From Candidatus Gastranaerophilales bacterium (GTDB lineage: Bacteria > Cyanobacteriota > Vampirovibrionia > Gastranaerophilales > Gastranaerophilaceae): a stretch of DNA of 64,000 nt. Both the position numbers and the translations under genes were made by a program. The notes below the pieces were generated by a model. The model was not told where the DNA came from. It saw only the letters and a list, made by a program, of their open reading frames with translations, and did not search any database. Shown piece by piece: positions 1 through 64,000 of the stretch (positions are counted from its first letter, which is position 1; each line of letters opens with the position of its first letter). Where the stretch lies: contig CALVBI010000001.1 in NCBI GenBank assembly GCA_944325735.1, positions 1 to 64,000 on the forward strand. The letters run 5' to 3'.

Positions 1-907
<907 letters not shown>

Positions 908-1553
908 GAAAGTTATTAGTATCTGCCTCTAAGACAGTTTCTAGCTCATTACTTTGACTTAATTTCTTAAGTCGTCCTCATCATTTCGTTTTTTAGAATT
1001 AACAAAGTATTATGTCTTCAGCTATTCTGTTGTCAAGGTTCTATTCTTTTTTTTAGTTCGACCACTCATTAAGAGTCCTGCTATCGCAGACACATTATTG
1101 AATTTTCAAAAATGGGGTTTACTACTTTTTATATATTAAATCAGATGCATTCAAATTATTTTTGATTTCTAATTGCTAGTGTCATCTGCATTTCTTATAT
1201 TATATCATCAAAAAATTTTGTCAAGTAATTTTTTTATTTTATTTTTTTGACTTATTTTTTAATGTTCGCTGTGCACTGGGCACGTCTTTTATTGTATGCA
1301 AAAGAAAATTCGAAATCAAGCACATGTTTCCATGTTTTTTTCATGTTTTTAATCTTTTTTATAAAACTTTGAAATAGCAAAGGTTTTAACCCTTTACAAA
1401 AGTTCATAATTCCAAATTAATCAATTATACATGACGAATACAGACTATTTTTGTTCCATGTATTTTTCATTTTTTTGAATGAGTTTTTTTAATAATTCAT
1501 AATATATACTAAACGTATATAATTATTTCGTATTCAATATAAGGAGAATTGGC
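908..1553. other. Intergenic region: rRNA leader and divergent promoters
   Basis: This very AT-rich stretch separates the leftward 16S gene from the rightward secreted-protein gene. No reading frame or tRNA is convincing here. It holds about 290 nt of likely pre-rRNA leader, including a CAGATG (1143) / CATCTG (1184) inverted repeat. Next comes a probable rRNA promoter at 1199-1224 on the minus strand. A TATAAT box (1518-1523) and an AAGGAG ribosome binding site (1541-1546) serve the gene that starts at 1554. I saw nothing else identifiable between 1240 and 1500. Confidence 0.6.
1199..1224 (-). promoter_or_regulatory. Probable rRNA operon promoter
   Basis: On the minus strand there is a perfect TTGACA (1224-1219) followed 14 nt later by a perfect TATAAT (1204-1199). 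A 14-nt spacer is short, so the functional -10 may be the overlapping TAATAT at a 16-nt spacing. Its orientation and position, about 290 nt ahead of the 16S 5' end, suit an rRNA promoter. Confidence 0.5.
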
Positions 1554-1988
1554 ATGAAAAAAAGTTTTAAAAATTGTATTTTATCATTGTTTGTTCTATT
1601 AGCATGCTCAAGTGTTGCTTTTGCAGATGGAAATGCTTTTACACCTTTAAACTTTGATGATACAGCTTATGGTACACCTGCAAAAACATCTTCAAATAGA
1701 ACTATTGCTTCTAACTCATCTTCTACTGTTAGCGCAAAAACAACAACTGTTAATGAAGAACCAACAGGAAATACTAAAATGCAAAATGCTATTATCCAAT
1801 TAGATAATGCACAAGTTGATGTTAGAAATGAATTATTAAACTACAAAGCAAAATACGCTGATGTTGATGCTCAATATACAGCAATCAAAGCTCAAAGAAA
1901 AGCTCTTAATAAACAAATCAAATCTATTGAAAAAAGAATTAAAAAAATAGATAAACAAAAAGAAAATATCAGAAAAAACATGATTTAA
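1554..1988 (+). CDS. Secreted coiled-coil protein, unknown function
   Basis: The protein has 144 residues. It starts with a classical signal sequence: basic MKKSFK, a hydrophobic core, and an AFA-DG site that suits signal peptidase I cleavage near residue 24. A LLAC sequence at 15-18 is a weaker lipobox alternative. A Thr/Ser-rich linker (about 40-75) follows, then a heptad-rich helix from about 80 to the end, very rich in Lys, Gln and Ile. The start is supported by AAGGAG 7 nt upstream and TATAAT at 1518. The C-terminal coil recalls the C-termini of the conserved-ends family found elsewhere in this window, but I cannot claim homology. The gene stands alone and ends at a bidirectional terminator shared with the convergent transglycosylase gene. 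Confidence 0.75.
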   Translation: MKKSFKNCILSLFVLLACSSVAFADGNAFTPLNFDDTAYGTPAKTSSNRTIASNSSSTVSAKTTTVNEEPTGNTKMQNAIIQLDNAQVDVRNELLNYKAKYADVDAQYTAIKAQRKALNKQIKSIEKRIKKIDKQKENIRKNMI

Positions 1989-2019
1989 AAATTTTGCAAA
2001 ATAGAAAATATTAATATAG

Positions 2020-2055
2020 AAAAGCGATTTAATGTAATTTATTAAATCGCTTTTT
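2020..2055. terminator. Bidirectional intrinsic terminator
   Basis: A 14-bp stem (AAAAGCGATTTAAT paired with ATTAAATCGCTTTT) with a 7-nt loop is flanked by A and T runs, so it can terminate in both directions. It lies between two convergent genes. Confidence 0.85.
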
Positions 2056-4042
2056 AATTATTCCCATTATAAATTCTTATATAATTCCAATAACTTCTAA
2101 ATACTTTTTTTACGTAATTTTGAGTTTCTTGATAAGGTATTTGCTCTACAAACTCGTCTGTATCATTATAGTGTAATGATGTTTTCCATCGTTGCAAAGA
2201 TCCTATACCTCCATTATAAGCAGCAACAGAAGAAATGTCATGCCCTTCTAAATTTTGTTTCAAAAAGTTATAATAATAATTACCTAATTTAATATTTGAA
2301 GCCGGATTAAATAAAGCATAAGAAATATTCATACCTAATTTATATTTAGAATTAATTTCTCTCGCAGTAGATGGCATGAGCTGCATAAGACCACTTGCCC
2401 CAACAACACTCTGAGCTAAGGGATCAAAATAGCTTTCTTCTCTAGTTAAAGCCAGCATTAATGGAGGATTATTACCAGCTTCATTTGCGTAATTTTTTAT
2501 ATCGTCATAAAAAATTACCGGATATACTAAACGCCATCTTAAATCATATTTATCAGGTTTATCTTGTATTTTTTCCATTGCATCTCTTGCTAAAAGCATG
2601 GAATGCGAATAGTCGCCTTTTTTATACAAAACCCAACTTTTTACAAAATCGTCATGATCAGCTAATTCACTTACTACATCGTAGTCTTTAAGTTCAACAA
2701 GTTTTACAATTATATTATTGTGTGCATATTTATAAGGATATACAACAGGCTTTGGATTAATATAGTCTGTCACTAATGGGCTATTAATTCTACTTAATTT
2801 TAAATATGCACGATATGCATAATATGAATCAGGGAATTTATCTATTACACCTTTATAATAACTTGTATATTCTTGATAATTATTAGATTTTTCTGCAAGT
2901 TTACCCATCCAATACATAACCATTGGTGCTGAATTAGAATTAGGAAATTTATTCAAATGATCATGCCCGATTTTTTTTGCATTCTCATAATCTCTTGATT
3001 TTATTTTTGCAAAAAAGATATTTGAAAGAGCATCTGCTGAAAATCTTCCATTCGGATATTTTAAATACAAATGACTATAACAAGTTGTTTTATCATTTTG
3101 TGAAACACTTTGGCATTTTAAATTTAATAAATAATCACGTCCTTTTCCTGCAGAAATTCCAAGTAATCTATCAACAGCTTTTGTCTTTGAATCTGATAAA
3201 TTTGTATAAATATCTATTGCATCAATAATATCATCTTCAGGAACATATTGTGCATGTTTTTGAAGTCCATTCTCAGTTAAATATTTTGCTCTCGGATAAT
3301 TTTTTAGAGCAAATGAATTTTTTACATCAAGAGCCCATGCTTCTGATACATCTGTTTTATGCAAAAGCTCTCTTGCTTTTTCATATTCCCCAAAAAGATA
3401 GCATGTTTTAGCCATAAGCAAGTAGTCATCTTTTGAAATTTCTGCATCAATACTTAACCAATCATTTACAGCATTCAATGCTAACTTTCCTGATGGAGCT
3501 TTTTCTATATAATGCCTAAAATGATTTTGCATATCATCTTTTACAGATTGAGGAAATATTTTTGCTTTTTCATACTTATTCTTTAAAATAACACCCAAAT
3601 AATAATCAGATGCTATTGCATAATCAGTATCAGGAGCATTATGAATAATATATTCAAAATACTTTTTAGCTAATTGAGGTCTATCCTTTACCAGTTTTTG
3701 ACCTGCTAAATAACGTGACCGAATACTTAATTTATGTTTTGGATAATTATTGAATAACAATTGATATTGCTTTAACTCTGATTTATCATCCTCAAGCATT
3801 CTTGCACATTCTGCTCTGTGGTAAATAGAAATTGGTTTTAAGTTTGAGAATAAACCTATTTTTGAAAACAAATAATACGCATTTTGATAATCACCATCTT
3901 CAAAATCTTTTAATGCAGCTGAATATATCTCATCAGTCCTTGTAGGAGATTGATATACTAATGCAAATAAAAGCCCAGTAGATAAAACTCCAAAGGCTAC
4001 AGCTCCTGCTATTACTCTCTTTCTCAAATCCCACTCAAGCAT
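2054..4042 (-). CDS. Soluble-type lytic murein transglycosylase (Slt family)
   Basis: This 662-residue protein begins with one membrane segment (residues 10-30, signal anchor or uncleaved leader). A long helical TPR-like superhelix (about 35-500) follows, with repeats such as EDGDYQNAYYLFSKIG. The C-terminal SLT domain (about 525-640) has the catalytic motif REES (Glu536 as the general acid), then GASGLMQLMPSTA and VAAYNGG, the diagnostic motifs of Slt70/MltE-type enzymes. Such enzymes cleave the MurNAc-GlcNAc bond of peptidoglycan with formation of 1,6-anhydro ends, usually in the periplasm. The length matches Slt70 (about 620-650). There is no clear Shine-Dalgarno sequence; TGATAATAT just ahead of the ATG suggests a very short leader. 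It forms no operon with its neighbours. The family call is secure, the cellular role inferred. Confidence 0.93.
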   Translation of the reverse strand: MLEWDLRKRVIAGAVAFGVLSTGLLFALVYQSPTRTDEIYSAALKDFEDGDYQNAYYLFSKIGLFSNLKPISIYHRAECARMLEDDKSELKQYQLLFNNYPKHKLSIRSRYLAGQKLVKDRPQLAKKYFEYIIHNAPDTDYAIASDYYLGVILKNKYEKAKIFPQSVKDDMQNHFRHYIEKAPSGKLALNAVNDWLSIDAEISKDDYLLMAKTCYLFGEYEKARELLHKTDVSEAWALDVKNSFALKNYPRAKYLTENGLQKHAQYVPEDDIIDAIDIYTNLSDSKTKAVDRLLGISAGKGRDYLLNLKCQSVSQNDKTTCYSHLYLKYPNGRFSADALSNIFFAKIKSRDYENAKKIGHDHLNKFPNSNSAPMVMYWMGKLAEKSNNYQEYTSYYKGVIDKFPDSYYAYRAYLKLSRINSPLVTDYINPKPVVYPYKYAHNNIIVKLVELKDYDVVSELADHDDFVKSWVLYKKGDYSHSMLLARDAMEKIQDKPDKYDLRWRLVYPVIFYDDIKNYANEAGNNPPLMLALTREESYFDPLAQSVVGASGLMQLMPSTAREINSKYKLGMNISYALFNPASNIKLGNYYYNFLKQNLEGHDISSVAAYNGGIGSLQRWKTSLHYNDTDEFVEQIPYQETQNYVKKVFRSYWNYIRIYNGNN

Positions 4043-4197
4043 TATAATGATATATTATCAGAAAAATCTATTTTATTCAAGAGAAAACAATTTTACCCAG
4101 TTATAAAGGAAATTTTTATAAAGAAAAGTTACATTAAGATACCCCATATTAATTTCTTTTTATTTTATTGTATAATTAAAATATTATAGGAGGGAAG

Positions 4198-5586
4198 ATG
4201 TACGGAATAATATTAGCAGGCGGTTCAGGAAGTAGATTATGGCCTTTATCTAGAGAATTATACCCTAAACAACTATTAAATATAATTTCAGATAAAAGTC
4301 TTTTACAAGCAACTTTTGAAAGACTAAAAGTTTGTATGCCTGAAGAAGATATTATAAGCATTACTAATACTAAACATTCCACAAATGTTAGAATGCAATT
4401 AACAGACCTTACAGAAAATCCTGTAGTATTATCTGAACCTGTTGCCAAAAATACAGCACCTGCTATCGTTGTTGCAACAAAATATATTATGCAAAAATCA
4501 GAATCTGATCCTATTATTATTGTTGTCCCTTCTGACCATTTAATTAAAGATAACGAGAAGTTTTTATCTACTGTTCAAAAGGGTAAAAAACTTGCTCAAG
4601 AAGGTTATATTGTAACATTCGGAATAAAACCTAATTACCCTGAAACAGGTTATGGTTATATTAATACATCAAAACAAATTAATGATGGATATAAAGTTAA
4701 AGAATTCGTTGAAAAACCGGATTATGAAACAGCTAAAAAGTATTTAAATGAAGGAACATATTTCTGGAATAGCGGAATCTTTATGTTTAAAGCATCTACA
4801 TTATTCAATGAAACAATTAAACATGCTCCGGATATTGCAAAAATTTCAGAAGAATTTGATTTTACAGAAAATAATCAAATTCCATTTGTAAACTTTGATA
4901 AAATGCCTAGCATTTCAATAGATTATGCAATCATGGAAAAATCAGATAAAATCGCACTTGTAAAACTTGAGAGTGATTGGAATGATTTAGGTTCATGGCA
5001 ATCTATATATGATGTTAGTAAAAAAGACGAAAATGGCAATGTTTTTGTAGGACATGTAATTGATAAAGGCTCTAAAAATTCTTTTGTCTATGCTTCTTCA
5101 AAACTTGTCACAACAATAGGACTTGAAGATACCGTAATTGTCGAAACAGAAGATGCAATTTTAGCATGTAAAAAAGACCAAACTCAAAATGTTAAACAGA
5201 TTTATGAAACCTTAAAAAAACAAAATGATAATACTCATCTTGTTCACAAAACGGTATACCGTCCTTGGGGATTTTATACAGTAATAGCTCAAGGAGAAGG
5301 ATTTTTAACCAAAATTATTCATGTAAACTCTGGACAAAAATTATCTGTCCAATCTCATAACTATAGAAGTGAGCATTGGGTTGTATTATCAGGAACTGCA
5401 AAAGTTGTATTAGAAGGGAAAGAACTAATATTATCACCAGGTCACAGTATTGATATTCCAGTTAAGGCAATTCATTCTCTTCAAAATCCTTTTGAAGATA
5501 GCGTTGAAATTATAGAAGTACAAAAAGGTGATCCGCTGATTGAAGAAGATATTATCAGATATGAAGATATGTACGGTCGAGTTTAA
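4198..5586 (+). CDS. manC: Mannose-1-phosphate guanylyltransferase / mannose-6-phosphate isomerase
   Basis: The 462-residue protein has the two-part layout of type II PMI-GMP enzymes. The N-terminal nucleotidyltransferase domain (1-270) carries the GTP-binding signature LAGGSGSRLWPLSRELYPKQ at 6-25 and FVEKP. The C-terminal cupin (about 350-460) includes RPWGFYTVI, the metal-site HVNSGQKLSVQSH stretch and SGTAKV. It makes GDP-mannose, the donor for mannose, fucose, rhamnose or perosamine units of surface glycans. The start is set by AGGAGGG 6 nt upstream and TATAAT at 4171-4176. It is a single-gene unit here, but glycosyltransferases at 50-52 kb could use its product. Whether the isomerase half is active cannot be judged by eye. 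Confidence 0.94.
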   Translation: MYGIILAGGSGSRLWPLSRELYPKQLLNIISDKSLLQATFERLKVCMPEEDIISITNTKHSTNVRMQLTDLTENPVVLSEPVAKNTAPAIVVATKYIMQKSESDPIIIVVPSDHLIKDNEKFLSTVQKGKKLAQEGYIVTFGIKPNYPETGYGYINTSKQINDGYKVKEFVEKPDYETAKKYLNEGTYFWNSGIFMFKASTLFNETIKHAPDIAKISEEFDFTENNQIPFVNFDKMPSISIDYAIMEKSDKIALVKLESDWNDLGSWQSIYDVSKKDENGNVFVGHVIDKGSKNSFVYASSKLVTTIGLEDTVIVETEDAILACKKDQTQNVKQIYETLKKQNDNTHLVHKTVYRPWGFYTVIAQGEGFLTKIIHVNSGQKLSVQSHNYRSEHWVVLSGTAKVVLEGKELILSPGHSIDIPVKAIHSLQNPFEDSVEIIEVQKGDPLIEEDIIRYEDMYGRV

Positions 5587-5596
5587 AGTTTAATAG

Positions 5597-5647
5597 TTGA
5601 CAAAAAGACAAATATAATCAATAATAAAAATGGAAAAATAAAGGAGG
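5597..5647 (+). promoter_or_regulatory. Promoter and ribosome binding site of the first frameshifted pilin gene
   Basis: TTGACA (5597-5602) and AATAAT (5620-5625) are separated by exactly 17 nt. They are followed by a strong AAGGAGG (5641-5647) 8 nt before the ATG at 5656. Intact initiation signals ahead of an out-of-frame coding region argue against a decayed gene. Confidence 0.65.
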
Positions 5648-5655
5648 CTAAAACT

Positions 5656-6407
5656 ATGAGTTTTAAAGCATTAAGGGTTGCCCCCCCCCCGCGAAGGTTG
5701 CTTATTTCAAAGGGTTAAATGGGTTTACACTTGCAGAAGTTTTAATTACATTAGGAATTATTGGAGTTGTTGCAGCTCTAACTTTACCATCATTAATCTC
5801 TAAATATAAAGAAAAACAAATCATAACTGCACTTAAAAAAAATTATAGCATTATAAATAATGCCATAATGAGAGCTATTAATGATTATGGAGAAATGGAA
5901 TACTGGGACAAAACATCTTATGATTACGTTGATGGCAATGGAGAAAATCAAAGTCTTACAGTCTATAACATTGATATATTAACCAAATATTTAAATATTA
6001 TACAATATTGTGGTCATGCTTCAAAAGGTTGCTTCAATGAAAAATATATAAAATTCGATAACTCAAAAGAACGCGATTTTGAAAATTTATCTTACTATAA
6101 TAAATTCATTCTAGCTGATGGCACTATAATTGCCTTACAAGGTTATGAAAACAATGGAAATGGAGAAGTTTGGATTGATATAAATGGAAAAAAAAGACCT
6201 AATAGAATAGGAGAAGATACTTTTTTATTCTCTATCACTAATTCAAAATTAATTCCATACGGTTTAGATAATATAAAAACAGGGAAATTACTAAACAAAA
6301 GCCCGAATGGATATTTCTTTGCAGGCTGGGTACTTACATTTGAAAACATGGACTATTTACATTGTAAAGATCTTGAATGGGGTAAAAAAAATAAATGTTC
6401 ACAATAA
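5656..6407 (+). CDS. Type IV pilin-like protein, out of frame at a C10 tract (possibly phase-OFF)
   Basis: The ATG at 5656 has a strong ribosome binding site. Its frame reads MSFKALRV, then enters ten consecutive C at 5681-5690 and stops at 5716. One more C would join it to the frame open from 5667 to 6407, giving a leader of about 22 residues and then NG-FTLAEVLITLGIIGVVAA (from 5721), the class III/IV signal cleaved by prepilin peptidase before Phe, with Glu5 conserved. The downstream frame has no ATG, GTG or TTG before the pilin motif and a stop at 5664, so it cannot be entered independently. The mature part (about 229 residues) includes a WIDINGKKRPNRIG motif near the C-terminus that recurs in two or three other pilin-like proteins here. 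The likely role is a surface pilus or pseudopilus subunit; current expression depends on tract length. Confidence 0.75.
5681..5690 (+). repeat. C10 homopolymer tract in pilin leader
   Basis: Ten consecutive C lie 25 nt after the start codon of a pilin-like gene in DNA that is otherwise strongly AT-rich. Such a tract is prone to slipped-strand mispairing, and also to sequencing or assembly error. Eleven C restore the frame. Confidence 0.95.
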
Positions 6408-7187
6408 ATTTGATAATTCATGATAATAACCGCATTTAAGTAATTCATAAAACTTTTTAGTTACATTTGGGGCTATTGCTTGAGTCCATTCTTTATCAAG
6501 ATATAGCCCCTCTATTAACCTTGCAAAAAGTTCTGTCGGACGTTCATAATATTTTTTATATTTATTTATTCTTGCAGATATTCTTGCTTGCTTTTTCTGA
6601 AAAGATTTTAGTCTTATGTATGCTGCGAATGCCTTTGGCATGTCTGTAAAATCTTTTTCTAAATTATCAATTGTATATAATTTTGTGGTCTTTCTAAAAA
6701 ATCCGCCTTGGATTAATTTTACTCTGTCATATTTTAAAAGATAACGAGCATTTGACTTTTTTATATACTTATCAAATTCTTTAAATTTTTTGGATCGCAT
6801 AAATTTTGGATAATACAATTTTATAATATTTTCGTATTCTATAATTTTTGATTTAACTCTGTCTTTATGTTCGTATAATCTTACACAAAGTGAATTTTGA
6901 TCAACAAAATTTGTCACCTTGATTAATTCTTCAATAAAAATAGGATTATCTTCTTTAAAAAGCATTGTCAAAGTTCCACCTGTTCTATTCATATCAGGTT
7001 CTATTTTTGAATGAATATAATGAGCAAATTCATGCAAAAGAGTAGGAATAATTCTATTCTCAGGAATATTTTTTGAAATATCAATCCTGTCTTTTAAGAA
7101 AAATCCTTGATGCCCACGAGCTTTCGTTGAGGTATGGACTGTAAGTCCTAAAGATTTAAAATAATTAATAAGTTCTTTTTTATCCAT
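6399..7187 (-). CDS. Putative zinc metallopeptidase with HEXXH motif
   Basis: The 262-residue protein has no signal peptide or membrane segment. LLHEFAHYIHS at 50-60 gives an HEXXH zinc site (His52, Glu53, His56), as in the small ImmA/IrrE-type and related minimal gluzincin domains. The third ligand is not obvious. The C-terminal two thirds are Lys/Tyr/Arg-rich and helical, with no recognised domain. The start is supported by AGGA 8 nt upstream. It is the last gene of a minus-strand run with the GlcD-like oxidase (16 nt gap) and the giant coiled-coil gene. Its 3' end overlaps the end of the convergent pilin gene by 9 nt. A peptidase role is inferred from the motif alone; the substrate is unknown. 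Confidence 0.6.
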   Translation of the reverse strand: MDKKELINYFKSLGLTVHTSTKARGHQGFFLKDRIDISKNIPENRIIPTLLHEFAHYIHSKIEPDMNRTGGTLTMLFKEDNPIFIEELIKVTNFVDQNSLCVRLYEHKDRVKSKIIEYENIIKLYYPKFMRSKKFKEFDKYIKKSNARYLLKYDRVKLIQGGFFRKTTKLYTIDNLEKDFTDMPKAFAAYIRLKSFQKKQARISARINKYKKYYERPTELFARLIEGLYLDKEWTQAIAPNVTKKFYELLKCGYYHELSNLL

Positions 7188-7203
7188 AACTTATATCCTA
7201 AAC

Positions 7204-8589
7204 CTAAAATATTTTATACGGATTTAAAATATTTTTAGGATCTAAAGTCTTTTTAATTTGACGCATATAATCTAAAGCTACAGAATTTATTACTTTGTGA
7301 ATATGAGCTCGTTTTTCACTTCCAATACCATGCTCTCCAGAAAGTATTCCACCTAATTTAGCAGTTAAATCATAAATTTCACTTTTAGCTAATTTATAAC
7401 GTCTGTATTCTTCTTCATCATTATAATCTATAGGTATTTGAGGATGAACACTGCCATCGCCGACATGACCAACCATGCATACATCAAGATTATATTTTTC
7501 ACAAATCGCTCTAATTCCAAGAACTAATGTTTCTAAATTTTCTCTTGGAACTATTACATCGTCTGTTGTTACATTTGGTTTTAATTTTGCGCATGCTCCC
7601 ATAGAAGATCTGCGAGCTGTCCAAATTTTATTATACTCATCTTCATTGTGTGAAACTTGAATTTCAGAAGCATTTGAGGAATTTAAGATATTAACTATTA
7701 TATCCTCCTGATATTGCATTGAACATTCAAAACCATCAATCTCTACAATTAATGCTGCCTCTTTATCTACCAAAAGATTTGCAGGATAAAACTTTTCAAC
7801 AGTTTGAATAGCATTTTTATCCATAAAATCAATAGTCGCAGGATAAATTCTTTGTTCGATAATTGAATTTACAGCTATGACAGCTTCTTTTACGGAATCA
7901 AAATAAGCCATCAAAACCTTCTTACTCTCTGGTTTTGGGATTAATTTTAGAGTTGCTTCGACAACAATTCCTAAAGTACCTTCCGAACCGACAAACAGAG
8001 TATTCAAATTATAACCTGTTGCATTTTTAATCGTATTTGCACCGGTTCTTAAAATTTCACCATTTGCCATGACAACTTTTAAATCAATTACATAATCTTT
8101 TGTAGTTCCGTATTTAAAAGATTTTGCACCTCCAGAAGATTGTGCAATGCTACCACCAATTGTTGATACTGCTAAATTTGAAGGATCTGGCGGATAAAAA
8201 AGTCCGAACTTTTCAACTTCTTTTTGCAAATGACCTAATACAACCCCAGGCTCTACAGTCACTGTCATATTTTCGGGGCTTATATTAATAATTTTATTCA
8301 TCTTTGAAAAATTCAAAATTATCCCGCCATGCTCTACCGTACATGCTCCTACAACATTTGTACCTGCACCTCGACATATTATAGGGACTTGGTATTTATT
8401 CGCAAGTTTTACAACAGCTTGCACTTGCTCAGCATTTTCTACAAAGACAACAGCATCAGGCAAATTTTTTATTGTAATAAGATTTGATGCATCCTGAGCA
8501 TAGGCATAGCGTTCTTCTAATGTATCTAAAACATTCGAAGCGGGGATATTCTTTTTTAAATCAGAGATTAACTTATTCTTCATCAACAT
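7204..8589 (-). CDS. glcD: FAD-linked oxidase, glycolate/lactate dehydrogenase GlcD-like
   Basis: At 461 residues this is normal length for the GlcD/D-lactate dehydrogenase (VAO) family. The N-terminal PCMH FAD-binding domain (about 40-220) has CRGAGTNVVGA and the GGSIAQSSGGAKSFKYGTT stretch. The C-terminal FAD-oxidase domain has GHVGDGSVHP near 375 and SGEHGIGSEKR near 420, both hallmarks. Such enzymes oxidise 2-hydroxy acids (glycolate, D-lactate, 2-hydroxyglutarate) and pass electrons to a quinone, flavoprotein or Fe-S partner. No GlcE/GlcF or EtfAB partner is nearby, so the acceptor is unknown. The start overlaps the end of the giant coiled-coil gene by 17 nt with no clear Shine-Dalgarno sequence, suggesting translational coupling. 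The alternative start MKNK is two codons downstream. Confidence 0.92.
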   Translation of the reverse strand: MLMKNKLISDLKKNIPASNVLDTLEERYAYAQDASNLITIKNLPDAVVFVENAEQVQAVVKLANKYQVPIICRGAGTNVVGACTVEHGGIILNFSKMNKIINISPENMTVTVEPGVVLGHLQKEVEKFGLFYPPDPSNLAVSTIGGSIAQSSGGAKSFKYGTTKDYVIDLKVVMANGEILRTGANTIKNATGYNLNTLFVGSEGTLGIVVEATLKLIPKPESKKVLMAYFDSVKEAVIAVNSIIEQRIYPATIDFMDKNAIQTVEKFYPANLLVDKEAALIVEIDGFECSMQYQEDIIVNILNSSNASEIQVSHNEDEYNKIWTARRSSMGACAKLKPNVTTDDVIVPRENLETLVLGIRAICEKYNLDVCMVGHVGDGSVHPQIPIDYNDEEEYRRYKLAKSEIYDLTAKLGGILSGEHGIGSEKRAHIHKVINSVALDYMRQIKKTLDPKNILNPYKIF

Positions 8590-11500
8590 ATGATGCCAGC
8601 TTTTCTATATTTGTACCAAGTCTGGATATTAATTTTTCAATTTTATCCACTTTTCTATTTAACATCATATCATCTTTTTGTTCAAGTGCCGATAAAATTT
8701 TCTCTATTTTCATCTCTAATCTATCTATTCGTAATTCTTGCTGTTCAAACTTTTCTTCAAGTTCATCTAGAATTGAAGATTTCTCTGGAATAGCTTCTTT
8801 TAATTCATTTATACTTTCTTTTATTCCTGCAATTTCAGATGTTTTTTCTGTAATACTTGAAATATTTTCAGTTGTAGAATCTATCCATTCACCTAAATAC
8901 ATCATTACTTGATGGAATACTTTATCAGCATTTGCAGAAGCTATAGACATTGACTGAATATTATCAATTTTCTTTTCTAATCTTTCACTGACTGCAGTAT
9001 TATCAAGATAATTTATTCTATCTTCCAATTTATATACAAGACTACTGAAATTATTTAAGCCTTCATTCAGAGCTTTGTATGATTCATCTGATGATAGAAG
9101 TATTTTATTTGTTCTTGAGCTGATACTTAGAATATCTTCATTTAATTTTTCAATATCACTTTTTAAATCAACGACCTGATCTTGAGTAAGTGAAGATTCT
9201 AAACCTTCAACTGAACTTACAATCTTTTTAATATTGTCAGACAAACTTTCAAAATCATTACCTGACATATTGTTTATAGCTAATCTTAATTTAGCAATAT
9301 CTGTTTCTACATCTTGCAAAGTATAAGAATAGTCAAAATCATCATTTGAACTTGCAATTTGTTTTAATTGATTTTGAACTTCTATCAAATTCTGATTAAT
9401 TTCATCTGTTTTTTCTTCAACAAAATCTTTAATATCTTCTGTTTCTTCTACAAATGAAATTTGATCAAATAATGATACTAAAGCATTCATTATTGATTCT
9501 TTTATATCTTCAGAATTCTTTTCTAAATCAACATTATCAAGTTTTAATAAAACATCTCTTAAATACTTATCAATCGCAGCAGCTTTTTCATCAGAGGTTG
9601 CTTCAAAATATTTACGCTGTTCAAAGATTAAATCTTTAATGTCATCTATTTCTTCCTCTAAATCAAAATCACTGCCATCCATTGCAAGGACATCAACTTT
9701 TTCATGCAATGCAGATAGCATTTCTGCAACTTTTTCTTCAGTTTCAGAAAATTCGTCAAATTTATCATGTAATTCTTCTAAAGAAGTGTCTGATGCTAAG
9801 ATATCAATTTTTGCATTTATTTCATTAAATGAATCTGTTAAATTTTCTTGTAAATCGTTAACAGAAGCATCTGCAGCAATGACATCTATTTTATTATTAA
9901 TTAATTCAAAATTTTCTTTTACCTTATCACTTAATAAACTTACTGAATTATCGGCTATTAATAAATCAATTTTATCAGATAACATTTTTAGAGCTACTTC
10001 AATAGTATTATTATCAGAAATTGAATCTATTTTTTCACTAATTGTTGATAATGCAAGTTGTAATGATGAATCATTTGCGATTACATCAACTTTTGAAGTT
10101 AATGAATTTATAATATCTTTTAAATCTGCTCCTCTTTCCTGAGCTTTTAATTCAATTTCTGTTAAAGAATTCAAAATTTCTTCAGTATCTGAACTTTCAA
10201 CCAAAGCATCTAATTTTTGATTTAATTCAGCATTATTGTCAATAAGAGTTTTAGCAGATTCTGATAAATTATTTTGTTCATCTAATACAGCATCTAATTT
10301 TATAGATAATTCATCTTTGAAATTATCTATTTTTTCATATGTTTTTATTCCACTTTCATTTAGATAAGATTTTAATTCATTTATATAATTATCTAATTTA
10401 TCTCCAAATGTATTTTTAATATCTCTTGAATTATGTTCAATTGTTAAATTTAATAATTCTATATCATTTTGAATTTTTTCAGAAACACATTCTTCTATTA
10501 AAGAGATTTGATTATATGTTTCCTTATAAGCTTGTTCTAATCTTGAAACAGTTTCACCATTAGATGAAAGTTCTCCATTAATATCCACACTGAAATTCAT
10601 AAAAGATAATTCCAGTTGTGCTTTTATTTCATTAGCGATATTATCAAAATCATAAGTCGTAAATTCTTGAATATCTGATTTTAAATCATTTATAGAATTT
10701 TCAATACTATTTGCATTTTCTTGCAAAGCATTTGCAATATCTGTATTAATTAAACTAATTTCTTGTTTTAAACCTGATAATTTTTCTTCCAAATCATTTG
10801 ATAAATTATTTGAAGCAATATCATTTATTGATGTTAATAAACCATCAAACTTTTCATCTAAATGTAATACTTTTTCATTTAATTTTTCATTAATACCTTC
10901 TGATAAAGAATTACTTACAGAATCTAAATCACTAATAATACTGCTTATACCTGTTTCAATTGAAGCAACTGTTTCTGTAAACTTGTCATCAGATGATACT
11001 TTTATTGATTTCAATGAATCATTTAATATTGATAATTCTGTTTTTACATCAGTGATTTCTTCCACAGAAGATGCAATTTTAGCCTCTGTGTCAGATGCAC
11101 TACCCTCAATAATTTGAGCAAATTCAGATAGTTTCCCTTGCAATATTTCCAACTTTTGCTCATGTATTTCTGAAGAATGAATTAATGCAGCTTCTAAATC
11201 TAATAATTTTTCTGAGAATTTTGAATCACTTAAAGATTTTGAAGATTTTGCTGCAATATTTAATTCTGAAATATAATCTTTCAAACTATCTGTTACTTCA
11301 TTTATGTGAGATTTAAAGTCAGATATGTTTAATGAAATATTTTTTAATTCCATCAACTGAATATCATTGTTATCTTTTAATTGTTGAGCAATTTCAGAAT
11401 GTAAAGATTCAAAATTATCTGATAATGATGTCAAACTCTCTTTAAATGCAGACATATTTTCATTAATTTCACTACTGATACCATCAGATAAATTATCAAA

Positions 11501-14500
11501 TTTACTTGAAATATCATTTAATGAATTTAATATTTTTACTGAATATTCTGAGGAGATTACTTTAATTTCATTAACTAAGTCATCAACTTTTAAAGTAATT
11601 TCATTTAAGTTTGGCAACAATGTATCAACATTAGCTGAAAAATCATCTTTCACCAAATCTCTAAAATTCGTGAATGCATCAATTAAATTTTCAAGAGATA
11701 TTTTTACATTATCAAATCCAGATGAAATACTAAATGAATTTGAATCATATTTTTGAATAAAATCTGTTGAAAACCCATCTAGTTTCAAACTTACATCATC
11801 AATAAGATTTTTTAAATTATCAATATCAACTCTAGTTCCGGAATTAATATTTTCTCTTAATTCATCGAAAGATGAATGTAAATCTGTTGAAATATTTTCT
11901 ATAATTTCTGTTGATTTTTCTGATGCAAAATCTTTCAATAATTGAACATTTAATAAAATATCAGAAAGCTCATTTTTTATATTATTATATTTATCATTTC
12001 TTTCATCATTAGATTCTGAAATATTATTACTTAATTCTTCTTTAAATGAACTTATTGAACTAATTATATTATCATAATTTATTTTAGAAGAATTTAAAAG
12101 CTCATTTTTAAGATCAGTCAATGAAGCTAATACACTCGAAAAATCGCTTGAATAATCTAATAATTTTATTTGCTCTGCAATTTCAAATAATTTTTCTTTA
12201 TTTGTATCTGAATTAAAGTGAGCAACAGTTACATTATCCAAAATTTTCTGAATAAAATCTGCAAAATCTGATCTGAAATTTGTAAAATCTTCTTCAGTCA
12301 CAATATTTGAAAAACTTTCATTTATTAATTCAAATTTATTATCAATAATATTTGAATTTACATCAGAAGAATTTGAAATTAATTCTTTTAAAGAATCCAA
12401 AATTGTAGCAAAATTTTCAAACTTATTATTTACTAATTCTGAAATATTATTTCTTACAATTTCATTTTTTACTTCTTCTATTTTTTCGCTTAATTTTCCA
12501 AAATTAGATTCTGAATTAGTTTCAAAAATATCACGTAAATTATCAATTCTTAAAGATATTTGTTCCAAATCATATGAATAATTTACAGGCTCAAATTTTG
12601 AAATTTTTTCTAATATCTCTGACAATTTTGATTGAGTAGAAAGAGAATATGTATTTATAACCTCAGAATTATCAATAATTTTTTGAATTAAATCAATTAA
12701 CTCTTTTTTATAATTTTCAAATGTATTTTCAGACAATACTTCTGCAAAAGAAGTTTCAAATTTTTCACATAATTTTGAGAATTCTGCTAAATTTTCATCT
12801 GCTGAATTTTTTATAATATCTTTTACTGATAATAATAATTCTGAAAACTCGCTAAATTTATCTTCAAGATTATTTATATCATCTTTTTTCAATACAAATT
12901 CAGATAAACTTAATAAAATAGATGTAAATTCATTATTTTTATCTTCAATATTATTTAATTTTTCTGATAAAAATTCTACTGAATTTTTTACATCATCAAG
13001 TTTTTGTTTTACAACTTCATTTTGTTCTGTAGCATCAAGATAATTAATATTTTCCAAAATATTTTTTATGCCAGAATTAACATCAGAAACTGAAGCTTCA
13101 AATGTCTGATATAAAACTTCCAATGTCTCAAGTTTTGAAGTTAATTTATTTTCACTAACAACTTGAGATTCATAAATAGAATTATTAGCTTCTCCAATAT
13201 ACTCTTTAATTTCTAAAATATGATTTTTTACAATAGATTTAAAAGACTCATTATTTGAATTTAACCAATCTTGAACACTTTTAACATCTGTTGACAGATT
13301 ATTTAAAACTTCTAATTTTTTTTGGTCACTTAATTCATTTAATTGAGCAAAAGCTTCTTGTTGATTATTTATGCTTTCTGAGAATCTTTTTGATAAATCT
13401 TCAAATGAAGCCTGTATCGCTTCAAAATTATTTATTGAATTTGCTGATAAAACTTCTTGTACACTGTCAATACGTTCAGTAATTACAGACATACCGTCTA
13501 CAATTTTAGAAGAATTATTTAAATTAGTTTCTACTGCTTGTCTGAATTCTTCTTTTAATGAATTTATATTATCAGACACTAAATTTATTTCAGAAATTAA
13601 ATTAGTTGAATTTTGTTTTGTTATATTGTCAAATTCTGCATTCAAATTAGTTAAATTTGAAGATAATTCTTCAATATATTCTTTAATAGCTTCATAATTA
13701 GAATTTTCATTTTCATTAATCCCTGAAACTATATCAGTAATATCAATATTTAATTTATCAATTGCTGATATTACATTAGAAGCTTCTGATTTGTTATTTT
13801 CAGCTAAAACATCTTTTAATTCTGTAAAGTTATTAATTTGTGTATCTATTTTAGAAATAATTCTTTCAAAATTTTCCTCTTGCTTATTTTCATTTGCAAT
13901 ATTATTTGAAAGAATTTCATCTTTTGCACTTTGCAAATTTGAAATTACAGAGTTTACACTAACTTTTATATCACCATAATCTTCTTGTAAATCAGAACTA
14001 ATTCCATTTCTTATTAATGAAATATTTTCAGAAATTTGGTATAATAATATTGATAATTCATCAATTGATTTTTGAGGATTTGCTTCCATTAAATTATGAA
14101 TATTTAACAATATATTTGCTAACTCACTTTTTAAATCCCCATATACCTCTTTTCTTTTCTCATCAAGATTTGCAAAACTTGAATCCAATTTTTCAGATAA
14201 ATCAGAAAGTTCTAATGAAAGATTTGTATAATTAACTTTTGCACCTTCTTCAAAGGTATCTTTTAATTCATTAATTTTTAAAACAATATTTTCAAAATCT
14301 TCTCTGAAATCAATAGATTTAATTGTTGTTAAAATATTTTCAATTCTTTCAGCAGTATATTCTAATTCTTTATTTAATACTGAAGAATTATCAATAATTT
14401 TTTGCACAAAATCTGCTAAATCTGATTTAAACCCTGCAAAATCTGAATCCGTTACAATTGTAGAAAGAGTTTTTTGGAGATTTTCAAATTCTGTTGAATT

Positions 14501-16327
14501 ATCAGAAGAAACTAAATTTACTAAATCTTTTAATTCATCAAATTTTTCTTCAATAGAAGCAATATCATCTTTAAATGAAATTGAATTTACTGCATCATAA
14601 ATATTTTCTAATCTTTGAATACCATAAGATAAATCTGTATTCAAAGAATTAGTATTAGATTGAACTTGGGTTACTAATTCAGTCAAATTTTCTCTGAATG
14701 AAACAAGTTCTTCTTCAGTTTTTACTTCTGATAATTTTTTTTCTAAATCGGAAATTTGTCCTATTATTTTACCGAAATTTTCAGATATTTCTGATCGAAA
14801 TGAAATATTCGACCCATTTTCTTCACTAATTATACTTTTTAATTCAACAACTTTTTCTACAATATTTTCAAAATCATTTTTGTAATCAAGAGAATTAATT
14901 GTAGATAAAATATTTTCAATTCTTTCTGTACTATATGACAAATTACTGTTTAAAGTTGAAGAATTATCAATAATTTTTTGGACAAAATCTGCTAAATCAG
15001 CTTTAAATCCTGCAAAATCAGAATCTGTAACTATTGATGCTAAAGTTTTTTCTAAATTTTGAAAATCATAACTGTTTGATTGAGAAAAAGCTTTTAACAA
15101 ATTTTCCAGTTCTGATATTCTATTTTGTATTGTTTCTAAATCTATTTGATAATCAAGATTTTCTATTGATTTTAAAATTCCATCAATTTTCTCTTTACTT
15201 TGTTGCAAATCACTTTTGATCAATGAAGAATCATTAATTAAACCTTGCACATAATTTGAAATTTCATTTTTAAAATCTCGAAAATCTTCTTCTGAAAGAA
15301 TTGTCGTTAATTTTTCTTCCCAATTATTCAATTTATCATTTTGGTTTTTATCAAATGAATTGATTAAATTTTGTAATTCACTAAATTTTTCATTTATCAG
15401 AGCAAAATCATCTCTAAAATCTAATGAATTAATTGAGGCTAAAATACTTTCAATTCTTTCAGTACTATATGACAAACTGTTATTTAAAGCTGAAGAATTA
15501 TCAATTATTTTTTGAACAAAATCTGCTAAATCAGATTTAAAACCTGCAAAATCTGAATCAGTTACAATATTTTCTAATGAGCTTTCAAAAGATTTAAACT
15601 TTTCAGAAATAACATCTGAACTATGAGAAGATGTTTCAATTACAACTGATTTTATAGAATCAACTAAATTTTGAAAATATGCGATTTTATCTTCAAGACT
15701 TACAAATGAAATTTTAGAAGGAATTGCACTTATATCCTCAGAAATTGCATTGACTTTATTTTTAATTTCATCAACTTGATCAAAAGTACTTAAACCGTTT
15801 ATAACAGATATAGCATCACTTAAAGAGTTTTCAAAAGCACTAAATGTTTTATCAATCTGACTACTTACATCAGACAAATTAACAGATACATCATTTATTA
15901 TACCAGCTAATTCATCCTTGTTAAAAGTATTTGAATTAAGCTGAGATAGATTTTCTTCCAGATTATTTAATATATTTTTTTGGTTTGAGATCTCACCTGA
16001 AAAATTATCAAAACTCAAACTCAATACATGGAATAAATCCTTCAATTCTTCTGTTTTTGCAAGAGAGGCTTGAGAATCCAAAATACTTTGCACTGAATTA
16101 TCAACGACACCAAATCTTTTAATAATTAAATTATGCTTGTCATCAACAGCTTTTTTTAATTCAGAAATATATAATTTTATCAAATCTGTAGCTTCATTGT
16201 CTTCAGATATAATCTCTAGTTTTGCATTTATACCTGTCAAAACTTTTTCGAAATTTTCAACATTATGTTCATTTTCAACACGCATTGCGTTAAGGATTTC
16301 AGCGATTTGATCTACAGTTAGTGCCAT
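8573..16327 (-). CDS. Giant repetitive coiled-coil protein, unknown function
   Basis: This 2584-residue protein is almost wholly heptad-patterned helix rich in Ser, Asn, Asp, Glu, Leu and Ile. It shows no signal peptide, no membrane segment and very few Cys or Trp. A repeat of about 90-100 residues, with core DFAGFKSDLADFVQKIIDNS, starts near residues 251, 433 and 621. Degenerate copies lie near 342, 536, 1196 and 1341. A shorter repeat of about 33 residues (KIDVIAxDxS) runs from about 2075 to 2215. The C-terminal 150 residues form a charged coiled coil. The start ATG is preceded by GGAAAGAG. The gene is followed, with overlap, by the glcD-like gene and then the peptidase. A cytoplasmic scaffold or cytoskeletal filament is plausible, but there is no direct evidence. 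The reading frame is certain; the function is not. Confidence 0.85.
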   Translation of the reverse strand: MALTVDQIAEILNAMRVENEHNVENFEKVLTGINAKLEIISEDNEATDLIKLYISELKKAVDDKHNLIIKRFGVVDNSVQSILDSQASLAKTEELKDLFHVLSLSFDNFSGEISNQKNILNNLEENLSQLNSNTFNKDELAGIINDVSVNLSDVSSQIDKTFSAFENSLSDAISVINGLSTFDQVDEIKNKVNAISEDISAIPSKISFVSLEDKIAYFQNLVDSIKSVVIETSSHSSDVISEKFKSFESSLENIVTDSDFAGFKSDLADFVQKIIDNSSALNNSLSYSTERIESILASINSLDFRDDFALINEKFSELQNLINSFDKNQNDKLNNWEEKLTTILSEEDFRDFKNEISNYVQGLINDSSLIKSDLQQSKEKIDGILKSIENLDYQIDLETIQNRISELENLLKAFSQSNSYDFQNLEKTLASIVTDSDFAGFKADLADFVQKIIDNSSTLNSNLSYSTERIENILSTINSLDYKNDFENIVEKVVELKSIISEENGSNISFRSEISENFGKIIGQISDLEKKLSEVKTEEELVSFRENLTELVTQVQSNTNSLNTDLSYGIQRLENIYDAVNSISFKDDIASIEEKFDELKDLVNLVSSDNSTEFENLQKTLSTIVTDSDFAGFKSDLADFVQKIIDNSSVLNKELEYTAERIENILTTIKSIDFREDFENIVLKINELKDTFEEGAKVNYTNLSLELSDLSEKLDSSFANLDEKRKEVYGDLKSELANILLNIHNLMEANPQKSIDELSILLYQISENISLIRNGISSDLQEDYGDIKVSVNSVISNLQSAKDEILSNNIANENKQEENFERIISKIDTQINNFTELKDVLAENNKSEASNVISAIDKLNIDITDIVSGINENENSNYEAIKEYIEELSSNLTNLNAEFDNITKQNSTNLISEINLVSDNINSLKEEFRQAVETNLNNSSKIVDGMSVITERIDSVQEVLSANSINNFEAIQASFEDLSKRFSESINNQQEAFAQLNELSDQKKLEVLNNLSTDVKSVQDWLNSNNESFKSIVKNHILEIKEYIGEANNSIYESQVVSENKLTSKLETLEVLYQTFEASVSDVNSGIKNILENINYLDATEQNEVVKQKLDDVKNSVEFLSEKLNNIEDKNNEFTSILLSLSEFVLKKDDINNLEDKFSEFSELLLSVKDIIKNSADENLAEFSKLCEKFETSFAEVLSENTFENYKKELIDLIQKIIDNSEVINTYSLSTQSKLSEILEKISKFEPVNYSYDLEQISLRIDNLRDIFETNSESNFGKLSEKIEEVKNEIVRNNISELVNNKFENFATILDSLKELISNSSDVNSNIIDNKFELINESFSNIVTEEDFTNFRSDFADFIQKILDNVTVAHFNSDTNKEKLFEIAEQIKLLDYSSDFSSVLASLTDLKNELLNSSKINYDNIISSISSFKEELSNNISESNDERNDKYNNIKNELSDILLNVQLLKDFASEKSTEIIENISTDLHSSFDELRENINSGTRVDIDNLKNLIDDVSLKLDGFSTDFIQKYDSNSFSISSGFDNVKISLENLIDAFTNFRDLVKDDFSANVDTLLPNLNEITLKVDDLVNEIKVISSEYSVKILNSLNDISSKFDNLSDGISSEINENMSAFKESLTSLSDNFESLHSEIAQQLKDNNDIQLMELKNISLNISDFKSHINEVTDSLKDYISELNIAAKSSKSLSDSKFSEKLLDLEAALIHSSEIHEQKLEILQGKLSEFAQIIEGSASDTEAKIASSVEEITDVKTELSILNDSLKSIKVSSDDKFTETVASIETGISSIISDLDSVSNSLSEGINEKLNEKVLHLDEKFDGLLTSINDIASNNLSNDLEEKLSGLKQEISLINTDIANALQENANSIENSINDLKSDIQEFTTYDFDNIANEIKAQLELSFMNFSVDINGELSSNGETVSRLEQAYKETYNQISLIEECVSEKIQNDIELLNLTIEHNSRDIKNTFGDKLDNYINELKSYLNESGIKTYEKIDNFKDELSIKLDAVLDEQNNLSESAKTLIDNNAELNQKLDALVESSDTEEILNSLTEIELKAQERGADLKDIINSLTSKVDVIANDSSLQLALSTISEKIDSISDNNTIEVALKMLSDKIDLLIADNSVSLLSDKVKENFELINNKIDVIAADASVNDLQENLTDSFNEINAKIDILASDTSLEELHDKFDEFSETEEKVAEMLSALHEKVDVLAMDGSDFDLEEEIDDIKDLIFEQRKYFEATSDEKAAAIDKYLRDVLLKLDNVDLEKNSEDIKESIMNALVSLFDQISFVEETEDIKDFVEEKTDEINQNLIEVQNQLKQIASSNDDFDYSYTLQDVETDIAKLRLAINNMSGNDFESLSDNIKKIVSSVEGLESSLTQDQVVDLKSDIEKLNEDILSISSRTNKILLSSDESYKALNEGLNNFSSLVYKLEDRINYLDNTAVSERLEKKIDNIQSMSIASANADKVFHQVMMYLGEWIDSTTENISSITEKTSEIAGIKESINELKEAIPEKSSILDELEEKFEQQELRIDRLEMKIEKILSALEQKDDMMLNRKVDKIEKLISRLGTNIEKLASYVDEE

Positions 16328-16457
16328 TATTATTCTCTTTCCTAAAAAAATATCCCTCTTTAAATATATATTAACAGAACAATAGGAAACTATGCAAACA
16401 ATTAACGTTTATTATTACAATTGTAAAGATTAAATAGTCCCATTTTATTTTAAGTGA

Positions 16458-16463
16458 TATAAT
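16458..16463 (+). promoter_or_regulatory. Extended -10 box of the oxidoreductase operon
   Basis: TGATATAAT (16455-16463) is an extended -10 element with a perfect TATAAT, 31 nt before the ferredoxin-subunit ATG. No convincing -35 is visible, as expected for extended -10 promoters. Confidence 0.55.
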
Positions 16464-16494
16464 ATTGCTTAGACACGTAAAAAAAGAGGTTAAG

Positions 16495-16707
16495 ATGAGC
16501 CATATAGTTATAAATAAAGATAAATGCAAAGCATGCTATCTGTGTATAAAAGAATGCCCCAAAAAACTTTTAAAAATAGGGAATGAAACAAATAAATTAG
16601 GAATTAAAGTAGTTGAATTTAATGACCCAAATCATGAATGTCTAGGCTGTGCAATGTGTGCAACAAGATGCCCAGATTTAGCTATAACAGAAGTATATAA
16701 AGATTAA
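16495..16707 (+). CDS. 2-oxoacid:ferredoxin oxidoreductase, delta (2x4Fe-4S ferredoxin) subunit
   Basis: The protein has 70 residues from the ATG at 16495, chosen because AGAGGT lies 5 nt upstream; a longer frame from a TTG at 16465 has no ribosome binding site. It contains two CxxCxxCxxxCP clusters: CKACYLCIKECPKK near residue 10 and CLGCAMCATRCP near 50. These make it a dicluster bacterial ferredoxin of the KorD/VorD/PorD type. It relays electrons from the thiamine-diphosphate site to free ferredoxin. It is the first gene of a four-gene operon with the alpha, beta and gamma subunits, 33 nt ahead of the alpha gene. Confidence 0.93.
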   Translation: MSHIVINKDKCKACYLCIKECPKKLLKIGNETNKLGIKVVEFNDPNHECLGCAMCATRCPDLAITEVYKD

Positions 16708-16740
16708 TAACTCTTAAAATAAAAAATATAGAAGGTAAAA

Positions 16741-17805
16741 ATGGTAGAATGTATAACTAATAAAAAAGTATTAACAAAAGGGAATTATGCAATAGCAAAT
16801 GCCGCAGTATTAGCAGGTTGTCAATGTTATTTCGGCTACCCTATCACTCCTCAAAGTGAAATAGGGGAATTTATGAGTGGAAAAATGCAAGAATTAAAAA
16901 GAGCATATGTATCTGCTGAAAGTGAATTAGCTGCAATTAACATGGTAATAGGAGCTGTATCTACAGGCGTAAAAGCAATGACTTCATCATCATCTTGTGC
17001 TGTTGCTCTTATGCAAGAAGGATTATCATACGCAACAGCAGATGAATTGCCTGTTGTATTAGTAAGTGTTATGCGCGGTGGTCCTGGACTTGGAAATATC
17101 TATCCGTCACAAGGGGACTACTTCCAAGCAACAAAAGGCGGCGGGAATGGAGATTATAAATTAATAGTCTTAGCCCCATCAACAGTTCAAGAATGTGTTG
17201 ATTTAACTTATAAAGCATTCTATCTTGCTCAAAAATATAGAAATCCAACAGTTCTATTAGCAGACGGTCTTTTAGGTCAAATGATGGAACCTGTTGAATT
17301 TTATGATTATCCATACCCTGAAATAGACAATTCTTCTTGGGCTCTATCAGGTGCTAAAGGTCGTGACGGAAGAATTATCCGCTCTTATGCTCCATTAGCT
17401 GACAATCAATGCGTATTTTTAGAAAAATTATATGCTAAATACAAAACTATAGAAGAAAACGAAACAGAATGGGAAGAAATTAATACAGAAGATGCTGATA
17501 TTATTTTAGTAAGTTTTGGAAGCACTTCTAGAAACGTAAAAACAGCAATGAAAATGCTAAGAGAAAAGGGAATAAAAGCAGGATTTTTACGACCTATTAC
17601 TCTTTATCCTTTCCCTACAAAGCGTTTACAAGAATTATCAAAAACAGCTAAAAAATTCATAACTGTTGAAGTAAATATGGGACAAATGGTAAATGATGTA
17701 AGACTTGCTGTAAATGGAGAATGTCCGGTAGAACTAATCAATAAAGGCGTAGGAGCTCCACCATCAGCAAAAGAAATAGTTACAAGAATCGAGGAATTAA
17801 TATAA
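16741..17805 (+). CDS. vorB: 2-oxoacid:ferredoxin oxidoreductase alpha subunit (VorB-like)
   Basis: The 354-residue alpha subunit contains pyrimidine-binding-domain motifs: GNYAIANAAVLAGCQCYFGYPITPQ near 14-38, which includes the family signature GYPITPQSE, then the ESELAAI glutamate region near 60. MTSSSSCAVALMQEGLSYA follows near 80. The C-terminal transketolase-C-like domain starts near 250. It matches the branched-chain (VorB) or 2-oxoglutarate (KorA) alpha type rather than fused pyruvate enzymes. With its partners it oxidatively decarboxylates a 2-oxoacid to acyl-CoA, reducing ferredoxin under anaerobic conditions. Substrate choice among 2-oxoisovalerate, 2-oxoglutarate and pyruvate is not settled by sequence reading. 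The stop codon overlaps the next ATG (TAATG), indicating coupled translation. Confidence 0.9.
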   Translation: MVECITNKKVLTKGNYAIANAAVLAGCQCYFGYPITPQSEIGEFMSGKMQELKRAYVSAESELAAINMVIGAVSTGVKAMTSSSSCAVALMQEGLSYATADELPVVLVSVMRGGPGLGNIYPSQGDYFQATKGGGNGDYKLIVLAPSTVQECVDLTYKAFYLAQKYRNPTVLLADGLLGQMMEPVEFYDYPYPEIDNSSWALSGAKGRDGRIIRSYAPLADNQCVFLEKLYAKYKTIEENETEWEEINTEDADIILVSFGSTSRNVKTAMKMLREKGIKAGFLRPITLYPFPTKRLQELSKTAKKFITVEVNMGQMVNDVRLAVNGECPVELINKGVGAPPSAKEIVTRIEELI

Positions 17806-18557
17806 TGGCAACACAAGTATTTAAATTACCAGAATCTCTAAAAGGAGATGTAACATATTCATTCTGCCCAGGATGCGACCATGGCGTTGCCGTAAGACTC
17901 GTAGCAGAAGTATTAGATGAATTAGGAATTAGAGAAAACTCAATCTTAGCAGCATCAATTGGCTGTTCTGTTACTATATATGATTTTTTAAATGTAGATG
18001 CTTTAGAAGCTCCTCATGGAAGAGCTCTAGCAGAAGCTACAGGTATAAAAAGAGCAAGACCCGACAAAGTAGTATTTACATATCAAGGTGATGGTGATTT
18101 TGCCTCAATTGGGCTTGCAGAAAGTATGCACTCTGCACTAAGAGGAGAAAATTTAACCGCTATATGCATTAATAATACAACTTACGGTATGACAGGCGGT
18201 CAATTAGGACCTACAACTCTTTTAGGCCAAAAAACAACAACATCACCAACAGGTAGAAATGTTGAATATTACGGCTATCCTATAAAAATTGCAGAACATA
18301 TTGCACTTTGTGATGGTACAGCTTTTTCTGCAAGAGTATCATTAGATACAGTTGCAAATATTAAAAAAGCAAAACAAGCAATTAAAAAAGCTTTTGAAGT
18401 ACAAATTCATGGACTTGGTTTTGGTTTTGTGGAAATTCTTTCTACATGCCCTACAAACTGGAAAATGTCTCCAGAGAAAGCTCATGAAAGAGTTAAAAAT
18501 GAAATGATGCCAGTATTTAAACCTGGAATCTATAAAGACGTAACTTCTCAAAATTAG
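17805..18557 (+). CDS. 2-oxoacid:ferredoxin oxidoreductase beta subunit (thiamine diphosphate binding)
   Basis: At 250 residues this is typical for the beta subunit. The thiamine-diphosphate and Mg motif GDGDFASIGLAE sits near 98-109, with the metal-ligand NNTTYGMTGGQLGPTT near 125-140. CPGCDHG near residue 23 and IGCS near 51 are conserved in Kor/Vor/Por beta chains. It lacks the extra Fe-S ligand cysteines of pyruvate-type single-chain enzymes. It overlaps the alpha gene by one nucleotide and precedes the gamma gene by 18 nt. The protein pairs with the alpha subunit to build the active site. The family is certain; the substrate is open. Confidence 0.93.
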   Translation: MATQVFKLPESLKGDVTYSFCPGCDHGVAVRLVAEVLDELGIRENSILAASIGCSVTIYDFLNVDALEAPHGRALAEATGIKRARPDKVVFTYQGDGDFASIGLAESMHSALRGENLTAICINNTTYGMTGGQLGPTTLLGQKTTTSPTGRNVEYYGYPIKIAEHIALCDGTAFSARVSLDTVANIKKAKQAIKKAFEVQIHGLGFGFVEILSTCPTNWKMSPEKAHERVKNEMMPVFKPGIYKDVTSQN

Positions 18558-18575
18558 ACATAAAAGGAATTAATA

Positions 18576-19124
18576 ATGAGTGAAAAGAATTTTATAATAG
18601 CCGGATTTGGCGGACAAGGCGTTTTATTAGCAGGTGAAGTATTAGCTAATGCATTTATGATTGCAGGAAAAAATGTAACTTGGTACCCATCATATGGAGC
18701 AGAAATGCGTGGCGGTACAGTTAATTGTGAAATAGTAATGAGCGATGAAGAAGTAAGTGAAGTAAATAAATCAGATGCAGATTACATTGTAGCTTTAAAC
18801 CAAGCTTCCTTTGATAAATTCTTACCAAAAATTAAAAAAGGCGGTTGGATGATCGCAAATTCAACTCTTGCTAAAGAAATTAAGCCAAGAGCAGATATAA
18901 ATTATATATTTGCACCTATCACAAAACTTGCAGATGAATTAGGTAACGTAAAAATGGCTAATATACTTGCATTAGGTATTTTAGCAAAAGCAGATAAAAT
19001 TATTTCTTTGGAATACCTAAATCAAGCACTTGATGCAGTTATTCCACCACACAGAAAAAATTTACTACCTTTAAATGAAAAAGCCTTAAAAATAGGCTAT
19101 GAGTATGATTTATTGCCCGTATAA
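18576..19124 (+). CDS. 2-oxoacid:ferredoxin oxidoreductase gamma subunit
   Basis: The 182-residue gamma subunit starts with IIAGFGGQGVLLAGEVLANA (7-26), a CoA-binding-domain signature. It continues with SYGAEMRGGTVNCEIVMSD near 50 and ends in a NILALG region. All are diagnostic of the gamma chain of Kor/Vor/Por enzymes. AAAGGAA lies 7 nt before the start. It closes the four-gene operon, so delta, alpha, beta and gamma are all present and intact, and the complex should be functional. With ppdK 1.3 kb downstream the context suggests anaerobic amino-acid or pyruvate fermentation. Confidence 0.93.
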   Translation: MSEKNFIIAGFGGQGVLLAGEVLANAFMIAGKNVTWYPSYGAEMRGGTVNCEIVMSDEEVSEVNKSDADYIVALNQASFDKFLPKIKKGGWMIANSTLAKEIKPRADINYIFAPITKLADELGNVKMANILALGILAKADKIISLEYLNQALDAVIPPHRKNLLPLNEKALKIGYEYDLLPV

Positions 19125-19205
19125 CACTAAATCAACTAAAAAGTCGATTTAAAAAAAATGAATTAGTTTTATTCTAATATGGTACAGTTCGAGAGGTCTT
19201 CAAAC

Positions 19206-19436
19206 GTGAAAAAAGAACTAATCCAATCTATTAGAGAAAAAGAAATTCAGCTGGCAAAATTAAAAGAACACATTGAAAAAAGTTCAGTGTGCTCTGATTT
19301 ATACAACAAAGTCGTTTTAGAAAAAGCAATCCTAAAAAAAGAATTAGAAAATTCTCAAAAAAATAAGATTTTTGAAAATATCAAAAATCTTATTCCCCGT
19401 AAAAAAACTTTAATCTGCGACTATTTTAAAAAATAA
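19206..19436 (+). CDS. Small basic coiled-coil protein, unknown
   Basis: A 76-residue protein starting at GTG (19206) is favoured because AGAGG lies 9 nt upstream; an in-frame ATG at 19179 has no ribosome binding site. It is a Lys/Glu-rich helix (about 1-55) with strong heptad character and a basic tail ending YFKK. There is no signal peptide and no recognised domain. It lies 80 nt after the oxidoreductase operon and nearly abuts the convergent pilin-like gene (5 nt gap). It could be co-transcribed with the operon, but there is no functional hint. Confidence that it is expressed is moderate. Confidence 0.45.
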   Translation: MKKELIQSIREKEIQLAKLKEHIEKSSVCSDLYNKVVLEKAILKKELENSQKNKIFENIKNLIPRKKTLICDYFKK

Positions 19437-19441
19437 ACCTA

Positions 19442-20247
19442 TTAATCCCATCGCTCTTTTATTGCTTCATCATTAATATGTAAATAATCCATATTATGAT
19501 ATTTTAAAATCCAATACCCACATGAAGAGCCTTGAAACCAACTATTAGGAGTATTTTTTAAGCAATAATCAGAATGCGTTTCGCCATTGGCCCAAGTTGG
19601 ACCTGGCAAAATTTTCAACTTATTTTTTCCAGTATTAAATGACAAGAAATGGAAATCAACACCTAAACGATTAGGTCTTTTATCACCATTCAAATCAACC
19701 ATGAAATCTACCGAATGCCCATTACGATAAAATAGTATAGATTCTCCAGATACTAGTCTTACTGCCGGTTGAGATTTCCCTGCAGCAGCTACAAAATTAG
19801 AAGCAAGTTCTTGCTTATCAAGAGAATAATACTTACCATTATAAAAACAATCTTTAATTCCAACACCTACAGGACAATCATTAGCAACATTTAAAAAAGG
19901 TCTTATTTTTGAATATGTATCAGCATCAGTTTGCTCCCACATATCAAAAGTACCATATTCTTGCTGTGCAAAAGTATAGGCTTGATTTAACGTACTATAA
20001 ATACGTAAATATGCTGTTGTAAGCTCTTTTTCCTGAAAATGTTGAATTAATGATGGCATTGTCATTGCAGCAACAACACCAATAATCCCTAAAGTAATCA
20101 ATACCTCTGCAAGTGTAAAAGCTTTTCTTATATAAAAGCGATGTTCTATATCACTATTATAATATATTTTATATTTTTTACAACAGGGAAGAACACTAAA
20201 CAGAAGCTCTAAAATGCCCCCCCCCCGACATTCTTAAGTTTAATCAT
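19442..20247 (-). CDS. Type IV pilin-like protein, out of frame at a G10 tract (possibly phase-OFF)
   Basis: The ATG at 20247 has AAAGGAG 7 nt upstream and a consensus promoter. Its frame reads MIKLKNV, enters ten G (20226-20217) and stops at 20209. One extra G would join it to the frame that runs to 19442. That gives a leader of about 50 residues and then RKA-FTLAEVLITLGIIGVVAA, with cleavage expected between Ala and Phe. The downstream frame has a stop at 20234. No ATG or GTG occurs before the pilin motif; only a TTG inside the motif at 20101. The mature protein (about 225 residues) has VDLNGDKRPNRLGVD in its C-terminal half and several Cys that may form disulfides. The long leader is unusual. 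Function is inferred as a pilus or pseudopilus subunit. Confidence 0.72.
20217..20226 (-). repeat. G10 homopolymer tract in pilin leader
   Basis: Ten G on the coding strand lie 21 nt after the ATG, in AT-rich surroundings. As at 5681, the present length leaves the pilin one base out of frame and eleven would restore it. Here the coding-strand base is G rather than C, so the two tracts arose independently. Confidence 0.95.
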
Positions 20248-20285
20248 AATTTGCTCCTTTCAAATAAATTATTAATAATAAAATA

Positions 20286-20314
20286 ATTATAAAATATTTT
20301 TTATATTTTTTCAA
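20286..20314 (-). promoter_or_regulatory. Promoter of the second frameshifted pilin gene
   Basis: On the minus strand TTGAAA (20314-20309) is followed by a 17-nt spacer and a perfect TATAAT (20291-20286), 39 nt ahead of the ATG at 20247. The quality of the promoter suggests the gene is not simply decaying. Confidence 0.7.
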
Positions 20315-20386
20315 TATTATTTTTTATTTTCATGTTATAGTTAAATCATTAAAAGTGTTTATTATACATAAGAAAGGAGATGAACT

Positions 20387-23065
20387 ATGACTGAAAAACG
20401 CGTATGGTTATTCAGAGAGGGTAATGCAGATATGCGTAATCTGCTTGGCGGTAAAGGTGCAAACCTTGCAGAAATGACAAACTTAGGTCTGCCTGTACCA
20501 CCAGGACTTACTATTACAACTGAAACCTGTATGGATTATATAAATCACGGCAATAAAATGCCTGCAGGACTAATGGATGAAGTAAGAGCAGCTCTTGCAG
20601 ATGTTGAAAAACAAGCAGGTAAAAAATTCGGAGATGCAGAAAATCCTCTTTTAGTTTCTGTAAGATCAGGTGCAAGACTTTCAATGCCTGGTATGATGGA
20701 AACAATCCTAAACCTTGGTCTTAATGACAAAACTGTAGAAGGTATGATCAAATTAACAAATAACCCAAGATTTTGTTATGACTCATACAGAAGATTCTTA
20801 ACAATGTTTGGATCAGTAGCTTGGGAAATTGACAGACAAAAATTCGAAGATTATTTAGACAAAATTAAAGAAGAAAAAGGCTACAAATCAGATACAGATT
20901 TAACAGCAGAAGATTGGAAATCTTTAATCGAACCATATAAAGAATTAATCAAAAAAGAAACAGGCAAAGAATTTCCTCAAGACCCATACGTTCAATTAGA
21001 AGAAGCCATTGAAGCAGTATTCAGATCATGGAATATCCCTCGTGCAGTTGCATACAGAAATCACTACAAAATTGATCATAACTATGGAACAGCCGTAAAC
21101 GTTCAAACAATGGTATTTGGGAACATGGGTGATGATTGTGCAACAGGTGTTTCTTTCACTAGAAACCCATCTACAGGGGAAAATAAATTCTACGGAGAAT
21201 ACTTAACAAATGCTCAAGGTGAAGACGTTGTAGCAGGTATTAGAACTCCAAAACCTATTGCAGAATTAGAACATGAAATGCCTGAACTATACAAACAATA
21301 TGTTGATATTGCAAAAAAATTAGAAAAAGGCTATAAAGATGTTCAAGATATGGAATTTACAATTGAAAAAGGTAAATTATATATCCTACAAACTCGTAAC
21401 GGAAAAAGAACTGCTAAAGCATCTGTAAGAATTGCAGTTGAAATGGCAGAAGAAGGTATCATTGATAAAGAAAGAGCAATTGAACTTGTAGATCCAAACC
21501 AATTATATCAAGTTCTTTTACCTGACTTCGACCCAAAAGCTAAAAAAGAAGCTCATAAAATAGCACAAGGCCTTGCAGCATCACCAGGTGCAGCTGTTGG
21601 TAAAGTTGTATTTGATACAGAAGAAGCAGCTGAACGTGGAAAAGCTGGAGAAAAAGTAATTTTAGTAAGAATTGAAACTTGTCCGGATGATATCCACGGC
21701 ATGATTGCATCTCAAGGTGTTCTTACTCTAAGAGGCGGTATGACATCTCACGCAGCAGTAGTTGCAAAAGGTATGGGAAAACCTTGTGTTGCAGGTTGTG
21801 AAGACTTATCAATCGATCTTAAAAACGAAACTTTAACCGCAGCAGACGGTACTGTATATCACAAGAACGATATAATCTCTCTAGATGGCGGTACTGGAGA
21901 AGTTATGCAAGGGGCTGTTCATTTAGTACCTCCTACAATGGATGATAACTTCAAAAAACTATTCAAATGGGTAGATGAAGTAAAACTTCTTGGAGTAAGA
22001 GCAAATGCTGATACCCCAGCTGATGTTGCAAAAGCTCTTGAATTAGGTGCTGAAGGTGTCGGACTTTGTAGAACAGAACATATGTTTATGGATCCAGACA
22101 GATTACCTTGGGTTCAAAAAATGATTATCGCAGGTACCCCTGAAGCTAGAAAAGAAGCTCTTGATCATTTATTACCAATGCAATACAGTGATTTCTATGC
22201 AATGTTTAAAGCATTAGGTGAAAAATCAATGACCATAAGACTTCTTGATCCACCATTACATGAATTCTTACCTGATAAAGAAGAATTAATTGCAAAAGTT
22301 GCAACTAAAAAAGCTAAAGGTGAAGATTATCAAGAAGATGAAAAACTTCTTAATATCGTTGAAGCAATGTCTGAATCTAACCCAATGATGGGCTTAAGAG
22401 GCTGCCGTTTAGGACTTACTTATCCTGAAATCAATGAAATGCAAGTAAGAGCTATTTTCACAGCAGCTTGTGATTTAAAAAAAGAAGGCTTAAACGTAAA
22501 ACCTGAAGTTATGATTCCTTTAGTAGGTCATGTAAACGAACTTAAAACCGTTCAAACATTACTTGAAAGAGTTGCAAAAGAAGTTATGAATGAAAAAGGT
22601 GTAAAAGTTGATTACATGTTCGGAACAATGATAGAAATCCCTCGTGCAGCATTAACTGCTGATCAGATTGCTGAATATGCGGAATTCTTCTCATTCGGAA
22701 CAAATGACTTAACTCAAATGACATTCGGATACTCAAGAGATGATGCAGAAGGTAAATTCTTACAAAACTATGTAGAACAAAAAATCCTTCCAGCAAATCC
22801 ATTTGCAACTCTTGATCAAGAAGGTGTTGGTCAATTAATGAAAATAGCTCTAGAAAAAGCATTAAAAGTAAGACCTCACCTAAAACGCGGAATTTGCGGC
22901 GAACACGGCGGGGATCCTGCTTCTGTAAAATTCTGTCACAGAATCGGTTTGAATTACGTATCTTGCTCTCCATTCAGAGTTCCTCAAGCAAGACTTGCAG
23001 CTGCTCAAGCTGTTATCGAATTCAAACACAGCAAAGAAGAAGAAGGCCCTCTAGGCTGCAAATAA
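20387..23065 (+). CDS. ppdK: Pyruvate, phosphate dikinase
   Basis: The 892-residue enzyme has the full three-domain layout. The N-terminal nucleotide-binding domain opens with LLGGKGANLAEM at 19-30. The central swivelling phosphohistidine domain has GGMTSHAAVVAKGMGKPCVAG near 450, whose His carries the phosphate. The C-terminal PEP/pyruvate barrel has LGAEGVGLCRTEHMF near 555, FGTNDLTQMTFG near 770 and GICGEHGGDP near 835. It interconverts pyruvate + ATP + Pi and PEP + AMP + PPi. In anaerobes it often runs as a PPi-linked glycolytic step. GAAAGGAGATG ahead of the ATG is a strong ribosome binding site. It is monocistronic, ended by a bidirectional terminator. Confidence 0.98.
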   Translation: MTEKRVWLFREGNADMRNLLGGKGANLAEMTNLGLPVPPGLTITTETCMDYINHGNKMPAGLMDEVRAALADVEKQAGKKFGDAENPLLVSVRSGARLSMPGMMETILNLGLNDKTVEGMIKLTNNPRFCYDSYRRFLTMFGSVAWEIDRQKFEDYLDKIKEEKGYKSDTDLTAEDWKSLIEPYKELIKKETGKEFPQDPYVQLEEAIEAVFRSWNIPRAVAYRNHYKIDHNYGTAVNVQTMVFGNMGDDCATGVSFTRNPSTGENKFYGEYLTNAQGEDVVAGIRTPKPIAELEHEMPELYKQYVDIAKKLEKGYKDVQDMEFTIEKGKLYILQTRNGKRTAKASVRIAVEMAEEGIIDKERAIELVDPNQLYQVLLPDFDPKAKKEAHKIAQGLAASPGAAVGKVVFDTEEAAERGKAGEKVILVRIETCPDDIHGMIASQGVLTLRGGMTSHAAVVAKGMGKPCVAGCEDLSIDLKNETLTAADGTVYHKNDIISLDGGTGEVMQGAVHLVPPTMDDNFKKLFKWVDEVKLLGVRANADTPADVAKALELGAEGVGLCRTEHMFMDPDRLPWVQKMIIAGTPEARKEALDHLLPMQYSDFYAMFKALGEKSMTIRLLDPPLHEFLPDKEELIAKVATKKAKGEDYQEDEKLLNIVEAMSESNPMMGLRGCRLGLTYPEINEMQVRAIFTAACDLKKEGLNVKPEVMIPLVGHVNELKTVQTLLERVAKEVMNEKGVKVDYMFGTMIEIPRAALTADQIAEYAEFFSFGTNDLTQMTFGYSRDDAEGKFLQNYVEQKILPANPFATLDQEGVGQLMKIALEKALKVRPHLKRGICGEHGGDPASVKFCHRIGLNYVSCSPFRVPQARLAAAQAVIEFKHSKEEEGPLGCK

Positions 23066-23098
23066 GAGTTAAGTTTAATTAAAACTTACAAATAAACT

Positions 23099-23131
23099 AA
23101 AAGACGAAAATTTAATAAATTTTCGTCTTTT
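23099..23131. terminator. Bidirectional intrinsic terminator
   Basis: A perfect 15-bp stem (23099-23113 with 23117-23131) has a 3-nt loop. A runs of T on the plus strand and A on the left side let it serve both ppdK and the convergent AAA-R3H gene. Confidence 0.9.
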
Positions 23132-23153
23132 TTATCTTTTATTTTAAAGAAAA

Positions 23154-24785
23154 TTAATTATTAAAATCTTTACCGCCAACAATTCTCAAATGCCTGTTAT
23201 TACCCTCTCCAACAGACTTACTTGACAAATTATGCTGTTCAACCAATTCATGCTGCAATTTTCTAATATGCTGATTTTGCGGAGTTAATTCTACATGTTC
23301 AGCCCCTGCTAAAATCTTATTTATAGCAGCTTTTGCTTCATCTAAAGCTCTTTCGGCATCGTCATAATAACCACATAAAGTTTCAGATGCTTCTGTAATT
23401 TGTAAAGCTTCTTTCAGAACTTTTTGAATTTGAGCCATTGAATTCGTTTTCACATAAAAGATTTGAAGACGATAATCATTCGCAACACTCAAAACTTTTG
23501 CTCCACCTTTGATAAAGTTTTTATGAGCAATTACAATATCAGCTTCATCAAGATTTCTAGTAATTTCCGCATTCAAATTCAACCGTTCAATTACTTTTTC
23601 AACAATTGTTCTTGATACTGCATATAAGTAAATCTTTTTAAAACCTTTTACTTCTTCAACATATTTTTGTCTAGAAAAACTAAACTTGAGACTATCAGTA
23701 TTATGCTCTGGCTGAATTTTTTGTTCAAGTTTTTGAATTTCTTTTGGAATATCAGCAACGGTTGGCTCTACTTTGGGTTCCTGAGTGACAGGGATTTCAC
23801 CTTCATAAGTTTTATCAACCTTACGAATTTCAGGCCTAATAGGCCAACCGCGTAAAATATAATCAACAGCTTCTGCAGTATTTTTATATACTGCTAGAGT
23901 ATTTCTATCAAGAATTTCAATTACAACATCAAAAGTAGGTTGTTTTTCTCTTTCCAGAACAGTCTTTTGAGAAGCTCTTCGTTTTGCCTCATCATCGCCT
24001 AATGTTACAGATTGAATTCCGCCAACTAAATCAGATAATGTAGGGTTTTTGATAAGGTTTTCCAAACTATTACCGTGGGCTGTTGCAATCAACATAACTC
24101 CGCGTTCTGCAATAGTACGTGCAGCTTGAGCTTCAGCTTCTGTACCAATTTCATCAACTACAATTACTTCCGGAGTGTGATTTTCAACAGCCTCAATCAT
24201 TATATCTTTTTGAAATTCAGGTTGAGTCACCTGCATACGACGAGCATGACCAATTGCCGGATGTGGCGTATCACCATCACCTGCAATTTCATTTGAAGTA
24301 TCTACAATTACAACTCGTTTTCCCAATTCATCAGCTACTAATCTTGAAATTTCTCTCAATTTCGTAGTTTTACCAACACCAGGACGACCTAAAAATAAGA
24401 TACTTTTATTCATCATACAAATATCTTTTATACAAGCAATAGTACCAGTTACAACCCTACCAATTCTGCAGGTAAGACCAATAATTTTACCTTGTCTGTT
24501 TCTTATTGCACTAATTCTATGTAAAGTTCCAGGGATTCCTGAACGGTTATCAGATGTAAAATCCTGTATTCTGCTAGTAATATAATTTATGTCATCTTCT
24601 GTTACAAATTCTGAGCCAAGATATTCAATCTTTCCTCCTGCATGTCTAATTTCAGGAGTTCGACCAATATCCAATACAATTTCTATCACGTCCTCCATTT
24701 GATCATAAGAAATGTACCTTCTGACCTTGTCAGGCAATACTTCCGTTAAACGGTCTAAATCATTTTGAAATTGTAAGTTACTCAT
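23154..24785 (-). CDS. AAA ATPase with C-terminal R3H domain (Ycf45/SpoIIIAA-like)
   Basis: The protein has 543 residues from the ATG at 24785; a TTG 39 nt further out lacks support. The ATPase domain has Walker A LGRPGVGKTTKLREIS (about 130-145), VVIVDTSNEIAGDGD, Walker B VIVVDEIGTEAEAQAARTIAERG and IATAHG, as in SpoIIIAA and plastid/cyanobacterial Ycf45. A linker (about 310-400) joins it to a mid domain and a C-terminal R3H single-stranded nucleic-acid-binding domain (NQHIRKLQHELVEQH near 500). This combined architecture is well known from Cyanobacteria and supports the phylogenetic placement. The biochemical function is not established in the family; binding of RNA or single-stranded DNA coupled to ATP hydrolysis is likely. 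Confidence 0.9.
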   Translation of the reverse strand: MSNLQFQNDLDRLTEVLPDKVRRYISYDQMEDVIEIVLDIGRTPEIRHAGGKIEYLGSEFVTEDDINYITSRIQDFTSDNRSGIPGTLHRISAIRNRQGKIIGLTCRIGRVVTGTIACIKDICMMNKSILFLGRPGVGKTTKLREISRLVADELGKRVVIVDTSNEIAGDGDTPHPAIGHARRMQVTQPEFQKDIMIEAVENHTPEVIVVDEIGTEAEAQAARTIAERGVMLIATAHGNSLENLIKNPTLSDLVGGIQSVTLGDDEAKRRASQKTVLEREKQPTFDVVIEILDRNTLAVYKNTAEAVDYILRGWPIRPEIRKVDKTYEGEIPVTQEPKVEPTVADIPKEIQKLEQKIQPEHNTDSLKFSFSRQKYVEEVKGFKKIYLYAVSRTIVEKVIERLNLNAEITRNLDEADIVIAHKNFIKGGAKVLSVANDYRLQIFYVKTNSMAQIQKVLKEALQITEASETLCGYYDDAERALDEAKAAINKILAGAEHVELTPQNQHIRKLQHELVEQHNLSSKSVGEGNNRHLRIVGGKDFNN

Positions 24786-25110
24786 TTTCTTTTCTGCCTT
24801 TCTGATATTTTGTATATATAACAAAATAATTATCGGCTCATTACAAATCCGCTCCCGCTGCGAAATTTTTTATTTATATTTTTTATCTCAACTCACCTTT
24901 CTACTTATATTATACCACTTTTTTATAAAATCTCATCAATCACAAGTATTACAAAAGTAGCAATTTTACATATCTTAATAGGGGCTTTATTACACTTGAT
25001 TTTTATTTGTAAACAAATGTTACATAAAGATATTATTTTTTAAAGTTATAAACAACAAATTCCGTAATACTACATGAACGTTACTAGTTTTGAAAGGAAA
25101 ATCTTAAAAA
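24786..25110. other. Intergenic region between divergent genes
   Basis: This AT-rich region holds the leader of the AAA-R3H gene and the upstream region of the conserved-ends gene at 25111. No coding frame or RNA gene is evident. It includes TTTGTAAACAAATGTTACA (25006-25024), nearly identical to the sequence ahead of a paralog at about 40493. A short ATG frame at 25074 (MNVTSF...) is discussed under findings. GAAAGGA at 25091-25097 is the ribosome binding site for the downstream gene. Confidence 0.5.
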
Positions 25111-26760
25111 ATGGGATTAGCAGCAGGACAAGCTAGATTATTAACAATAACAGCCAGAAAATCTGACTGTGAATATGAATCTATGCGACTCTCTCACCAA
25201 AAAATCGCATTAGCAAGAGAACTTTCTGACCTTTCTAATGAATACCAAAATTCATTAAATCAAACAAAATTGGTATACGATTATTACGGAACAGGCGACA
25301 CATCAACACCATTATCTTATGGATTATTAATGAGTCCTTCTGTTTTGAATGATTACTTACCTGTAACAATTACAGATTCTTTAGGAAGAGTTACGTTAAA
25401 CAGTAAATATGCAGCTGCAGCACGTGCTGCAGGTATTCCTCAAGAAGGCTTGGGAACATTGCCATCAGAAGGAATGCGTAATGCTTTTATACAAGGGTTA
25501 TACACAAGTGGTATTTTAACAAAAAATACAGCTGATAAAATAACTAGCTTACCATACAGTCAAGGTGCAGGATTTGGAGGAGATATTACAAGTTCTGTAG
25601 TTACAAAAACAGGGAATTTAGATAGTTTAATAGAAATGCTAGAAGAAAATAGTACTAATCAATTTCATTTTTCGAATCCAATACCTGATGATGATGGGAA
25701 AAAATCTTGGATAGAAAATCCTGATGATCTAAAAAATGATGTTTCTCAAAAGACTTATGATATTAATATTTATGATTTATTAACAAGTGAAAAAGAAATA
25801 TCACTATCATTTCAAGGTGGTTCGGGAAGCCATAACGTAGATGATGAAACAAAAATAATCGCAGACTATCTTACTAGTCAATTTATTCCTTGGTTAGAAG
25901 AAACATTAGGAAGCGTTTTAAATATTAATGACGAAACGCAAGCAGCATTTGATTATGCAAATACAGAACTTGTAAAAATTCTTTTAAATACAGGAACAGA
26001 TGGTACCCAAACACCTCCAATCTATCAGATTGCCGCACACCGAGGAATAGCTCATTCTACTAGCAAATACAGAAAGGAAGAACAATCGAAGAACCAAAAT
26101 TATATGGGCTTTTCAATGGTGCGCCAAAAAAACGCAGGTGTTGGAAAGAATAAACGTCACTCACAGGGTTCAATTAACTTAAATAACCTTACTCAAGCAT
26201 ATTTAACATTATTTGCACAAGCTATGACAGGACCTGCAAGTAAAGATATTGATGGAACACCTAAATATCAAGTTGTTGCCGGAGATTTAAATTCAAATAA
26301 ATTAGTTACAAATGATTCATTTTTTGAATATACATTAAATATGGGATCTACAGTTTCTAGTGATGATATTGGACAAGCAACATTTTATGATTCTTTATTT
26401 AACCAAATCTGTGCAAATGGCTGGACTGAAAATAATAATATTGAAGATAATGAATATCTCCAAGAAATGTTACAAAGTGGAATGTTATATATTTCAAAAA
26501 TGAAAGATGACGGATATTATTATCAAGCAAACTATGCTACAGATGCATATATAAAAGAAATATCAGATGATACAGCAATAGCACAAGCAGAAGCCAAATA
26601 TACTACAGAAAAAGCTAAATTGAATTCAAAAGAAGAAACTCTTGATTTAAAAATGAAAAATTTAGATACTGAAATTTCTTCACTATCAACTGAATATGAT
26701 ACAGTTAAAAATACGATATCAAAAAATATCGAAAAATCTTTTAAACGATATAATGCATAA
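25111..26760 (+). CDS. Conserved-ends family protein (member 1), unknown
   Basis: The 549-residue protein belongs to a family with four members in this window. The N-terminus, MGLAAGQARLLTITARKSDCEYE, aligns with MGMAASQARFLGLTARK and MGMAASQARLLSITAR of the paralogs at 30717 and 59657. It is followed by a helix ending YQNSLNQTK. The middle (about 60-480) is unrelated between members and looks globular, Asn/Thr/Asp-rich and beta-prone. The C-terminal 60 residues (AIAQAEAKYTTEKAKL to NIEKSFKRYNA) form a coiled coil shared with the paralogs. There is no signal peptide, so secretion, if any, would use a dedicated pathway. Conserved helical ends around a variable middle resemble flagellins and type III filament proteins in layout, without sequence homology that I can see. 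Confidence 0.8.
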   Translation: MGLAAGQARLLTITARKSDCEYESMRLSHQKIALARELSDLSNEYQNSLNQTKLVYDYYGTGDTSTPLSYGLLMSPSVLNDYLPVTITDSLGRVTLNSKYAAAARAAGIPQEGLGTLPSEGMRNAFIQGLYTSGILTKNTADKITSLPYSQGAGFGGDITSSVVTKTGNLDSLIEMLEENSTNQFHFSNPIPDDDGKKSWIENPDDLKNDVSQKTYDINIYDLLTSEKEISLSFQGGSGSHNVDDETKIIADYLTSQFIPWLEETLGSVLNINDETQAAFDYANTELVKILLNTGTDGTQTPPIYQIAAHRGIAHSTSKYRKEEQSKNQNYMGFSMVRQKNAGVGKNKRHSQGSINLNNLTQAYLTLFAQAMTGPASKDIDGTPKYQVVAGDLNSNKLVTNDSFFEYTLNMGSTVSSDDIGQATFYDSLFNQICANGWTENNNIEDNEYLQEMLQSGMLYISKMKDDGYYYQANYATDAYIKEISDDTAIAQAEAKYTTEKAKLNSKEETLDLKMKNLDTEISSLSTEYDTVKNTISKNIEKSFKRYNA

Positions 26761-26788
26761 AAAATCCGATTTCAATAAATCGGATTTT
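26761..26788. terminator. Bidirectional intrinsic terminator
   Basis: A perfect 12-bp stem AAAATCCGATTT / AAATCGGATTTT with a CAAT loop is followed by a T run. It lies between convergent genes and serves both. Confidence 0.9.
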
Positions 26789-26793
26789 TTATA

Positions 26794-27618
26794 TTAAACA
26801 CCTGATACCGGAGGTAAATCAATACTTTTTAATCTCTGTTCTATTCTGCGATACCATTTTAAATGCTGTTTAAATAAAATATTATATTTCGTAATATCAC
26901 CTTGAGAAATTTCTTTAAATTGGTTATCACATACTTCCTCTAGAGCTCTTTCCAGCGTATGCGTCAAATCCTTTCTATTTAGAACAGTACTACTTGTTAA
27001 TTCAATACGTTTTCCGAATTCAACAATTACCTCAGGTCTATTATCCCTAAAAAAGCTATAATCAATTGCAACAGGAATCAAATTAACTTTCCCATATTTT
27101 TTTACAGCATTTTGTGCAATATAAGCTAACCCCGTTTGAAATTCAATTGGACGATAATGAGGTGGTCTAATTATTCCTTGAGGGAAGATACACAACATAT
27201 TTCGAATATCTCCTACTACATCCACGGAATATTGCAAAGCTTTCATTGCTGATTGTGGAGATTTTTTATTAACAGAATACGCTCCCCCACGTCTCAATAA
27301 AGGGAAGCGATTTAATTCTTCTACCATAAGACGAATTTCTTTATGAAAAATCCTATGAGTAATATTATAAAACACAATACCATCCCACCAATTACAATGG
27401 GGAGCAAAAAGTATTGTAGGGACATTAGTGTCCCCATCAAAATAATTTTCTTCGCCTCTATATCTAAAAGCATAAAAACGATTTTGTAGCATGTTAAAGA
27501 AAAACATGCTAGCTACCCAAAGCCAAAATTTATTTGTTTTAGCCGGTTTAAACTTCTCCTCCTTGTTCCTAAGCTTTGTAGGGGGGATGTCAGAATATAA
27601 TTGTTCCTCAACTACCAT
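26794..27618 (-). CDS. 1-acyl-sn-glycerol-3-phosphate acyltransferase-like (PlsC family)
   Basis: The 274-residue membrane-associated acyltransferase has the catalytic HX4D motif in FAPHCNWWDGIVF near residue 72 and a FPQG motif (variant of FPEG) near 142, followed by TGLAYIAQNA. Both are acyl-acceptor binding blocks of PlsC-type enzymes. A hydrophobic stretch near 33-45 may anchor it. It would acylate lysophosphatidic acid or a related glycerolipid. The pairing WWD instead of the usual SxxD places it among cyanobacterial-style divergent PlsC paralogs, an inference. It is monocistronic and convergent with the conserved-ends gene. Its ribosome binding site (GGAG 13 nt upstream) is weak. Confidence 0.82.
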   Translation of the reverse strand: MVVEEQLYSDIPPTKLRNKEEKFKPAKTNKFWLWVASMFFFNMLQNRFYAFRYRGEENYFDGDTNVPTILFAPHCNWWDGIVFYNITHRIFHKEIRLMVEELNRFPLLRRGGAYSVNKKSPQSAMKALQYSVDVVGDIRNMLCIFPQGIIRPPHYRPIEFQTGLAYIAQNAVKKYGKVNLIPVAIDYSFFRDNRPEVIVEFGKRIELTSSTVLNRKDLTHTLERALEEVCDNQFKEISQGDITKYNILFKQHLKWYRRIEQRLKSIDLPPVSGV

Positions 27619-27757
27619 AAATTAATTGTACTCCAGGAACATAAAATATTCAAATAAAGATTAGTATAATTTTAAGAAAACTTAACTATATTCTTTTCAA
27701 TACAATTTATAAATATAATAAGATATTAAGTATTTATAATTTAATATTAATAAATAA

Positions 27758-27786
27758 TTGACTAAATAATATCATTATAATAATCT
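27758..27786 (+). promoter_or_regulatory. Probable promoter of the riboswitch-controlled operon
   Basis: TTGACT (27758-27763) and TAATCT (27781-27786) have a 17-nt spacer and predict transcription from about 27793, a few nucleotides before the riboswitch P1 helix. An overlapping perfect TATAAT at 27776-27781 is too close to this -35 box. Confidence 0.5.
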
Positions 27787-27792
27787 TTAAAT

Positions 27793-27935
27793 ATAAGAGG
27801 GAATGGAGTGAATATCTCCAGCTGTGCCGCAACCGTAAAAGCCGGAATACTCAGAAAAACTTATTTACTGCGAGCATCGGTAATAAGATATATTTTTCTC
27901 AGTTGTCCTCTAATGCAATTTACATCAAGAGGATT
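27793..27935 (+). promoter_or_regulatory. Cobalamin-type riboswitch
   Basis: The stretch GAGGGAATGGAGTGAATA (27797-27814), then TCTCCAGCTGTGCCGCAACC (27815-27834) and GTAAAAGCCGGAATAC reproduces the conserved B12-box core (GGGAA, GGnGnGAA..CC, GCTG..CCGCAAC.GTAA, AGnCGGAATAC). A long A/T-rich hairpin (27852-27903) follows. AGAGG at 27796-27800 can close P1 with CCTCT at 27907-27911. TCCTCT at 27906-27911 is also perfectly complementary to the downstream ribosome binding site AGAGGA (27928-27933). This suggests control of translation initiation. The usual GCCACT/GGGAAGG arm between the GTAA and GCCGGA elements is missing, so it is a compact variant. Ligand assignment is by motif only. Confidence 0.85.
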
Positions 27936-27940
27936 TTTTA

Positions 27941-28636
27941 ATGTCACTTACAGCCGTTCATACAAATAGTGCTAGAGTTGGAACTTGTCCACATGGATTA
28001 CCATTAGGAGCATGCCCGATATGTAACGGTATGGGTGGTGGAGGCGGAATAAAAAAAGCTGATTTTTCCGCTAAACCGGGTGAAATGAGTTGGAATGAAT
28101 GTGCTGCAATCGGAGCATTTTTAAAAGCCCAGCAGAATGCAAAATTACAAAGAGAACAAGATGCTCAAAACTTTGCAAAAAATGTCCAAGCTTTTCAAAA
28201 CTCTTTAATGAATTCAAGCCAAAAACTGGCGAATATTGCACAATTTTTTTCGAATAACACACCGGCAATAATCGCTAAACCTGTAAATTTTGTATTAAAC
28301 ACTGTATTAGGCAATATAATAAAAACAATTGCCAATATACCTACAACTATCTCAAATGCAATACAAACAATCCAACAGAAACTTGCAGATATTTCTGATA
28401 AATTAACCGCAATGATGGGTGAATTAAAAGCATCTATCGAAAAGAAAATAACAGAAACTTTTAAAGAAATAAAAAAGAAAATTAAATCAATTTTTTCAAT
28501 ATTTCAACCTGCAGACTCTGATAATAACGACAAACAAATTGATGAAACTAAAAAAGCTTTTGAATTAAGAACTTTCATTCATAAATTATATAAAAAGCTT
28601 ACAAGCGAAAAGGATTTAGAAGAAAATGACAATTAG
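27941..28636 (+). CDS. Unknown protein with CPHG...CPIC zinc-finger-like N-terminus, riboswitch-controlled
   Basis: The 231-residue protein starts 7 nt after AGAGGA. Residues 17-30 read CPHGLPLGACPICN, followed by GMGGGGG: a compact Cys-His-Cys-Cys cluster that could bind Zn, Co or another metal. The rest is helical: a Gln/Asn-rich coil (about 65-95), a moderately hydrophobic stretch (NTPAIIAKPVNFVLNTVLGNIIKTIANIP, split here for description only into 107-120 and 121-135), and a Lys-rich coil to the end. It has no signal peptide. It is the first gene under the cobalamin-type riboswitch and overlaps the next gene by 11 nt, so the two proteins likely act together. A link to cobalt or cobalamin acquisition is inference from regulation only. 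Confidence 0.75.
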   Translation: MSLTAVHTNSARVGTCPHGLPLGACPICNGMGGGGGIKKADFSAKPGEMSWNECAAIGAFLKAQQNAKLQREQDAQNFAKNVQAFQNSLMNSSQKLANIAQFFSNNTPAIIAKPVNFVLNTVLGNIIKTIANIPTTISNAIQTIQQKLADISDKLTAMMGELKASIEKKITETFKEIKKKIKSIFSIFQPADSDNNDKQIDETKKAFELRTFIHKLYKKLTSEKDLEENDN

Positions 28637-30110
28637 TCCGCTACGTGACAGCGAAACATTAAGGCAACAAAGAAATCTCACTTCTACTCAAAAACGAGCA
28701 AATACAGAAACTAAAGAAGGGGTTTTAGTAAATAATTTCATTAAAGATTGCCCTGAATGTAAGGTAAACCTTGAAGATACTTGTGACACTTTAGTAATTT
28801 CAGAAAATTCTAAAATGCCATCTAAATTATATGAAAAAAATAATTCTCCAGAAAAAAGTATACTTCCAATCAGTGCAATAGCTGTAGGAGTTATGGGAAC
28901 TATTACATTATTATCAGCATTTGTAAAACGTAATACAAAAATTAACCTTAAAATATCAAATGAAAAAAGATTACCTGAACTTACAAGAAACGTAGCTCTT
29001 AATGATGAGAAGCATCAAGCACTCTATCAAATGATTGCAAGTCCGACAAGAAAAACTATTCTTGCAGGTATAGGAGTTCTCACATTAAGTGCAATGGGAT
29101 TTATGGGAAAAACTTTCTTTGACGGCTTCAAAGATGTTTGGGTAAAAAAACGCGAAGCAGATATCCAAAAGGACATGCAAGAAAAGTTAATTGATATAGA
29201 AACCCAATCGTTTGCAGGCAAAATACAAATTACAAGAAGTATGTTGTCAGAAAAAGCTAAAGAATTCAGTAAATATTTATCTGATGATAAAGAAAAAATT
29301 CTTCCAAATTTTGGGAAACATCTTAGATTTACAGGAAAACATAATAATAACAATAACTCTGATAATAACAACTTAAACTATTTCCTTCTCGGAGCAACTA
29401 CAGTTGCAACAATTATAGGATTAGGCTATTTATCTCTTAAAAACTTAAGTAAAAGTAAGTCACTTTTAGAAGATTATGCCAAAAACAGAAAAAATCTTAT
29501 TAAAGAAATAGTAAAAAATTCTACAGAGTCAACTAAAGAAAATGATAAAAAATTACTGGAAGCTCATTTTCAATCAATAGATGCTCATGCAGATACAATA
29601 AAAGAATACTTAAAAGGATTAAAATGGAATAAAGCAGAAGTTGATGAATTCACACAAAGACTCATAAAAAAAGCTGAGACATCTACTACAAAAGTAAATG
29701 AAACAATTGGCGGTGATGGAACTCCAAAACCTACATTTTATTCACACGTAGATGACTATAGAGCATTTTTCTACAACTGGCTTTTAGATACGAATAATAC
29801 ACAATTCAAACAATTATTCTTCGGAATAACTGGAATTACAGCACTCAGCTACGGCGGGAAACTTGCAGGTGATGCAATAAAAGAAGTTCAGGTGAAAAAA
29901 CTTAATGCTAAAACGGAAGTAGAATTACAAAACAGACTAATATCCACAGAACTTCGCAACTTCAAATCAAAAAAAGAAGCTGCAATACAACCACTTGTTG
30001 AAGAATTCTATAAACAAGCACAAAATGGCAAACCAAAAGAAGAATTAAAAGTAATAGCAGATAATATATTATTTGAAATTAAAAACGGACCTCCGTTTGT
30101 ATATTCATAA
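28626..30110 (+). CDS. Unknown membrane protein with internal duplication, riboswitch operon
   Basis: The 494-residue protein has four hydrophobic segments: about 78-100, 138-158, 249-272 and 396-415. A short CPEC motif (40-43) recalls the Cys cluster of its partner. The segment around 138-195 and the segment around 396-450 align without gaps over about 37 residues: MGKTFFDGFKDVWVKKREA against GGKLAGDAIKEVQVKKLNA, then similar LQ-LI-E-F spacing. The protein therefore arose by internal duplication of a membrane-helix plus coil module. Asn-rich linker NNNNNSDNNN lies near 240. Its start lies inside the end of the preceding gene (11-nt overlap). No transporter family signature is recognised. A role in envelope uptake or assembly is possible but unproven. 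Confidence 0.75.
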   Translation: MTISPLRDSETLRQQRNLTSTQKRANTETKEGVLVNNFIKDCPECKVNLEDTCDTLVISENSKMPSKLYEKNNSPEKSILPISAIAVGVMGTITLLSAFVKRNTKINLKISNEKRLPELTRNVALNDEKHQALYQMIASPTRKTILAGIGVLTLSAMGFMGKTFFDGFKDVWVKKREADIQKDMQEKLIDIETQSFAGKIQITRSMLSEKAKEFSKYLSDDKEKILPNFGKHLRFTGKHNNNNNSDNNNLNYFLLGATTVATIIGLGYLSLKNLSKSKSLLEDYAKNRKNLIKEIVKNSTESTKENDKKLLEAHFQSIDAHADTIKEYLKGLKWNKAEVDEFTQRLIKKAETSTTKVNETIGGDGTPKPTFYSHVDDYRAFFYNWLLDTNNTQFKQLFFGITGITALSYGGKLAGDAIKEVQVKKLNAKTEVELQNRLISTELRNFKSKKEAAIQPLVEEFYKQAQNGKPKEELKVIADNILFEIKNGPPFVYS

Positions 30111-30125
30111 CCTAAGGAGATCCAA

Positions 30126-30608
30126 ATGTATAATTATATAACAATACAACCTTATAAAATTCAACAAAACCAATATATACCTTGTCAATTACCACAAGGC
30201 AAGAGGAATTACACAATTGTAGATAAAAATAAAGTAGACCATTTTGTATCTCAAAAAGAAGCTGCTTTACCTTATCTTACAGATATTTTAATTCATTCTA
30301 ATAATGAAGCACAAATAGTAGAAACTCTACATATTGTAAATTCTATGCTTGATAATGGAGTAAAAGGTATTGATAAAATGTACCCGGTATTATCTCGTTT
30401 TAATAATACAAATTCCCCCAATATACAAACATATCTTGCTGGGATTTATAGAAAAACACAAATTCCTGATGCATTTGGCCCACTTGTGAAAATGTTGATA
30501 CAAAATTCTATTCGCCCTCAAACCTCAAATTTTGATCCTAATGAAGAAATTGGAGGAGCAATCCTATCATACATTTCAGACCGTTTTAGAAATCAACCTC
30601 AAAAATAA
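30126..30608 (+). CDS. Unknown helical-repeat protein, third gene of riboswitch operon
   Basis: The 160-residue protein starts after a strong AAGGAGATCC, 15 nt beyond the previous stop, so it is co-transcribed with the two preceding genes. Residues about 40-130 show an alternation of hydrophobic helices (PYLTDILIHSNNEAQIVETL, then NSMLDNGVKGIDKMYPVLSRF and TYLAGIYRKTQIPDAFGPLV) typical of HEAT-like or armadillo-like repeats, which usually mediate protein contacts. There is no signal peptide, membrane helix or catalytic motif. The operon ends in a region with two TAACATGTT palindromic elements. The function is unknown. Confidence 0.7.
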   Translation: MYNYITIQPYKIQQNQYIPCQLPQGKRNYTIVDKNKVDHFVSQKEAALPYLTDILIHSNNEAQIVETLHIVNSMLDNGVKGIDKMYPVLSRFNNTNSPNIQTYLAGIYRKTQIPDAFGPLVKMLIQNSIRPQTSNFDPNEEIGGAILSYISDRFRNQPQK

Positions 30609-30632
30609 CATGTTACAAATTCTTAACATGTT
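30606..30632. promoter_or_regulatory. Paired TAACATGTT palindromes upstream of member 2
   Basis: TAACATGTTA at 30606-30615 and TAACATGTT at 30624-30632 are repeated with an 18-nt period, followed by a partial ACATG at 30638. They resemble half of the TTATAACATGTGTTATAA palindrome at 34179 beside an XRE regulator gene. They may be operator sites for the gene at 30717. Confidence 0.35.
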
Positions 30633-30716
30633 TTAAAACATGATTAAAGTTTTAATTCTCATGTGTCGATAACATGGATACGAGTACTAAGTAAAAAGAA
30701 AGGAAGATCGACAGCA

Positions 30717-31784
30717 ATGGGAATGGCAGCGTCACAAGCTAGATTTTTAGGTCTGACAGCCAGAAAAACCAATGTTGAATTTGAAGGTCAACAGATCAAC
30801 CAACAAAGAACAACATTGTCAAACCAATCTGCTAACTACTACAACGATTTGTTGGGTATGTCAGTACCTGTTCCACCGTCTGTCGACGATTACACAAAAA
30901 CTGTGTATACTTTCGAAGATGGTGCTTTAACAAACCAAATTACTTCAATGATCGCACAAAATGATGGTACATACACTATTAGCTATATTAGACAATGGAA
31001 AGATGATTTCTCAGTAGTCGGTGCAGCTACAAGCATTGTTAATGCAAATAATGACAGATCAGTTTTTAAAGTTGGTTCTACAACTTTAAGAACTTTAGGC
31101 ACAATACCAACTACAGCTGAAGGATTATACGATAAAGATGCAGGAGGAGCAGACAGTTACTTGGAATCTTTATCAGCAGACCAAATTACACAACTCAAAA
31201 AAGAAGAAGAAGAATATCTTAAACTTCTAAAAAGTAAATATGGAGATGACGACTATTTAGTTAGATATGTAAAAAATACAACAACAGGAGAATACAGCCC
31301 ATATTTCTACAAAAAAACAGATTTGGAAAAAGCAAATTACGATGATAAAGGCAATTCTCAATCTAACATAAATTGCTACACAATCGGCAGTGAAACAAAA
31401 ACTGAAGAAGTAAAAGCATCTACAGGCTGTCATATTGAAAAAGACAGCTCAGGTAGATACATCAATATCACTATACCTCAATATGATGATGCGGGCGACC
31501 CTATTGATGGAACAGGAGTAACTTATTCTCTTACTACTTCTACAGTTACTGACCAAGATGCTTATGAAGATGCAATGAATCAATATGAATATGAAAAATA
31601 TGAATATGATCAAGCAATCGATGAAATTAACGCAAAAATTGAAATTGTTCAAGCTCAAGATAAAAACTTAGAATTAAGATTAAAACAACTTGATACAGAA
31701 CAAGATGCAATTTCTACTGAAATGGATGCAGTACAAAAAGTCATTGAAAAAAATACAGAAGGTACTTTCAAAACTTTTGGCTAA
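30717..31784 (+). CDS. Conserved-ends family protein (member 2), unknown
   Basis: The protein has 355 residues from the ATG at 30717, chosen because AAAGGAAG lies 9 nt upstream and because the paralogs start at the same MGMAAS sequence; a longer frame from an earlier alternative codon is less likely. It opens with MGMAASQARFLGLTARKTNV, followed by a Gln/Asn-rich helix ending near NYYNDLL. The middle (about 45-280) is Thr/Asp/Tyr-rich and differs from the other members. The C-terminal coil (about 285-355) ends KNTEGTFKTFG, almost the same as the ENSFKTFG ending of the member at 59657. It is followed by a likely terminator. Localisation and partners are unknown. Conservation restricted to the two ends suggests that they polymerise or carry an export signal. 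Confidence 0.8.
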   Translation: MGMAASQARFLGLTARKTNVEFEGQQINQQRTTLSNQSANYYNDLLGMSVPVPPSVDDYTKTVYTFEDGALTNQITSMIAQNDGTYTISYIRQWKDDFSVVGAATSIVNANNDRSVFKVGSTTLRTLGTIPTTAEGLYDKDAGGADSYLESLSADQITQLKKEEEEYLKLLKSKYGDDDYLVRYVKNTTTGEYSPYFYKKTDLEKANYDDKGNSQSNINCYTIGSETKTEEVKASTGCHIEKDSSGRYINITIPQYDDAGDPIDGTGVTYSLTTSTVTDQDAYEDAMNQYEYEKYEYDQAIDEINAKIEIVQAQDKNLELRLKQLDTEQDAISTEMDAVQKVIEKNTEGTFKTFG

Positions 31785-31835
31785 AATTCAAGACTTAAAA
31801 AAAATTTTTCCTTTCCCTTTTTCCTATTGATTTTC

Positions 31836-31868
31836 CAACGACGAGCAAATGCAAGTCGTTTTTCTTTT
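31836..31868 (+). terminator. Probable intrinsic terminator
   Basis: AACGAC and GTCGTT form a 6-bp stem around GAGCAAATGCAA, followed by TTTTCTTTTT. It is weaker than the other terminators here. Confidence 0.55.
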
Positions 31869-31921
31869 TGCAAATTTATTTTAAATTATCCTGAAAAAAT
31901 ATTTATGTTAAAATAGCATAT

Positions 31922-32776
31922 ATGAATTTTCAAGAAAAGTATTCTAATATTCTAAACATAGTAAGAAATGAAATAGAAACAGTAAGCACAAATTTAACTT
32001 CTGATATAAATATTCAAGAACCATTACAAACAAAGCTTTCAAATATCTTAAATGCACCTTCAAAACATATCAGACCTTTAATTTCTTTCTTATATTTAAA
32101 ATCTCTTGGACTAAATATAGATGAAAAACAAATAATATTACAAACAGCAATTGAACTTGTACACAATGCATCACTAATTCATGATGATGTAATTGATGAT
32201 AGTGAAATTAGAAGAAACACAAAAACAATTAATAAAGATTTTGACAATAAGCTCGCTGTAATTTCTGGGGATTATATATTATCTATAGCATTAACTTACA
32301 TTGCAAAATTAAATTCAATAAAAATAGTAGAAATGTTTGCAGATACACTATCTTTTATGACCAATGGTGAAATAAATCAACAATTTTCAAAATTTCAAAT
32401 CCCTACAATAGAGAATTACATAAAAAAAACAGAACAAAAAACAGCGAAACTATTTGAAACTGCAATTTGTGGAAGCTTACTCCTTGCAAATTCTAATGAA
32501 TGCGCATCTGTATTTGCCAAAAATTTTGGAATAGCTTTCCAAATAAGAGATGACATTATTAATATCAAAACAACACAAAGCGATATAAAAGACGGCATCT
32601 ATACTGCACCTGTTATTTACGCGGGAAATACAGAAAATTATACAAATGGTATTGAAAAAAGTCATATTTTGTTAAATAATTACATAGACAATGCTTATCA
32701 AGCAATAAATCATATAGAAGAGAATAAATATAAAATAGCAATAAAAGAGCTTTTGGGACTTCTTAAAAATGAATAA
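31922..32776 (+). CDS. Trans-polyprenyl diphosphate synthase family protein
   Basis: The 284-residue protein has the first Asp-rich motif in LIHDDVIDDSEIRR (Asp88, Asp89, Asp92) and the KTAKLFETAICG block near 173-184, both typical of long-chain prenyl synthases (IspB/HepT type). The second Asp-rich motif is IRDDIINIK: Asp210, Asp211, but Asn214 where the family has Asp. The protein is also shorter than the usual 320 residues. It should elongate farnesyl or geranylgeranyl diphosphate for quinones or lipids; the DDxxN variant may alter activity or chain length. An extended -10 (TGTTAAAAT, 31906-31914) ends 7 nt before the ATG and there is no Shine-Dalgarno sequence, so the transcript may be leaderless. 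It overlaps lepB by 8 nt. Confidence 0.85.
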   Translation: MNFQEKYSNILNIVRNEIETVSTNLTSDINIQEPLQTKLSNILNAPSKHIRPLISFLYLKSLGLNIDEKQIILQTAIELVHNASLIHDDVIDDSEIRRNTKTINKDFDNKLAVISGDYILSIALTYIAKLNSIKIVEMFADTLSFMTNGEINQQFSKFQIPTIENYIKKTEQKTAKLFETAICGSLLLANSNECASVFAKNFGIAFQIRDDIINIKTTQSDIKDGIYTAPVIYAGNTENYTNGIEKSHILLNNYIDNAYQAINHIEENKYKIAIKELLGLLKNE

Positions 32777-33416
32777 AATAAAAGAATTTATAAAAATTAT
32801 TAAAGACAATTATCTTAAGTTAAATCCGGTGATAAGAGAGACCATTGAAACAGTTGTTTTCGTTGTAGTAATGGTAATTATAATAAGATTTTTCATAGGC
32901 GAAATTCGATGGATTCCTTCAGCATCAATGCGTCCAACTCTAATTGAAGGAGATAGAATTATAGTTGAAAGATTTTCAAGATTTTACAAAACTCCAAAAC
33001 GTGGAGATATAATGGTATTTTATCCACCTTTTGAAAAATTACAAAACACACCTTGGAAAGTCTTTTCAAGACTTACTGGATTCTTCTGTAAAGATGTAGC
33101 ATACATAAAAAGAGTAATTGGAACCCCTGGAGATAAATTTGAAATAAAAACAGACAAAGATGGTAAAAGTACAGTATACATAAATAATGAACCTCTTAAT
33201 GAGCCATATATTATGAGTGAATACTATGCAAAGCCTTGTACAAAAGATATGATCTGCGGTCCAATAATAATTCCGGAACACCAATATTTAATGATGGGAG
33301 ATAACAGAGGCAATTCATACGATAGCCGTTGGTGGGGACTACTGCCAGAAGATAAATTTATCGGAAGAGCTGTTTTCCTATTCTGGCCATTTAACCGTTT
33401 AAAAACTTTTAAATAA
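32769..33416 (+). CDS. lepB: Signal peptidase I
   Basis: The 215-residue type I signal peptidase has one N-terminal membrane helix (about 27-43). The catalytic serine lies in IPSASMRPTL (Ser53) and the general-base lysine in YIKRVIGTPGD (Lys114). The GDNRGNSYDSRWWG box is near 176-189. It removes signal peptides at the outer face of the cytoplasmic membrane. The Ser-Lys dyad is intact. It overlaps the prenyl synthase gene by 8 nt, so the two are co-transcribed, and ends in a strong terminator. Confidence 0.97.
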   Translation: MNKIKEFIKIIKDNYLKLNPVIRETIETVVFVVVMVIIIRFFIGEIRWIPSASMRPTLIEGDRIIVERFSRFYKTPKRGDIMVFYPPFEKLQNTPWKVFSRLTGFFCKDVAYIKRVIGTPGDKFEIKTDKDGKSTVYINNEPLNEPYIMSEYYAKPCTKDMICGPIIIPEHQYLMMGDNRGNSYDSRWWGLLPEDKFIGRAVFLFWPFNRLKTFK

Positions 33417-33417
33417 T

Positions 33418-33447
33418 AAAAAACGCCTTATATAAAAGGCGTTTTTT
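33418..33447. terminator. Bidirectional intrinsic terminator
   Basis: AAAAAACGCCTT / AAGGCGTTTTTT forms a 12-bp stem with a 6-nt loop and T tract, between the convergent lepB and 33449 genes. Confidence 0.9.
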
Positions 33448-33448
33448 A

Positions 33449-33835
33449 TTACATTAATAAATGATAATATTTCATATAATCTGCCATAATCTGGGAACTT
33501 GTAGCATTTGCGACAGTTGCTTTCAGTTCTTGATTTCTATCCGTTTCCGACGATTTTTGAACTTTTTCAGTTTCTTTATTATCGGGAGAATTCTGCTGAA
33601 CCCTTTCTTGCTCTTGTAATTGAGCTGCATATTCCTGCATAGCAGCTTGAATTTCTTGCATTCGAGCTTTATCTCCAGAATATGACCCTGTAGATTCTAT
33701 ACCGTTTTCTTGAAATTCTTGTAAAATCTGCGCCCACTCATTGTAATTAGTAATAGATGTACCCTGAGCCTGAGCAGCTGCCTGAGCTTTTCTTAACTCA
33801 TCTTCCGATTGTATTCCATCAACTTTTATAGCCAT
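33449..33835 (-). CDS. Gln-rich small protein, unknown
   Basis: The 128-residue protein begins MAIKVDGIQSEDELRKAQAAA, with AAGGAGAG 6 nt before the ATG. It is dominated by Gln, Glu, Ala and Ser, with a coil near 65-100 (MQEYAAQLQEQERVQQ) and a C-terminal helix ending YMKYYHLLM. It has no Cys, signal peptide or membrane helix. The composition recalls small secreted or chaperone-like helical proteins, and its genome neighbours include the conserved-ends family, but no relationship can be shown. The gene is monocistronic and convergent with lepB. Confidence 0.6.
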   Translation of the reverse strand: MAIKVDGIQSEDELRKAQAAAQAQGTSITNYNEWAQILQEFQENGIESTGSYSGDKARMQEIQAAMQEYAAQLQEQERVQQNSPDNKETEKVQKSSETDRNQELKATVANATSSQIMADYMKYYHLLM

Positions 33836-33927
33836 AGAATCTCTCCTTAATATTGCATCTATTTATATTAAGTATATTATTCCCAGCCAATTTCAAAAAA
33901 GTTTTTATTTGTAAAAAAATTTAACAA

Positions 33928-34149
33928 TTAATTATACTTAAAATTTAATAATTCTGCTAATGTCAAATCAAAAGCTTCAGCAATTTGCAAAAGATTTGTA
34001 TATCTAATATCAGTAATTCCACGTTCAATGTCACTTATTGTTCGAATAGAAACATTTGCGAGTTCAGCTAATTGTTCCTGAGACAAATCCCTTTTCATTC
34101 TCTCAAGCCTAATTTTATTCCCGAGTTCTAATAATTTAACATTCTTCAT
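33928..34149 (-). CDS. XRE-family helix-turn-helix regulator
   Basis: The 73-residue single-domain Cro/CI-type protein has its helix-turn-helix in LSQEQLAELANVSIRTISDIERG (about 22-44), with the standard Ser-Gln-Glu start and the IERG end. It has no effector domain. It lies divergent to a pilin-like gene. Between them are an 18-nt near-perfect palindrome and a perfect 18-bp hairpin, plausible operators for this protein. It may control itself and the pilin. The family call is firm; the target is inferred. Confidence 0.88.
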   Translation of the reverse strand: MKNVKLLELGNKIRLERMKRDLSQEQLAELANVSIRTISDIERGITDIRYTNLLQIAEAFDLTLAELLNFKYN

Positions 34150-34178
34150 CTTACTTTAATTTTATAGGCTTGAAATTT

Positions 34179-34233
34179 TTATAACATGTGTTATAATGTT
34201 TTTATATGTGAAATATCACATATAAAAACATTA
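34179..34233. promoter_or_regulatory. Palindromic operator and 18-bp hairpin between regulator and pilin gene
   Basis: TTATAACATGTGTTATAA (34179-34196) is a palindrome with a 2-nt centre and overlaps a TATAAT at 34192-34197. It is followed directly by a perfect inverted repeat of 18 nt (34194-34211 with 34216-34233, loop AATA). These dense symmetric elements sit in the short intergenic space between divergent genes, one of them an XRE regulator. Confidence 0.6.
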
Positions 34234-34323
34234 AAATACATTTAATTACTAAGCAACAGTTTAAATATAACCAAAACATGTAATAATATAAAGTAGTACA
34301 TCACATTAATAGGAAAGGAACAT

Positions 34324-34983
34324 ATGAAGAGAGGATTTACATTAGCAGAAGTTTTAATCACACTTGGAATAATTGGAGTAGTCGCAGCACTGACTTTGCC
34401 ATCACTAATTGACAATTATAAAAAGCAAGAATATGTTGCAAGATTACAAAAAGGTATTTCTATCCTTAACAATGGATACAGACTCATGATGGCTGATGAA
34501 GAAGTTAATGATTTTGATCAATTAGAACTACAAAAATGTAACCCTACAGTTATATCATCTGATTTTTCATGTATTAGCCCCTATTTTAAAAAATATTTTA
34601 ATATCGTAGAAGATAATGCCGACCAAAGTGACGATTTTTATCCATACTTTGATGTTTTAACTCTAAAAGGCAGTAAAAATGGTCTAATTGGTAGTTTAGC
34701 AATAAAATTATACTATAGTTTTATAACTGGAGATGGAATTTTATTTACCCCAATCTCTTATGCAGGAATTGGAGATGCAATTATTGATGTAAATGGGAAA
34801 CGTAAACCAAATCAAGTAGGACGAGATATATTTGTCCTTGTAAACAATAACGGAACATTTGTTCCTCAAGGAAGTCAAACTTGGGATGATTCATCCAGTA
34901 ATGACTATTGCGATACAAAATCCGGTGTAGGCTATGGATGTGCTGCAAGAATAGTTGCTAAAGGCTGGAAAATGGATTATTAA
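34324..34983 (+). CDS. Type IV pilin-like protein (intact)
   Basis: The 219-residue prepilin has the short leader MKRG followed by FTLAEVLITLGIIGVVAA; cleavage between Gly4 and Phe5 is expected and Glu at +5 of the mature chain is present. The hydrophobic helix (5-28) is followed by a variable globular domain with a few Cys and the IDVNGKRKPNQVGRD motif near 155-169, shared with two other pilin-like proteins in the window. AGGAAAGGA lies upstream of the ATG. Unlike the genes at 5656 and 19442 it has no homopolymer tract. No pilus assembly genes are near, so it is probably a stand-alone major or minor pilin served by machinery elsewhere. It is divergent from an XRE gene that may regulate it. 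Confidence 0.85.
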   Translation: MKRGFTLAEVLITLGIIGVVAALTLPSLIDNYKKQEYVARLQKGISILNNGYRLMMADEEVNDFDQLELQKCNPTVISSDFSCISPYFKKYFNIVEDNADQSDDFYPYFDVLTLKGSKNGLIGSLAIKLYYSFITGDGILFTPISYAGIGDAIIDVNGKRKPNQVGRDIFVLVNNNGTFVPQGSQTWDDSSSNDYCDTKSGVGYGCAARIVAKGWKMDY

Positions 34984-35169
34984 TATAATCTGCATTTTGT
35001 TTAATTAAAAATAAAATAATTAAAAATATTAAGAAAAATTTACAAAAGTCTGAAAAGTTGCTTTAATAATGATTTTTTAAGATTCAAGCAAATATTGTTA
35101 GTGTGGCGTTTTTAGAAAAACATTCAATTAATTTGTTACTTTTTTTGTATGAAAAACATGTCAAAACCG

Positions 35170-35204
35170 CTTGCAAACAAATATTTTGCAAGTAAGATTA
35201 TAAT
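35170..35204 (+). promoter_or_regulatory. Inverted repeat and -10 box ahead of infA
   Basis: CTTGCAAA (35170-35177) and TTTGCAAG (35185-35192) form a perfect 8-bp inverted repeat with a 7-nt centre. It lies immediately before TATAAT (35199-35204), in the position of a -35 region, so it may be an operator or activator site for the ribosomal protein operon. Confidence 0.45.
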
Positions 35205-35258
35205 AGCGCCTAAATTAGGTGTAAATTTAACAGCCGAATTTAACCAAATGAGGAAAAT

Positions 35259-35474
35259 ATGTCAAAAGACGTTATAGAATTTGAAGGTACAATTTTAGAG
35301 GCAATGCCTAACGCTATGTTTCGCGTAAAACTAGAAAATGATCACGAAATCCTAGCACACATTTCAGGCAAAATCAGAAAAAATTTCATAAGAATTTTGC
35401 CGGGTGACAAAGTAAAAGTTGAAATGACACCATATGATTTAAGCAGAGGCAGAATCACATTCCGCCTAAAATAA
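35259..35474 (+). CDS. infA: Translation initiation factor IF-1
   Basis: The 71-residue S1-like OB-fold protein starts [18 protein letters not shown] and contains [20 protein letters not shown] and [17 protein letters not shown], matching IF-1 end to end and in length. It binds the A site of the 30S subunit during initiation. It opens the ribosomal protein/RNA polymerase alpha cluster, preceded by ATGAGGAAAAT. In many bacteria secY, adk and map come before it; here the cluster starts with infA after a pilin gene. Confidence 0.98.
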
Positions 35475-35515
35475 ATAAAAATCTCACGTACAAACACAAT
35501 ATAAAGGAAAGAAAA

Positions 35516-35629
35516 ATGAAAGTTAGATCATCAGTAAAACCAATGTGCGATAAATGCAAATGTATCAAAAGAAAAGGCAGAATCGCAGTAATTTGTGAAA
35601 ACCCAAAACATAAACAAAGACAAGGTTAA
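35516..35629 (+). CDS. rpmJ: Ribosomal protein L36
   Basis: The 37-residue protein starts [19 protein letters not shown], with zinc ligands Cys11, Cys14 and Cys27 and His32 ([11 protein letters not shown] end). This is the zinc-binding C+ form of L36. It is preceded by AAAGGAAAG. Its short length and its place directly after infA are the standard arrangement. Confidence 0.97.
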
Positions 35630-35635
35630 TTCAGA

Positions 35636-35839
35636 GGACAAGAAGTCCAGAAGGCGAGAAGACAAGCAATTACATAATTAATACTAATATAAATACCATA
35701 AATAGCTTGACATCCTGACATCTGATCTTCTGTACATCTGATAAAAGTTGAATTGACGAACTTCTAAAACGGTCAATGGTGAGGAAGAATTTAAGCCTCA
35801 TATCAAAAAAAATCTAACAACAAGAAAGGAAAAATTAAA
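35636..35839 (+). promoter_or_regulatory. Structured leader ahead of rpsM (candidate regulatory RNA)
   Basis: The 210-nt gap before rpsM is the longest in this operon. It contains two consecutive hairpins, TTGAC/GTCAA (35753-35757 with 35772-35776) and TGAGG/CCTCA (35780-35784 with 35796-35800). Upstream are repeated GACATC and ACATCTGAT words near 35709-35740. In E. coli protein S4 binds a leader RNA at this same position in the alpha operon, but the sequence here does not obviously fold into that pseudoknot. Confidence 0.35.
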
Positions 35840-36211
35840 ATGGCAAGACTAGCAGGGGTAGATTTACCTCGTAACAAAAGAATGGAAATAGCATTAACAT
35901 ACATCTACGGTATCGGACCGACTAGAGCAAAAAAGATTCTTGATGCTACAAAAATTTCACCTGATTTAAGAACAGATGACTTAACAGATGAAGATATTAA
36001 ATTGTTAAGAAACGAATTAGCAAACTACCACATTGAAGGTGACCTTCGTCGTGAAGTTTCTTTACACATTAAACGTCTACAAGAAATCGGATCTTACAGA
36101 GGTCTAAGACACAAACGTAACCTTCCATGCCGCGGACAAAGAACAAAAACTAACGCTAGAACAAGACGTGGTAAAAAAGGCTTAGCTATCACTAAAAAGA
36201 AAACAGTTTAG
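35840..36211 (+). CDS. rpsM: Ribosomal protein S13
   Basis: The 123-residue protein starts [34 protein letters not shown] and ends with the [17 protein letters not shown] tail that contacts tRNA and 16S rRNA in the 30S head. Both the helix-two-turn-helix core and length are standard. It follows a structured 210-nt leader and precedes rpsK by 34 nt. AGAAAGGA is the ribosome binding site. Confidence 0.98.
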
Positions 36212-36245
36212 TAAATAATTAATTTTAAAAATAGAGGAAATAAAA

Positions 36246-36632
36246 ATGGCAAGACCAGTAAAAACTAAGAAAAAAGAAAAAAAGAACGTATTGCAAGGTG
36301 TTGTACACATTCAATCAACATTTAACAATACAATCGTAACTTCAACAGATACTCAAGGTAATGCTATTGCATGGGCAACAGCAGGAGCTACAGGTTTCAA
36401 AGGTGCTAGAAAAGGTACACCATTCGCAGCTCAATCAGCAGCTGAACTTGTTGCTAAAAAATCAATCGATCAAGGTATGAAAAAAGTTGAAGTTCATATC
36501 AAAGGACCTGGTTCAGGTAGAGAAACTGCAATCAGAGCTATCCAAGCTGCAGGTTTGGAAATTACATTAATTAAAGACGTAACTCCAATTCCTCACAACG
36601 GATGCCGTCCACCTAAAAAACGTCGTGTATAA
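36246..36632 (+). CDS. rpsK: Ribosomal protein S11
   Basis: The 128-residue protein includes [20 protein letters not shown] and the C-terminal [10 protein letters not shown] end, a complete S11 of the 30S platform. The basic N-terminal tail (KTKKKEKKN) is normal. It sits between rpsM and rpsD, in the conserved order of the alpha operon, preceded by AGAGGAAAT. Confidence 0.98.
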
Positions 36633-36660
36633 TGACGAATTAAGTAAAAGGAAACAAATA

Positions 36661-36710
36661 GATAGGGGCTTGCGTTAAAAGCCAAAACAGCAAACCATAG
36701 ATGCCCTATC
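36661..36710 (+). promoter_or_regulatory. Candidate ribosomal-protein leader structure ahead of rpsD
   Basis: GATAGGGGC (36661-36669) pairs with GCCCTATC (36703-36710) with one bulged G, enclosing 33 nt that include a GGCTT / AAGCC option. The hairpin lies 26 nt before the rpsD start, in an unusually long (103-nt) gap. Ribosomal protein S4, the rpsD product, is a known autoregulator in Bacillus and E. coli, so a regulatory role is plausible. Confidence 0.45.
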
Positions 36711-36735
36711 ACAAACAAAAGGAGAAATAAACAAA

Positions 36736-37338
36736 ATGGCTAGATATACAGGACCAAGTAATAAATTATTCAGAAATAAAAAAGTAAAAGATTTGTCAAA
36801 CAGAAAATTAACATCTTCTATGAGACAAACAGCTTCAGGCCAACACGGTGCTGTTAGAAAAAAACTTTCTGAATATGCAATTCACTTAGCAGAAAAACAA
36901 AAAATCAGATTTACTTATTTAGTAAGTGAAAAACAATTCGCTAAATATTATAAAGAAGCTGCAAGAAGAAAAGGCGTAACAGGTACAATCCTTTTACAAA
37001 TCTTAGAATCAAGATTAGATAACGTTCTTTTCAGAGCAGGATTAGGTATCACTCGTAAACAAACAAGACAAATCGTTAACCACGGTCACGTTCTTGTAAA
37101 CGATAAAAAAGTAGATATTCCATCATATTTAGTTAAAGCAGGTGATGTAATCACAATCAAATCAAAAAGCAGCGCATTTTTGAAAAGTGTAACTGAATTA
37201 ATTGATATGGCTTGTGCACCAGCTTGGATGACAATTGATAAAGAGGCTCTAAAAATTACTTTCGACAGAATTCCAGAAAGAGAAGAATTAGATCCTGAAT
37301 TCAAAGAACAACTTGTAATCGAGTACTATTCTAAATAA
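36736..37338 (+). CDS. rpsD: Ribosomal protein S4
   Basis: The 200-residue protein starts MARYTGPSNKLFRNKK and has the S4 RNA-binding domain near 93-155 (ESRLDNVLFRAGLGITRKQTRQIVNHGHVLVNDKKVDIPSYLV). It initiates 30S assembly at the 16S five-way junction. The N-terminal Cys zinc ligands found in some S4 proteins are absent, the C-minus form. AAAGGAG precedes the start. The 103-nt leader upstream contains a stable hairpin that may mediate feedback by S4. Confidence 0.98.
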   Translation: MARYTGPSNKLFRNKKVKDLSNRKLTSSMRQTASGQHGAVRKKLSEYAIHLAEKQKIRFTYLVSEKQFAKYYKEAARRKGVTGTILLQILESRLDNVLFRAGLGITRKQTRQIVNHGHVLVNDKKVDIPSYLVKAGDVITIKSKSSAFLKSVTELIDMACAPAWMTIDKEALKITFDRIPEREELDPEFKEQLVIEYYSK

Positions 37339-37396
37339 TGAATTTTAAACCCGAACAATAAAAACAAATAGTTAACAACAACTAGGAGATTAAAAA

Positions 37397-38362
37397 ATGG
37401 AATTAAAAATTAAATGTGTTAATACAACAACAAGTTCTGACGGTTCACAATACGGTAAATTCGTAATTGAACCATTAGAAAAAGGTTTCGGTACAACAAT
37501 TGGTAACTCTTTAAGACGTGTACTTCTTTCAAGCTTAGAAGGAACTGCTGTTACATCTGTAAGAATAGAAGGTATTACTCACGAATATACTGCTATCCCT
37601 GGTGTATTAGAAGATGTTATCGACGTTATGCTTAACCTTAAAGGATTGGTTGTAAAAACTGATTCCAAAGAACCTCAACATTTAAGAATAGATGTTGATC
37701 GTCCGGGCGCAGTACTTGCAAGTGATATTCAGCTTCCTGCAGGTGTAAAAGTAGTTAACCCTGATTGGTTAATTTGTACAGTTGCAGATGGTGGTAGCTT
37801 CCACGCAGACATCGTTGTAGAAACAGGAAAAGGATATGTAGCTCACGATGTACCTAGAGATTCTAAAGGTGCATCAATTGATGTTCTTCCTATCGATGCA
37901 ACATTCATGCCTATCAAACGTGTAAGCTATAACGTAGAAAGCACTCGTGTAGGAGATTCTATCGACTTTGATAAATTAACTTTAGAAATCTGGTCAAACG
38001 GTTCAATCGATGTAACAAATGCATTAAGCCAAGCATCAAATCTTTTGATTGATCACTTTATGCAAATTTCATCAATCACAGGTCAACCTGTAATTGCACC
38101 TTCAATGACTGTAGAAGAAAAAGTTGAAGATGATACAAACACTCCAACAATGACTATTGAAGAATTGGAACTTTCAGTAAGAGCATACAATTGCTTGAAA
38201 CGTGCAAGTATCAATTCAATGGCTGAATTATTGAAAAAATCAGAACATGATTTATTAAATATTAAAAACTTCGGAAAGAAATCTTCTGACGAAGTAATCG
38301 AAAGACTTCACCACTTTGGACTAGACTTAGCTCCAAACCCTGAAGTTGAAGAAGAAGTATAA
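37397..38362 (+). CDS. rpoA: RNA polymerase alpha subunit
   Basis: The 321-residue protein has the N-terminal dimerisation domain (FVIEPLEKGFGTTIGNSLRRVLLSSLEG, in segments near 22-49) and a C-terminal domain (about 250-310) with LELSVRAYNCLKRASINSMAELL and NFGKKSSDEVIERL, which contacts UP elements and activators. Length and order, rpsD-rpoA-rplQ, are standard. CTAGGAGAT is the ribosome binding site. Confidence 0.99.
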   Translation: MELKIKCVNTTTSSDGSQYGKFVIEPLEKGFGTTIGNSLRRVLLSSLEGTAVTSVRIEGITHEYTAIPGVLEDVIDVMLNLKGLVVKTDSKEPQHLRIDVDRPGAVLASDIQLPAGVKVVNPDWLICTVADGGSFHADIVVETGKGYVAHDVPRDSKGASIDVLPIDATFMPIKRVSYNVESTRVGDSIDFDKLTLEIWSNGSIDVTNALSQASNLLIDHFMQISSITGQPVIAPSMTVEEKVEDDTNTPTMTIEELELSVRAYNCLKRASINSMAELLKKSEHDLLNIKNFGKKSSDEVIERLHHFGLDLAPNPEVEEEV

Positions 38363-38387
38363 TAATAAAACATAAAGGAATAAAAAA

Positions 38388-38816
38388 ATGAGACACCAAA
38401 CTAAAAAACATACGCTTGGAAAAGCAAAGGATCAAAGAGATGCTTTGTTACGTTCTTTAGCAACTGAACTTTTTGTACATGGTGAAATCAAAACAACAAT
38501 GGCTAGAGCAAAAGCTTTAAGACCTTATGCTGAAGAAATTATCACCCTTGCAAAAAGAGGCGACTTACACGCACGTCGTCAAGCAGCTAAATTTATATTT
38601 GACAAAGAAACAGGAAAATATATTGATTTAGCAACAGGCGAAATTTTTGAAACTCCTTCTGCTGATAAAAAATTAGCTGAAGAAACAGTTTTAAGAAAAT
38701 TGTTTGTAATCATCGGTAAAAAATATTCTGATCGCCAAGGCGGTTATACAAGAATATTCAGATTACCTCCAAGACGCGGTGACGCTTCTGAAATGGCTCT
38801 AATCCAATTGGTATAG
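38388..38816 (+). CDS. rplQ: Ribosomal protein L17
   Basis: The 142-residue protein starts MRHQTKKHTLGKAKDQRDALLRSLATELFVHGEIKTT, in which the L17 signature is clear, and ends in the RIFRLPPRRGDASEMALIQL block. It has an insertion near 65-95 (DKETGKYIDLATGEIFETPS) relative to the 117-residue short form, so it belongs to the longer versions. The truA start codon follows after 3 nt, indicating coupling. Confidence 0.97.
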   Translation: MRHQTKKHTLGKAKDQRDALLRSLATELFVHGEIKTTMARAKALRPYAEEIITLAKRGDLHARRQAAKFIFDKETGKYIDLATGEIFETPSADKKLAEETVLRKLFVIIGKKYSDRQGGYTRIFRLPPRRGDASEMALIQLV

Positions 38817-38819
38817 GCC

Positions 38820-39587
38820 ATGCGTTACGCTCTTCAAGTTCAGTATATCGGTAAAAATTATGCCGGAAGCCAAATCCAATTTGAAAACGGCAAAGAAATA
38901 GATACTCCGACAATACAAGGAGAACTTGAAAAAGCAATTAGTACATTGATATTCGGGAATACCGAAAATAATAACCGACAAATAAAGACAATTTTTTCCG
39001 GAAGAACTGATAAAGGCGTCAATTCTAAAGGACAGGTAGTTCATTTTGATATAGACAAACCTATTGTTGCTTCAAAGTTTGTCTATCATCTTAATGAAAT
39101 TCTTCCAAAAGACATCTCCGTCAGTGATTTGGAACAAGTAGATGCCAGATTTCATGCTCAAAAATCTGCTAAAAAAAGATTTTACAGATATGTGTTTATT
39201 AATCGAAAATGTAAAGATGCTTTTGATGGCGATTTAATGAGAATTAAATATGAGATTAACATTGAAAGAATGCAAAAAAGCCTAAATTATTTATTAGGAG
39301 AACATGATTTTTCAAGTTTCAAAAGTTCCGGAACGCTAAACCCAAGCAAAATTTGCTTTATTGAAAAAGCCGAATGTAAAAAAGACGGTGATAAAGTGAT
39401 TATCGATATTGTAGGAAACAGATTTCTATATAATATGGTAAGAACAATTGTCGGAACCCTTTTAGAAATAGAAGGACATAACCTGCAAGCTGAGCATATG
39501 AAAGAAGTTCTTGAAATATGTGACAGAACAAAAGCAGGACAAACAGTCAGTCCATACGGGTTGACATTAATGAAAGTAGAATACTAA
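38820..39587 (+). CDS. truA: tRNA pseudouridine(38-40) synthase
   Basis: The 255-residue enzyme has the catalytic-Asp block [18 protein letters not shown] near 62-79, with the aspartate in [17 protein letters not shown] follows near 158 and [21 protein letters not shown] near 200. It makes pseudouridine at tRNA positions 38-40. It lies directly after rplQ, as in many Gram-positive bacteria and cyanobacteria, and before rplM-rpsI. Confidence 0.97.
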
Positions 39588-39610
39588 CAAAATATAAATG
39601 GAGACTAAGC

Positions 39611-40048
39611 ATGAAAACATATTCAGCAAAACCTCTAGAAGTTGAAAGAAAATGGTATCTAATCGATGCTGAAGGAGAAGTTCTTGGCAGATTAGCTACT
39701 AGAATCGCAAATATTTTAAGAGGAAAAAATAAACCTGAATATACACCAAACGTTGATACAGGTGATTTCGTTATCGTAATCAATGCTGAAAAAGTTTTGG
39801 TAACAGGTAAAAAAGAAACTGATAAAATTTATTATCACCATACAGGATTCCCTGGTGGATTAAAATCAGCTAGCGTAAAAGAATTACGTGAAAAAGATGC
39901 AAGATTACTGATTGAAAAAGCAGTAAAAGGCATGCTTCAACATAATACTTTAGGTGATACACAATTCACTAAATTAAAAGTATACAACGGAAGCGAACAT
40001 CCACACGCTGCTCAAAAACCAATCGTGTTGGAAAAGGAGGCTAAATAA
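39611..40048 (+). CDS. rplM: Ribosomal protein L13
   Basis: The 145-residue protein starts [30 protein letters not shown] and contains the L13 block [21 protein letters not shown], typical length. It is an early-assembling 50S protein. It overlaps rpsI by 1 nt (TAATG) and carries the next gene's AAGGAGG inside its own end. Confidence 0.98.
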
Positions 40049-40443
40049 TGGCAGATAAAGAAATTATGGCTACAGGACGTAGAAAAACCTCTATCGCAGT
40101 TGTTAAACTTGTAAAAGGTAAAGGTCGTATCTTCGTTAACGGTAAAACATTAAAAAATTATATCGGAAACAGACCTGCAATTGAAATGTTAGTATACAGA
40201 CCTTTAGTATTAACTGACAATCAAGAAAAATATGATGTAAGAGTAAAAGCAGTAGGCGGCGGTGTTGTTGCTCAATGCGGAGCTATCAGACATGGTATTT
40301 CAAGAGCGTTAGTTAAAGCTAATGAAGAATACAAAAACGTTTTACGTTTAGAAGGACTTCTAACTCGTGACCCACGTGTTAAAGAACGTAAAAAATACGG
40401 TCGTAAACGTGCTAGAAAACGTTTCCAATTCTCAAAACGTTAA
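40048..40443 (+). CDS. rpsI: Ribosomal protein S9
   Basis: The 131-residue protein has the GRRKTSIAVVKLVKGKG N-terminal block and the KKYGRKRARKRFQFSKR tail that reaches the P-site tRNA in the 30S head. It pairs with rplM in the usual order and ends the ribosomal operon at a strong terminator. Confidence 0.98.
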   Translation: MADKEIMATGRRKTSIAVVKLVKGKGRIFVNGKTLKNYIGNRPAIEMLVYRPLVLTDNQEKYDVRVKAVGGGVVAQCGAIRHGISRALVKANEEYKNVLRLEGLLTRDPRVKERKKYGRKRARKRFQFSKR

Positions 40444-40461
40444 TATTTCAAAAAAAATATC

Positions 40462-40497
40462 AAAAAAGAACGGTTTTTATCAAACCGTTCTTTTTTT
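40462..40497 (+). terminator. Intrinsic terminator of the ribosomal protein operon
   Basis: A perfect stem of about 15 bp (AAAAAAGAACGGTTT with AAACCGTTCTTTTTT) has a 5-nt loop and a long T tract directly after rpsI. Confidence 0.93.
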
Positions 40498-40591
40498 GTA
40501 AACAAATGTAACAAAAAATACACTTTGTGAAATCAAAGAATTTTAAAATACTTTATATGTGTAAGAGAGATAAAACATAAGGAGAGACGAG

Positions 40592-40918
40592 ATGACTTTT
40601 TTAGCAATCGATGCACAGAAAAATTTATTCACATTGCAGAAAAGCCAACTGCAATTCGAACAAACTTTGGTAATGAGCAGAGCAAACTATATTACAAAAC
40701 AAATGGGCTATCGAGCTCAGGAACTTGAAAAGTATGATACTGATCCGGATGATGATCCAACATATATCCAGTTACAACAAGAAGAATCATACCTTGAAAC
40801 AAGACAGGACTCTTTAGACTCACAAATAAGTTTAATTGAGAACGAAATTTCAAGCTTGAAGAACCTTGTAACAAGCAATATTAAATCTTCTTGCACATTA
40901 AATCTTATAGGCAGCTAA
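40592..40918 (+). CDS. Short conserved-ends family protein (member 3, no variable middle)
   Basis: The 108-residue protein starts after AAGGAGAG. Its N-terminus (MTFLAIDAQKNLFTLQKSQLQFEQTLVMSRANYIT) corresponds by position and pattern to the N-terminal helix of the three longer members, and its C-terminal helix (SYLETRQDSLDSQISLIENEISSLKNLVTSNIKSS, in segments) to their C-terminal coil. A short acidic loop (DTDPDDDPTY) replaces the variable domain. It thus looks like the minimal two-helix core of the family. The similarity is weak at single-residue level, so membership is an inference. Its upstream region shares a TTTGTAAACAAATGT element with member 1. Convergent with folD, 2 nt apart. Confidence 0.6.
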   Translation: MTFLAIDAQKNLFTLQKSQLQFEQTLVMSRANYITKQMGYRAQELEKYDTDPDDDPTYIQLQQEESYLETRQDSLDSQISLIENEISSLKNLVTSNIKSSCTLNLIGS

Positions 40919-40920
40919 GT

Positions 40921-41763
40921 TTATCTTAGACGCTTAGAGTCCGCTAATTCGACAGTATTAAGCATTAATGATGCTATTGTCATCGGACCAACCCCACCAG
41001 GTACAGGTGAAATATATGCGGCGATTTTTGAAGCACTTGCGAAATCAACGTCGCCGCAGATTTTCCCGTTAATATCTTTAAAAATACCTACATCTACGAC
41101 TACACAATCAGATTTTAACATTTTTTCCCCTATAATATTTTTCCCTACTGCTGAAACTACTATATCAGCAGTTTTTGTTATATCAGAGAGATTTTTTGTA
41201 TGACTGTGACACATTGTAACTGTTGCATTTCTATTTAAAAGCATTTGTGCAACAGGTTTGCCTACTAAATTTGAACGTCCTATTACAACAACATGTTTGC
41301 CTTCAAGTTCAATATTGTATTCGTCAAGTAATAACAATATTCCTTTAGGAGTGCAAGGATAGACATAAGGTTCTTCTCCGGAAAATAGTTTCCCGCTATT
41401 ATATGGAGTAAGTCCGTCTACATCTTTTTCAGGAGATATTGAATCTATAATTCTAAATTTATCAATATGTTTAGGTAATGGAAGTTGCACTAATATTGCT
41501 GTAATTTTATTATCATTATTTAATTCTTTAATTTTATCAAGAAGAACATTTTCTGGGATATCAGATGGGTAATTTATAACTATTGAATTAATCCCTAGAT
41601 TTTCAGCAGTTTTCTTTTTATTTTTGACATAGATTTGACTTGCAGGGTCATCTCCTACAAGAATTACAGCTAATGTCGGTTTCTCAGACATATTGTTAAG
41701 TCTTTGTTTTAAATTTTCAAATATTTTATCTCTTAAATTTTTCCCGTCTAAAATTATTGCCAT
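40921..41763 (-). CDS. folD: Methylenetetrahydrofolate dehydrogenase / methenyltetrahydrofolate cyclohydrolase
   Basis: The 280-residue bifunctional enzyme has SQIYVKNKKK (catalytic Lys49 by alignment with E. coli Lys54), VQLPLPKHID near 95, DVDGLTPYNSG near 117 and the Rossmann VVIGRSNLVGKPVAQML near 158. The C-terminal end PVPGGVGPMTIASLM is near 255. It interconverts methylene-, methenyl- and formyl-tetrahydrofolate. It is the last gene of a minus-strand cluster with a CooC-like ATPase (5 nt gap) and a UroD-like methyltransferase, which points to one-carbon chemistry beyond housekeeping folate use. Confidence 0.97.
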   Translation of the reverse strand: MAIILDGKNLRDKIFENLKQRLNNMSEKPTLAVILVGDDPASQIYVKNKKKTAENLGINSIVINYPSDIPENVLLDKIKELNNDNKITAILVQLPLPKHIDKFRIIDSISPEKDVDGLTPYNSGKLFSGEEPYVYPCTPKGILLLLDEYNIELEGKHVVVIGRSNLVGKPVAQMLLNRNATVTMCHSHTKNLSDITKTADIVVSAVGKNIIGEKMLKSDCVVVDVGIFKDINGKICGDVDFASASKIAAYISPVPGGVGPMTIASLMLNTVELADSKRLR

Positions 41764-41768
41764 TTTAC

Positions 41769-42521
41769 CTACTCTCTGACTTGAGGAAGATTAAGTCTGA
41801 AATAAAATTGTTTTATTGCATCTTGAATTAATTGAGATTCTCTATCCATTGCATGAGTATTTAATTCGCTATCTGTCGGAATTACTCCTAAAACGTCAAG
41901 ATCAAAGCGTTTTAAAAGTTCATATACTGAGGGTAAATTTGTGTTATCAACTTTATTAATTACAACTCCTAATTGATTTCCAGCTGCATATTTTGCACTG
42001 AACTCTTCAATACGTTTTGCAAGATGTGCACTTTCTTCAGTCGGATTTGCAACAATTATTGTTGTATCAATATCTGTATCCACAAGTTGATTTAAATATT
42101 TCAAATCAAATTCACAATCAAAAATTACAATATCATATCTTTCCAAAAGTTTTAGCACTGCATCGTTAATTTGCCCTGTAATCGGGCATCTGCAATCTTT
42201 TGAACCAACAAACCAAGATACGATAATATCAACATTTTCATCTAGAGAAACAACAATATCTTCCATTGCCCACTCAACAAATTCTTGTTTAGACATACCT
42301 TCTGGAATCCCAGTTTTATACTCGTGTTTCCCGCTTCTGATACCATAAATTGTATTTCTTATATCAAGTCCAAAACTATGACCTAATTCACTTGTTAAGT
42401 CATTATCAAAAAGCAAAATTGATTTCTCAGGGAAATATTCCTGAAAAATCCTTAAAAAAGCCTTTGTTACTGTTGTTTTTCCGCTTCCGCTTTTCCCTGT
42501 AATTGCTAATTTAAAAGTCAA
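41769..42521 (-). CDS. CooC-like (nickel-insertion/MinD-superfamily) ATPase
   Basis: The 250-residue SIMIBI-class ATPase has a Walker A of deviant form, TGKSGSGKTT (8-17), with the signature lysine at position 10. LFDNDLTSELGHSFGL near 36-51 and IVIFDCEFDLKYL near 130-142 follow. IVANPTEESAHLAKRI and GVVINKVDN match CooC/AcsF proteins that mature carbon monoxide dehydrogenase/acetyl-CoA synthase or load metals onto corrinoid enzymes. A Cys pair (DCRCPITGQ near 111) could bind metal. Its start overlaps the end of the UroD-like gene by 4 nt (ATGA). No CODH catalytic gene is in the window, so its client may be the UroD-like protein or lie elsewhere. Confidence 0.75.
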   Translation of the reverse strand: MTFKLAITGKSGSGKTTVTKAFLRIFQEYFPEKSILLFDNDLTSELGHSFGLDIRNTIYGIRSGKHEYKTGIPEGMSKQEFVEWAMEDIVVSLDENVDIIVSWFVGSKDCRCPITGQINDAVLKLLERYDIVIFDCEFDLKYLNQLVDTDIDTTIIVANPTEESAHLAKRIEEFSAKYAAGNQLGVVINKVDNTNLPSVYELLKRFDLDVLGVIPTDSELNTHAMDRESQLIQDAIKQFYFRLNLPQVRE

Positions 42522-43597
42522 ACTTTACACCTTTCTCTTAAAATATCAGACAATTGTTTTGTTAAATCCATTGCTTTCTCTGCTAAATCTTCACTCAAAG
42601 CTCCGGCACCACAAGAAGGCGTGATTAAAGAATTTGCTATAACAATTTTCTCATCAATTCCTTTTTCAGTCAAATATTTTACAGCTTTTTCAAAAACAGA
42701 AAGCATTGTATCTAAATTTGCATTTTCTAAAACTTCAGGGTGAAGTGTAGGAATTACTCCCCAAGCTATTTTCCCGCCCTGTTCAAGGAAAGATTTTATA
42801 CTTTTGCTATGTAAGCTTAAATTTTGAGCAAAAGTATATGCATCAAAATTTATAATATCTACCCCTGCACTAATCGGAATATCCCAATCACATTTTCCAC
42901 AACAGTGAATAGCACTAATTGCGCCGTTTGCTTTGATTAAATCAGAAATTTCTTTTATCATTTCTACAACTTCTTCTGTTGAAATAGTTATAAAAGCAGA
43001 AGTTCCAAGTTGTGAAATTGAAGGTTCGTCAATAAAAATTATTGGAGTAGAGTTAGGATTTGCTGATTTTATATTTTTAATCTGCCATAGAGCTTTTATT
43101 GAAAGAGTTTTTGTAATTATTTCTTTCAATGTTTCATCATAAAAAGCACATTTGCCGCTTTTATCCACTAAAGTTGTTGCAAGTGTAAAAGGCCCGACAA
43201 TTTGCCCTTTAGCAAAAGCAGGTTTTGTACTTTTGATTATTTTTATAAATTCAGGAAATGCACAAGAGGAATTTATTGCATATTTTTCAATAGTTTCGGA
43301 ATTTATATCTGCAATAATTTCTTCGTAATCACAAAAAAATTGCTCCATATCTTCAAAGAATTTATCGCTTTCTGTTTCAAGATATGTTTTCCCACTATCT
43401 TTGTCAATAAAAAACGAAGGCATATTTTCCAAAAATTGAAAAATCATGTCTTCGTTTTTATTAATCTTTGTGAGCTGTGGCCAAAATGGAATATTTTTAA
43501 AGTCTTTTTTTACTAATTCCATTGCATTTTCTAAATTGATATGAGGTAAAGAACCTATTGCTAAGCATTCAAGCGTCAATTTAGAATTTGTAACCAT
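42518..43597 (-). CDS. UroD/MetE-fold methyltransferase-like protein
   Basis: The 359-residue protein has the TIM-barrel layout shared by uroporphyrinogen decarboxylases, corrinoid methyltransferases (MtaA/MtbA) and cobalamin-independent methionine synthase. CLAIGSLPHINLENAM near 10-25 resembles the GSLP opening of MetE-like archaeal proteins. FAKGQIVGPFTLATTL lies near 133 and FIDEPSISQLG near 190. AIHCCGKCDW near 227 and SLITPSCGAGALSE near 330 supply His and Cys ligands as in Zn-dependent methyltransferases. True HemE has different catalytic residues, so heme synthesis is unlikely. With the CooC-like and FolD genes it suggests methyl transfer between a corrinoid, a thiol or folate. The substrate is unknown. 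It follows rplI by 7 nt. Confidence 0.72.
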   Translation of the reverse strand: MVTNSKLTLECLAIGSLPHINLENAMELVKKDFKNIPFWPQLTKINKNEDMIFQFLENMPSFFIDKDSGKTYLETESDKFFEDMEQFFCDYEEIIADINSETIEKYAINSSCAFPEFIKIIKSTKPAFAKGQIVGPFTLATTLVDKSGKCAFYDETLKEIITKTLSIKALWQIKNIKSANPNSTPIIFIDEPSISQLGTSAFITISTEEVVEMIKEISDLIKANGAISAIHCCGKCDWDIPISAGVDIINFDAYTFAQNLSLHSKSIKSFLEQGGKIAWGVIPTLHPEVLENANLDTMLSVFEKAVKYLTEKGIDEKIVIANSLITPSCGAGALSEDLAEKAMDLTKQLSDILRERCKV

Positions 43598-43604
43598 TTG
43601 CCGC

Positions 43605-44102
43605 CTATTCTTCAGTTTCTTCAGCTACTTCTTCAACTGATTCTTTTAATACTTCAGAAGCTGTAACTACAACTGCTAATTCACATTTAACTTTTGAAGT
43701 TAATTTGATTAACATAGTGTATTCACCAATTTTGTTGATTGGAGCGTTTAAAGAAACATTTTTTCTGTCAACTTCAATACCTGATTTAGCTTGTAATTCT
43801 TCAGTCAATTTTTTAGTAGTAATTGTACCGAATAATTTACCAGATTCACCAGCTTTAGCTGAAAGTTCAAGTTTACCGAATTCTTCGATTTTCTTAGCTG
43901 TTTCTAGAGCTTCAGCGTGTAATTTTTCTTGTTTAGCTTTAATTCTAGCTAAATTCTTTTCTCTGTTTTCTAAAGCACCTTTAGTAGCGATTTCAGCTAC
44001 AGATTGTGGAAGCAAAAAGTTTCTAGCATAACCGTCTTTTACATTAACGATATCGCCTGCTTCACCGAGGTTTTGAACGTCTTTTTTCAGTATAACCTGC
44101 AT
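43605..44102 (-). CDS. rplI: Ribosomal protein L9
   Basis: The 165-residue protein starts MQVILKKDVQNLGEAGDIVNVKDGYARNFLLP, the conserved N-terminal rRNA-binding domain. A long connecting helix (45-75) and a C-terminal domain (GKLFGTITTKKLTEELQ) follow, with an acidic tail EEVAEETEE of about 15 residues beyond the usual 150. AAAGGAGATA is a strong ribosome binding site. It heads a transcription unit that continues into the UroD-like, CooC-like and folD genes. Confidence 0.97.
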   Translation of the reverse strand: MQVILKKDVQNLGEAGDIVNVKDGYARNFLLPQSVAEIATKGALENREKNLARIKAKQEKLHAEALETAKKIEEFGKLELSAKAGESGKLFGTITTKKLTEELQAKSGIEVDRKNVSLNAPINKIGEYTMLIKLTSKVKCELAVVVTASEVLKESVEEVAEETEE

Positions 44103-44175
44103 TTTTATATCTCCTTTTCTATTTATATTCGTTAGTAATTATTCGTCAATACGGCAATAATACAATAAACACAAA

Positions 44176-44403
44176 TTATTGTCGAGTATTTTTTTCAGAT
44201 TGTAAAGCACAAACTTCGCAGTCCAAGTTTTCGAGTTCTTCGCAGACTTTATCAAGATTATCCAATATCATTTCAGCACAAGCGTATTGATAATAATTAT
44301 CCTTGTCATTTTGGAAAGAAAGCATAAGAGAATCATTCAAAACCTTCATCTGGTTATATACGTTAATCGTATTTTCTAGGATATCATTAATTTTTTCTTC
44401 CAT
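44176..44403 (-). CDS. Small acidic helical protein beside an XRE regulator
   Basis: The protein has 75 residues from the ATG at 44403, supported by TTGAGGT 7 nt upstream. It is helical, acidic and carries several Cys (YACAEMI, KVCEELENLDCEVC), with no recognised domain; the CEVC pair could bind metal or form a disulfide. It is divergent from a Cro/CI-type regulator gene. An operator copy (44414-44429) lies right next to its start, so it is probably a target of that regulator. A role in a small regulatory or toxin-antitoxin-like pair is possible, but no toxin fold is evident. Confidence 0.6.
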   Translation of the reverse strand: MEEKINDILENTINVYNQMKVLNDSLMLSFQNDKDNYYQYACAEMILDNLDKVCEELENLDCEVCALQSEKNTRQ

Positions 44404-44413
44404 AGTATACCTC

Positions 44414-44485
44414 AACTAGTAAATTAGTTTATAAAACTATTATATTAGTTTGAATTTTATTTGTCAAGCAACTAATATAATAGTT
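44414..44485. promoter_or_regulatory. Triple operator array between divergent genes
   Basis: Three 16-nt sites match AACTAnTAtAnTAGTT: 44414-44429, 44435-44450 and 44470-44485. The second and third are exact reverse complements of each other. The first and second are 21 nt apart, two helical turns. The third covers the -10 box (TATAAT, 44476-44481) of the regulator gene; the first abuts the start of the divergent gene. Confidence 0.75.
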
Positions 44486-44488
44486 AAT

Positions 44489-44719
44489 ATGACTAGAAAA
44501 AATGGTGTTAAAAATACTAAAATAGGTTTAAAAATAAAATTAGAACGAACTAAACTAAACATTTCTCAAGAAGATTTAGCTTTTCGTGCTAATGTTAATA
44601 AAAACACAATAGGTGCGATTGAAAGAGGTTTACAATCGCCAACTTTTGACACATTAGAAGCTATTGCAGGAGCTTTTGGTATAACTGTACAAGAGTTATG
44701 CAATTTTGATAATTTATAA
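44489..44719 (+). CDS. XRE-family helix-turn-helix regulator
   Basis: The protein has 76 residues from the ATG at 44489. It is a single Cro/CI domain: IGLKIKLERTKLNISQEDLAFRA, then NKNTIGAIERGLQSPTFDTLEAIAGAFGI, a very canonical form. A longer frame from an alternative codon at 44450 would run through the operator and promoter, so it is rejected. The TATAAT at 44476-44481 ends 7 nt before the ATG and there is no Shine-Dalgarno sequence, indicating a leaderless transcript. Autorepression is expected because an operator site overlaps this -10. Confidence 0.88.
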   Translation: MTRKNGVKNTKIGLKIKLERTKLNISQEDLAFRANVNKNTIGAIERGLQSPTFDTLEAIAGAFGITVQELCNFDNL

Positions 44720-44723
44720 TTTT

Positions 44724-44942
44724 TTAAATATAAGGTTTTACTCTTATGAATTTTAATTCATAACCTAATATTTCGCCAATTATTTTTGCCTCTTCATATT
44801 TTAAAGTTTTTCTCATTAGTTTTTGAGAAATATTTGATTGGGAGTAATGTTTTCCTGTTTTTTCACTCAAATCTTTGGCTAGTTGAGTGATTGAAATATC
44901 ATTTTCTGCTAGTAAAGTTTTTATATCGCTTCTTACGCTCAT
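44724..44942 (-). CDS. Small helix-turn-helix protein, phage-repressor-like
   Basis: The 72-residue protein contains ITQLAKDLSEKTGKHYSQSNISQKLMRKTLKYEEAKIIGEILGY (in segments, about 18-62). It has the LLM-like arrangement in which residues between the two helix-turn-helix helices are expanded (KTGKHYSQSNISQKL), known from small phage and plasmid DNA-binding proteins. It has no other domain. GAGGACATAA precedes the ATG. It lies tail to tail with the XRE gene (4 nt apart). Its regulon is unknown, but the pilin-like gene at 45065 is divergent from it. Confidence 0.7.
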   Translation of the reverse strand: MSVRSDIKTLLAENDISITQLAKDLSEKTGKHYSQSNISQKLMRKTLKYEEAKIIGEILGYELKFIRVKPYI

Positions 44943-44962
44943 TTATGTCCTCTATTATTATA

Positions 44963-44991
44963 TTGACATGTTAAGAACAATATAGTAAACT
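44963..44991 (+). promoter_or_regulatory. Promoter of the pilin-like gene at 45065
   Basis: TTGACA (44963-44968) and TAAACT (44986-44991) have a 17-nt spacer. The -35 is perfect and the -10 matches 4 of 6 positions. Confidence 0.45.
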
Positions 44992-45064
44992 TTATTATTA
45001 TATAGGATTTTTTATTCCTTTATAATAATGATTATTGAAATAATTCGTAATGATTGGAGTTTAA

Positions 45065-45805
45065 ATGAATAGGCCAAAAATATTTACAGCTTTTACTCTT
45101 GCTGAAGTGTTAATTACTTTAGGCATAATAGGTGTTGTTGCAGCTTTGACTATGCCTGCATTAGTTGCAAAATACAATGAAATGGTTATGGTAAATAAAT
45201 TAAAACGATCATACTCTGAGATTGCCAATGCAATTGATTTGAGAAAGGCTGAATTAGGAACCTCAGATTATGCAGAACAATTTGATCCTAATTTATCTGC
45301 AATAGAACAATTGGAAGGTTTTGCGAAATATTTGAATGTAGTTGAAAAATGTAGTTCAACTTCTAATCGAAATGGGTGTGGTGGTATTTATAGAGTAAAA
45401 CCTCAGAAGAAAACTAATGATGGTTTTGGGAATGTAAGTACTGGTGGTAACATTGATTATGATAGAGTTTTACTAAGTGACGGTACCCTTATTTGGTTTG
45501 GCAAAAGAAATTGGAGCGGTGATTGTGAAGTCCAATATGAAAAGCATGAAACAGATGCTGATGGAAATTATACTGATGTTGTAGATGGAAAGCCTGTGAC
45601 TTCATATTATACTGTGCAACATTGTGCCGAAATCTATTTTGATATTAATGGTCCTAGTAAAGGCCGAAATCAATATGGGTATGATTGTTTCAGTTTTGCA
45701 GTAAAACCAACAAAATTAGATCAACATACAGGGTATGGAGGTCTATATGATACTATGAGAACCGGAAAATTAAATTACGAAAAATATTCAGCTGGCAAAT
45801 ATTAA
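45065..45805 (+). CDS. Type IV pilin-like protein (intact)
   Basis: The 246-residue prepilin has leader MNRPKIFTA followed by FTLAEVLITLGIIGVVAA; cleavage is expected between Ala9 and Phe10, an Ala rather than the classical Gly at -1, as in the protein at 19442. Four or more Cys (EKCSSTSNRNGCGG, SGDCEV, QHCAE, YDCF) could form disulfides. The C-terminal region has FDINGPSKGRNQYGYDCF, a variant of the DxNG motif of the other pilin-like proteins. GGAG lies 7 nt before the ATG. It has no homopolymer tract. It is a probable surface or secretion-system subunit, with no assembly genes near. Confidence 0.85.
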   Translation: MNRPKIFTAFTLAEVLITLGIIGVVAALTMPALVAKYNEMVMVNKLKRSYSEIANAIDLRKAELGTSDYAEQFDPNLSAIEQLEGFAKYLNVVEKCSSTSNRNGCGGIYRVKPQKKTNDGFGNVSTGGNIDYDRVLLSDGTLIWFGKRNWSGDCEVQYEKHETDADGNYTDVVDGKPVTSYYTVQHCAEIYFDINGPSKGRNQYGYDCFSFAVKPTKLDQHTGYGGLYDTMRTGKLNYEKYSAGKY

Positions 45806-45814
45806 TTCCATTAA

Positions 45815-46459
45815 TTATTTAATTGCAGGGAAATAGTATTTTACGCCGTTATCTGAACGCCATCTAACGTAACCTGTTTTTGGGATTTTATCAATATCCA
45901 TTACACTTACTAAAGCCCAATTGCCCCGCATTACGTTGAGAATAATTTTTTGAGGCATATTTATGGTTCCTACAATTTGTGATTTATCATCTGTAGATGT
46001 ATGCAAGTCTTTTGCTTCTGCAGGAGCTTCCTTTAGCAAATTAAGTCCATATTTTTTTCCATACATATTATAAAACATTATCCAGCTCATAAATCTATAA
46101 GGATCATCTTTTTTTATCCAGCCTTTAGCGCCAGTTGAATTATTATAGATTACCTGCACCCATTCATCAGTTTCATCAGTTACAGCTAGAAATCCAAGAT
46201 TTTTTTGCGGTAAAAATACTATAAACAAATCATTTGCCTTTACGCTTTCTGGGAATATTTTATCTCCAATCCAGCTGATACTGTGAACTATATTTGAAGA
46301 TTGATAAGGTTCTTTATACAAAACGATTTCACTTGGCGCTTGGTACAGCCCTAATGTATTTGTATGTTCTATACTCACATACTGAGGTACAACATTTTCA
46401 CAAAATCCTTTTACCGGCATTAATAATAAAATTGCAAGTATTAATAAAAATTTTTTCAT
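45815..46459 (-). CDS. Secreted SH3-like domain protein
   Basis: The 214-residue protein has a signal peptide (MKKFLLILAILLLMPVKGFC, cleavage near residue 20, possibly at GFC-EN). Two bacterial SH3-like segments follow: residues about 38-105 (YKEPYQSSNIVHSI to GAKGWIKKDDPY) and about 150-210 (STDDKSQIVGTINMPQ to GYVRWRSDNG). Such domains bind cell-wall peptides or other ligands in the periplasm or at the surface. GAGGTATCG precedes the ATG. Its 5' region is bordered by a tandem palindromic repeat. No catalytic domain is present, so it is likely a binding or sensing protein. Confidence 0.75.
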   Translation of the reverse strand: MKKFLLILAILLLMPVKGFCENVVPQYVSIEHTNTLGLYQAPSEIVLYKEPYQSSNIVHSISWIGDKIFPESVKANDLFIVFLPQKNLGFLAVTDETDEWVQVIYNNSTGAKGWIKKDDPYRFMSWIMFYNMYGKKYGLNLLKEAPAEAKDLHTSTDDKSQIVGTINMPQKIILNVMRGNWALVSVMDIDKIPKTGYVRWRSDNGVKYYFPAIK

Positions 46460-46530
46460 ATCGATACCTCGTATGTTTTGTATTTTTTTAATTTACAAAG
46501 TTTTATATTTATATATAAATTCCCCTTTAG

Positions 46531-46750
46531 CAACGGGTGGAACGGCTACGCTCCCTTTTCACATTTACCTGAAAGTCTCACGAACCCTTCAGGTGGCGGA
46601 TGGAACGGCTACGTTCCATTTCTCACAATTACCTAGAAAGTTTCACGAACTTTCCAGGTGGCGGGTGGAGCGGCTACGCTCCTTTCTCACAATTACCTAG
46701 AAAGTTTCACGAACTATTCAGGTGGCGGGTGGAGCGGCTACGCTCCTATT
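46531..46750. repeat. Four tandem copies of a ~64-nt palindromic repeat
   Basis: The word CGGCTACG recurs at 46543, 46606, 46671 and 46735 (periods 63, 65 and 64). Each unit has two hairpins. The first is GGAGCG-GCTA-CGCTCC; in the second copy it is GGAACG-GCTA-CGTTCC, a compensated change. The other is ACCTAGAAAGTT-TCACG-AACTTTCCAGGT or variants. The array is GC-richer than its surroundings and lies between the SH3 gene and the 3' end of pheT, so both genes read away from or into it. Confidence 0.85.
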
Positions 46751-49211
46751 CGCGGAAACTTATTTCTGCATATGTTTTTTGAAGTTTTGCACGAACATTA
46801 TTCATTTGACGTTCTATTACTTCATCTGTCAAAGTCGCATTTTCATCTTGCATTTTTATACGGAAAGCAAGACTTTTGAAACCTTTTTCAATATTTTCGC
46901 CTTGATATACATCAAATACTTCACTGCCTTTGAAGATATTTTGTTGCACAGCACCTTTGATAACTTTTTGAATATCATCAAATGATACTTCTTCATTGAT
47001 TACAAATGCTAAATCTCTACGAACTTCAGGGAACTGAGGTAATTTTTTGTATCTTACCGTATGTTCTTTGATAATTGAAATTATTTCATCAAGGTTAATT
47101 TCAAACATGAATACATCTTGACCTTTAATTTTCAATTTATCTTTTAATAGTGGGTGAATTTGACCAAAGTATCCTATGCAAGTAAGATTTTTGCCAAGGA
47201 CATTAACTTTTGCACTTCTGTATGGGTGCATAAAATCAATATCTTCACAAGGAGTTAATTTAATTCGTTTTGTAACACCAAGTTCTTCAAACAATTTTTC
47301 AATAATACCTTTTAGTGTAAAGAAATCTGTTTGAGCTTTAACTTGCCATTTAGAATTTTCAGTTTCACCTGTTAAAATTCCTGAAAGAATTCTTTCTTCT
47401 TTAACACCTGTTGATTTTTCATCTGCTGGCGCAATTACGTTATAAATTTTTCCGATTTCATATGCCCAGAATATTTTCTGTCCATTATCATAATTATATT
47501 TCACGCAATTTAGAACGCTTGCTGCCATATTTTGTCTTAGCATTGTGCATTCTTCACTCGCAGAATTTAAAACTTTTACAGTTTTTGATTCATCACAAGT
47601 CTGCATATATTTATCAAGTAATGGCTTTCCGATTAATGAAGATGTGATAATTTCATCTAATCCTGATGCAAGCATTAATTCATTAACTTTTTTAATCACT
47701 TTTTCTTCAAGTGAAATTTCTGGAGTTTGAGTTTTGCTTGGCAATGTCGGAGTAATTTTATCATAGCCGTTGATACGAGCAATTTCTTCTATTAAGTCAA
47801 TTTCTCGAGTTACATCATTAGCTCTGAAGGATGGGACTAAAAATTTAGCAGCAGCATCATTCCCGCCAAGTTTTTTAAATCCTAATTTTTCAAGGATTGA
47901 AATACATTTGTCAGAAGCAATTTCGCAACCTAAGATTCTTTTTATTTGAGCATATCTTAGTGTAATTTCGATAGGTTCAAGTTTGTTTTCACCTGCTTCC
48001 ACAACACCTTCTATTTCAGCATCTGCAAGTTCTGTAAATAATTGCATAGCACGCATTAAAGCAGGTTTTATTGCTTCAATATCAACACCTCTTTCAAATC
48101 TTGCAGAAGCTTCTGAGCGGTAGCCTACGCTTCTTGAAGATTTTCTTGTAGTTGCTGATGGGAAATAAGCTGCTTCAAGTGCAACATTTTGAGTATTTTC
48201 ATCAATCTCAGAATTTTCGCCACCAAATACACCTGCAAGACATACACCTTTATCTTTGTCAGCAATAAGAACGCTGTCATTTGTCAAAGTTCTTTCTGAA
48301 CCGTCAAGAGTTATAATTTTTTCGCCTTCTTTTGCTCGTCTTATACAAATATAACCGTCAAGTTTGTCTAAATCGAATGCGTGGAATGGTGTGCCATATT
48401 CAAGCATTACGTAATTTGTAATATCGACAGCATTATTTATTGCACGAACTCCTGATGCTAATAATCTTTTTTGCATCCAATCAGGAGATGGTTTAATTTT
48501 TATATTTTTCAAAATACCAAGTGAATAGTATTTGCATACATCATTATCAATAATTTCAACTTTAAAGTTATCTGTTGATAAATCTCTTGTGCATTCTAGA
48601 GGTGAGAATTTTAGAGGTTTGTCAAAAATTGCACTTAATTCTCGTGCAATACCGATTACAGACATTTGATCCCCTCTGTTTGCAGTTGGTGCCACATCAA
48701 GAATGTAATCTTTATCAAAACCTAATACATCTTCAGCATTTTCACCAATTTTTACATTTGGGAATATTCTATTTAAAACAAGAATACCATCTTCTTCCTG
48801 ATAATTACGTTCAGAAACTCCTAATTCATCAGCTGAACATAGCATACCTTGAGATTCAACTCCTCTGATTACAGCAGGAGTTAAAGTAAACATTTCACCG
48901 GTTTTTCTATCCAACACTTGAGAACCTACTGATGCATAAGGAACAATTTGTCCTTCTGCAATATTTTGAGCTCCGCAGACAACTGTTTTTAGCCCTGAGC
49001 CTGTATTTACCGTTACAAGGTGAAGTCTATCAGAATTTGGGTGATTATCAATTTTTTCTATTTGAACAGTTTTTATGTTTGTAAATTTTGGTTTTAATTC
49101 TTCTACAGCTTCAACTTCCAAACCGCTCATAGTCAGTTCATGTGCTATTCTTTCGACTTCTATATCAGATAAATCTACAAATTCGTTTAACCAGTTTAAT
49201 GATACTTGCAT
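46746..49211 (-). CDS. pheT: Phenylalanyl-tRNA synthetase beta subunit
   Basis: The 821-residue beta chain has the EMAP/OB tRNA-binding domain near 40-150 (ETNIKTVQIEKIDNHPNSDRLHLVTV region). The B3/B4 editing domain follows near 210-380 (ITNYVMLEYGTPFHAFDLDKL), then B5 near 400-470, the core catalytic-like domain near 480-690 and a C-terminal FDX-ACB domain near 725-820 (YKKLPQFPEVRRDLAFVI). The length is normal (about 790-830). pheS is not next to it, unusual but seen in several lineages. The last nucleotides (46746-46750) border the tandem palindromic repeat, with no separate terminator seen. Confidence 0.97.
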   Translation of the reverse strand: MQVSLNWLNEFVDLSDIEVERIAHELTMSGLEVEAVEELKPKFTNIKTVQIEKIDNHPNSDRLHLVTVNTGSGLKTVVCGAQNIAEGQIVPYASVGSQVLDRKTGEMFTLTPAVIRGVESQGMLCSADELGVSERNYQEEDGILVLNRIFPNVKIGENAEDVLGFDKDYILDVAPTANRGDQMSVIGIARELSAIFDKPLKFSPLECTRDLSTDNFKVEIIDNDVCKYYSLGILKNIKIKPSPDWMQKRLLASGVRAINNAVDITNYVMLEYGTPFHAFDLDKLDGYICIRRAKEGEKIITLDGSERTLTNDSVLIADKDKGVCLAGVFGGENSEIDENTQNVALEAAYFPSATTRKSSRSVGYRSEASARFERGVDIEAIKPALMRAMQLFTELADAEIEGVVEAGENKLEPIEITLRYAQIKRILGCEIASDKCISILEKLGFKKLGGNDAAAKFLVPSFRANDVTREIDLIEEIARINGYDKITPTLPSKTQTPEISLEEKVIKKVNELMLASGLDEIITSSLIGKPLLDKYMQTCDESKTVKVLNSASEECTMLRQNMAASVLNCVKYNYDNGQKIFWAYEIGKIYNVIAPADEKSTGVKEERILSGILTGETENSKWQVKAQTDFFTLKGIIEKLFEELGVTKRIKLTPCEDIDFMHPYRSAKVNVLGKNLTCIGYFGQIHPLLKDKLKIKGQDVFMFEINLDEIISIIKEHTVRYKKLPQFPEVRRDLAFVINEEVSFDDIQKVIKGAVQQNIFKGSEVFDVYQGENIEKGFKSLAFRIKMQDENATLTDEVIERQMNNVRAKLQKTYAEISFRE

Positions 49212-49280
49212 TTTTTATAATTCCCTCTCACTTTAATTATTCTATAACTGAATAATACTACAAACGGGAATGATTGTAAA

Positions 49281-50213
49281 TTATAAACCGAGTTTTTTAT
49301 CAAGTTTAAAATAATGGATTAAATTGAAAATAGATACAAGTTCATTATAAGTTTGGCAAAATTTCCCTTTATCATATAAAGTATCGCCTATATTACCGAC
49401 TTCAAAAAAATCTTCATTATTTTCAATAAAAAGAGTAATATATTTATCTTTGATTACACAATAGATATTCTCTGCTTGGAAAACATCTTCAATATCTTTT
49501 AGTCTCTGCATAAATGAAGGTGTTAAAATATAGCGAGCCTCAACCTGATTGTCCGAAAAGACCTCATATAAATTATTAAATTCAGGATCTTCCAGTGTTA
49601 CCCTTTCCAATCCACTCTTGTTGGAATAGTGATTCCCTTTTATGTTTAAAATAGTCATTCCTTCATAGTTTTTGTTTAAAACCGTTTTTACAATCAAACC
49701 TTTAAAGTCAGTAACAGAACTTTTATGTTCCCTGTGGCTTAAAGTTGACTCCGTTAAATACAAACTCATACCATTATAAAAACCTGCAATATTGTCATCA
49801 TCTTTTTTGCTCACTGCATAAGGAAATAAACCATATTTTTTAATTTCTTCGAGTGTTATAAGGCTGCTGCTGGTAAAAACGTTAAAGTCCCCGAAAACAG
49901 ACAGAATTTTTGCCAGAAGTTTTGTTTTTAACTTGCCCTTAAACTTTTTGGACGTAACCATTGAGTCGCAAGCAAATATACATAAAATAACGATTGCAAT
50001 GAACCATGCAATTAATAACCAAACAGGCAGTTTAACATAGGAAACCAAAAAGCCGCCGCCGATTAATAAAACCACAAAAATTTTTGAACATGTGTTGCCA
50101 AACTTCCACTTGTCATATAGTTTTAATCGTTCAGTTTCAAATGGCTCTATTTTTGGTAAGATTTCATTGTTATATAAATCATCAAATTTCTGTTTTAAAC
50201 CTTTTTCTTCCAT
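49281..50213 (-). CDS. DUF3137-like membrane protein, unknown
   Basis: The protein has 310 residues from the ATG at 50213, which is preferred over a TTG 36 nt upstream because TAAGAT ends 7 nt before it (leaderless pattern) and no ribosome binding site exists for either. Two adjacent membrane helices lie at about 45-85 (FVVLLIGGGFLVSYV and WLLIAWFIAIVILCIF). A long soluble part follows with TDFKGLIVKTVLNKNYEGMTILN near 180-200 and LEDPEFNNLYEVFSDNQVEARYIL near 220-245. This FxGxFxxxxxNKxFxGxT plus FNxxF-V-s-dqVEARYiLTP pattern is that of DUF3137 proteins, whose function is unknown. Monocistronic. Confidence 0.75.
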   Translation of the reverse strand: MEEKGLKQKFDDLYNNEILPKIEPFETERLKLYDKWKFGNTCSKIFVVLLIGGGFLVSYVKLPVWLLIAWFIAIVILCIFACDSMVTSKKFKGKLKTKLLAKILSVFGDFNVFTSSSLITLEEIKKYGLFPYAVSKKDDDNIAGFYNGMSLYLTESTLSHREHKSSVTDFKGLIVKTVLNKNYEGMTILNIKGNHYSNKSGLERVTLEDPEFNNLYEVFSDNQVEARYILTPSFMQRLKDIEDVFQAENIYCVIKDKYITLFIENNEDFFEVGNIGDTLYDKGKFCQTYNELVSIFNLIHYFKLDKKLGL

Positions 50214-50284
50214 GATAAAAATCTTATTTTGTATTTGTTTTTTTTGCAATCAACCAGATATAGTATTTATGATATAATTCATTT

Positions 50285-51172
50285 ATGAAAAGAGCTGTAG
50301 TATTTGCACATTACGATAAAGATGGAATTATTAAAGATTACATTCTTTATTATTTAAAAGAATTAAAAACAGTTGCAGATACAATTGTGTTTGTATCTTG
50401 TTCTAATTTGAAAAATTCTGAATCTCTAAACGGACTTGCCGATAAAATTATTGCCGAAGAGCATAATGAATATGATTTTGGCTCTTACAAACGAGGTTTT
50501 TTATTTTTACAAGATAAATTAAATAATTATGATGAATTAATTTTTGCAAATGATAGTTGCTATGGTCCCCTATACCCGTTAAAAAATGTTTTTTCGGAAA
50601 TGGAAAATAGAAATTGTGATTTTTGGGGAATTACCAAAAATAATTTTGGTTATAAGAAAAATATCGGACATTTTTTTATTAAACGTCCTCATATTCAAAG
50701 TTATTTTGTTGTAATAAAAAAATGTATTTTTGATAAAGATTTTTTTGCCGAATTTATGAAATCAATTACCCATCAAGAAAACAAAAAATTAATTATTTCA
50801 AACTACGAAATTGGTTTAACAGAATTACTTTTAGATAAAGGATATACATATTCGACATTAATAAGTGCTTATGGAAATATCAACAACATTACAATTTTGA
50901 AATGGCGTGAAATTATAGAAAAATATAAAATGCCTTTTATCAAAAAATCATTGCTTGATTTAAAAAATACAGATGCAACCACTATTGAAAACTATGAAAA
51001 TCTACTTGGGAATTATCCAAAATCTTTAATTACAATTCCAAGAAAAATCAATAAAAAAATACCTTTTACAATCAAAAAATTTATATTTGCAACTCTTGCA
51101 AACTTCCCTTTTGCAATAAGAAAACCTTTTGCAATTATGATAAATAAACTATTTCCTTTTATTAAAGATTAA
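50285..51172 (+). CDS. Rhamnan synthesis F (RgpF) family protein
   Basis: The 295-residue protein contains VVFAHYDKDGIIKDYILYYL near 5-24, DKIIAEEHNEYDFGSYKRGF near 53-70 and LIFANDSCYGPLYPL near 84-98, with a further DFWGITKNNFG. These are the key blocks of the RgpF domain, found in proteins that build rhamnose-rich or other cell-wall polysaccharides. An extended -10 (TGATATAAT, 50270-50278) ends 7 nt before the ATG and no Shine-Dalgarno sequence is present, so it is probably leaderless. It converges with a family 2 glycosyltransferase, overlapping by 24 nt; both likely serve surface glycan synthesis. Confidence 0.87.
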   Translation: MKRAVVFAHYDKDGIIKDYILYYLKELKTVADTIVFVSCSNLKNSESLNGLADKIIAEEHNEYDFGSYKRGFLFLQDKLNNYDELIFANDSCYGPLYPLKNVFSEMENRNCDFWGITKNNFGYKKNIGHFFIKRPHIQSYFVVIKKCIFDKDFFAEFMKSITHQENKKLIISNYEIGLTELLLDKGYTYSTLISAYGNINNITILKWREIIEKYKMPFIKKSLLDLKNTDATTIENYENLLGNYPKSLITIPRKINKKIPFTIKKFIFATLANFPFAIRKPFAIMINKLFPFIKD

Positions 51173-51973
51173 TTTTTTTAAGTTCTTTTTAATTTGCTGC
51201 AAATACCAAATAAATTGAGCGAATGGAATAAACAAAAGTATAAATATATTTTGATATTTCTTAAACATAGCAAAATATATTTTCATCTGTAACTGTTTTG
51301 GGGAATAATGATTTGATTTATAAATATAACTGTCAGTATGTAAACGCCATTTTGTAAGTTTTTCAGAAATATAATAAAACTTACCAATATATGCTAATTG
51401 AACCCACAGCCACCAATCAAGCAGACTGTCTATAGGTGGAGTATAACTTATTTTTAATAAATCTTCCCGCTTTGCCATAACTGATGAAAAAGTAAAAATT
51501 TTATTACTTAAATAAAAATTATAAAACATGTTTTGTGGATAGTTTTTTTTCTTCAATAAAGCTCTAGTTTTTTTCAAAGCAATTGAGAAATCTCTAACTT
51601 TATTTTCATCTCCAAAAAATTCACAATCATTAAAAATTAAATTTAAATCAGAATATTTTTTGACGATTTCAACCTTTTTTTCAATATTATCAGAAGTAAT
51701 TAAATCATCACTTTCTAAAAATACAATCCAATCACCTGTAGCACATTCAACTCCGCGTTTTACGGTTTGTGCAAGCCCGAGATTTTTTTCATTAATAAAT
51801 AATTTTATACGATCATCACTAAATGATTTTATTACATCAACAGAATTATCAGTAGAACAATCATCTACAATAATCAATTCCCAATCACTATATGTTTGAT
51901 CTAATACTGATTGAATTGTTTCTTTTATATAATCCTGATAATTATAACTAGCAGTAACAATAGAAATTTTCAT
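51149..51973 (-). CDS. Family 2 glycosyltransferase
   Basis: The protein has 274 residues from the ATG at 51973 (MKISIVTASYNYQ); an upstream start 15 nt earlier is possible. The GT-A core has QTYSDWELIIVDDCSTDNS near 30-48 and WIVFLESDDLI (metal-binding DxD-like) near 85-95. It adds a sugar from a nucleotide sugar to a surface glycan. The C-terminal part (200-274) ends in a basic, hydrophobic helix that may associate with the membrane (YQNIFILLFIPFAQFIWYL). TATTAT lies 6 nt before the ATG. It converges with the RgpF-family gene. Confidence 0.92.
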   Translation of the reverse strand: MKISIVTASYNYQDYIKETIQSVLDQTYSDWELIIVDDCSTDNSVDVIKSFSDDRIKLFINEKNLGLAQTVKRGVECATGDWIVFLESDDLITSDNIEKKVEIVKKYSDLNLIFNDCEFFGDENKVRDFSIALKKTRALLKKKNYPQNMFYNFYLSNKIFTFSSVMAKREDLLKISYTPPIDSLLDWWLWVQLAYIGKFYYISEKLTKWRLHTDSYIYKSNHYSPKQLQMKIYFAMFKKYQNIFILLFIPFAQFIWYLQQIKKNLKKLIFNKRK

Positions 51974-52034
51974 ACAATTATAATACAATAAACAAGATTT
52001 AATTATTTAATTCTCTGGTCAATTTAAATTATAA

Positions 52035-52065
52035 AAAATCACCATCTTATGTAGATGGTGATTTT
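52035..52065 (-). terminator. Intrinsic terminator downstream of the 52102 gene
   Basis: A perfect 13-bp stem (AAAATCACCATCT with AGATGGTGATTTT) has a 5-nt loop, with a T-rich tail when read on the minus strand. Confidence 0.85.
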
Positions 52066-52101
52066 AATTTATGTGTAAATTTTAAAATTTTACTTTATCA
52101 T

Positions 52102-52920
52102 TTATTTTGTAGCAAATTGTTCATCAATTTTTGCAAATTTTGCTTCAATCATGTTTGTGTATCTTTGGCAAGATTCTTTATCTTGAATCCAGTTTGGAAG
52201 GATTTCTTTTCTTGCTTTTGTTAAAGTTGCTCTATTACCAGAATTAGCAAATTCTTTAACTGCTTCATATTGTTTATCTGTTAAACCTGCATCTTCTAAT
52301 ACTTTAGCTTTTTTGAAATCAACAGGATTATAATCCTCAAAAGCAGCCCTTGCATCTGCAATCATATCATCACGCTGAAGAGATGTTAACTGAGATTTAT
52401 CAAAATTAGCAGCATAATTTCTATGAGCATCATTTGATGCTTGTTCTTTTGAATAAGTTGCATAGCGTTTTTCTTGTAATTCTTGTGATTTTCCTGTAAT
52501 TTTATCTTTTAATTTGCTAGCTTTGCCAGTGATGCTTTTCCAAAGTTTAACACCGCTATCACCAATTGCGAAAAATACGTTTTTAACTTGATCAGCAAAT
52601 CCTAATTTTTTGCCTTGTTCTGCAACTGCTTTTGTTAATTTACCTTTGCCAACAGCAACACTTAAGCCTACATAAGCAGCAGCAAGTGCAGTACCTATTC
52701 CAGCTGCAATTTTTGCATTTTTATTGTCTTTTTTGAATTCAAAATCTTTTCCTGCTTCAATATTGTCAGCATTTTTAATTAATTGTTTTTTGAATTCATC
52801 TTGAGATAAAGTTTTAATTTTACCTTGTGAATTTGTAACTTGAATTTTACCCTGTTGGGTCATTTCTACTTTGTTCCCGCCGATTGATAATGCAGGTCCG
52901 ATTGTCATGTTGTTTGTCAT
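52102..52920 (-). CDS. Unknown protein with hydrophobic central helix
   Basis: The 272-residue protein starts after AAAGGTAG. The N-terminus (MTNNMTIGPALSIGGNKVEM) is followed by a short beta-like stretch, then a Gly/Ala-rich hydrophobic helix at about 70-92 (AKIAAGIGTALAAAYVGLSVAVG) and a long, Lys-rich helical C-terminal region that includes DKITGKSQELQEK and a Lys/Asp/Ala-rich tail. It has no cleavable signal peptide. The architecture, a soluble helical protein with one hydrophobic segment, resembles the riboswitch-operon proteins at 27.9-30 kb, but no sequence homology is claimed. It has its own promoter (TTGACG, 16 nt, TATAAA at 52949-52954) and its own terminator. Confidence 0.65.
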   Translation of the reverse strand: MTNNMTIGPALSIGGNKVEMTQQGKIQVTNSQGKIKTLSQDEFKKQLIKNADNIEAGKDFEFKKDNKNAKIAAGIGTALAAAYVGLSVAVGKGKLTKAVAEQGKKLGFADQVKNVFFAIGDSGVKLWKSITGKASKLKDKITGKSQELQEKRYATYSKEQASNDAHRNYAANFDKSQLTSLQRDDMIADARAAFEDYNPVDFKKAKVLEDAGLTDKQYEAVKEFANSGNRATLTKARKEILPNWIQDKESCQRYTNMIEAKFAKIDEQFATK

Positions 52921-52948
52921 AAACTTCTACCTTTCAAAATTTACACAC

Positions 52949-52976
52949 TTTATATGTCTCCATGAAAACACGTCAA
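52949..52976 (-). promoter_or_regulatory. Promoter of the 52102 gene
   Basis: On the minus strand TTGACG (52976-52971) is followed by a 16-nt spacer and TATAAA (52954-52949), 29 nt ahead of the ATG. Confidence 0.6.
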
Positions 52977-53025
52977 AGAAAAAAAATGCTAATTTTACAT
53001 ATATATATTAACAAATATTTACAAA

Positions 53026-53058
53026 AAATACTACCCCTTATTTTTAGGGGTAGTATTT
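53026..53058 (-). terminator. Intrinsic terminator of nrdJ
   Basis: A perfect 13-bp stem (AAATACTACCCCT with AGGGGTAGTATTT) has a 7-nt loop. It is preceded by a T tract on the minus strand side and lies 64 nt after the nrdJ stop. Confidence 0.75.
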
Positions 53059-53121
53059 AAGCTCTCTAAACGGATAAACCTCTCTTAATTTTTCTAAGTT
53101 GTGGTTGCGCATCTACGCTTA

Positions 53122-55110
53122 CTACGAACAACCAGAGTATCCACATTTCAAACAGATAAAGCAGCCTTCAGCCATTTGAATTTCATTACCGCATTCAGGG
53201 CATTTTACTGTTTTTATTTCACCAGTAGGTTCTTCAGAATCAATAGTTTCTTCAACTACTGTTTCTTCTACTTTAGCTTCTTCTGTTTTTTTCTTATCGT
53301 CCAAATTCATTGGTTGGAATTGACGAGAATTATTTCTGTATACTGTAATACCTTTTAAATTGTTTTCGTAAGCTAAAATATATGCTTCTTCAATATCTTT
53401 GCGAGTTGCATGTTCTTCAAAGTTAACCGTTTTAGATACAGCATTGTCTGTATGAAGTTGGAATGCCGCTTGCATTTTTACGTGCCAGTATGGAGAAACA
53501 TCGTGAGCTGTTACGAAAATTTGTTTAGCATCTGCAGGAACTCCATCTACATGAGCTACAGAACCTGTTTTAGCGATTTCTTTCATTAATTTTTCTGAAT
53601 AGAAGCCATGTTCTACGGCATAATCCTTGAATATAGGATTAACTTCAAGCATTTCTGTTCCATCCATGATTAATCTTGAAAATACTAGACCGAATAATGG
53701 TTCAACACCGCCAGATGCAGATGCAATCATAGAAATTGTACCTGTAGGAGCAATACAAGTTGTAGTTGCATTTCTTATACCTACTTTGGCAATTTGTTCA
53801 TCTAATTCTTTCCATTGTTCGTCAGAAATTTTGCCTGCAGATTTTCCTTTATATTTGTTATACAAATAGTTTGGAGAATCATATACACTGCCATTGAAAT
53901 TATTAAATCTTCCTCTTTCTTTTGACAATTCAATTGATTCACATTTAGATTCGTAATCAATGAATTCCATAATTTGACCGGCTAATTTAGTTCCTTCTTC
54001 TGAAGCGTAAGAAATGCCTAATTTCATAAGCATATCAGCCCAACCCATTACACCTAAACCGATTTTTCTGTTGTTTTGAACCATTTCAGAAATTTGAGGT
54101 AGAGGATAATTATTTACAGCGATTACGTTATCTAAGAATCTGATAGCAGTTCTTGTAGTTTCAGCAAGTAAATCCCAATTAATTTTTCCATCTTCTACCA
54201 TTCTGCCTAAGTTAATAGAACCTAAGTTACAAGCTTCGTAAGCTAATAGAGGAACTTCTCCACAAGGATTTGTAGACTCAATAGGTCCAACTAATGGAGT
54301 TGGGTTGTCACCATTCATTTTATCAATAAAGATAATACCAGGTTCACCATTTCTCCAAGCACCGTCTACAATCATATCAAATACTTTTTTAGCACTTAAT
54401 TTACCTGCAACTGTATTATTTTGCGGATTGATTAATTCATAATCAGTACCAGCTTTTAAAGCTTCCATAAATTTATCTGTAATAGCAACAGAAATATTAA
54501 AGTTATTTAATTTATTATTATCGCTTTTGCATTCAATAAAATCTAAAATATCAGGGTGGTCAACTCTTAAGATTCCCATGTTAGCTCCACGACGTGTACC
54601 ACCTTGTTTAACAGCTTCAGTTGCAGCATTGAATACTTCCATAAATGAAACAGGACCTGAAGATACGCCCATTGTTGATTTAACAACACTATTTTTAGGT
54701 CTTAATCTTGAGAATGAAAAACCTGTACCACCACCTGATTTATGTATTAATGCAGTATTTTTTACGGTTTCAAAAATTCCTTCCAAGCTGTCTTCTACAG
54801 GGAGTACAAAACAAGCAGCTAATTGTCCTAATTCTCTACCTGCATTCATTAAAGTAGGAGAGTTAGGCATAAAATATCTGCTGGTAATAGCTTTGTAGAA
54901 TCTGTCAGATAATTTGTCTACATCGCTTTGAGATTTACCAAATTTTAAATCTCCTGCTGCAATTGTATCTGCAACTCTTCTGAACATGTCAGCTGGAGTT
55001 TCTACGCATTTCCCTTCTTTATCTCTTTTTAAGTATCTTTTTTCAAGTACTTTAATAGCGTTTTCCGCTAAGTCTAATTTTTCCATGCATGTGCTGTTTG
55101 AATCCGTCAC
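53122..55110 (-). CDS. nrdJ: Adenosylcobalamin-dependent (class II) ribonucleoside-diphosphate reductase
   Basis: The 662-residue enzyme starts at GTG with CGGAGG 6 nt upstream. [12 protein letters not shown] near 77, [14 protein letters not shown] near 93, [14 protein letters not shown] near 120 and [12 protein letters not shown] near 165 mark the N-terminal half. The catalytic finger [22 protein letters not shown] lies near 290 and [16 protein letters not shown] near 455. The C-terminal tail has a CxxC-type zinc ribbon (CPECGNEI near 635, [10 protein letters not shown] at the end). These features, and the absence of a NrdB or NrdG partner, identify the B12-dependent NrdJ type. It makes deoxyribonucleotides using adenosylcobalamin, so the cell needs cobalamin for DNA synthesis. 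No ATP-cone is evident. Confidence 0.95.
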
Positions 55111-55342
55111 ATTAACCTCCGTTTTATTATGTGTATTAATTATTAGTTTATATCCCCTTTTTAATATTAAAAATAAAAAGCATGTCTGTTTCTTTATTTT
55201 ACACCAATAATAAAAAGCATGGCAAGGAAGTTTTTATCTCATTAAGATTTGTTACTCTATTTTTTATAGTTTTATTAAAATTATAATTGTTATATTACTA
55301 CGAGTAGCATGTTTATAATATAATATTTCTTGAGGTATTACA

Positions 55343-56647
55343 TTGAAACATTCGAAACTTACAGCCCTGATATTTATAGCATTAATACTAGGTGTAATCG
55401 TAGGTCATTTTGCCCCTGATTTTGCGGTAAAAATGAGACCATTCGCAGTTATATTTTTACGAATGGTAAAAATGATTATTGCACCTTTGCTTTTTGCAAC
55501 TTTAGTTGTTGGCATTGCAGGTCATGGAGATGCTAAAAGTCTTGGAAAAATCGGGCTTAAAACAATTATTTATTTTGAAATAGTAACAACTTTAGCATTA
55601 GTTATTGGTTTAACTGTCGCTAATATATTCAAACCCGGGGTAGGATTTGTAACAGGAAGCACTCCTCACGCAATACATATGCAAGAAGCCGGATTACTAG
55701 CTGCTACTCAAGCACATACATCAATTAGTGAAATGGTTGTTGGAATTTTCCCAACAAGTATTATTGATGCAATGGCACAAGGAAATTTATTGCAAATTGT
55801 AGTATTTTCAATATTCTTCGCACTTGCAATGGTAGCAGTTGGAAAAGCTGCAGAACCAGTTGTAAATATTTTAAATTCAGTATCTCAAATAATGTTTAAA
55901 TTTACTGAATATGTAATGTATTTTGCACCTTTAGGAATTTTTGGCGCGATAGCATCAACTATTGGAGCAAACGGACTATCTGTTTTAAAAAGTTACTTTA
56001 AAGTAATTGGAGCAATGTACTTTGCTCTTGCAGTATTTGTACTATTAGTTTTATTCATTGCTTGTAAAATCGTAAAAATATCATTTAGAAATTTATTAAG
56101 AGCTGTACAGGAACCCGCATTATTAGCGTTTACAACAGCAAGTTCAGAAGCAGCTTTCCCTAAAGCAATGGAAATTATGGAACGTTTTGGAGTTCCTAAA
56201 AATATAGTAGGGTTTGTAATGCCTACAGGATATACATTTAATCTTGACGGAAGCACAATTTATTTAGCGATGGGTGTATTATTCTCATCTCAAATTGTAG
56301 GAATTCATCTTGATTTAAATCAACAAGTAATTATAATGTTAGCATTAATGCTTACAAGTAAAGGTATAGCTGGAGCGCCAAGAGTTGCGTTAATCGTTCT
56401 TGCTGGAACTTTAGCAAGCTTCAATATTCCAATTCTCGGAGTTGCAATTCTTTTAGGTATCGACCAAATTCTAGATATGGGAAGAACTGCCATAAATCTT
56501 GTAGGAAATTGCGTAGCAACTGTTGTAATTGCTCGTTGGGAAAAAGAATTTGATTATAATAAAATGCATGAATTTGTAAAACAATCTAAGGCTGAAAGTC
56601 TTGGAAATGATATACAGCAAACAATTGGAAAAATAAAAGAGGGATAA
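55343..56647 (+). CDS. Dicarboxylate/amino acid:cation symporter (DAACS family)
   Basis: The 434-residue membrane transporter starts at TTG (55343), with TTGAGG 9 nt upstream. It has about eight membrane helices. MKMIIAPLLFATLVVGIAG near 43-61, the reentrant-loop serine-rich region AFTTASSEAAFPKAM near 260, the GFVMPTGYTFNLDGSTIY signature near 287 and the DRTxxN-like DMGRTAINLVGN near 375 are diagnostic. It imports glutamate, aspartate or C4-dicarboxylates with Na+ or H+. It is 6 nt ahead of ileS and probably co-transcribed with it. Substrate choice cannot be read from the sequence; the AASSE-type TTASSEAAF variant is common in bacterial members. Confidence 0.93.
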   Translation: MKHSKLTALIFIALILGVIVGHFAPDFAVKMRPFAVIFLRMVKMIIAPLLFATLVVGIAGHGDAKSLGKIGLKTIIYFEIVTTLALVIGLTVANIFKPGVGFVTGSTPHAIHMQEAGLLAATQAHTSISEMVVGIFPTSIIDAMAQGNLLQIVVFSIFFALAMVAVGKAAEPVVNILNSVSQIMFKFTEYVMYFAPLGIFGAIASTIGANGLSVLKSYFKVIGAMYFALAVFVLLVLFIACKIVKISFRNLLRAVQEPALLAFTTASSEAAFPKAMEIMERFGVPKNIVGFVMPTGYTFNLDGSTIYLAMGVLFSSQIVGIHLDLNQQVIIMLALMLTSKGIAGAPRVALIVLAGTLASFNIPILGVAILLGIDQILDMGRTAINLVGNCVATVVIARWEKEFDYNKMHEFVKQSKAESLGNDIQQTIGKIKEG

Positions 56648-56653
56648 TTAAAT

Positions 56654-59476
56654 ATGGGTAACGAAACAAGTACAAAAACAGAATTTAAAGATACTCTTAA
56701 CTTGCCTCAAACAACTTTGGCAATGAGAGCAAATGCGACTGTAAGAGAACTTGAAATCCAAAAGTTCTGGAACGAAAATGATATCTATAACAAAATTATT
56801 AATAACCGTGATAAAGCAAATAAATTTATTTTACATGACGGACCTCCATATTTGAGTTCTGAAAAAATTCACGTAGGTACTGCTCTTAATAAAATTCTTA
56901 AAGATATTTTATTAAAATATAAAGCTCAAGCAGGTTACTATACACCATATGTTCCAGGCTATGATGGTCATGGCTTGCCAATTGAAAATGCTGTTGTAAA
57001 AAATATTAAAGGCGGTAGAAACGCTCTTACTCCTTATGAACTAAGACAAAAATGCAGAGAATTTGCTCATAAAAATTTAAAAGGTCAAGAAAGTGAATTC
57101 AAACGTCTTGGAGTTTTAGGAGATTGGGACAATCCATATTTAACTATTAATCCTGAATTTGAAGCTGAACAAGTAAGAGTGTTTGGCGATATGTACAAAA
57201 AAGGCTATGTTGAAAAAGGATTAAAACCAGTATACTGGTGTGCATCATGCGAAACAGCTCTTGCTGAAGCAGAAGTTGAATATGCGGATCATACATCTAC
57301 TTCTATTTATGTAAGATTTAAGTTTGATGAAGAAAGTACTAATAAATTACATAATAAGCTTGACTTCCTGTCTTCTTGCCCTCAGGACATCTATTGTGTA
57401 ATTTGGACAACAACTCCTTGGACAATTCCTTCAAATATGGCAATCAGTATGCACCCTAGATTTGAATACACATTCTTTGAATACAACGGTGATGTATATG
57501 TTGCTGCTCAAGAACTTTTAGGAAGCTTCTTAAAAGATGTTGAATGGGAAGAATCAGATATCAAAGTTCTTGGTTCTTGTAAAGGTCAAGATTTAGAACT
57601 TTTAAATACAAAACATCCTTTAGTTGATAGAAAATCTCCGATAATTTTAGGAGAACACGTTACATTAGATGCAGGTACTGGTTCTGTTCATACAGCACCT
57701 GGTCATGGTCTTGAAGACTATGAAGTAGGCTGCAAATACGGTATTGAAGTATTCTCACCATTAGATAGCAAAGGTGTATGGACTGAAGCTGTTAAAGATA
57801 AAGATTTAGAAGGAGTTCCATATTATAAAGGAAACTCAATTGTAATAGAAAAACTTCAAAACTGTGGAGCATTATTAGCACAACAAGACATAAATCACAG
57901 CTATCCACATTGTTGGAGATGTAAAAATCCTGTAATTTACAGAGCAACTCCACAATGGTTCGTAAAAGTTGATAAATTTAGAGAACAAACTTTAGAAGCT
58001 ATTAAAGGTGTAAAATGGATTCCATCAAGCGGTGAAGCTAGAATTTCAAACATGGTTGCTGGACGTACAGATTGGTGTATTTCTCGTCAACGTGCTTGGG
58101 GTGTTCCTATTCCTGTTTTCTATTGTGAAGACTGTGGTGAAGTAATTGTGACAGATGAAACAATTGAAAATGTTGCAAAAATCTTTGAAAAAGAAAGCTC
58201 TGATGCTTGGGTTAAATATTCTGCAGAAGAATTATTACCTCAAGGATTTAAATGTCCAAAATGCGGAAAAACTCATTTCAAAAAAGAAAATGATATTATG
58301 GACGTTTGGTTTGATTCAGGCATAACTTGGCGCGCAGTTGTAAATAAACGTTCAGAAGAATTGGGTACAACTCCTGTTGAAATGTATTTGGAAGGTTCTG
58401 ACCAACACAGAGGCTGGTTCCAATCTTCACTTTTGACATCTATTGCTACTCAGGGAATTGCTCCTTATAAATCTGTTTTAACTCACGGATTTGTATTCGG
58501 TGAAGATGGAAGAAAGATGTCAAAATCATTAGGAAACTACATTAGACCTGATGAAATTATCAAAACATATGGTGCTGATATTTTAAGATTATGGGCTGCA
58601 TCAGTTGATTATAGAAATGATACAAAAATTGGAAACAATATTATTAAACAACTTGCTGAAATTTTCAAAAAAACAAGAAATACATCAAGATTCTTAGTTG
58701 GAAACTTGTTTGATTTCGACCCTAAAAATGATTATGTAAAATATGAAGATTTAAAAGCAATTGATAAATTTGCTCTTCACAAATTAAATCATTTAATTGA
58801 AAGTGTAACAGAAGCTTTTGATAATTATGAATTTTACAAATATTTCCAACAATTGCAAAATTTTGCAGCTGTAGATTTAAGCTCATTCTACTTAGATATT
58901 GTAAAAGACAGATTATACACTGCAGGTAAAAAATCATTATCTCGCAGAGCATGTCAGACAGTTCTTTATGAAATTTTACAAACATTAGTTAGAATGTTAG
59001 TTCCAGTTATGCCTCACCAAGCAGAAGATATTTGGATGAGTGTTCCGGATTGTCAAAAAGACGGTTTGGAAAGTATCTTATTATCAAGCTGGCCTAAAGC
59101 AAAATCTGAATGGAATAATGTAGAATTAGAAGAAGATTTTACAAAAATTCTGAAAGCAAGAGAAGTTGTAACTCGTGCTATTGAACCTCTTAGAGCAGAA
59201 AAACAAGTAGGAAGCTCTTTAGAAGTTGCAGTATATGTAAAAGCAGATGATGATAGTGTATTGAAAGCAAATGAAGAAGAATTATGCAACATCTTCATCA
59301 CATCACAAGCTTATGTATGTTCTGAAAAACCTGCAAGTGTATTAAATGAATATACAGAAGAAGGATACACTGTATGGGTAACAAAAGCAGAAGGCGAAAA
59401 ATGTGAACGCTGTTGGAAATATAGGAAATTAAATTCTGACGGTATTTGCAATGAGTGCGAAGAAGCTATTAAATAG
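56654..59476 (+). CDS. ileS: Isoleucyl-tRNA synthetase
   Basis: The 940-residue class I synthetase has a HIGH-like motif written HVGT in LSSEKIHVGTALNKILK near 72, PGYDGHGLPIENAV near 100, a CP1 editing domain with WTTTPWTIPSNMAIS near 250 and GRKMSKSLGNYIRP (KMSKS) near 620. The C-terminal zinc site, CERCWKYR...CNEC, is near 915-935. Length and domains match bacterial type 1 IleRS. AGAGGGA precedes the ATG, and the gene follows the symporter by 6 nt. The terminator lies 4 nt after the stop. Confidence 0.98.
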   Translation: MGNETSTKTEFKDTLNLPQTTLAMRANATVRELEIQKFWNENDIYNKIINNRDKANKFILHDGPPYLSSEKIHVGTALNKILKDILLKYKAQAGYYTPYVPGYDGHGLPIENAVVKNIKGGRNALTPYELRQKCREFAHKNLKGQESEFKRLGVLGDWDNPYLTINPEFEAEQVRVFGDMYKKGYVEKGLKPVYWCASCETALAEAEVEYADHTSTSIYVRFKFDEESTNKLHNKLDFLSSCPQDIYCVIWTTTPWTIPSNMAISMHPRFEYTFFEYNGDVYVAAQELLGSFLKDVEWEESDIKVLGSCKGQDLELLNTKHPLVDRKSPIILGEHVTLDAGTGSVHTAPGHGLEDYEVGCKYGIEVFSPLDSKGVWTEAVKDKDLEGVPYYKGNSIVIEKLQNCGALLAQQDINHSYPHCWRCKNPVIYRATPQWFVKVDKFREQTLEAIKGVKWIPSSGEARISNMVAGRTDWCISRQRAWGVPIPVFYCEDCGEVIVTDETIENVAKIFEKESSDAWVKYSAEELLPQGFKCPKCGKTHFKKENDIMDVWFDSGITWRAVVNKRSEELGTTPVEMYLEGSDQHRGWFQSSLLTSIATQGIAPYKSVLTHGFVFGEDGRKMSKSLGNYIRPDEIIKTYGADILRLWAASVDYRNDTKIGNNIIKQLAEIFKKTRNTSRFLVGNLFDFDPKNDYVKYEDLKAIDKFALHKLNHLIESVTEAFDNYEFYKYFQQLQNFAAVDLSSFYLDIVKDRLYTAGKKSLSRRACQTVLYEILQTLVRMLVPVMPHQAEDIWMSVPDCQKDGLESILLSSWPKAKSEWNNVELEEDFTKILKAREVVTRAIEPLRAEKQVGSSLEVAVYVKADDDSVLKANEEELCNIFITSQAYVCSEKPASVLNEYTEEGYTVWVTKAEGEKCERCWKYRKLNSDGICNECEEAIK

Positions 59477-59479
59477 ATA

Positions 59480-59509
59480 AAAAAGAGCCTTTTAATAAAG
59501 GCTCTTTTT
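59480..59509 (+). terminator. Intrinsic terminator of ileS
   Basis: AAAAAGAGCCTTT pairs with AAAGGCTCTTTTT around a 4-nt loop, directly after ileS. Confidence 0.9.
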
Positions 59510-59656
59510 ATTACAAATTGTTAACAATTAAAATTCTTTTTTAAAGATTTATACAAAATCTGCCGTAACCATGATTACAAGTACTATTTGGAAGGAATTA
59601 GCTTCCGATAACAAACTAAAAGTTTACACCAAAACTTTACGGAAAGGGTAAAAACA

Positions 59657-61060
59657 ATGGGAATGGCAGCATCACAAGCAAGATTACTAAGCATAACAGC
59701 CAGATTGACCAATAATGAAAATACTGGTCAAAGTATTTCCTATTCAAAACAACGTTTGTCAGATCAAACTCAACAAATTACAAACGAATATAATGAAGCT
59801 CTTTCTGCGACAAAATTAACCGTTTTAACAGGATTTAACGGTGCAGAAGCAACTTATTCAGATATTTCATACAGCTTAATGACAAGTCCTCAAATGGCTG
59901 AAAATACAAAACAATATGTTGTTACTGATACAAAAGGTAGAATATTAGTTACTAACGATATTGCTAATGCTTATGAAAAATCAAACGGAAATTATAACCA
60001 ATTTTTAGCTAATTTAACAGGTGCTACTGTTGCAACTAACGGAAAATCATATTTTCAATCTGATATCACAGTTAACAGAAATGATGAAACTTGGAAAAAA
60101 TTAGATGCAGATGGTAACGAAATAGATGCAACTCCTGGGGAACCAGATGCATATGATACAAATAGTGAAACTTTAGCTGCAAAACAAAAAATTCACGAAG
60201 CATGGGATGCTTACTTTGCAACTGTTGGAATTAACTTAGGTGATGAAGAACACGATTTCGGTTTCAGTTGGAATGAATTATATGTAACAAATGAAAACGG
60301 TGAATATATTGATAAAAACGGCAATGTAATTACCGCAGATCAAGCTAAAGCAGGTCAAGGTATAACTGCAGTTGGTTGTGGCTATGCGGGTTATACTGGT
60401 GTTGATGCAGACGGCAATAATATAAGCGGACCTATCAACTATGAAGGGACAACTCCTGAATCAAGAGCACTATATGACTATGCAATGGCTATTACAGAAG
60501 CTTATTTAAGAGTAAACAGACCTGGAGAAACAAACTTTAGCACAGAATTTAATGCTGAAGATTACAATACAACTGCAAATAGTGATAATACAACATTAAT
60601 TAATTACTATAAAAATATCTTTAATAAAATGCAATCATCAGGTTACTTTACTTATACAAATAAACCGGGAGAAGCTGATGAAAATCACATATATGCAGAC
60701 GAAGGAACAGGCACAGCAGGTACTGTTCAAAAATCTCCTCTATATGATAATATCACGTTTGAAGAAGCATTAAGAGATGGTACTTTAAGACTTGAATATT
60801 ATTCAACTACAGATAAAGCATTTAAATCTACAACAATATCTGAAGATACTTGTATTCAAGAAGTAGCTGACGAAAGAGCTATCGCTCAAGCTGAATCTAA
60901 ATATACACAAGATATGGCTGATTTAGAAAATAAAGACAAAAAATTAGATTTGGAATTGAAAAAGTTAGATACTGAACACAGTGCATTACAAACAGAATAT
61001 GATTCAGTAAAAAATGTTGTAGATAAAAACGTTGAAAATTCTTTCAAAACATTCGGATAA
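59657..61060 (+). CDS. Conserved-ends family protein (member 4), unknown
   Basis: The 467-residue protein begins MGMAASQARLLSITARLTNNE, followed by a Gln/Ser-rich helix that ends EYNEALSATK. Both are closely shared with the proteins at 25111 and 30717. The middle (about 60-400) is Asn/Thr/Gly/Asp-rich, beta-prone and unlike the other members except for DGNxxxxxxG-type turns. The C-terminal coil (ERAIAQAESKYTQDMADLEN to NVENSFKTFG) is strongly similar to member 1 (DTAIAQAEAKYTTEKAKLNS) and ends like member 2. A short reading frame of 27 codons (from the ATG at 59570) ends 5 nt before this ATG. The gene is monocistronic, with a strong bidirectional terminator. Confidence 0.8.
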   Translation: MGMAASQARLLSITARLTNNENTGQSISYSKQRLSDQTQQITNEYNEALSATKLTVLTGFNGAEATYSDISYSLMTSPQMAENTKQYVVTDTKGRILVTNDIANAYEKSNGNYNQFLANLTGATVATNGKSYFQSDITVNRNDETWKKLDADGNEIDATPGEPDAYDTNSETLAAKQKIHEAWDAYFATVGINLGDEEHDFGFSWNELYVTNENGEYIDKNGNVITADQAKAGQGITAVGCGYAGYTGVDADGNNISGPINYEGTTPESRALYDYAMAITEAYLRVNRPGETNFSTEFNAEDYNTTANSDNTTLINYYKNIFNKMQSSGYFTYTNKPGEADENHIYADEGTGTAGTVQKSPLYDNITFEEALRDGTLRLEYYSTTDKAFKSTTISEDTCIQEVADERAIAQAESKYTQDMADLENKDKKLDLELKKLDTEHSALQTEYDSVKNVVDKNVENSFKTFG

Positions 61061-61093
61061 AAAAAAGACCTCTTAATTTTAAGAGGTCTTTTT
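61061..61093. terminator. Bidirectional intrinsic terminator
   Basis: AAAAAGACCTCTT and AAGAGGTCTTTTT form a 13-bp stem with a short AATTTT loop, between the convergent conserved-ends gene and fusA. Confidence 0.9.
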
Positions 61094-61108
61094 AATTTGA
61101 ATAATTGG

Positions 61109-63202
61109 TTATTCTTTACCAACATTTCCTGATTTTTCGATAATTTCTTTTTCGATATTTGCAGGAACTTGCTCGTAGCATTTGAATTCCATTGAGAAAG
61201 TACCACGGCCTTGAGTGTTAGATCTCAAATCAGTTGCATAACCGAACATATTAGCAAGAGGAACTAATGCTCTTACAATTACGTTACCAGTGTTACCAAC
61301 AGGTTCTTGACCTTCTACACGTCCACGACGTCTTGAAATATCACCGATGATTGTACCTGTGAATTCATCAGGAATTTCAATTTCAACTTTCATCATAGGT
61401 TCAAGGATACAAGGTTGAGCTTTTCTGCAACCTTCTTTAATAGCCATAGAACCAGCGATTTTGAATGCCATTTCAGAAGAGTCAACTTCGTGGTAAGAAC
61501 CATCATATAACTCAACTTTAACGTCAATCATTGGGAATCCTGCTAAGATACCGCCTTCAAGAGCTTCTTCCATACCTTTTCTTGCAGGTTCAATGTATTC
61601 TCTAGGAATAGCACCACCAACGATTTTGTTTTCAAATACAAATCCTGCATTTTCTTCAGCTGGAGAAATTCTAACTTTAACGTGACCATATTGACCTTTA
61701 CCACCTGATTGACGAATGAATTTAGAATCTTGGTCTGCGTTTCCACGAATAGTTTCACGGTAAGCTACTTGTGGTTTACCGATGTTAGCTTCTACTTTGA
61801 ATTCTCTTAACATACGGTCAACAATAATATCAAGGTGAAGTTCACCCATACCAGAAATGATTGTTTGACCTGTTTCTGTATCTGATTTAACTCTGAATGA
61901 AGGATCTTCTTCAGCAAGTTTTTGTAAAGCAATACCCATTTTATCTTGGTCAGCTTTAGTTTTTGGTTCAATAGCAACAGAAATTACAGGTTCTGGGAAA
62001 GACATTCTTTCTAAGATGATAGGAGCTTTTTCGTCACATAATGTATCACCTGTAGTAGTATCTTTCAAACCTACTGCTGCACAGATATCACCTGCGTAAA
62101 CTTCTTGTTCTTCAAGTCTTTGATCAGCATACATACGAACTAATCTTGCAATACGTTCTTTTTTACCGTTAGTAGCATTTAATACATAAGAACCAGAAGT
62201 GATTACACCAGAATATACTCTTAAGAAAGTTAAACGACCAACATAAGGGTCTGTCATAACTTTAAATGCTAAAGCTGAGAAAGGTTCATCATCAGAAGAA
62301 TGTCTTTCAGTTTTTGTACCATCTTCTAATTCACCTTCAATAGCTTTTACATCAACTGGTGATGGCATGTAATCTACAACGTTATTCAATAACAATTGAA
62401 CACCTTTGTTTTTGAAAGCTGTACCACAGCATACTGGTACGATTTTGTTTTCGCAAACAGCTTTTCTTAAACCAGCTTTTAATTCTTCAATTGTAATTGA
62501 ATCTGGATCTTCGAAGTATTTTTCCATTAAAGCATCGTCTTCAGAAGCAATAGCTTCAACCATTGCATCATGATATTCTTTAGCTTTATCTGCTAAATCT
62601 GCTGGAATTTCTTCTTCTTTAATATCAGTACCTAAATCGTTTGTATAGATTTCAGCTTTCATTGTCATCAAATCTACAAGACCGTTAAATTTATCTTCAG
62701 CACCAATAGGTAATTGAATAGGAACAGCATTTGCACCTAATCTGTTTTTAATTTGGTCAACAACTCTGAAGAAATCAGCACCTGTTCTATCCATTTTGTT
62801 AACGAATACCATACGAGGTACTTCATATCTGTTAGCTTGTCTCCAAACTGTTTCTGATTGAGATTGAACACCGCCTACTGCACAGAATACAGCTACAACA
62901 CCATCTAATACACGTAATGAACGTTCAACTTCGATTGTGAAGTCAACGTGACCAGGTGTGTCGATAATGTTGATTTGGTGACCTTTCCATTCAGCAGTAA
63001 CAGCAGCTGATTGAATTGTGATACCTCTTTCTCTTTCTTGTTCCATGAAGTCTGTTACAGCAGCACCATCATGAACTTCTCCGATTTTATGTGTTTTACC
63101 TGTGTAAAACAAAATACGTTCAGTTGTAGTGGTTTTACCGGCATCGATGTGAGCGGCAATACCAATGTTTCTGATTTTTTCTAATGGAGTTTTTCTTGCC
63201 AT
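61109..63202 (-). CDS. fusA: Elongation factor G
   Basis: The 697-residue translocation GTPase has P-loop [15 protein letters not shown] near 17-31, [14 protein letters not shown] near 60, [21 protein letters not shown] near 82-102 and [10 protein letters not shown] near 137. Domains II-V follow, with [20 protein letters not shown] near 440. Full length. AAAAAGGAAAAG is the ribosome binding site. rpsL, rpsG and tuf are not adjacent, so fusA is detached from the str operon here. GTP hydrolysis drives tRNA-mRNA translocation. Confidence 0.99.
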
Positions 63203-63300
63203 TTTTGTCTTTTCCTTTTTTATATTGTGTACATCGCTATTATATTTTTAGCCTCATTAAAAATTATCACACAAACATGTATTTTTACAAAACAATTTGT

Positions 63301-63328
63301 TTGTAATTTTTAATATTTGCAATATAAT
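63301..63328 (+). promoter_or_regulatory. Promoter of uppS
   Basis: TTGTAA (63301-63306), a 16-nt spacer and a perfect TATAAT (63323-63328) end 7 nt before the uppS ATG. The predicted start point falls on the start codon, and no Shine-Dalgarno sequence is present. Confidence 0.6.
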
Positions 63329-63335
63329 TAGGATT

Positions 63336-64000
63336 ATGAAAACTCAAGAAAAAGATTTAATTACAGCTGAAATTGTAAAAGAAACAAATTTAGAACACAT
63401 TGCAATTATTATGGATGGTAATCGCCGTTGGGCAAAGGAAAAGAATTTGCCGTCTGCAATGGGACATAAAAGAGGTGTAGATGCCCTAAAAACAACTTTA
63501 AGAGCCTGCAAAGATTTTGGTATCAAATATCTTACAGTCTATGCTTTTTCTACGGAAAATTGGAAAAGAAAAAAAGAAGAAGTTGATTTTTTGATGGAAC
63601 TTTTAGCGATTACTCTTACGAACGAGCTTGCTGAAATGCATTCAGAAGGTGTTGTAATTAGTTTTATCGGTGATATTTCAAAATTAAGTGACAAACTCCA
63701 AAAAATATTAGCAAATTCTGTAGAAACAACAAAAAATAATACAGGAGTGCATTTGCAAATTGCATTTAATTACGGTGCAAGAGACGAAATAGTTCATGCC
63801 GTAAAATCGATTATTGCAAAAGGTGTTAAATATGAAGATGTGACAGAAGAAATGATTTCCGAAAATCTTTATACAAAAAATATTCCTGATCCTGATTTGT
63901 TAATTAGAACAGGGGGAGAAAAAAGAATATCAAATTATCTTTTATGGCAAATTGCATATTCCGAAATATTAGTAACCGATGAATATTGGCCGGAATTTGG
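63336..64000 (+). CDS. uppS: Isoprenyl (undecaprenyl) diphosphate synthase, 3' end outside the window
   Basis: The frame is open from the ATG at 63336 to the window edge (about 221 codons of a usual 240-250). HIAIIMDGNRRWAKEKNLP near residues 20-38 carries the catalytic Asp of cis-prenyltransferases. GHKRGVDALKTTLRAC follows, then LTVYAFSTENWKRKKEEVDFLM near 68-90. RTGGEKRISNYLLWQIAYSEI near 190 is the downstream signature. It condenses isopentenyl diphosphate units to make the C55 carrier for peptidoglycan and surface polysaccharides. The -10 lies 7 nt before the ATG, suggesting a leaderless transcript. It is divergent from fusA. Confidence 0.96.
   Translation, partial: MKTQEKDLITAEIVKETNLEHIAIIMDGNRRWAKEKNLPSAMGHKRGVDALKTTLRACKDFGIKYLTVYAFSTENWKRKKEEVDFLMELLAITLTNELAEMHSEGVVISFIGDISKLSDKLQKILANSVETTKNNTGVHLQIAFNYGARDEIVHAVKSIIAKGVKYEDVTEEMISENLYTKNIPDPDLLIRTGGEKRISNYLLWQIAYSEILVTDEYWPEF

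Follow-up and report, generated by a model that had tools for sequence, protein, structure and literature searches.

Most gut bacteria scavenge vitamin B12 and compete for it. In the order Gastranaerophilales, the closest described import system is the BtuB-BtuCDF of sister lineages, composed of a receptor barrel, a permease, an ATPase and a binding protein. B12 can also enter cells without BtuCD, through ECF-type B12 transporters (PMC5997447) or through SbmA/BacA-type proteins such as mycobacterial BacA (PMC10960864), and BtuG and vesicle-linked proteins of Bacteroides are reported as accessories of B12 acquisition (PMC10404256, PMC12751083). Our literature search on B12 import in Gastranaerophilales found nothing, which is weak because subscription literature was mostly out of reach.

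We analyzed a stretch of 64,000 nucleotides from a Candidatus Gastranaerophilales genome (contig CALVBI010000001.1; called the window below), in which a cobalamin riboswitch precedes three genes, P1, P2 and P3. This operon shares with the BtuB-BtuCDF loci of sister lineages the riboswitch class, the bacterial order and plausibly the physiological task, but the proteins have no sequence relation, and the Pfam and NCBIfam searches found no TonB receptor, FecCD-type permease, ABC ATPase or BtuF-like protein among P1-P3. By Pfam they are also unrelated to ECF-type and SbmA/BacA systems, and EcfT/CbiQ was found in none of the 126 genomes of the family, the window's included. The Bacteroides accessory proteins resemble P1-P2 in being lineage-specific proteins for scarce gut B12, but they accompany BtuB-type systems, whereas P1-P2 mostly occur without such systems. 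The features of the window are as follows.

27783-27859, forward strand: aptamer of the AdoCbl-II cobalamin riboswitch (RF01689, 43.3 bits)
27796-27801, forward strand: AGAGGG, 5' strand of the aptamer, which can pair with 27906-27911 (anti-sequestor) or with the aptamer CUC (aptamer P3)
27825-27830, forward strand: L5 loop UGCCGC, kissing-loop partner that covaries with L13 in 31 leaders
27870-27876, forward strand: L13 loop GCGAGCA, part of the expression platform; some sequences are changed on both sides of alignment pairs 35-97 and 36-96
27906-27933, forward strand: sequestor hairpin formed by UCCUCU (27906-27911) and the Shine-Dalgarno AGAGGA (27928-27933), with T6 behind it
27941-28636, forward strand: P1, 231 aa, with CPHGxPxGxCPxCxGxxGGGG at the N-terminus and amphipathic helices after it
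27986-28045, forward strand: Cys/His motif of P1 (C16, H18, C25, C28) and Gly-rich tail, conservation judged in 19 sequences
28626-30110, forward strand: P2, membrane protein of 494 aa ending in EIKNGPPFVYS
29007-29252, forward strand: P2 repeat 1 (residues about 128-209, hhalign)
29754-30005, forward strand: P2 repeat 2 (residues about 377-460, hhalign)
30126-30608, forward strand: P3, conserved protein of 160 aa found in most operons but not next to P1-P2 in family f3
53122-55110, reverse strand: NrdJ, AdoCbl-dependent ribonucleotide reductase, outside the operon (TIGR02504, NF006417)

The initial annotation had placed a cobalamin-type riboswitch ahead of the operon, and an Rfam search of the whole window bore this out: RF01689 matched the forward strand with 43.3 bits, above its gathering score of 36.5, at E 4.6e-07, and this was its single match in the 1.94 Mb genome. 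RF00174, a model of the same clan, gave 24.9 bits on the same spot, under its cut-off, and our lineage model R1, which has the window leader as one of its training sequences, gave 136.4 bits over 27779-27919. A promoter scan around the riboswitch performed no better than chance. The element is like RF01689 in its aptamer core over the gathering score, its covarying P4 hairpin, its L5-L13 kissing loop and a platform masking the Shine-Dalgarno sequence; it is unlike RF01689 in its target genes, which belong to no known family, while the RNA itself is ordinary. On sequence grounds, it is well supported that this element is a genuine B12-sensing RNA switch of the operon.

Control through a kissing loop is the known mechanism of the AdoCbl-II class (PMC9600662). 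In the alignment of 31 leaders, the L5-L13 kissing loop is paired in 94% of cells with compensatory changes at two pairs, and the covariation is seen as CUGCC/GCAG, as UGCC/GCAU and, in three of five, as UAGCC/GCU. The sequestor hairpin is paired in 100% of cells despite great variation in loop length, and its pairs are nearly unvarying, so that no covariation comes from it. UCCUC from 27906 is invariant in these leaders and has as alternative partners the aptamer GAGG (27796) and the Shine-Dalgarno AGAGGA (27928), the latter lying 7 bases 5' of the AUG of P1; the 5' strand AGAGGG is also conserved in all 31. RNAalifold selected the anti-sequestor pairing unprompted on a shorter leader alignment, and the structure as a whole scored better than slid versions on the 31-leader alignment. 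The sequestered fold (-30.3 kcal/mol) and the anti-sequestor fold (-28.2), calculated with ViennaRNA, are near enough for the ligand to decide between them. The predicted logic is that B12 turns the operon off: with AdoCbl bound, CCUC (27906) would mask the Shine-Dalgarno sequence (27928), and with no ligand it would pair with the aptamer GAGG (27796), so that translation could begin. The T6 after the sequestor hairpin may be a weak terminator that adds termination.

P1, P2 and P3 all lie on the forward strand, with P1 and P2 overlapping by 11 bases and P3 close behind, in agreement with the initial annotation of three overlapping or close genes. Its statement that they belong to no recognizable family also held, since nothing exceeded the cut-offs of Pfam, NCBIfam or PHROGs; this includes metal transporters in Pfam and enzyme families such as NrdD, NrdAB and MetE. 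Profile searches of PDB with P1-P3 gave nothing meaningful, and weak matches of coiled-coil or tape-measure type in Pfam, NCBIfam and PHROGs, all under the cut-offs, were rejected as composition effects.

The cluster of P1 had been read as CPHG-6-CPIC, and the actual spacing is CPHG-x5-CPIC. Across 19 sequences taken from many genera, C16, P17, H18, G19, G23, C25, P26, C28, G30 and G35 do not vary, and this strict conservation makes metal binding by the cluster plausible; the motif would most simply be a zinc knuckle, and corrin binding, the other role suggested earlier, finds no support. No signal peptide was seen by inspection in P1 or P3, and P3 has no hydrophobic segment. In family f3, some P1 relatives share only a core helix, DK-I/L-x-AVYGE-x-x-KDI, and have neither the Cys/His motif nor P2 (L293 6078-6713, L294 380-958, L295 6472-7068, L296 2540-3160 and L297 6337-6984), which indicates a wider use for the core part of P1. 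These paralogues lie upstream of a secreted protein that by eye resembles CsgG/LpoB-type lipoproteins.

P2 is a membrane protein, as described earlier, but the four helices assigned to it reduce here to three clear hydrophobic segments, a fourth being clear in some relatives only. Its C-terminal EIKNGPPF-V/I-Y is nearly invariant among relatives. An hhalign comparison of the first and second halves of its family alignment showed them to be homologous (probability 97.8, E 7e-13), each containing a hydrophobic segment and, after it, a long helix of the pattern GK-x3-D-G/A-x-K-x-V-x-VKK. AlphaFold2 models built from 19 and then 49 sequences are all-helical and of low confidence (pTM 0.40-0.44; pLDDT 66 at pTM 0.44), and fold searches with the low-confidence model returned a best E of 0.12 in Foldseek and a best Z of 8.9 in VIA-align, the latter for unrelated helical rows, so that P2 received no fold assignment.

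Across the order, 50 of 58 relatives have P1. P2 occurs in 124 of the 292 phylum genomes sampled; except for one match in a distant member (G318, E 6e-6, inside a 2327-codon frame), which we set aside as marginal, these belong to the window's order. Eight sampled genomes of the window's family are without P2 and the rest have it. A phage or plasmid origin of P2 was rejected, since viral contigs, phages and plasmids contained no relatives of it. In the loci read, P2 lies next to P1 and most have P3 after it, with flanking genes differing by lineage. A model of 27 leaders, some of whose training loci are among the 52 loci counted, detected a riboswitch immediately ahead of P1 in 49 of the 52 at E ≤0.16 (48 at E ≤0.012). 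RF00174 exceeded its cut-off at the same place in the two loci missed by the lineage model (L071 and L075) and in the one at E 0.16 (L070), so that with both models combined 51 of 52 loci have a cobalamin riboswitch ahead of P1, L068 being the sole exception; the set includes genera only about 30% identical to the window's P1. A missing covariance-model match, or homologous operons that lack the element and do not respond to B12, had been named in the initial annotation as evidence against it; the match is present, and the homologous operons, with that one exception, keep the riboswitch.

Where the relatives have named records, most are metagenome-assembled genomes of Candidatus Gastranaerophilales, and animal guts are the source of many. 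One record named Fusobacterium sp. CAG:439 (FR900437.1, L206) has the operon too; its P2 is 87% identical to that of the window, and the name is evidently an outdated one for a Gastranaerophilales genome. In the window's genus and the next genus, the operon is flanked by a paralogous pair of no known family (25111-26760 and 30717-31784 in the window), which has a common N-terminus, MG-L/M-AA-x-QAR-x-L-x-x-TARK, and a C-terminal coiled coil; like ends with a variable middle are as in axial or surface proteins.

In relatives, the same riboswitch type precedes BtuB-BtuC-BtuD-BtuF, NrdD-NrdG, MetE and CobT, the families having been checked in representatives, and in an outgroup a class I ribonucleotide reductase, as judged by eye. 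Since this type governs the classical B12 regulon of the order, the switch can be taken to read B12. The BtuB-BtuCDF loci with the riboswitch belong to sister lineages (L091, L094, L098, L104, L107 and L109). Three further loci were recorded in the course of this comparison. On the reverse strand of L096 (174-1777), a cobalamin riboswitch lies ahead of genes for a 61-aa peptide and a radical SAM protein, which may form a RiPP-type pair regulated by B12. On that of L102 (6216-7841), the riboswitch is followed by a frame that starts MetE-like and continues radical SAM-like, either an in-frame fused MetE remnant or an assembly join. L095 (1872-2425) has a back-to-back pair of cobalamin riboswitches, each on its own strand, of which one precedes CobT and the other has no same-strand gene directly downstream.

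The demand for B12 is visible in the window itself, where NrdJ scores 738.3 bits with TIGR02504 (cut-off 399.95) and 993.6 bits with NF006417 (cut-off 961); the genome has in addition at least two B12-binding radical SAM proteins. Adjoining NrdJ on the same strand (52102-52920) is a gene whose small product combines a hydrophobic segment with charged helices. NrdJ exceeds the cut-off in 86 of the 126 family genomes, the window's included. As markers of supply we searched for BtuB, FecCD/BtuC, EcfT/CbiQ and CbiC, a set in which ECF transport and de novo synthesis have one marker each (EcfT/CbiQ and CbiC), and the window's genome matched none of the four. CbiC, marking de novo corrin synthesis, is missing from all 126 family genomes; any FecCD-type permease occurs in six of the 126, with an Rfam cobalamin riboswitch at two of those loci, and BtuB in six of 58 relatives. 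The genomes compared are mostly metagenome assemblies; the searches for NrdJ, FecCD, EcfT/CbiQ and CbiC were positive in control genomes for each family.

Of the 50 genomes with P1, 3 contain strong FecCD matches, versus 4 of the 8 without it (Fisher p 0.005, an optimistic value because the genomes are related and kinship is uncorrected), and this rarity of BtuC-type permeases in genomes with P1 leans towards mutual replacement. Three genomes (G006, G040 and G045) have BtuB-BtuCDF alongside P1-P2. P1-P2 and the riboswitch are kept in genera without NrdJ (e.g., L165, L166 and L168), and two NrdJ-bearing genomes (G211 and G222) have no P2, perhaps through assembly gaps.

B12 control, strict conservation, a membrane protein, the lack of corrin-ring synthesis and missing known importers, taken together, make corrinoid acquisition the best explanation of the operon. 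We give about an even chance to its being a B12-repressed, lineage-specific system of corrinoid acquisition (or trafficking), for which we infer transport. The earlier suggestion of an unrecognized cobalamin acquisition, storage or salvage system is partly supported, in that the riboswitch type reads B12, AdoCbl is needed and the tested import and de novo markers are missing; the handling of corrinoid itself is the part that we infer. When B12 is scarce, P1 and P2 would be made, P2 being seated in the membrane via its two duplicated units of transmembrane segment plus long helix, and P1, probably a membrane-associated helical protein with a zinc knuckle, acting as its partner. The two, usually with P3, would take up or hand on corrinoid, the recipients being NrdJ and the B12-dependent radical SAM enzymes, and the operon would stand in for BtuB/BtuCDF, missing from nearly all these genomes. 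That P1-P2(-P3) is specifically an undescribed non-ABC, non-ECF importer replacing BtuB/BtuCDF in most gut Gastranaerophilales is a proposal that we make tentatively. Against acquisition, P1-P3 resemble no transporter, the low-confidence P2 model has no counterpart among known folds, the operon encodes no outer-membrane part, and control by a B12 riboswitch fits stand-ins for B12-dependent functions as well. The genera that keep P1-P2 without NrdJ, the three genomes that combine it with BtuB-BtuCDF and the two with NrdJ but no P2 also count against it.

Such a stand-in is the main rival: a B12-repressed back-up or envelope module that handles no corrinoid and replaces a B12-dependent function, adapts the cell to the loss of one, or alters surface contact with B12 producers. 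The same riboswitches do govern the B12-independent NrdD and MetE in the order, P1-P2 persists where NrdJ is absent, and the f3 paralogues use the P1 core without its motif and without P2; but there is no enzyme-like protein among P1-P3, the B12 supply of NrdJ would be left without explanation, and the distribution leans to exclusion of BtuC, so that we regard this reading as rather unlikely. An intracellular role in storage, delivery to NrdJ, adenosylation or remodelling, not transport, would suit P1 and P3 as proteins without apparent signal peptides, the conserved Cys/His motif, and riboswitch control, with which salvage is compatible. It is improbable, however, given that P2 is a membrane protein whose gene, in the loci read, overlaps that of P1 or lies directly against it, and that no significant match to an adenosyltransferase or B12 chaperone was obtained, PF01923 reaching P1 only at E 0.015, under the cut-off and amid many coiled-coil matches.

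Many cobalamin riboswitches govern cobalt transporters, and the likely metal-binding motif of P1 would also agree with a B12-controlled system that takes up or senses cobalt or zinc, like CbtAB, HupE or CbiMNQO. Neither CbiC nor EcfT/CbiQ occurs in the 126 family genomes, P1-P3 have no metal-transporter match in Pfam, and a cell that makes no corrin ring would not regain B12 from additional cobalt; we consider this reading very unlikely, and the cobalt acquisition offered by the initial annotation is unlikely for the same lack of CbiC.

We thus return to corrinoid acquisition as the preferred reading. A gut family that appears largely AdoCbl-dependent, through class II ribonucleotide reductase, and without the tested markers of synthesis and import has, in nearly all its genomes, one B12-switched operon of undescribed proteins. 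If the operon is not an importer, it adds a new member to the B12 regulon, and the B12 supply of these cells is still to be explained. If it imports corrinoid, it would represent a new transport mechanism and a marker of B12 scavenging that current annotation misses, and at present it is the best candidate yet for B12 procurement in these Gastranaerophilales.
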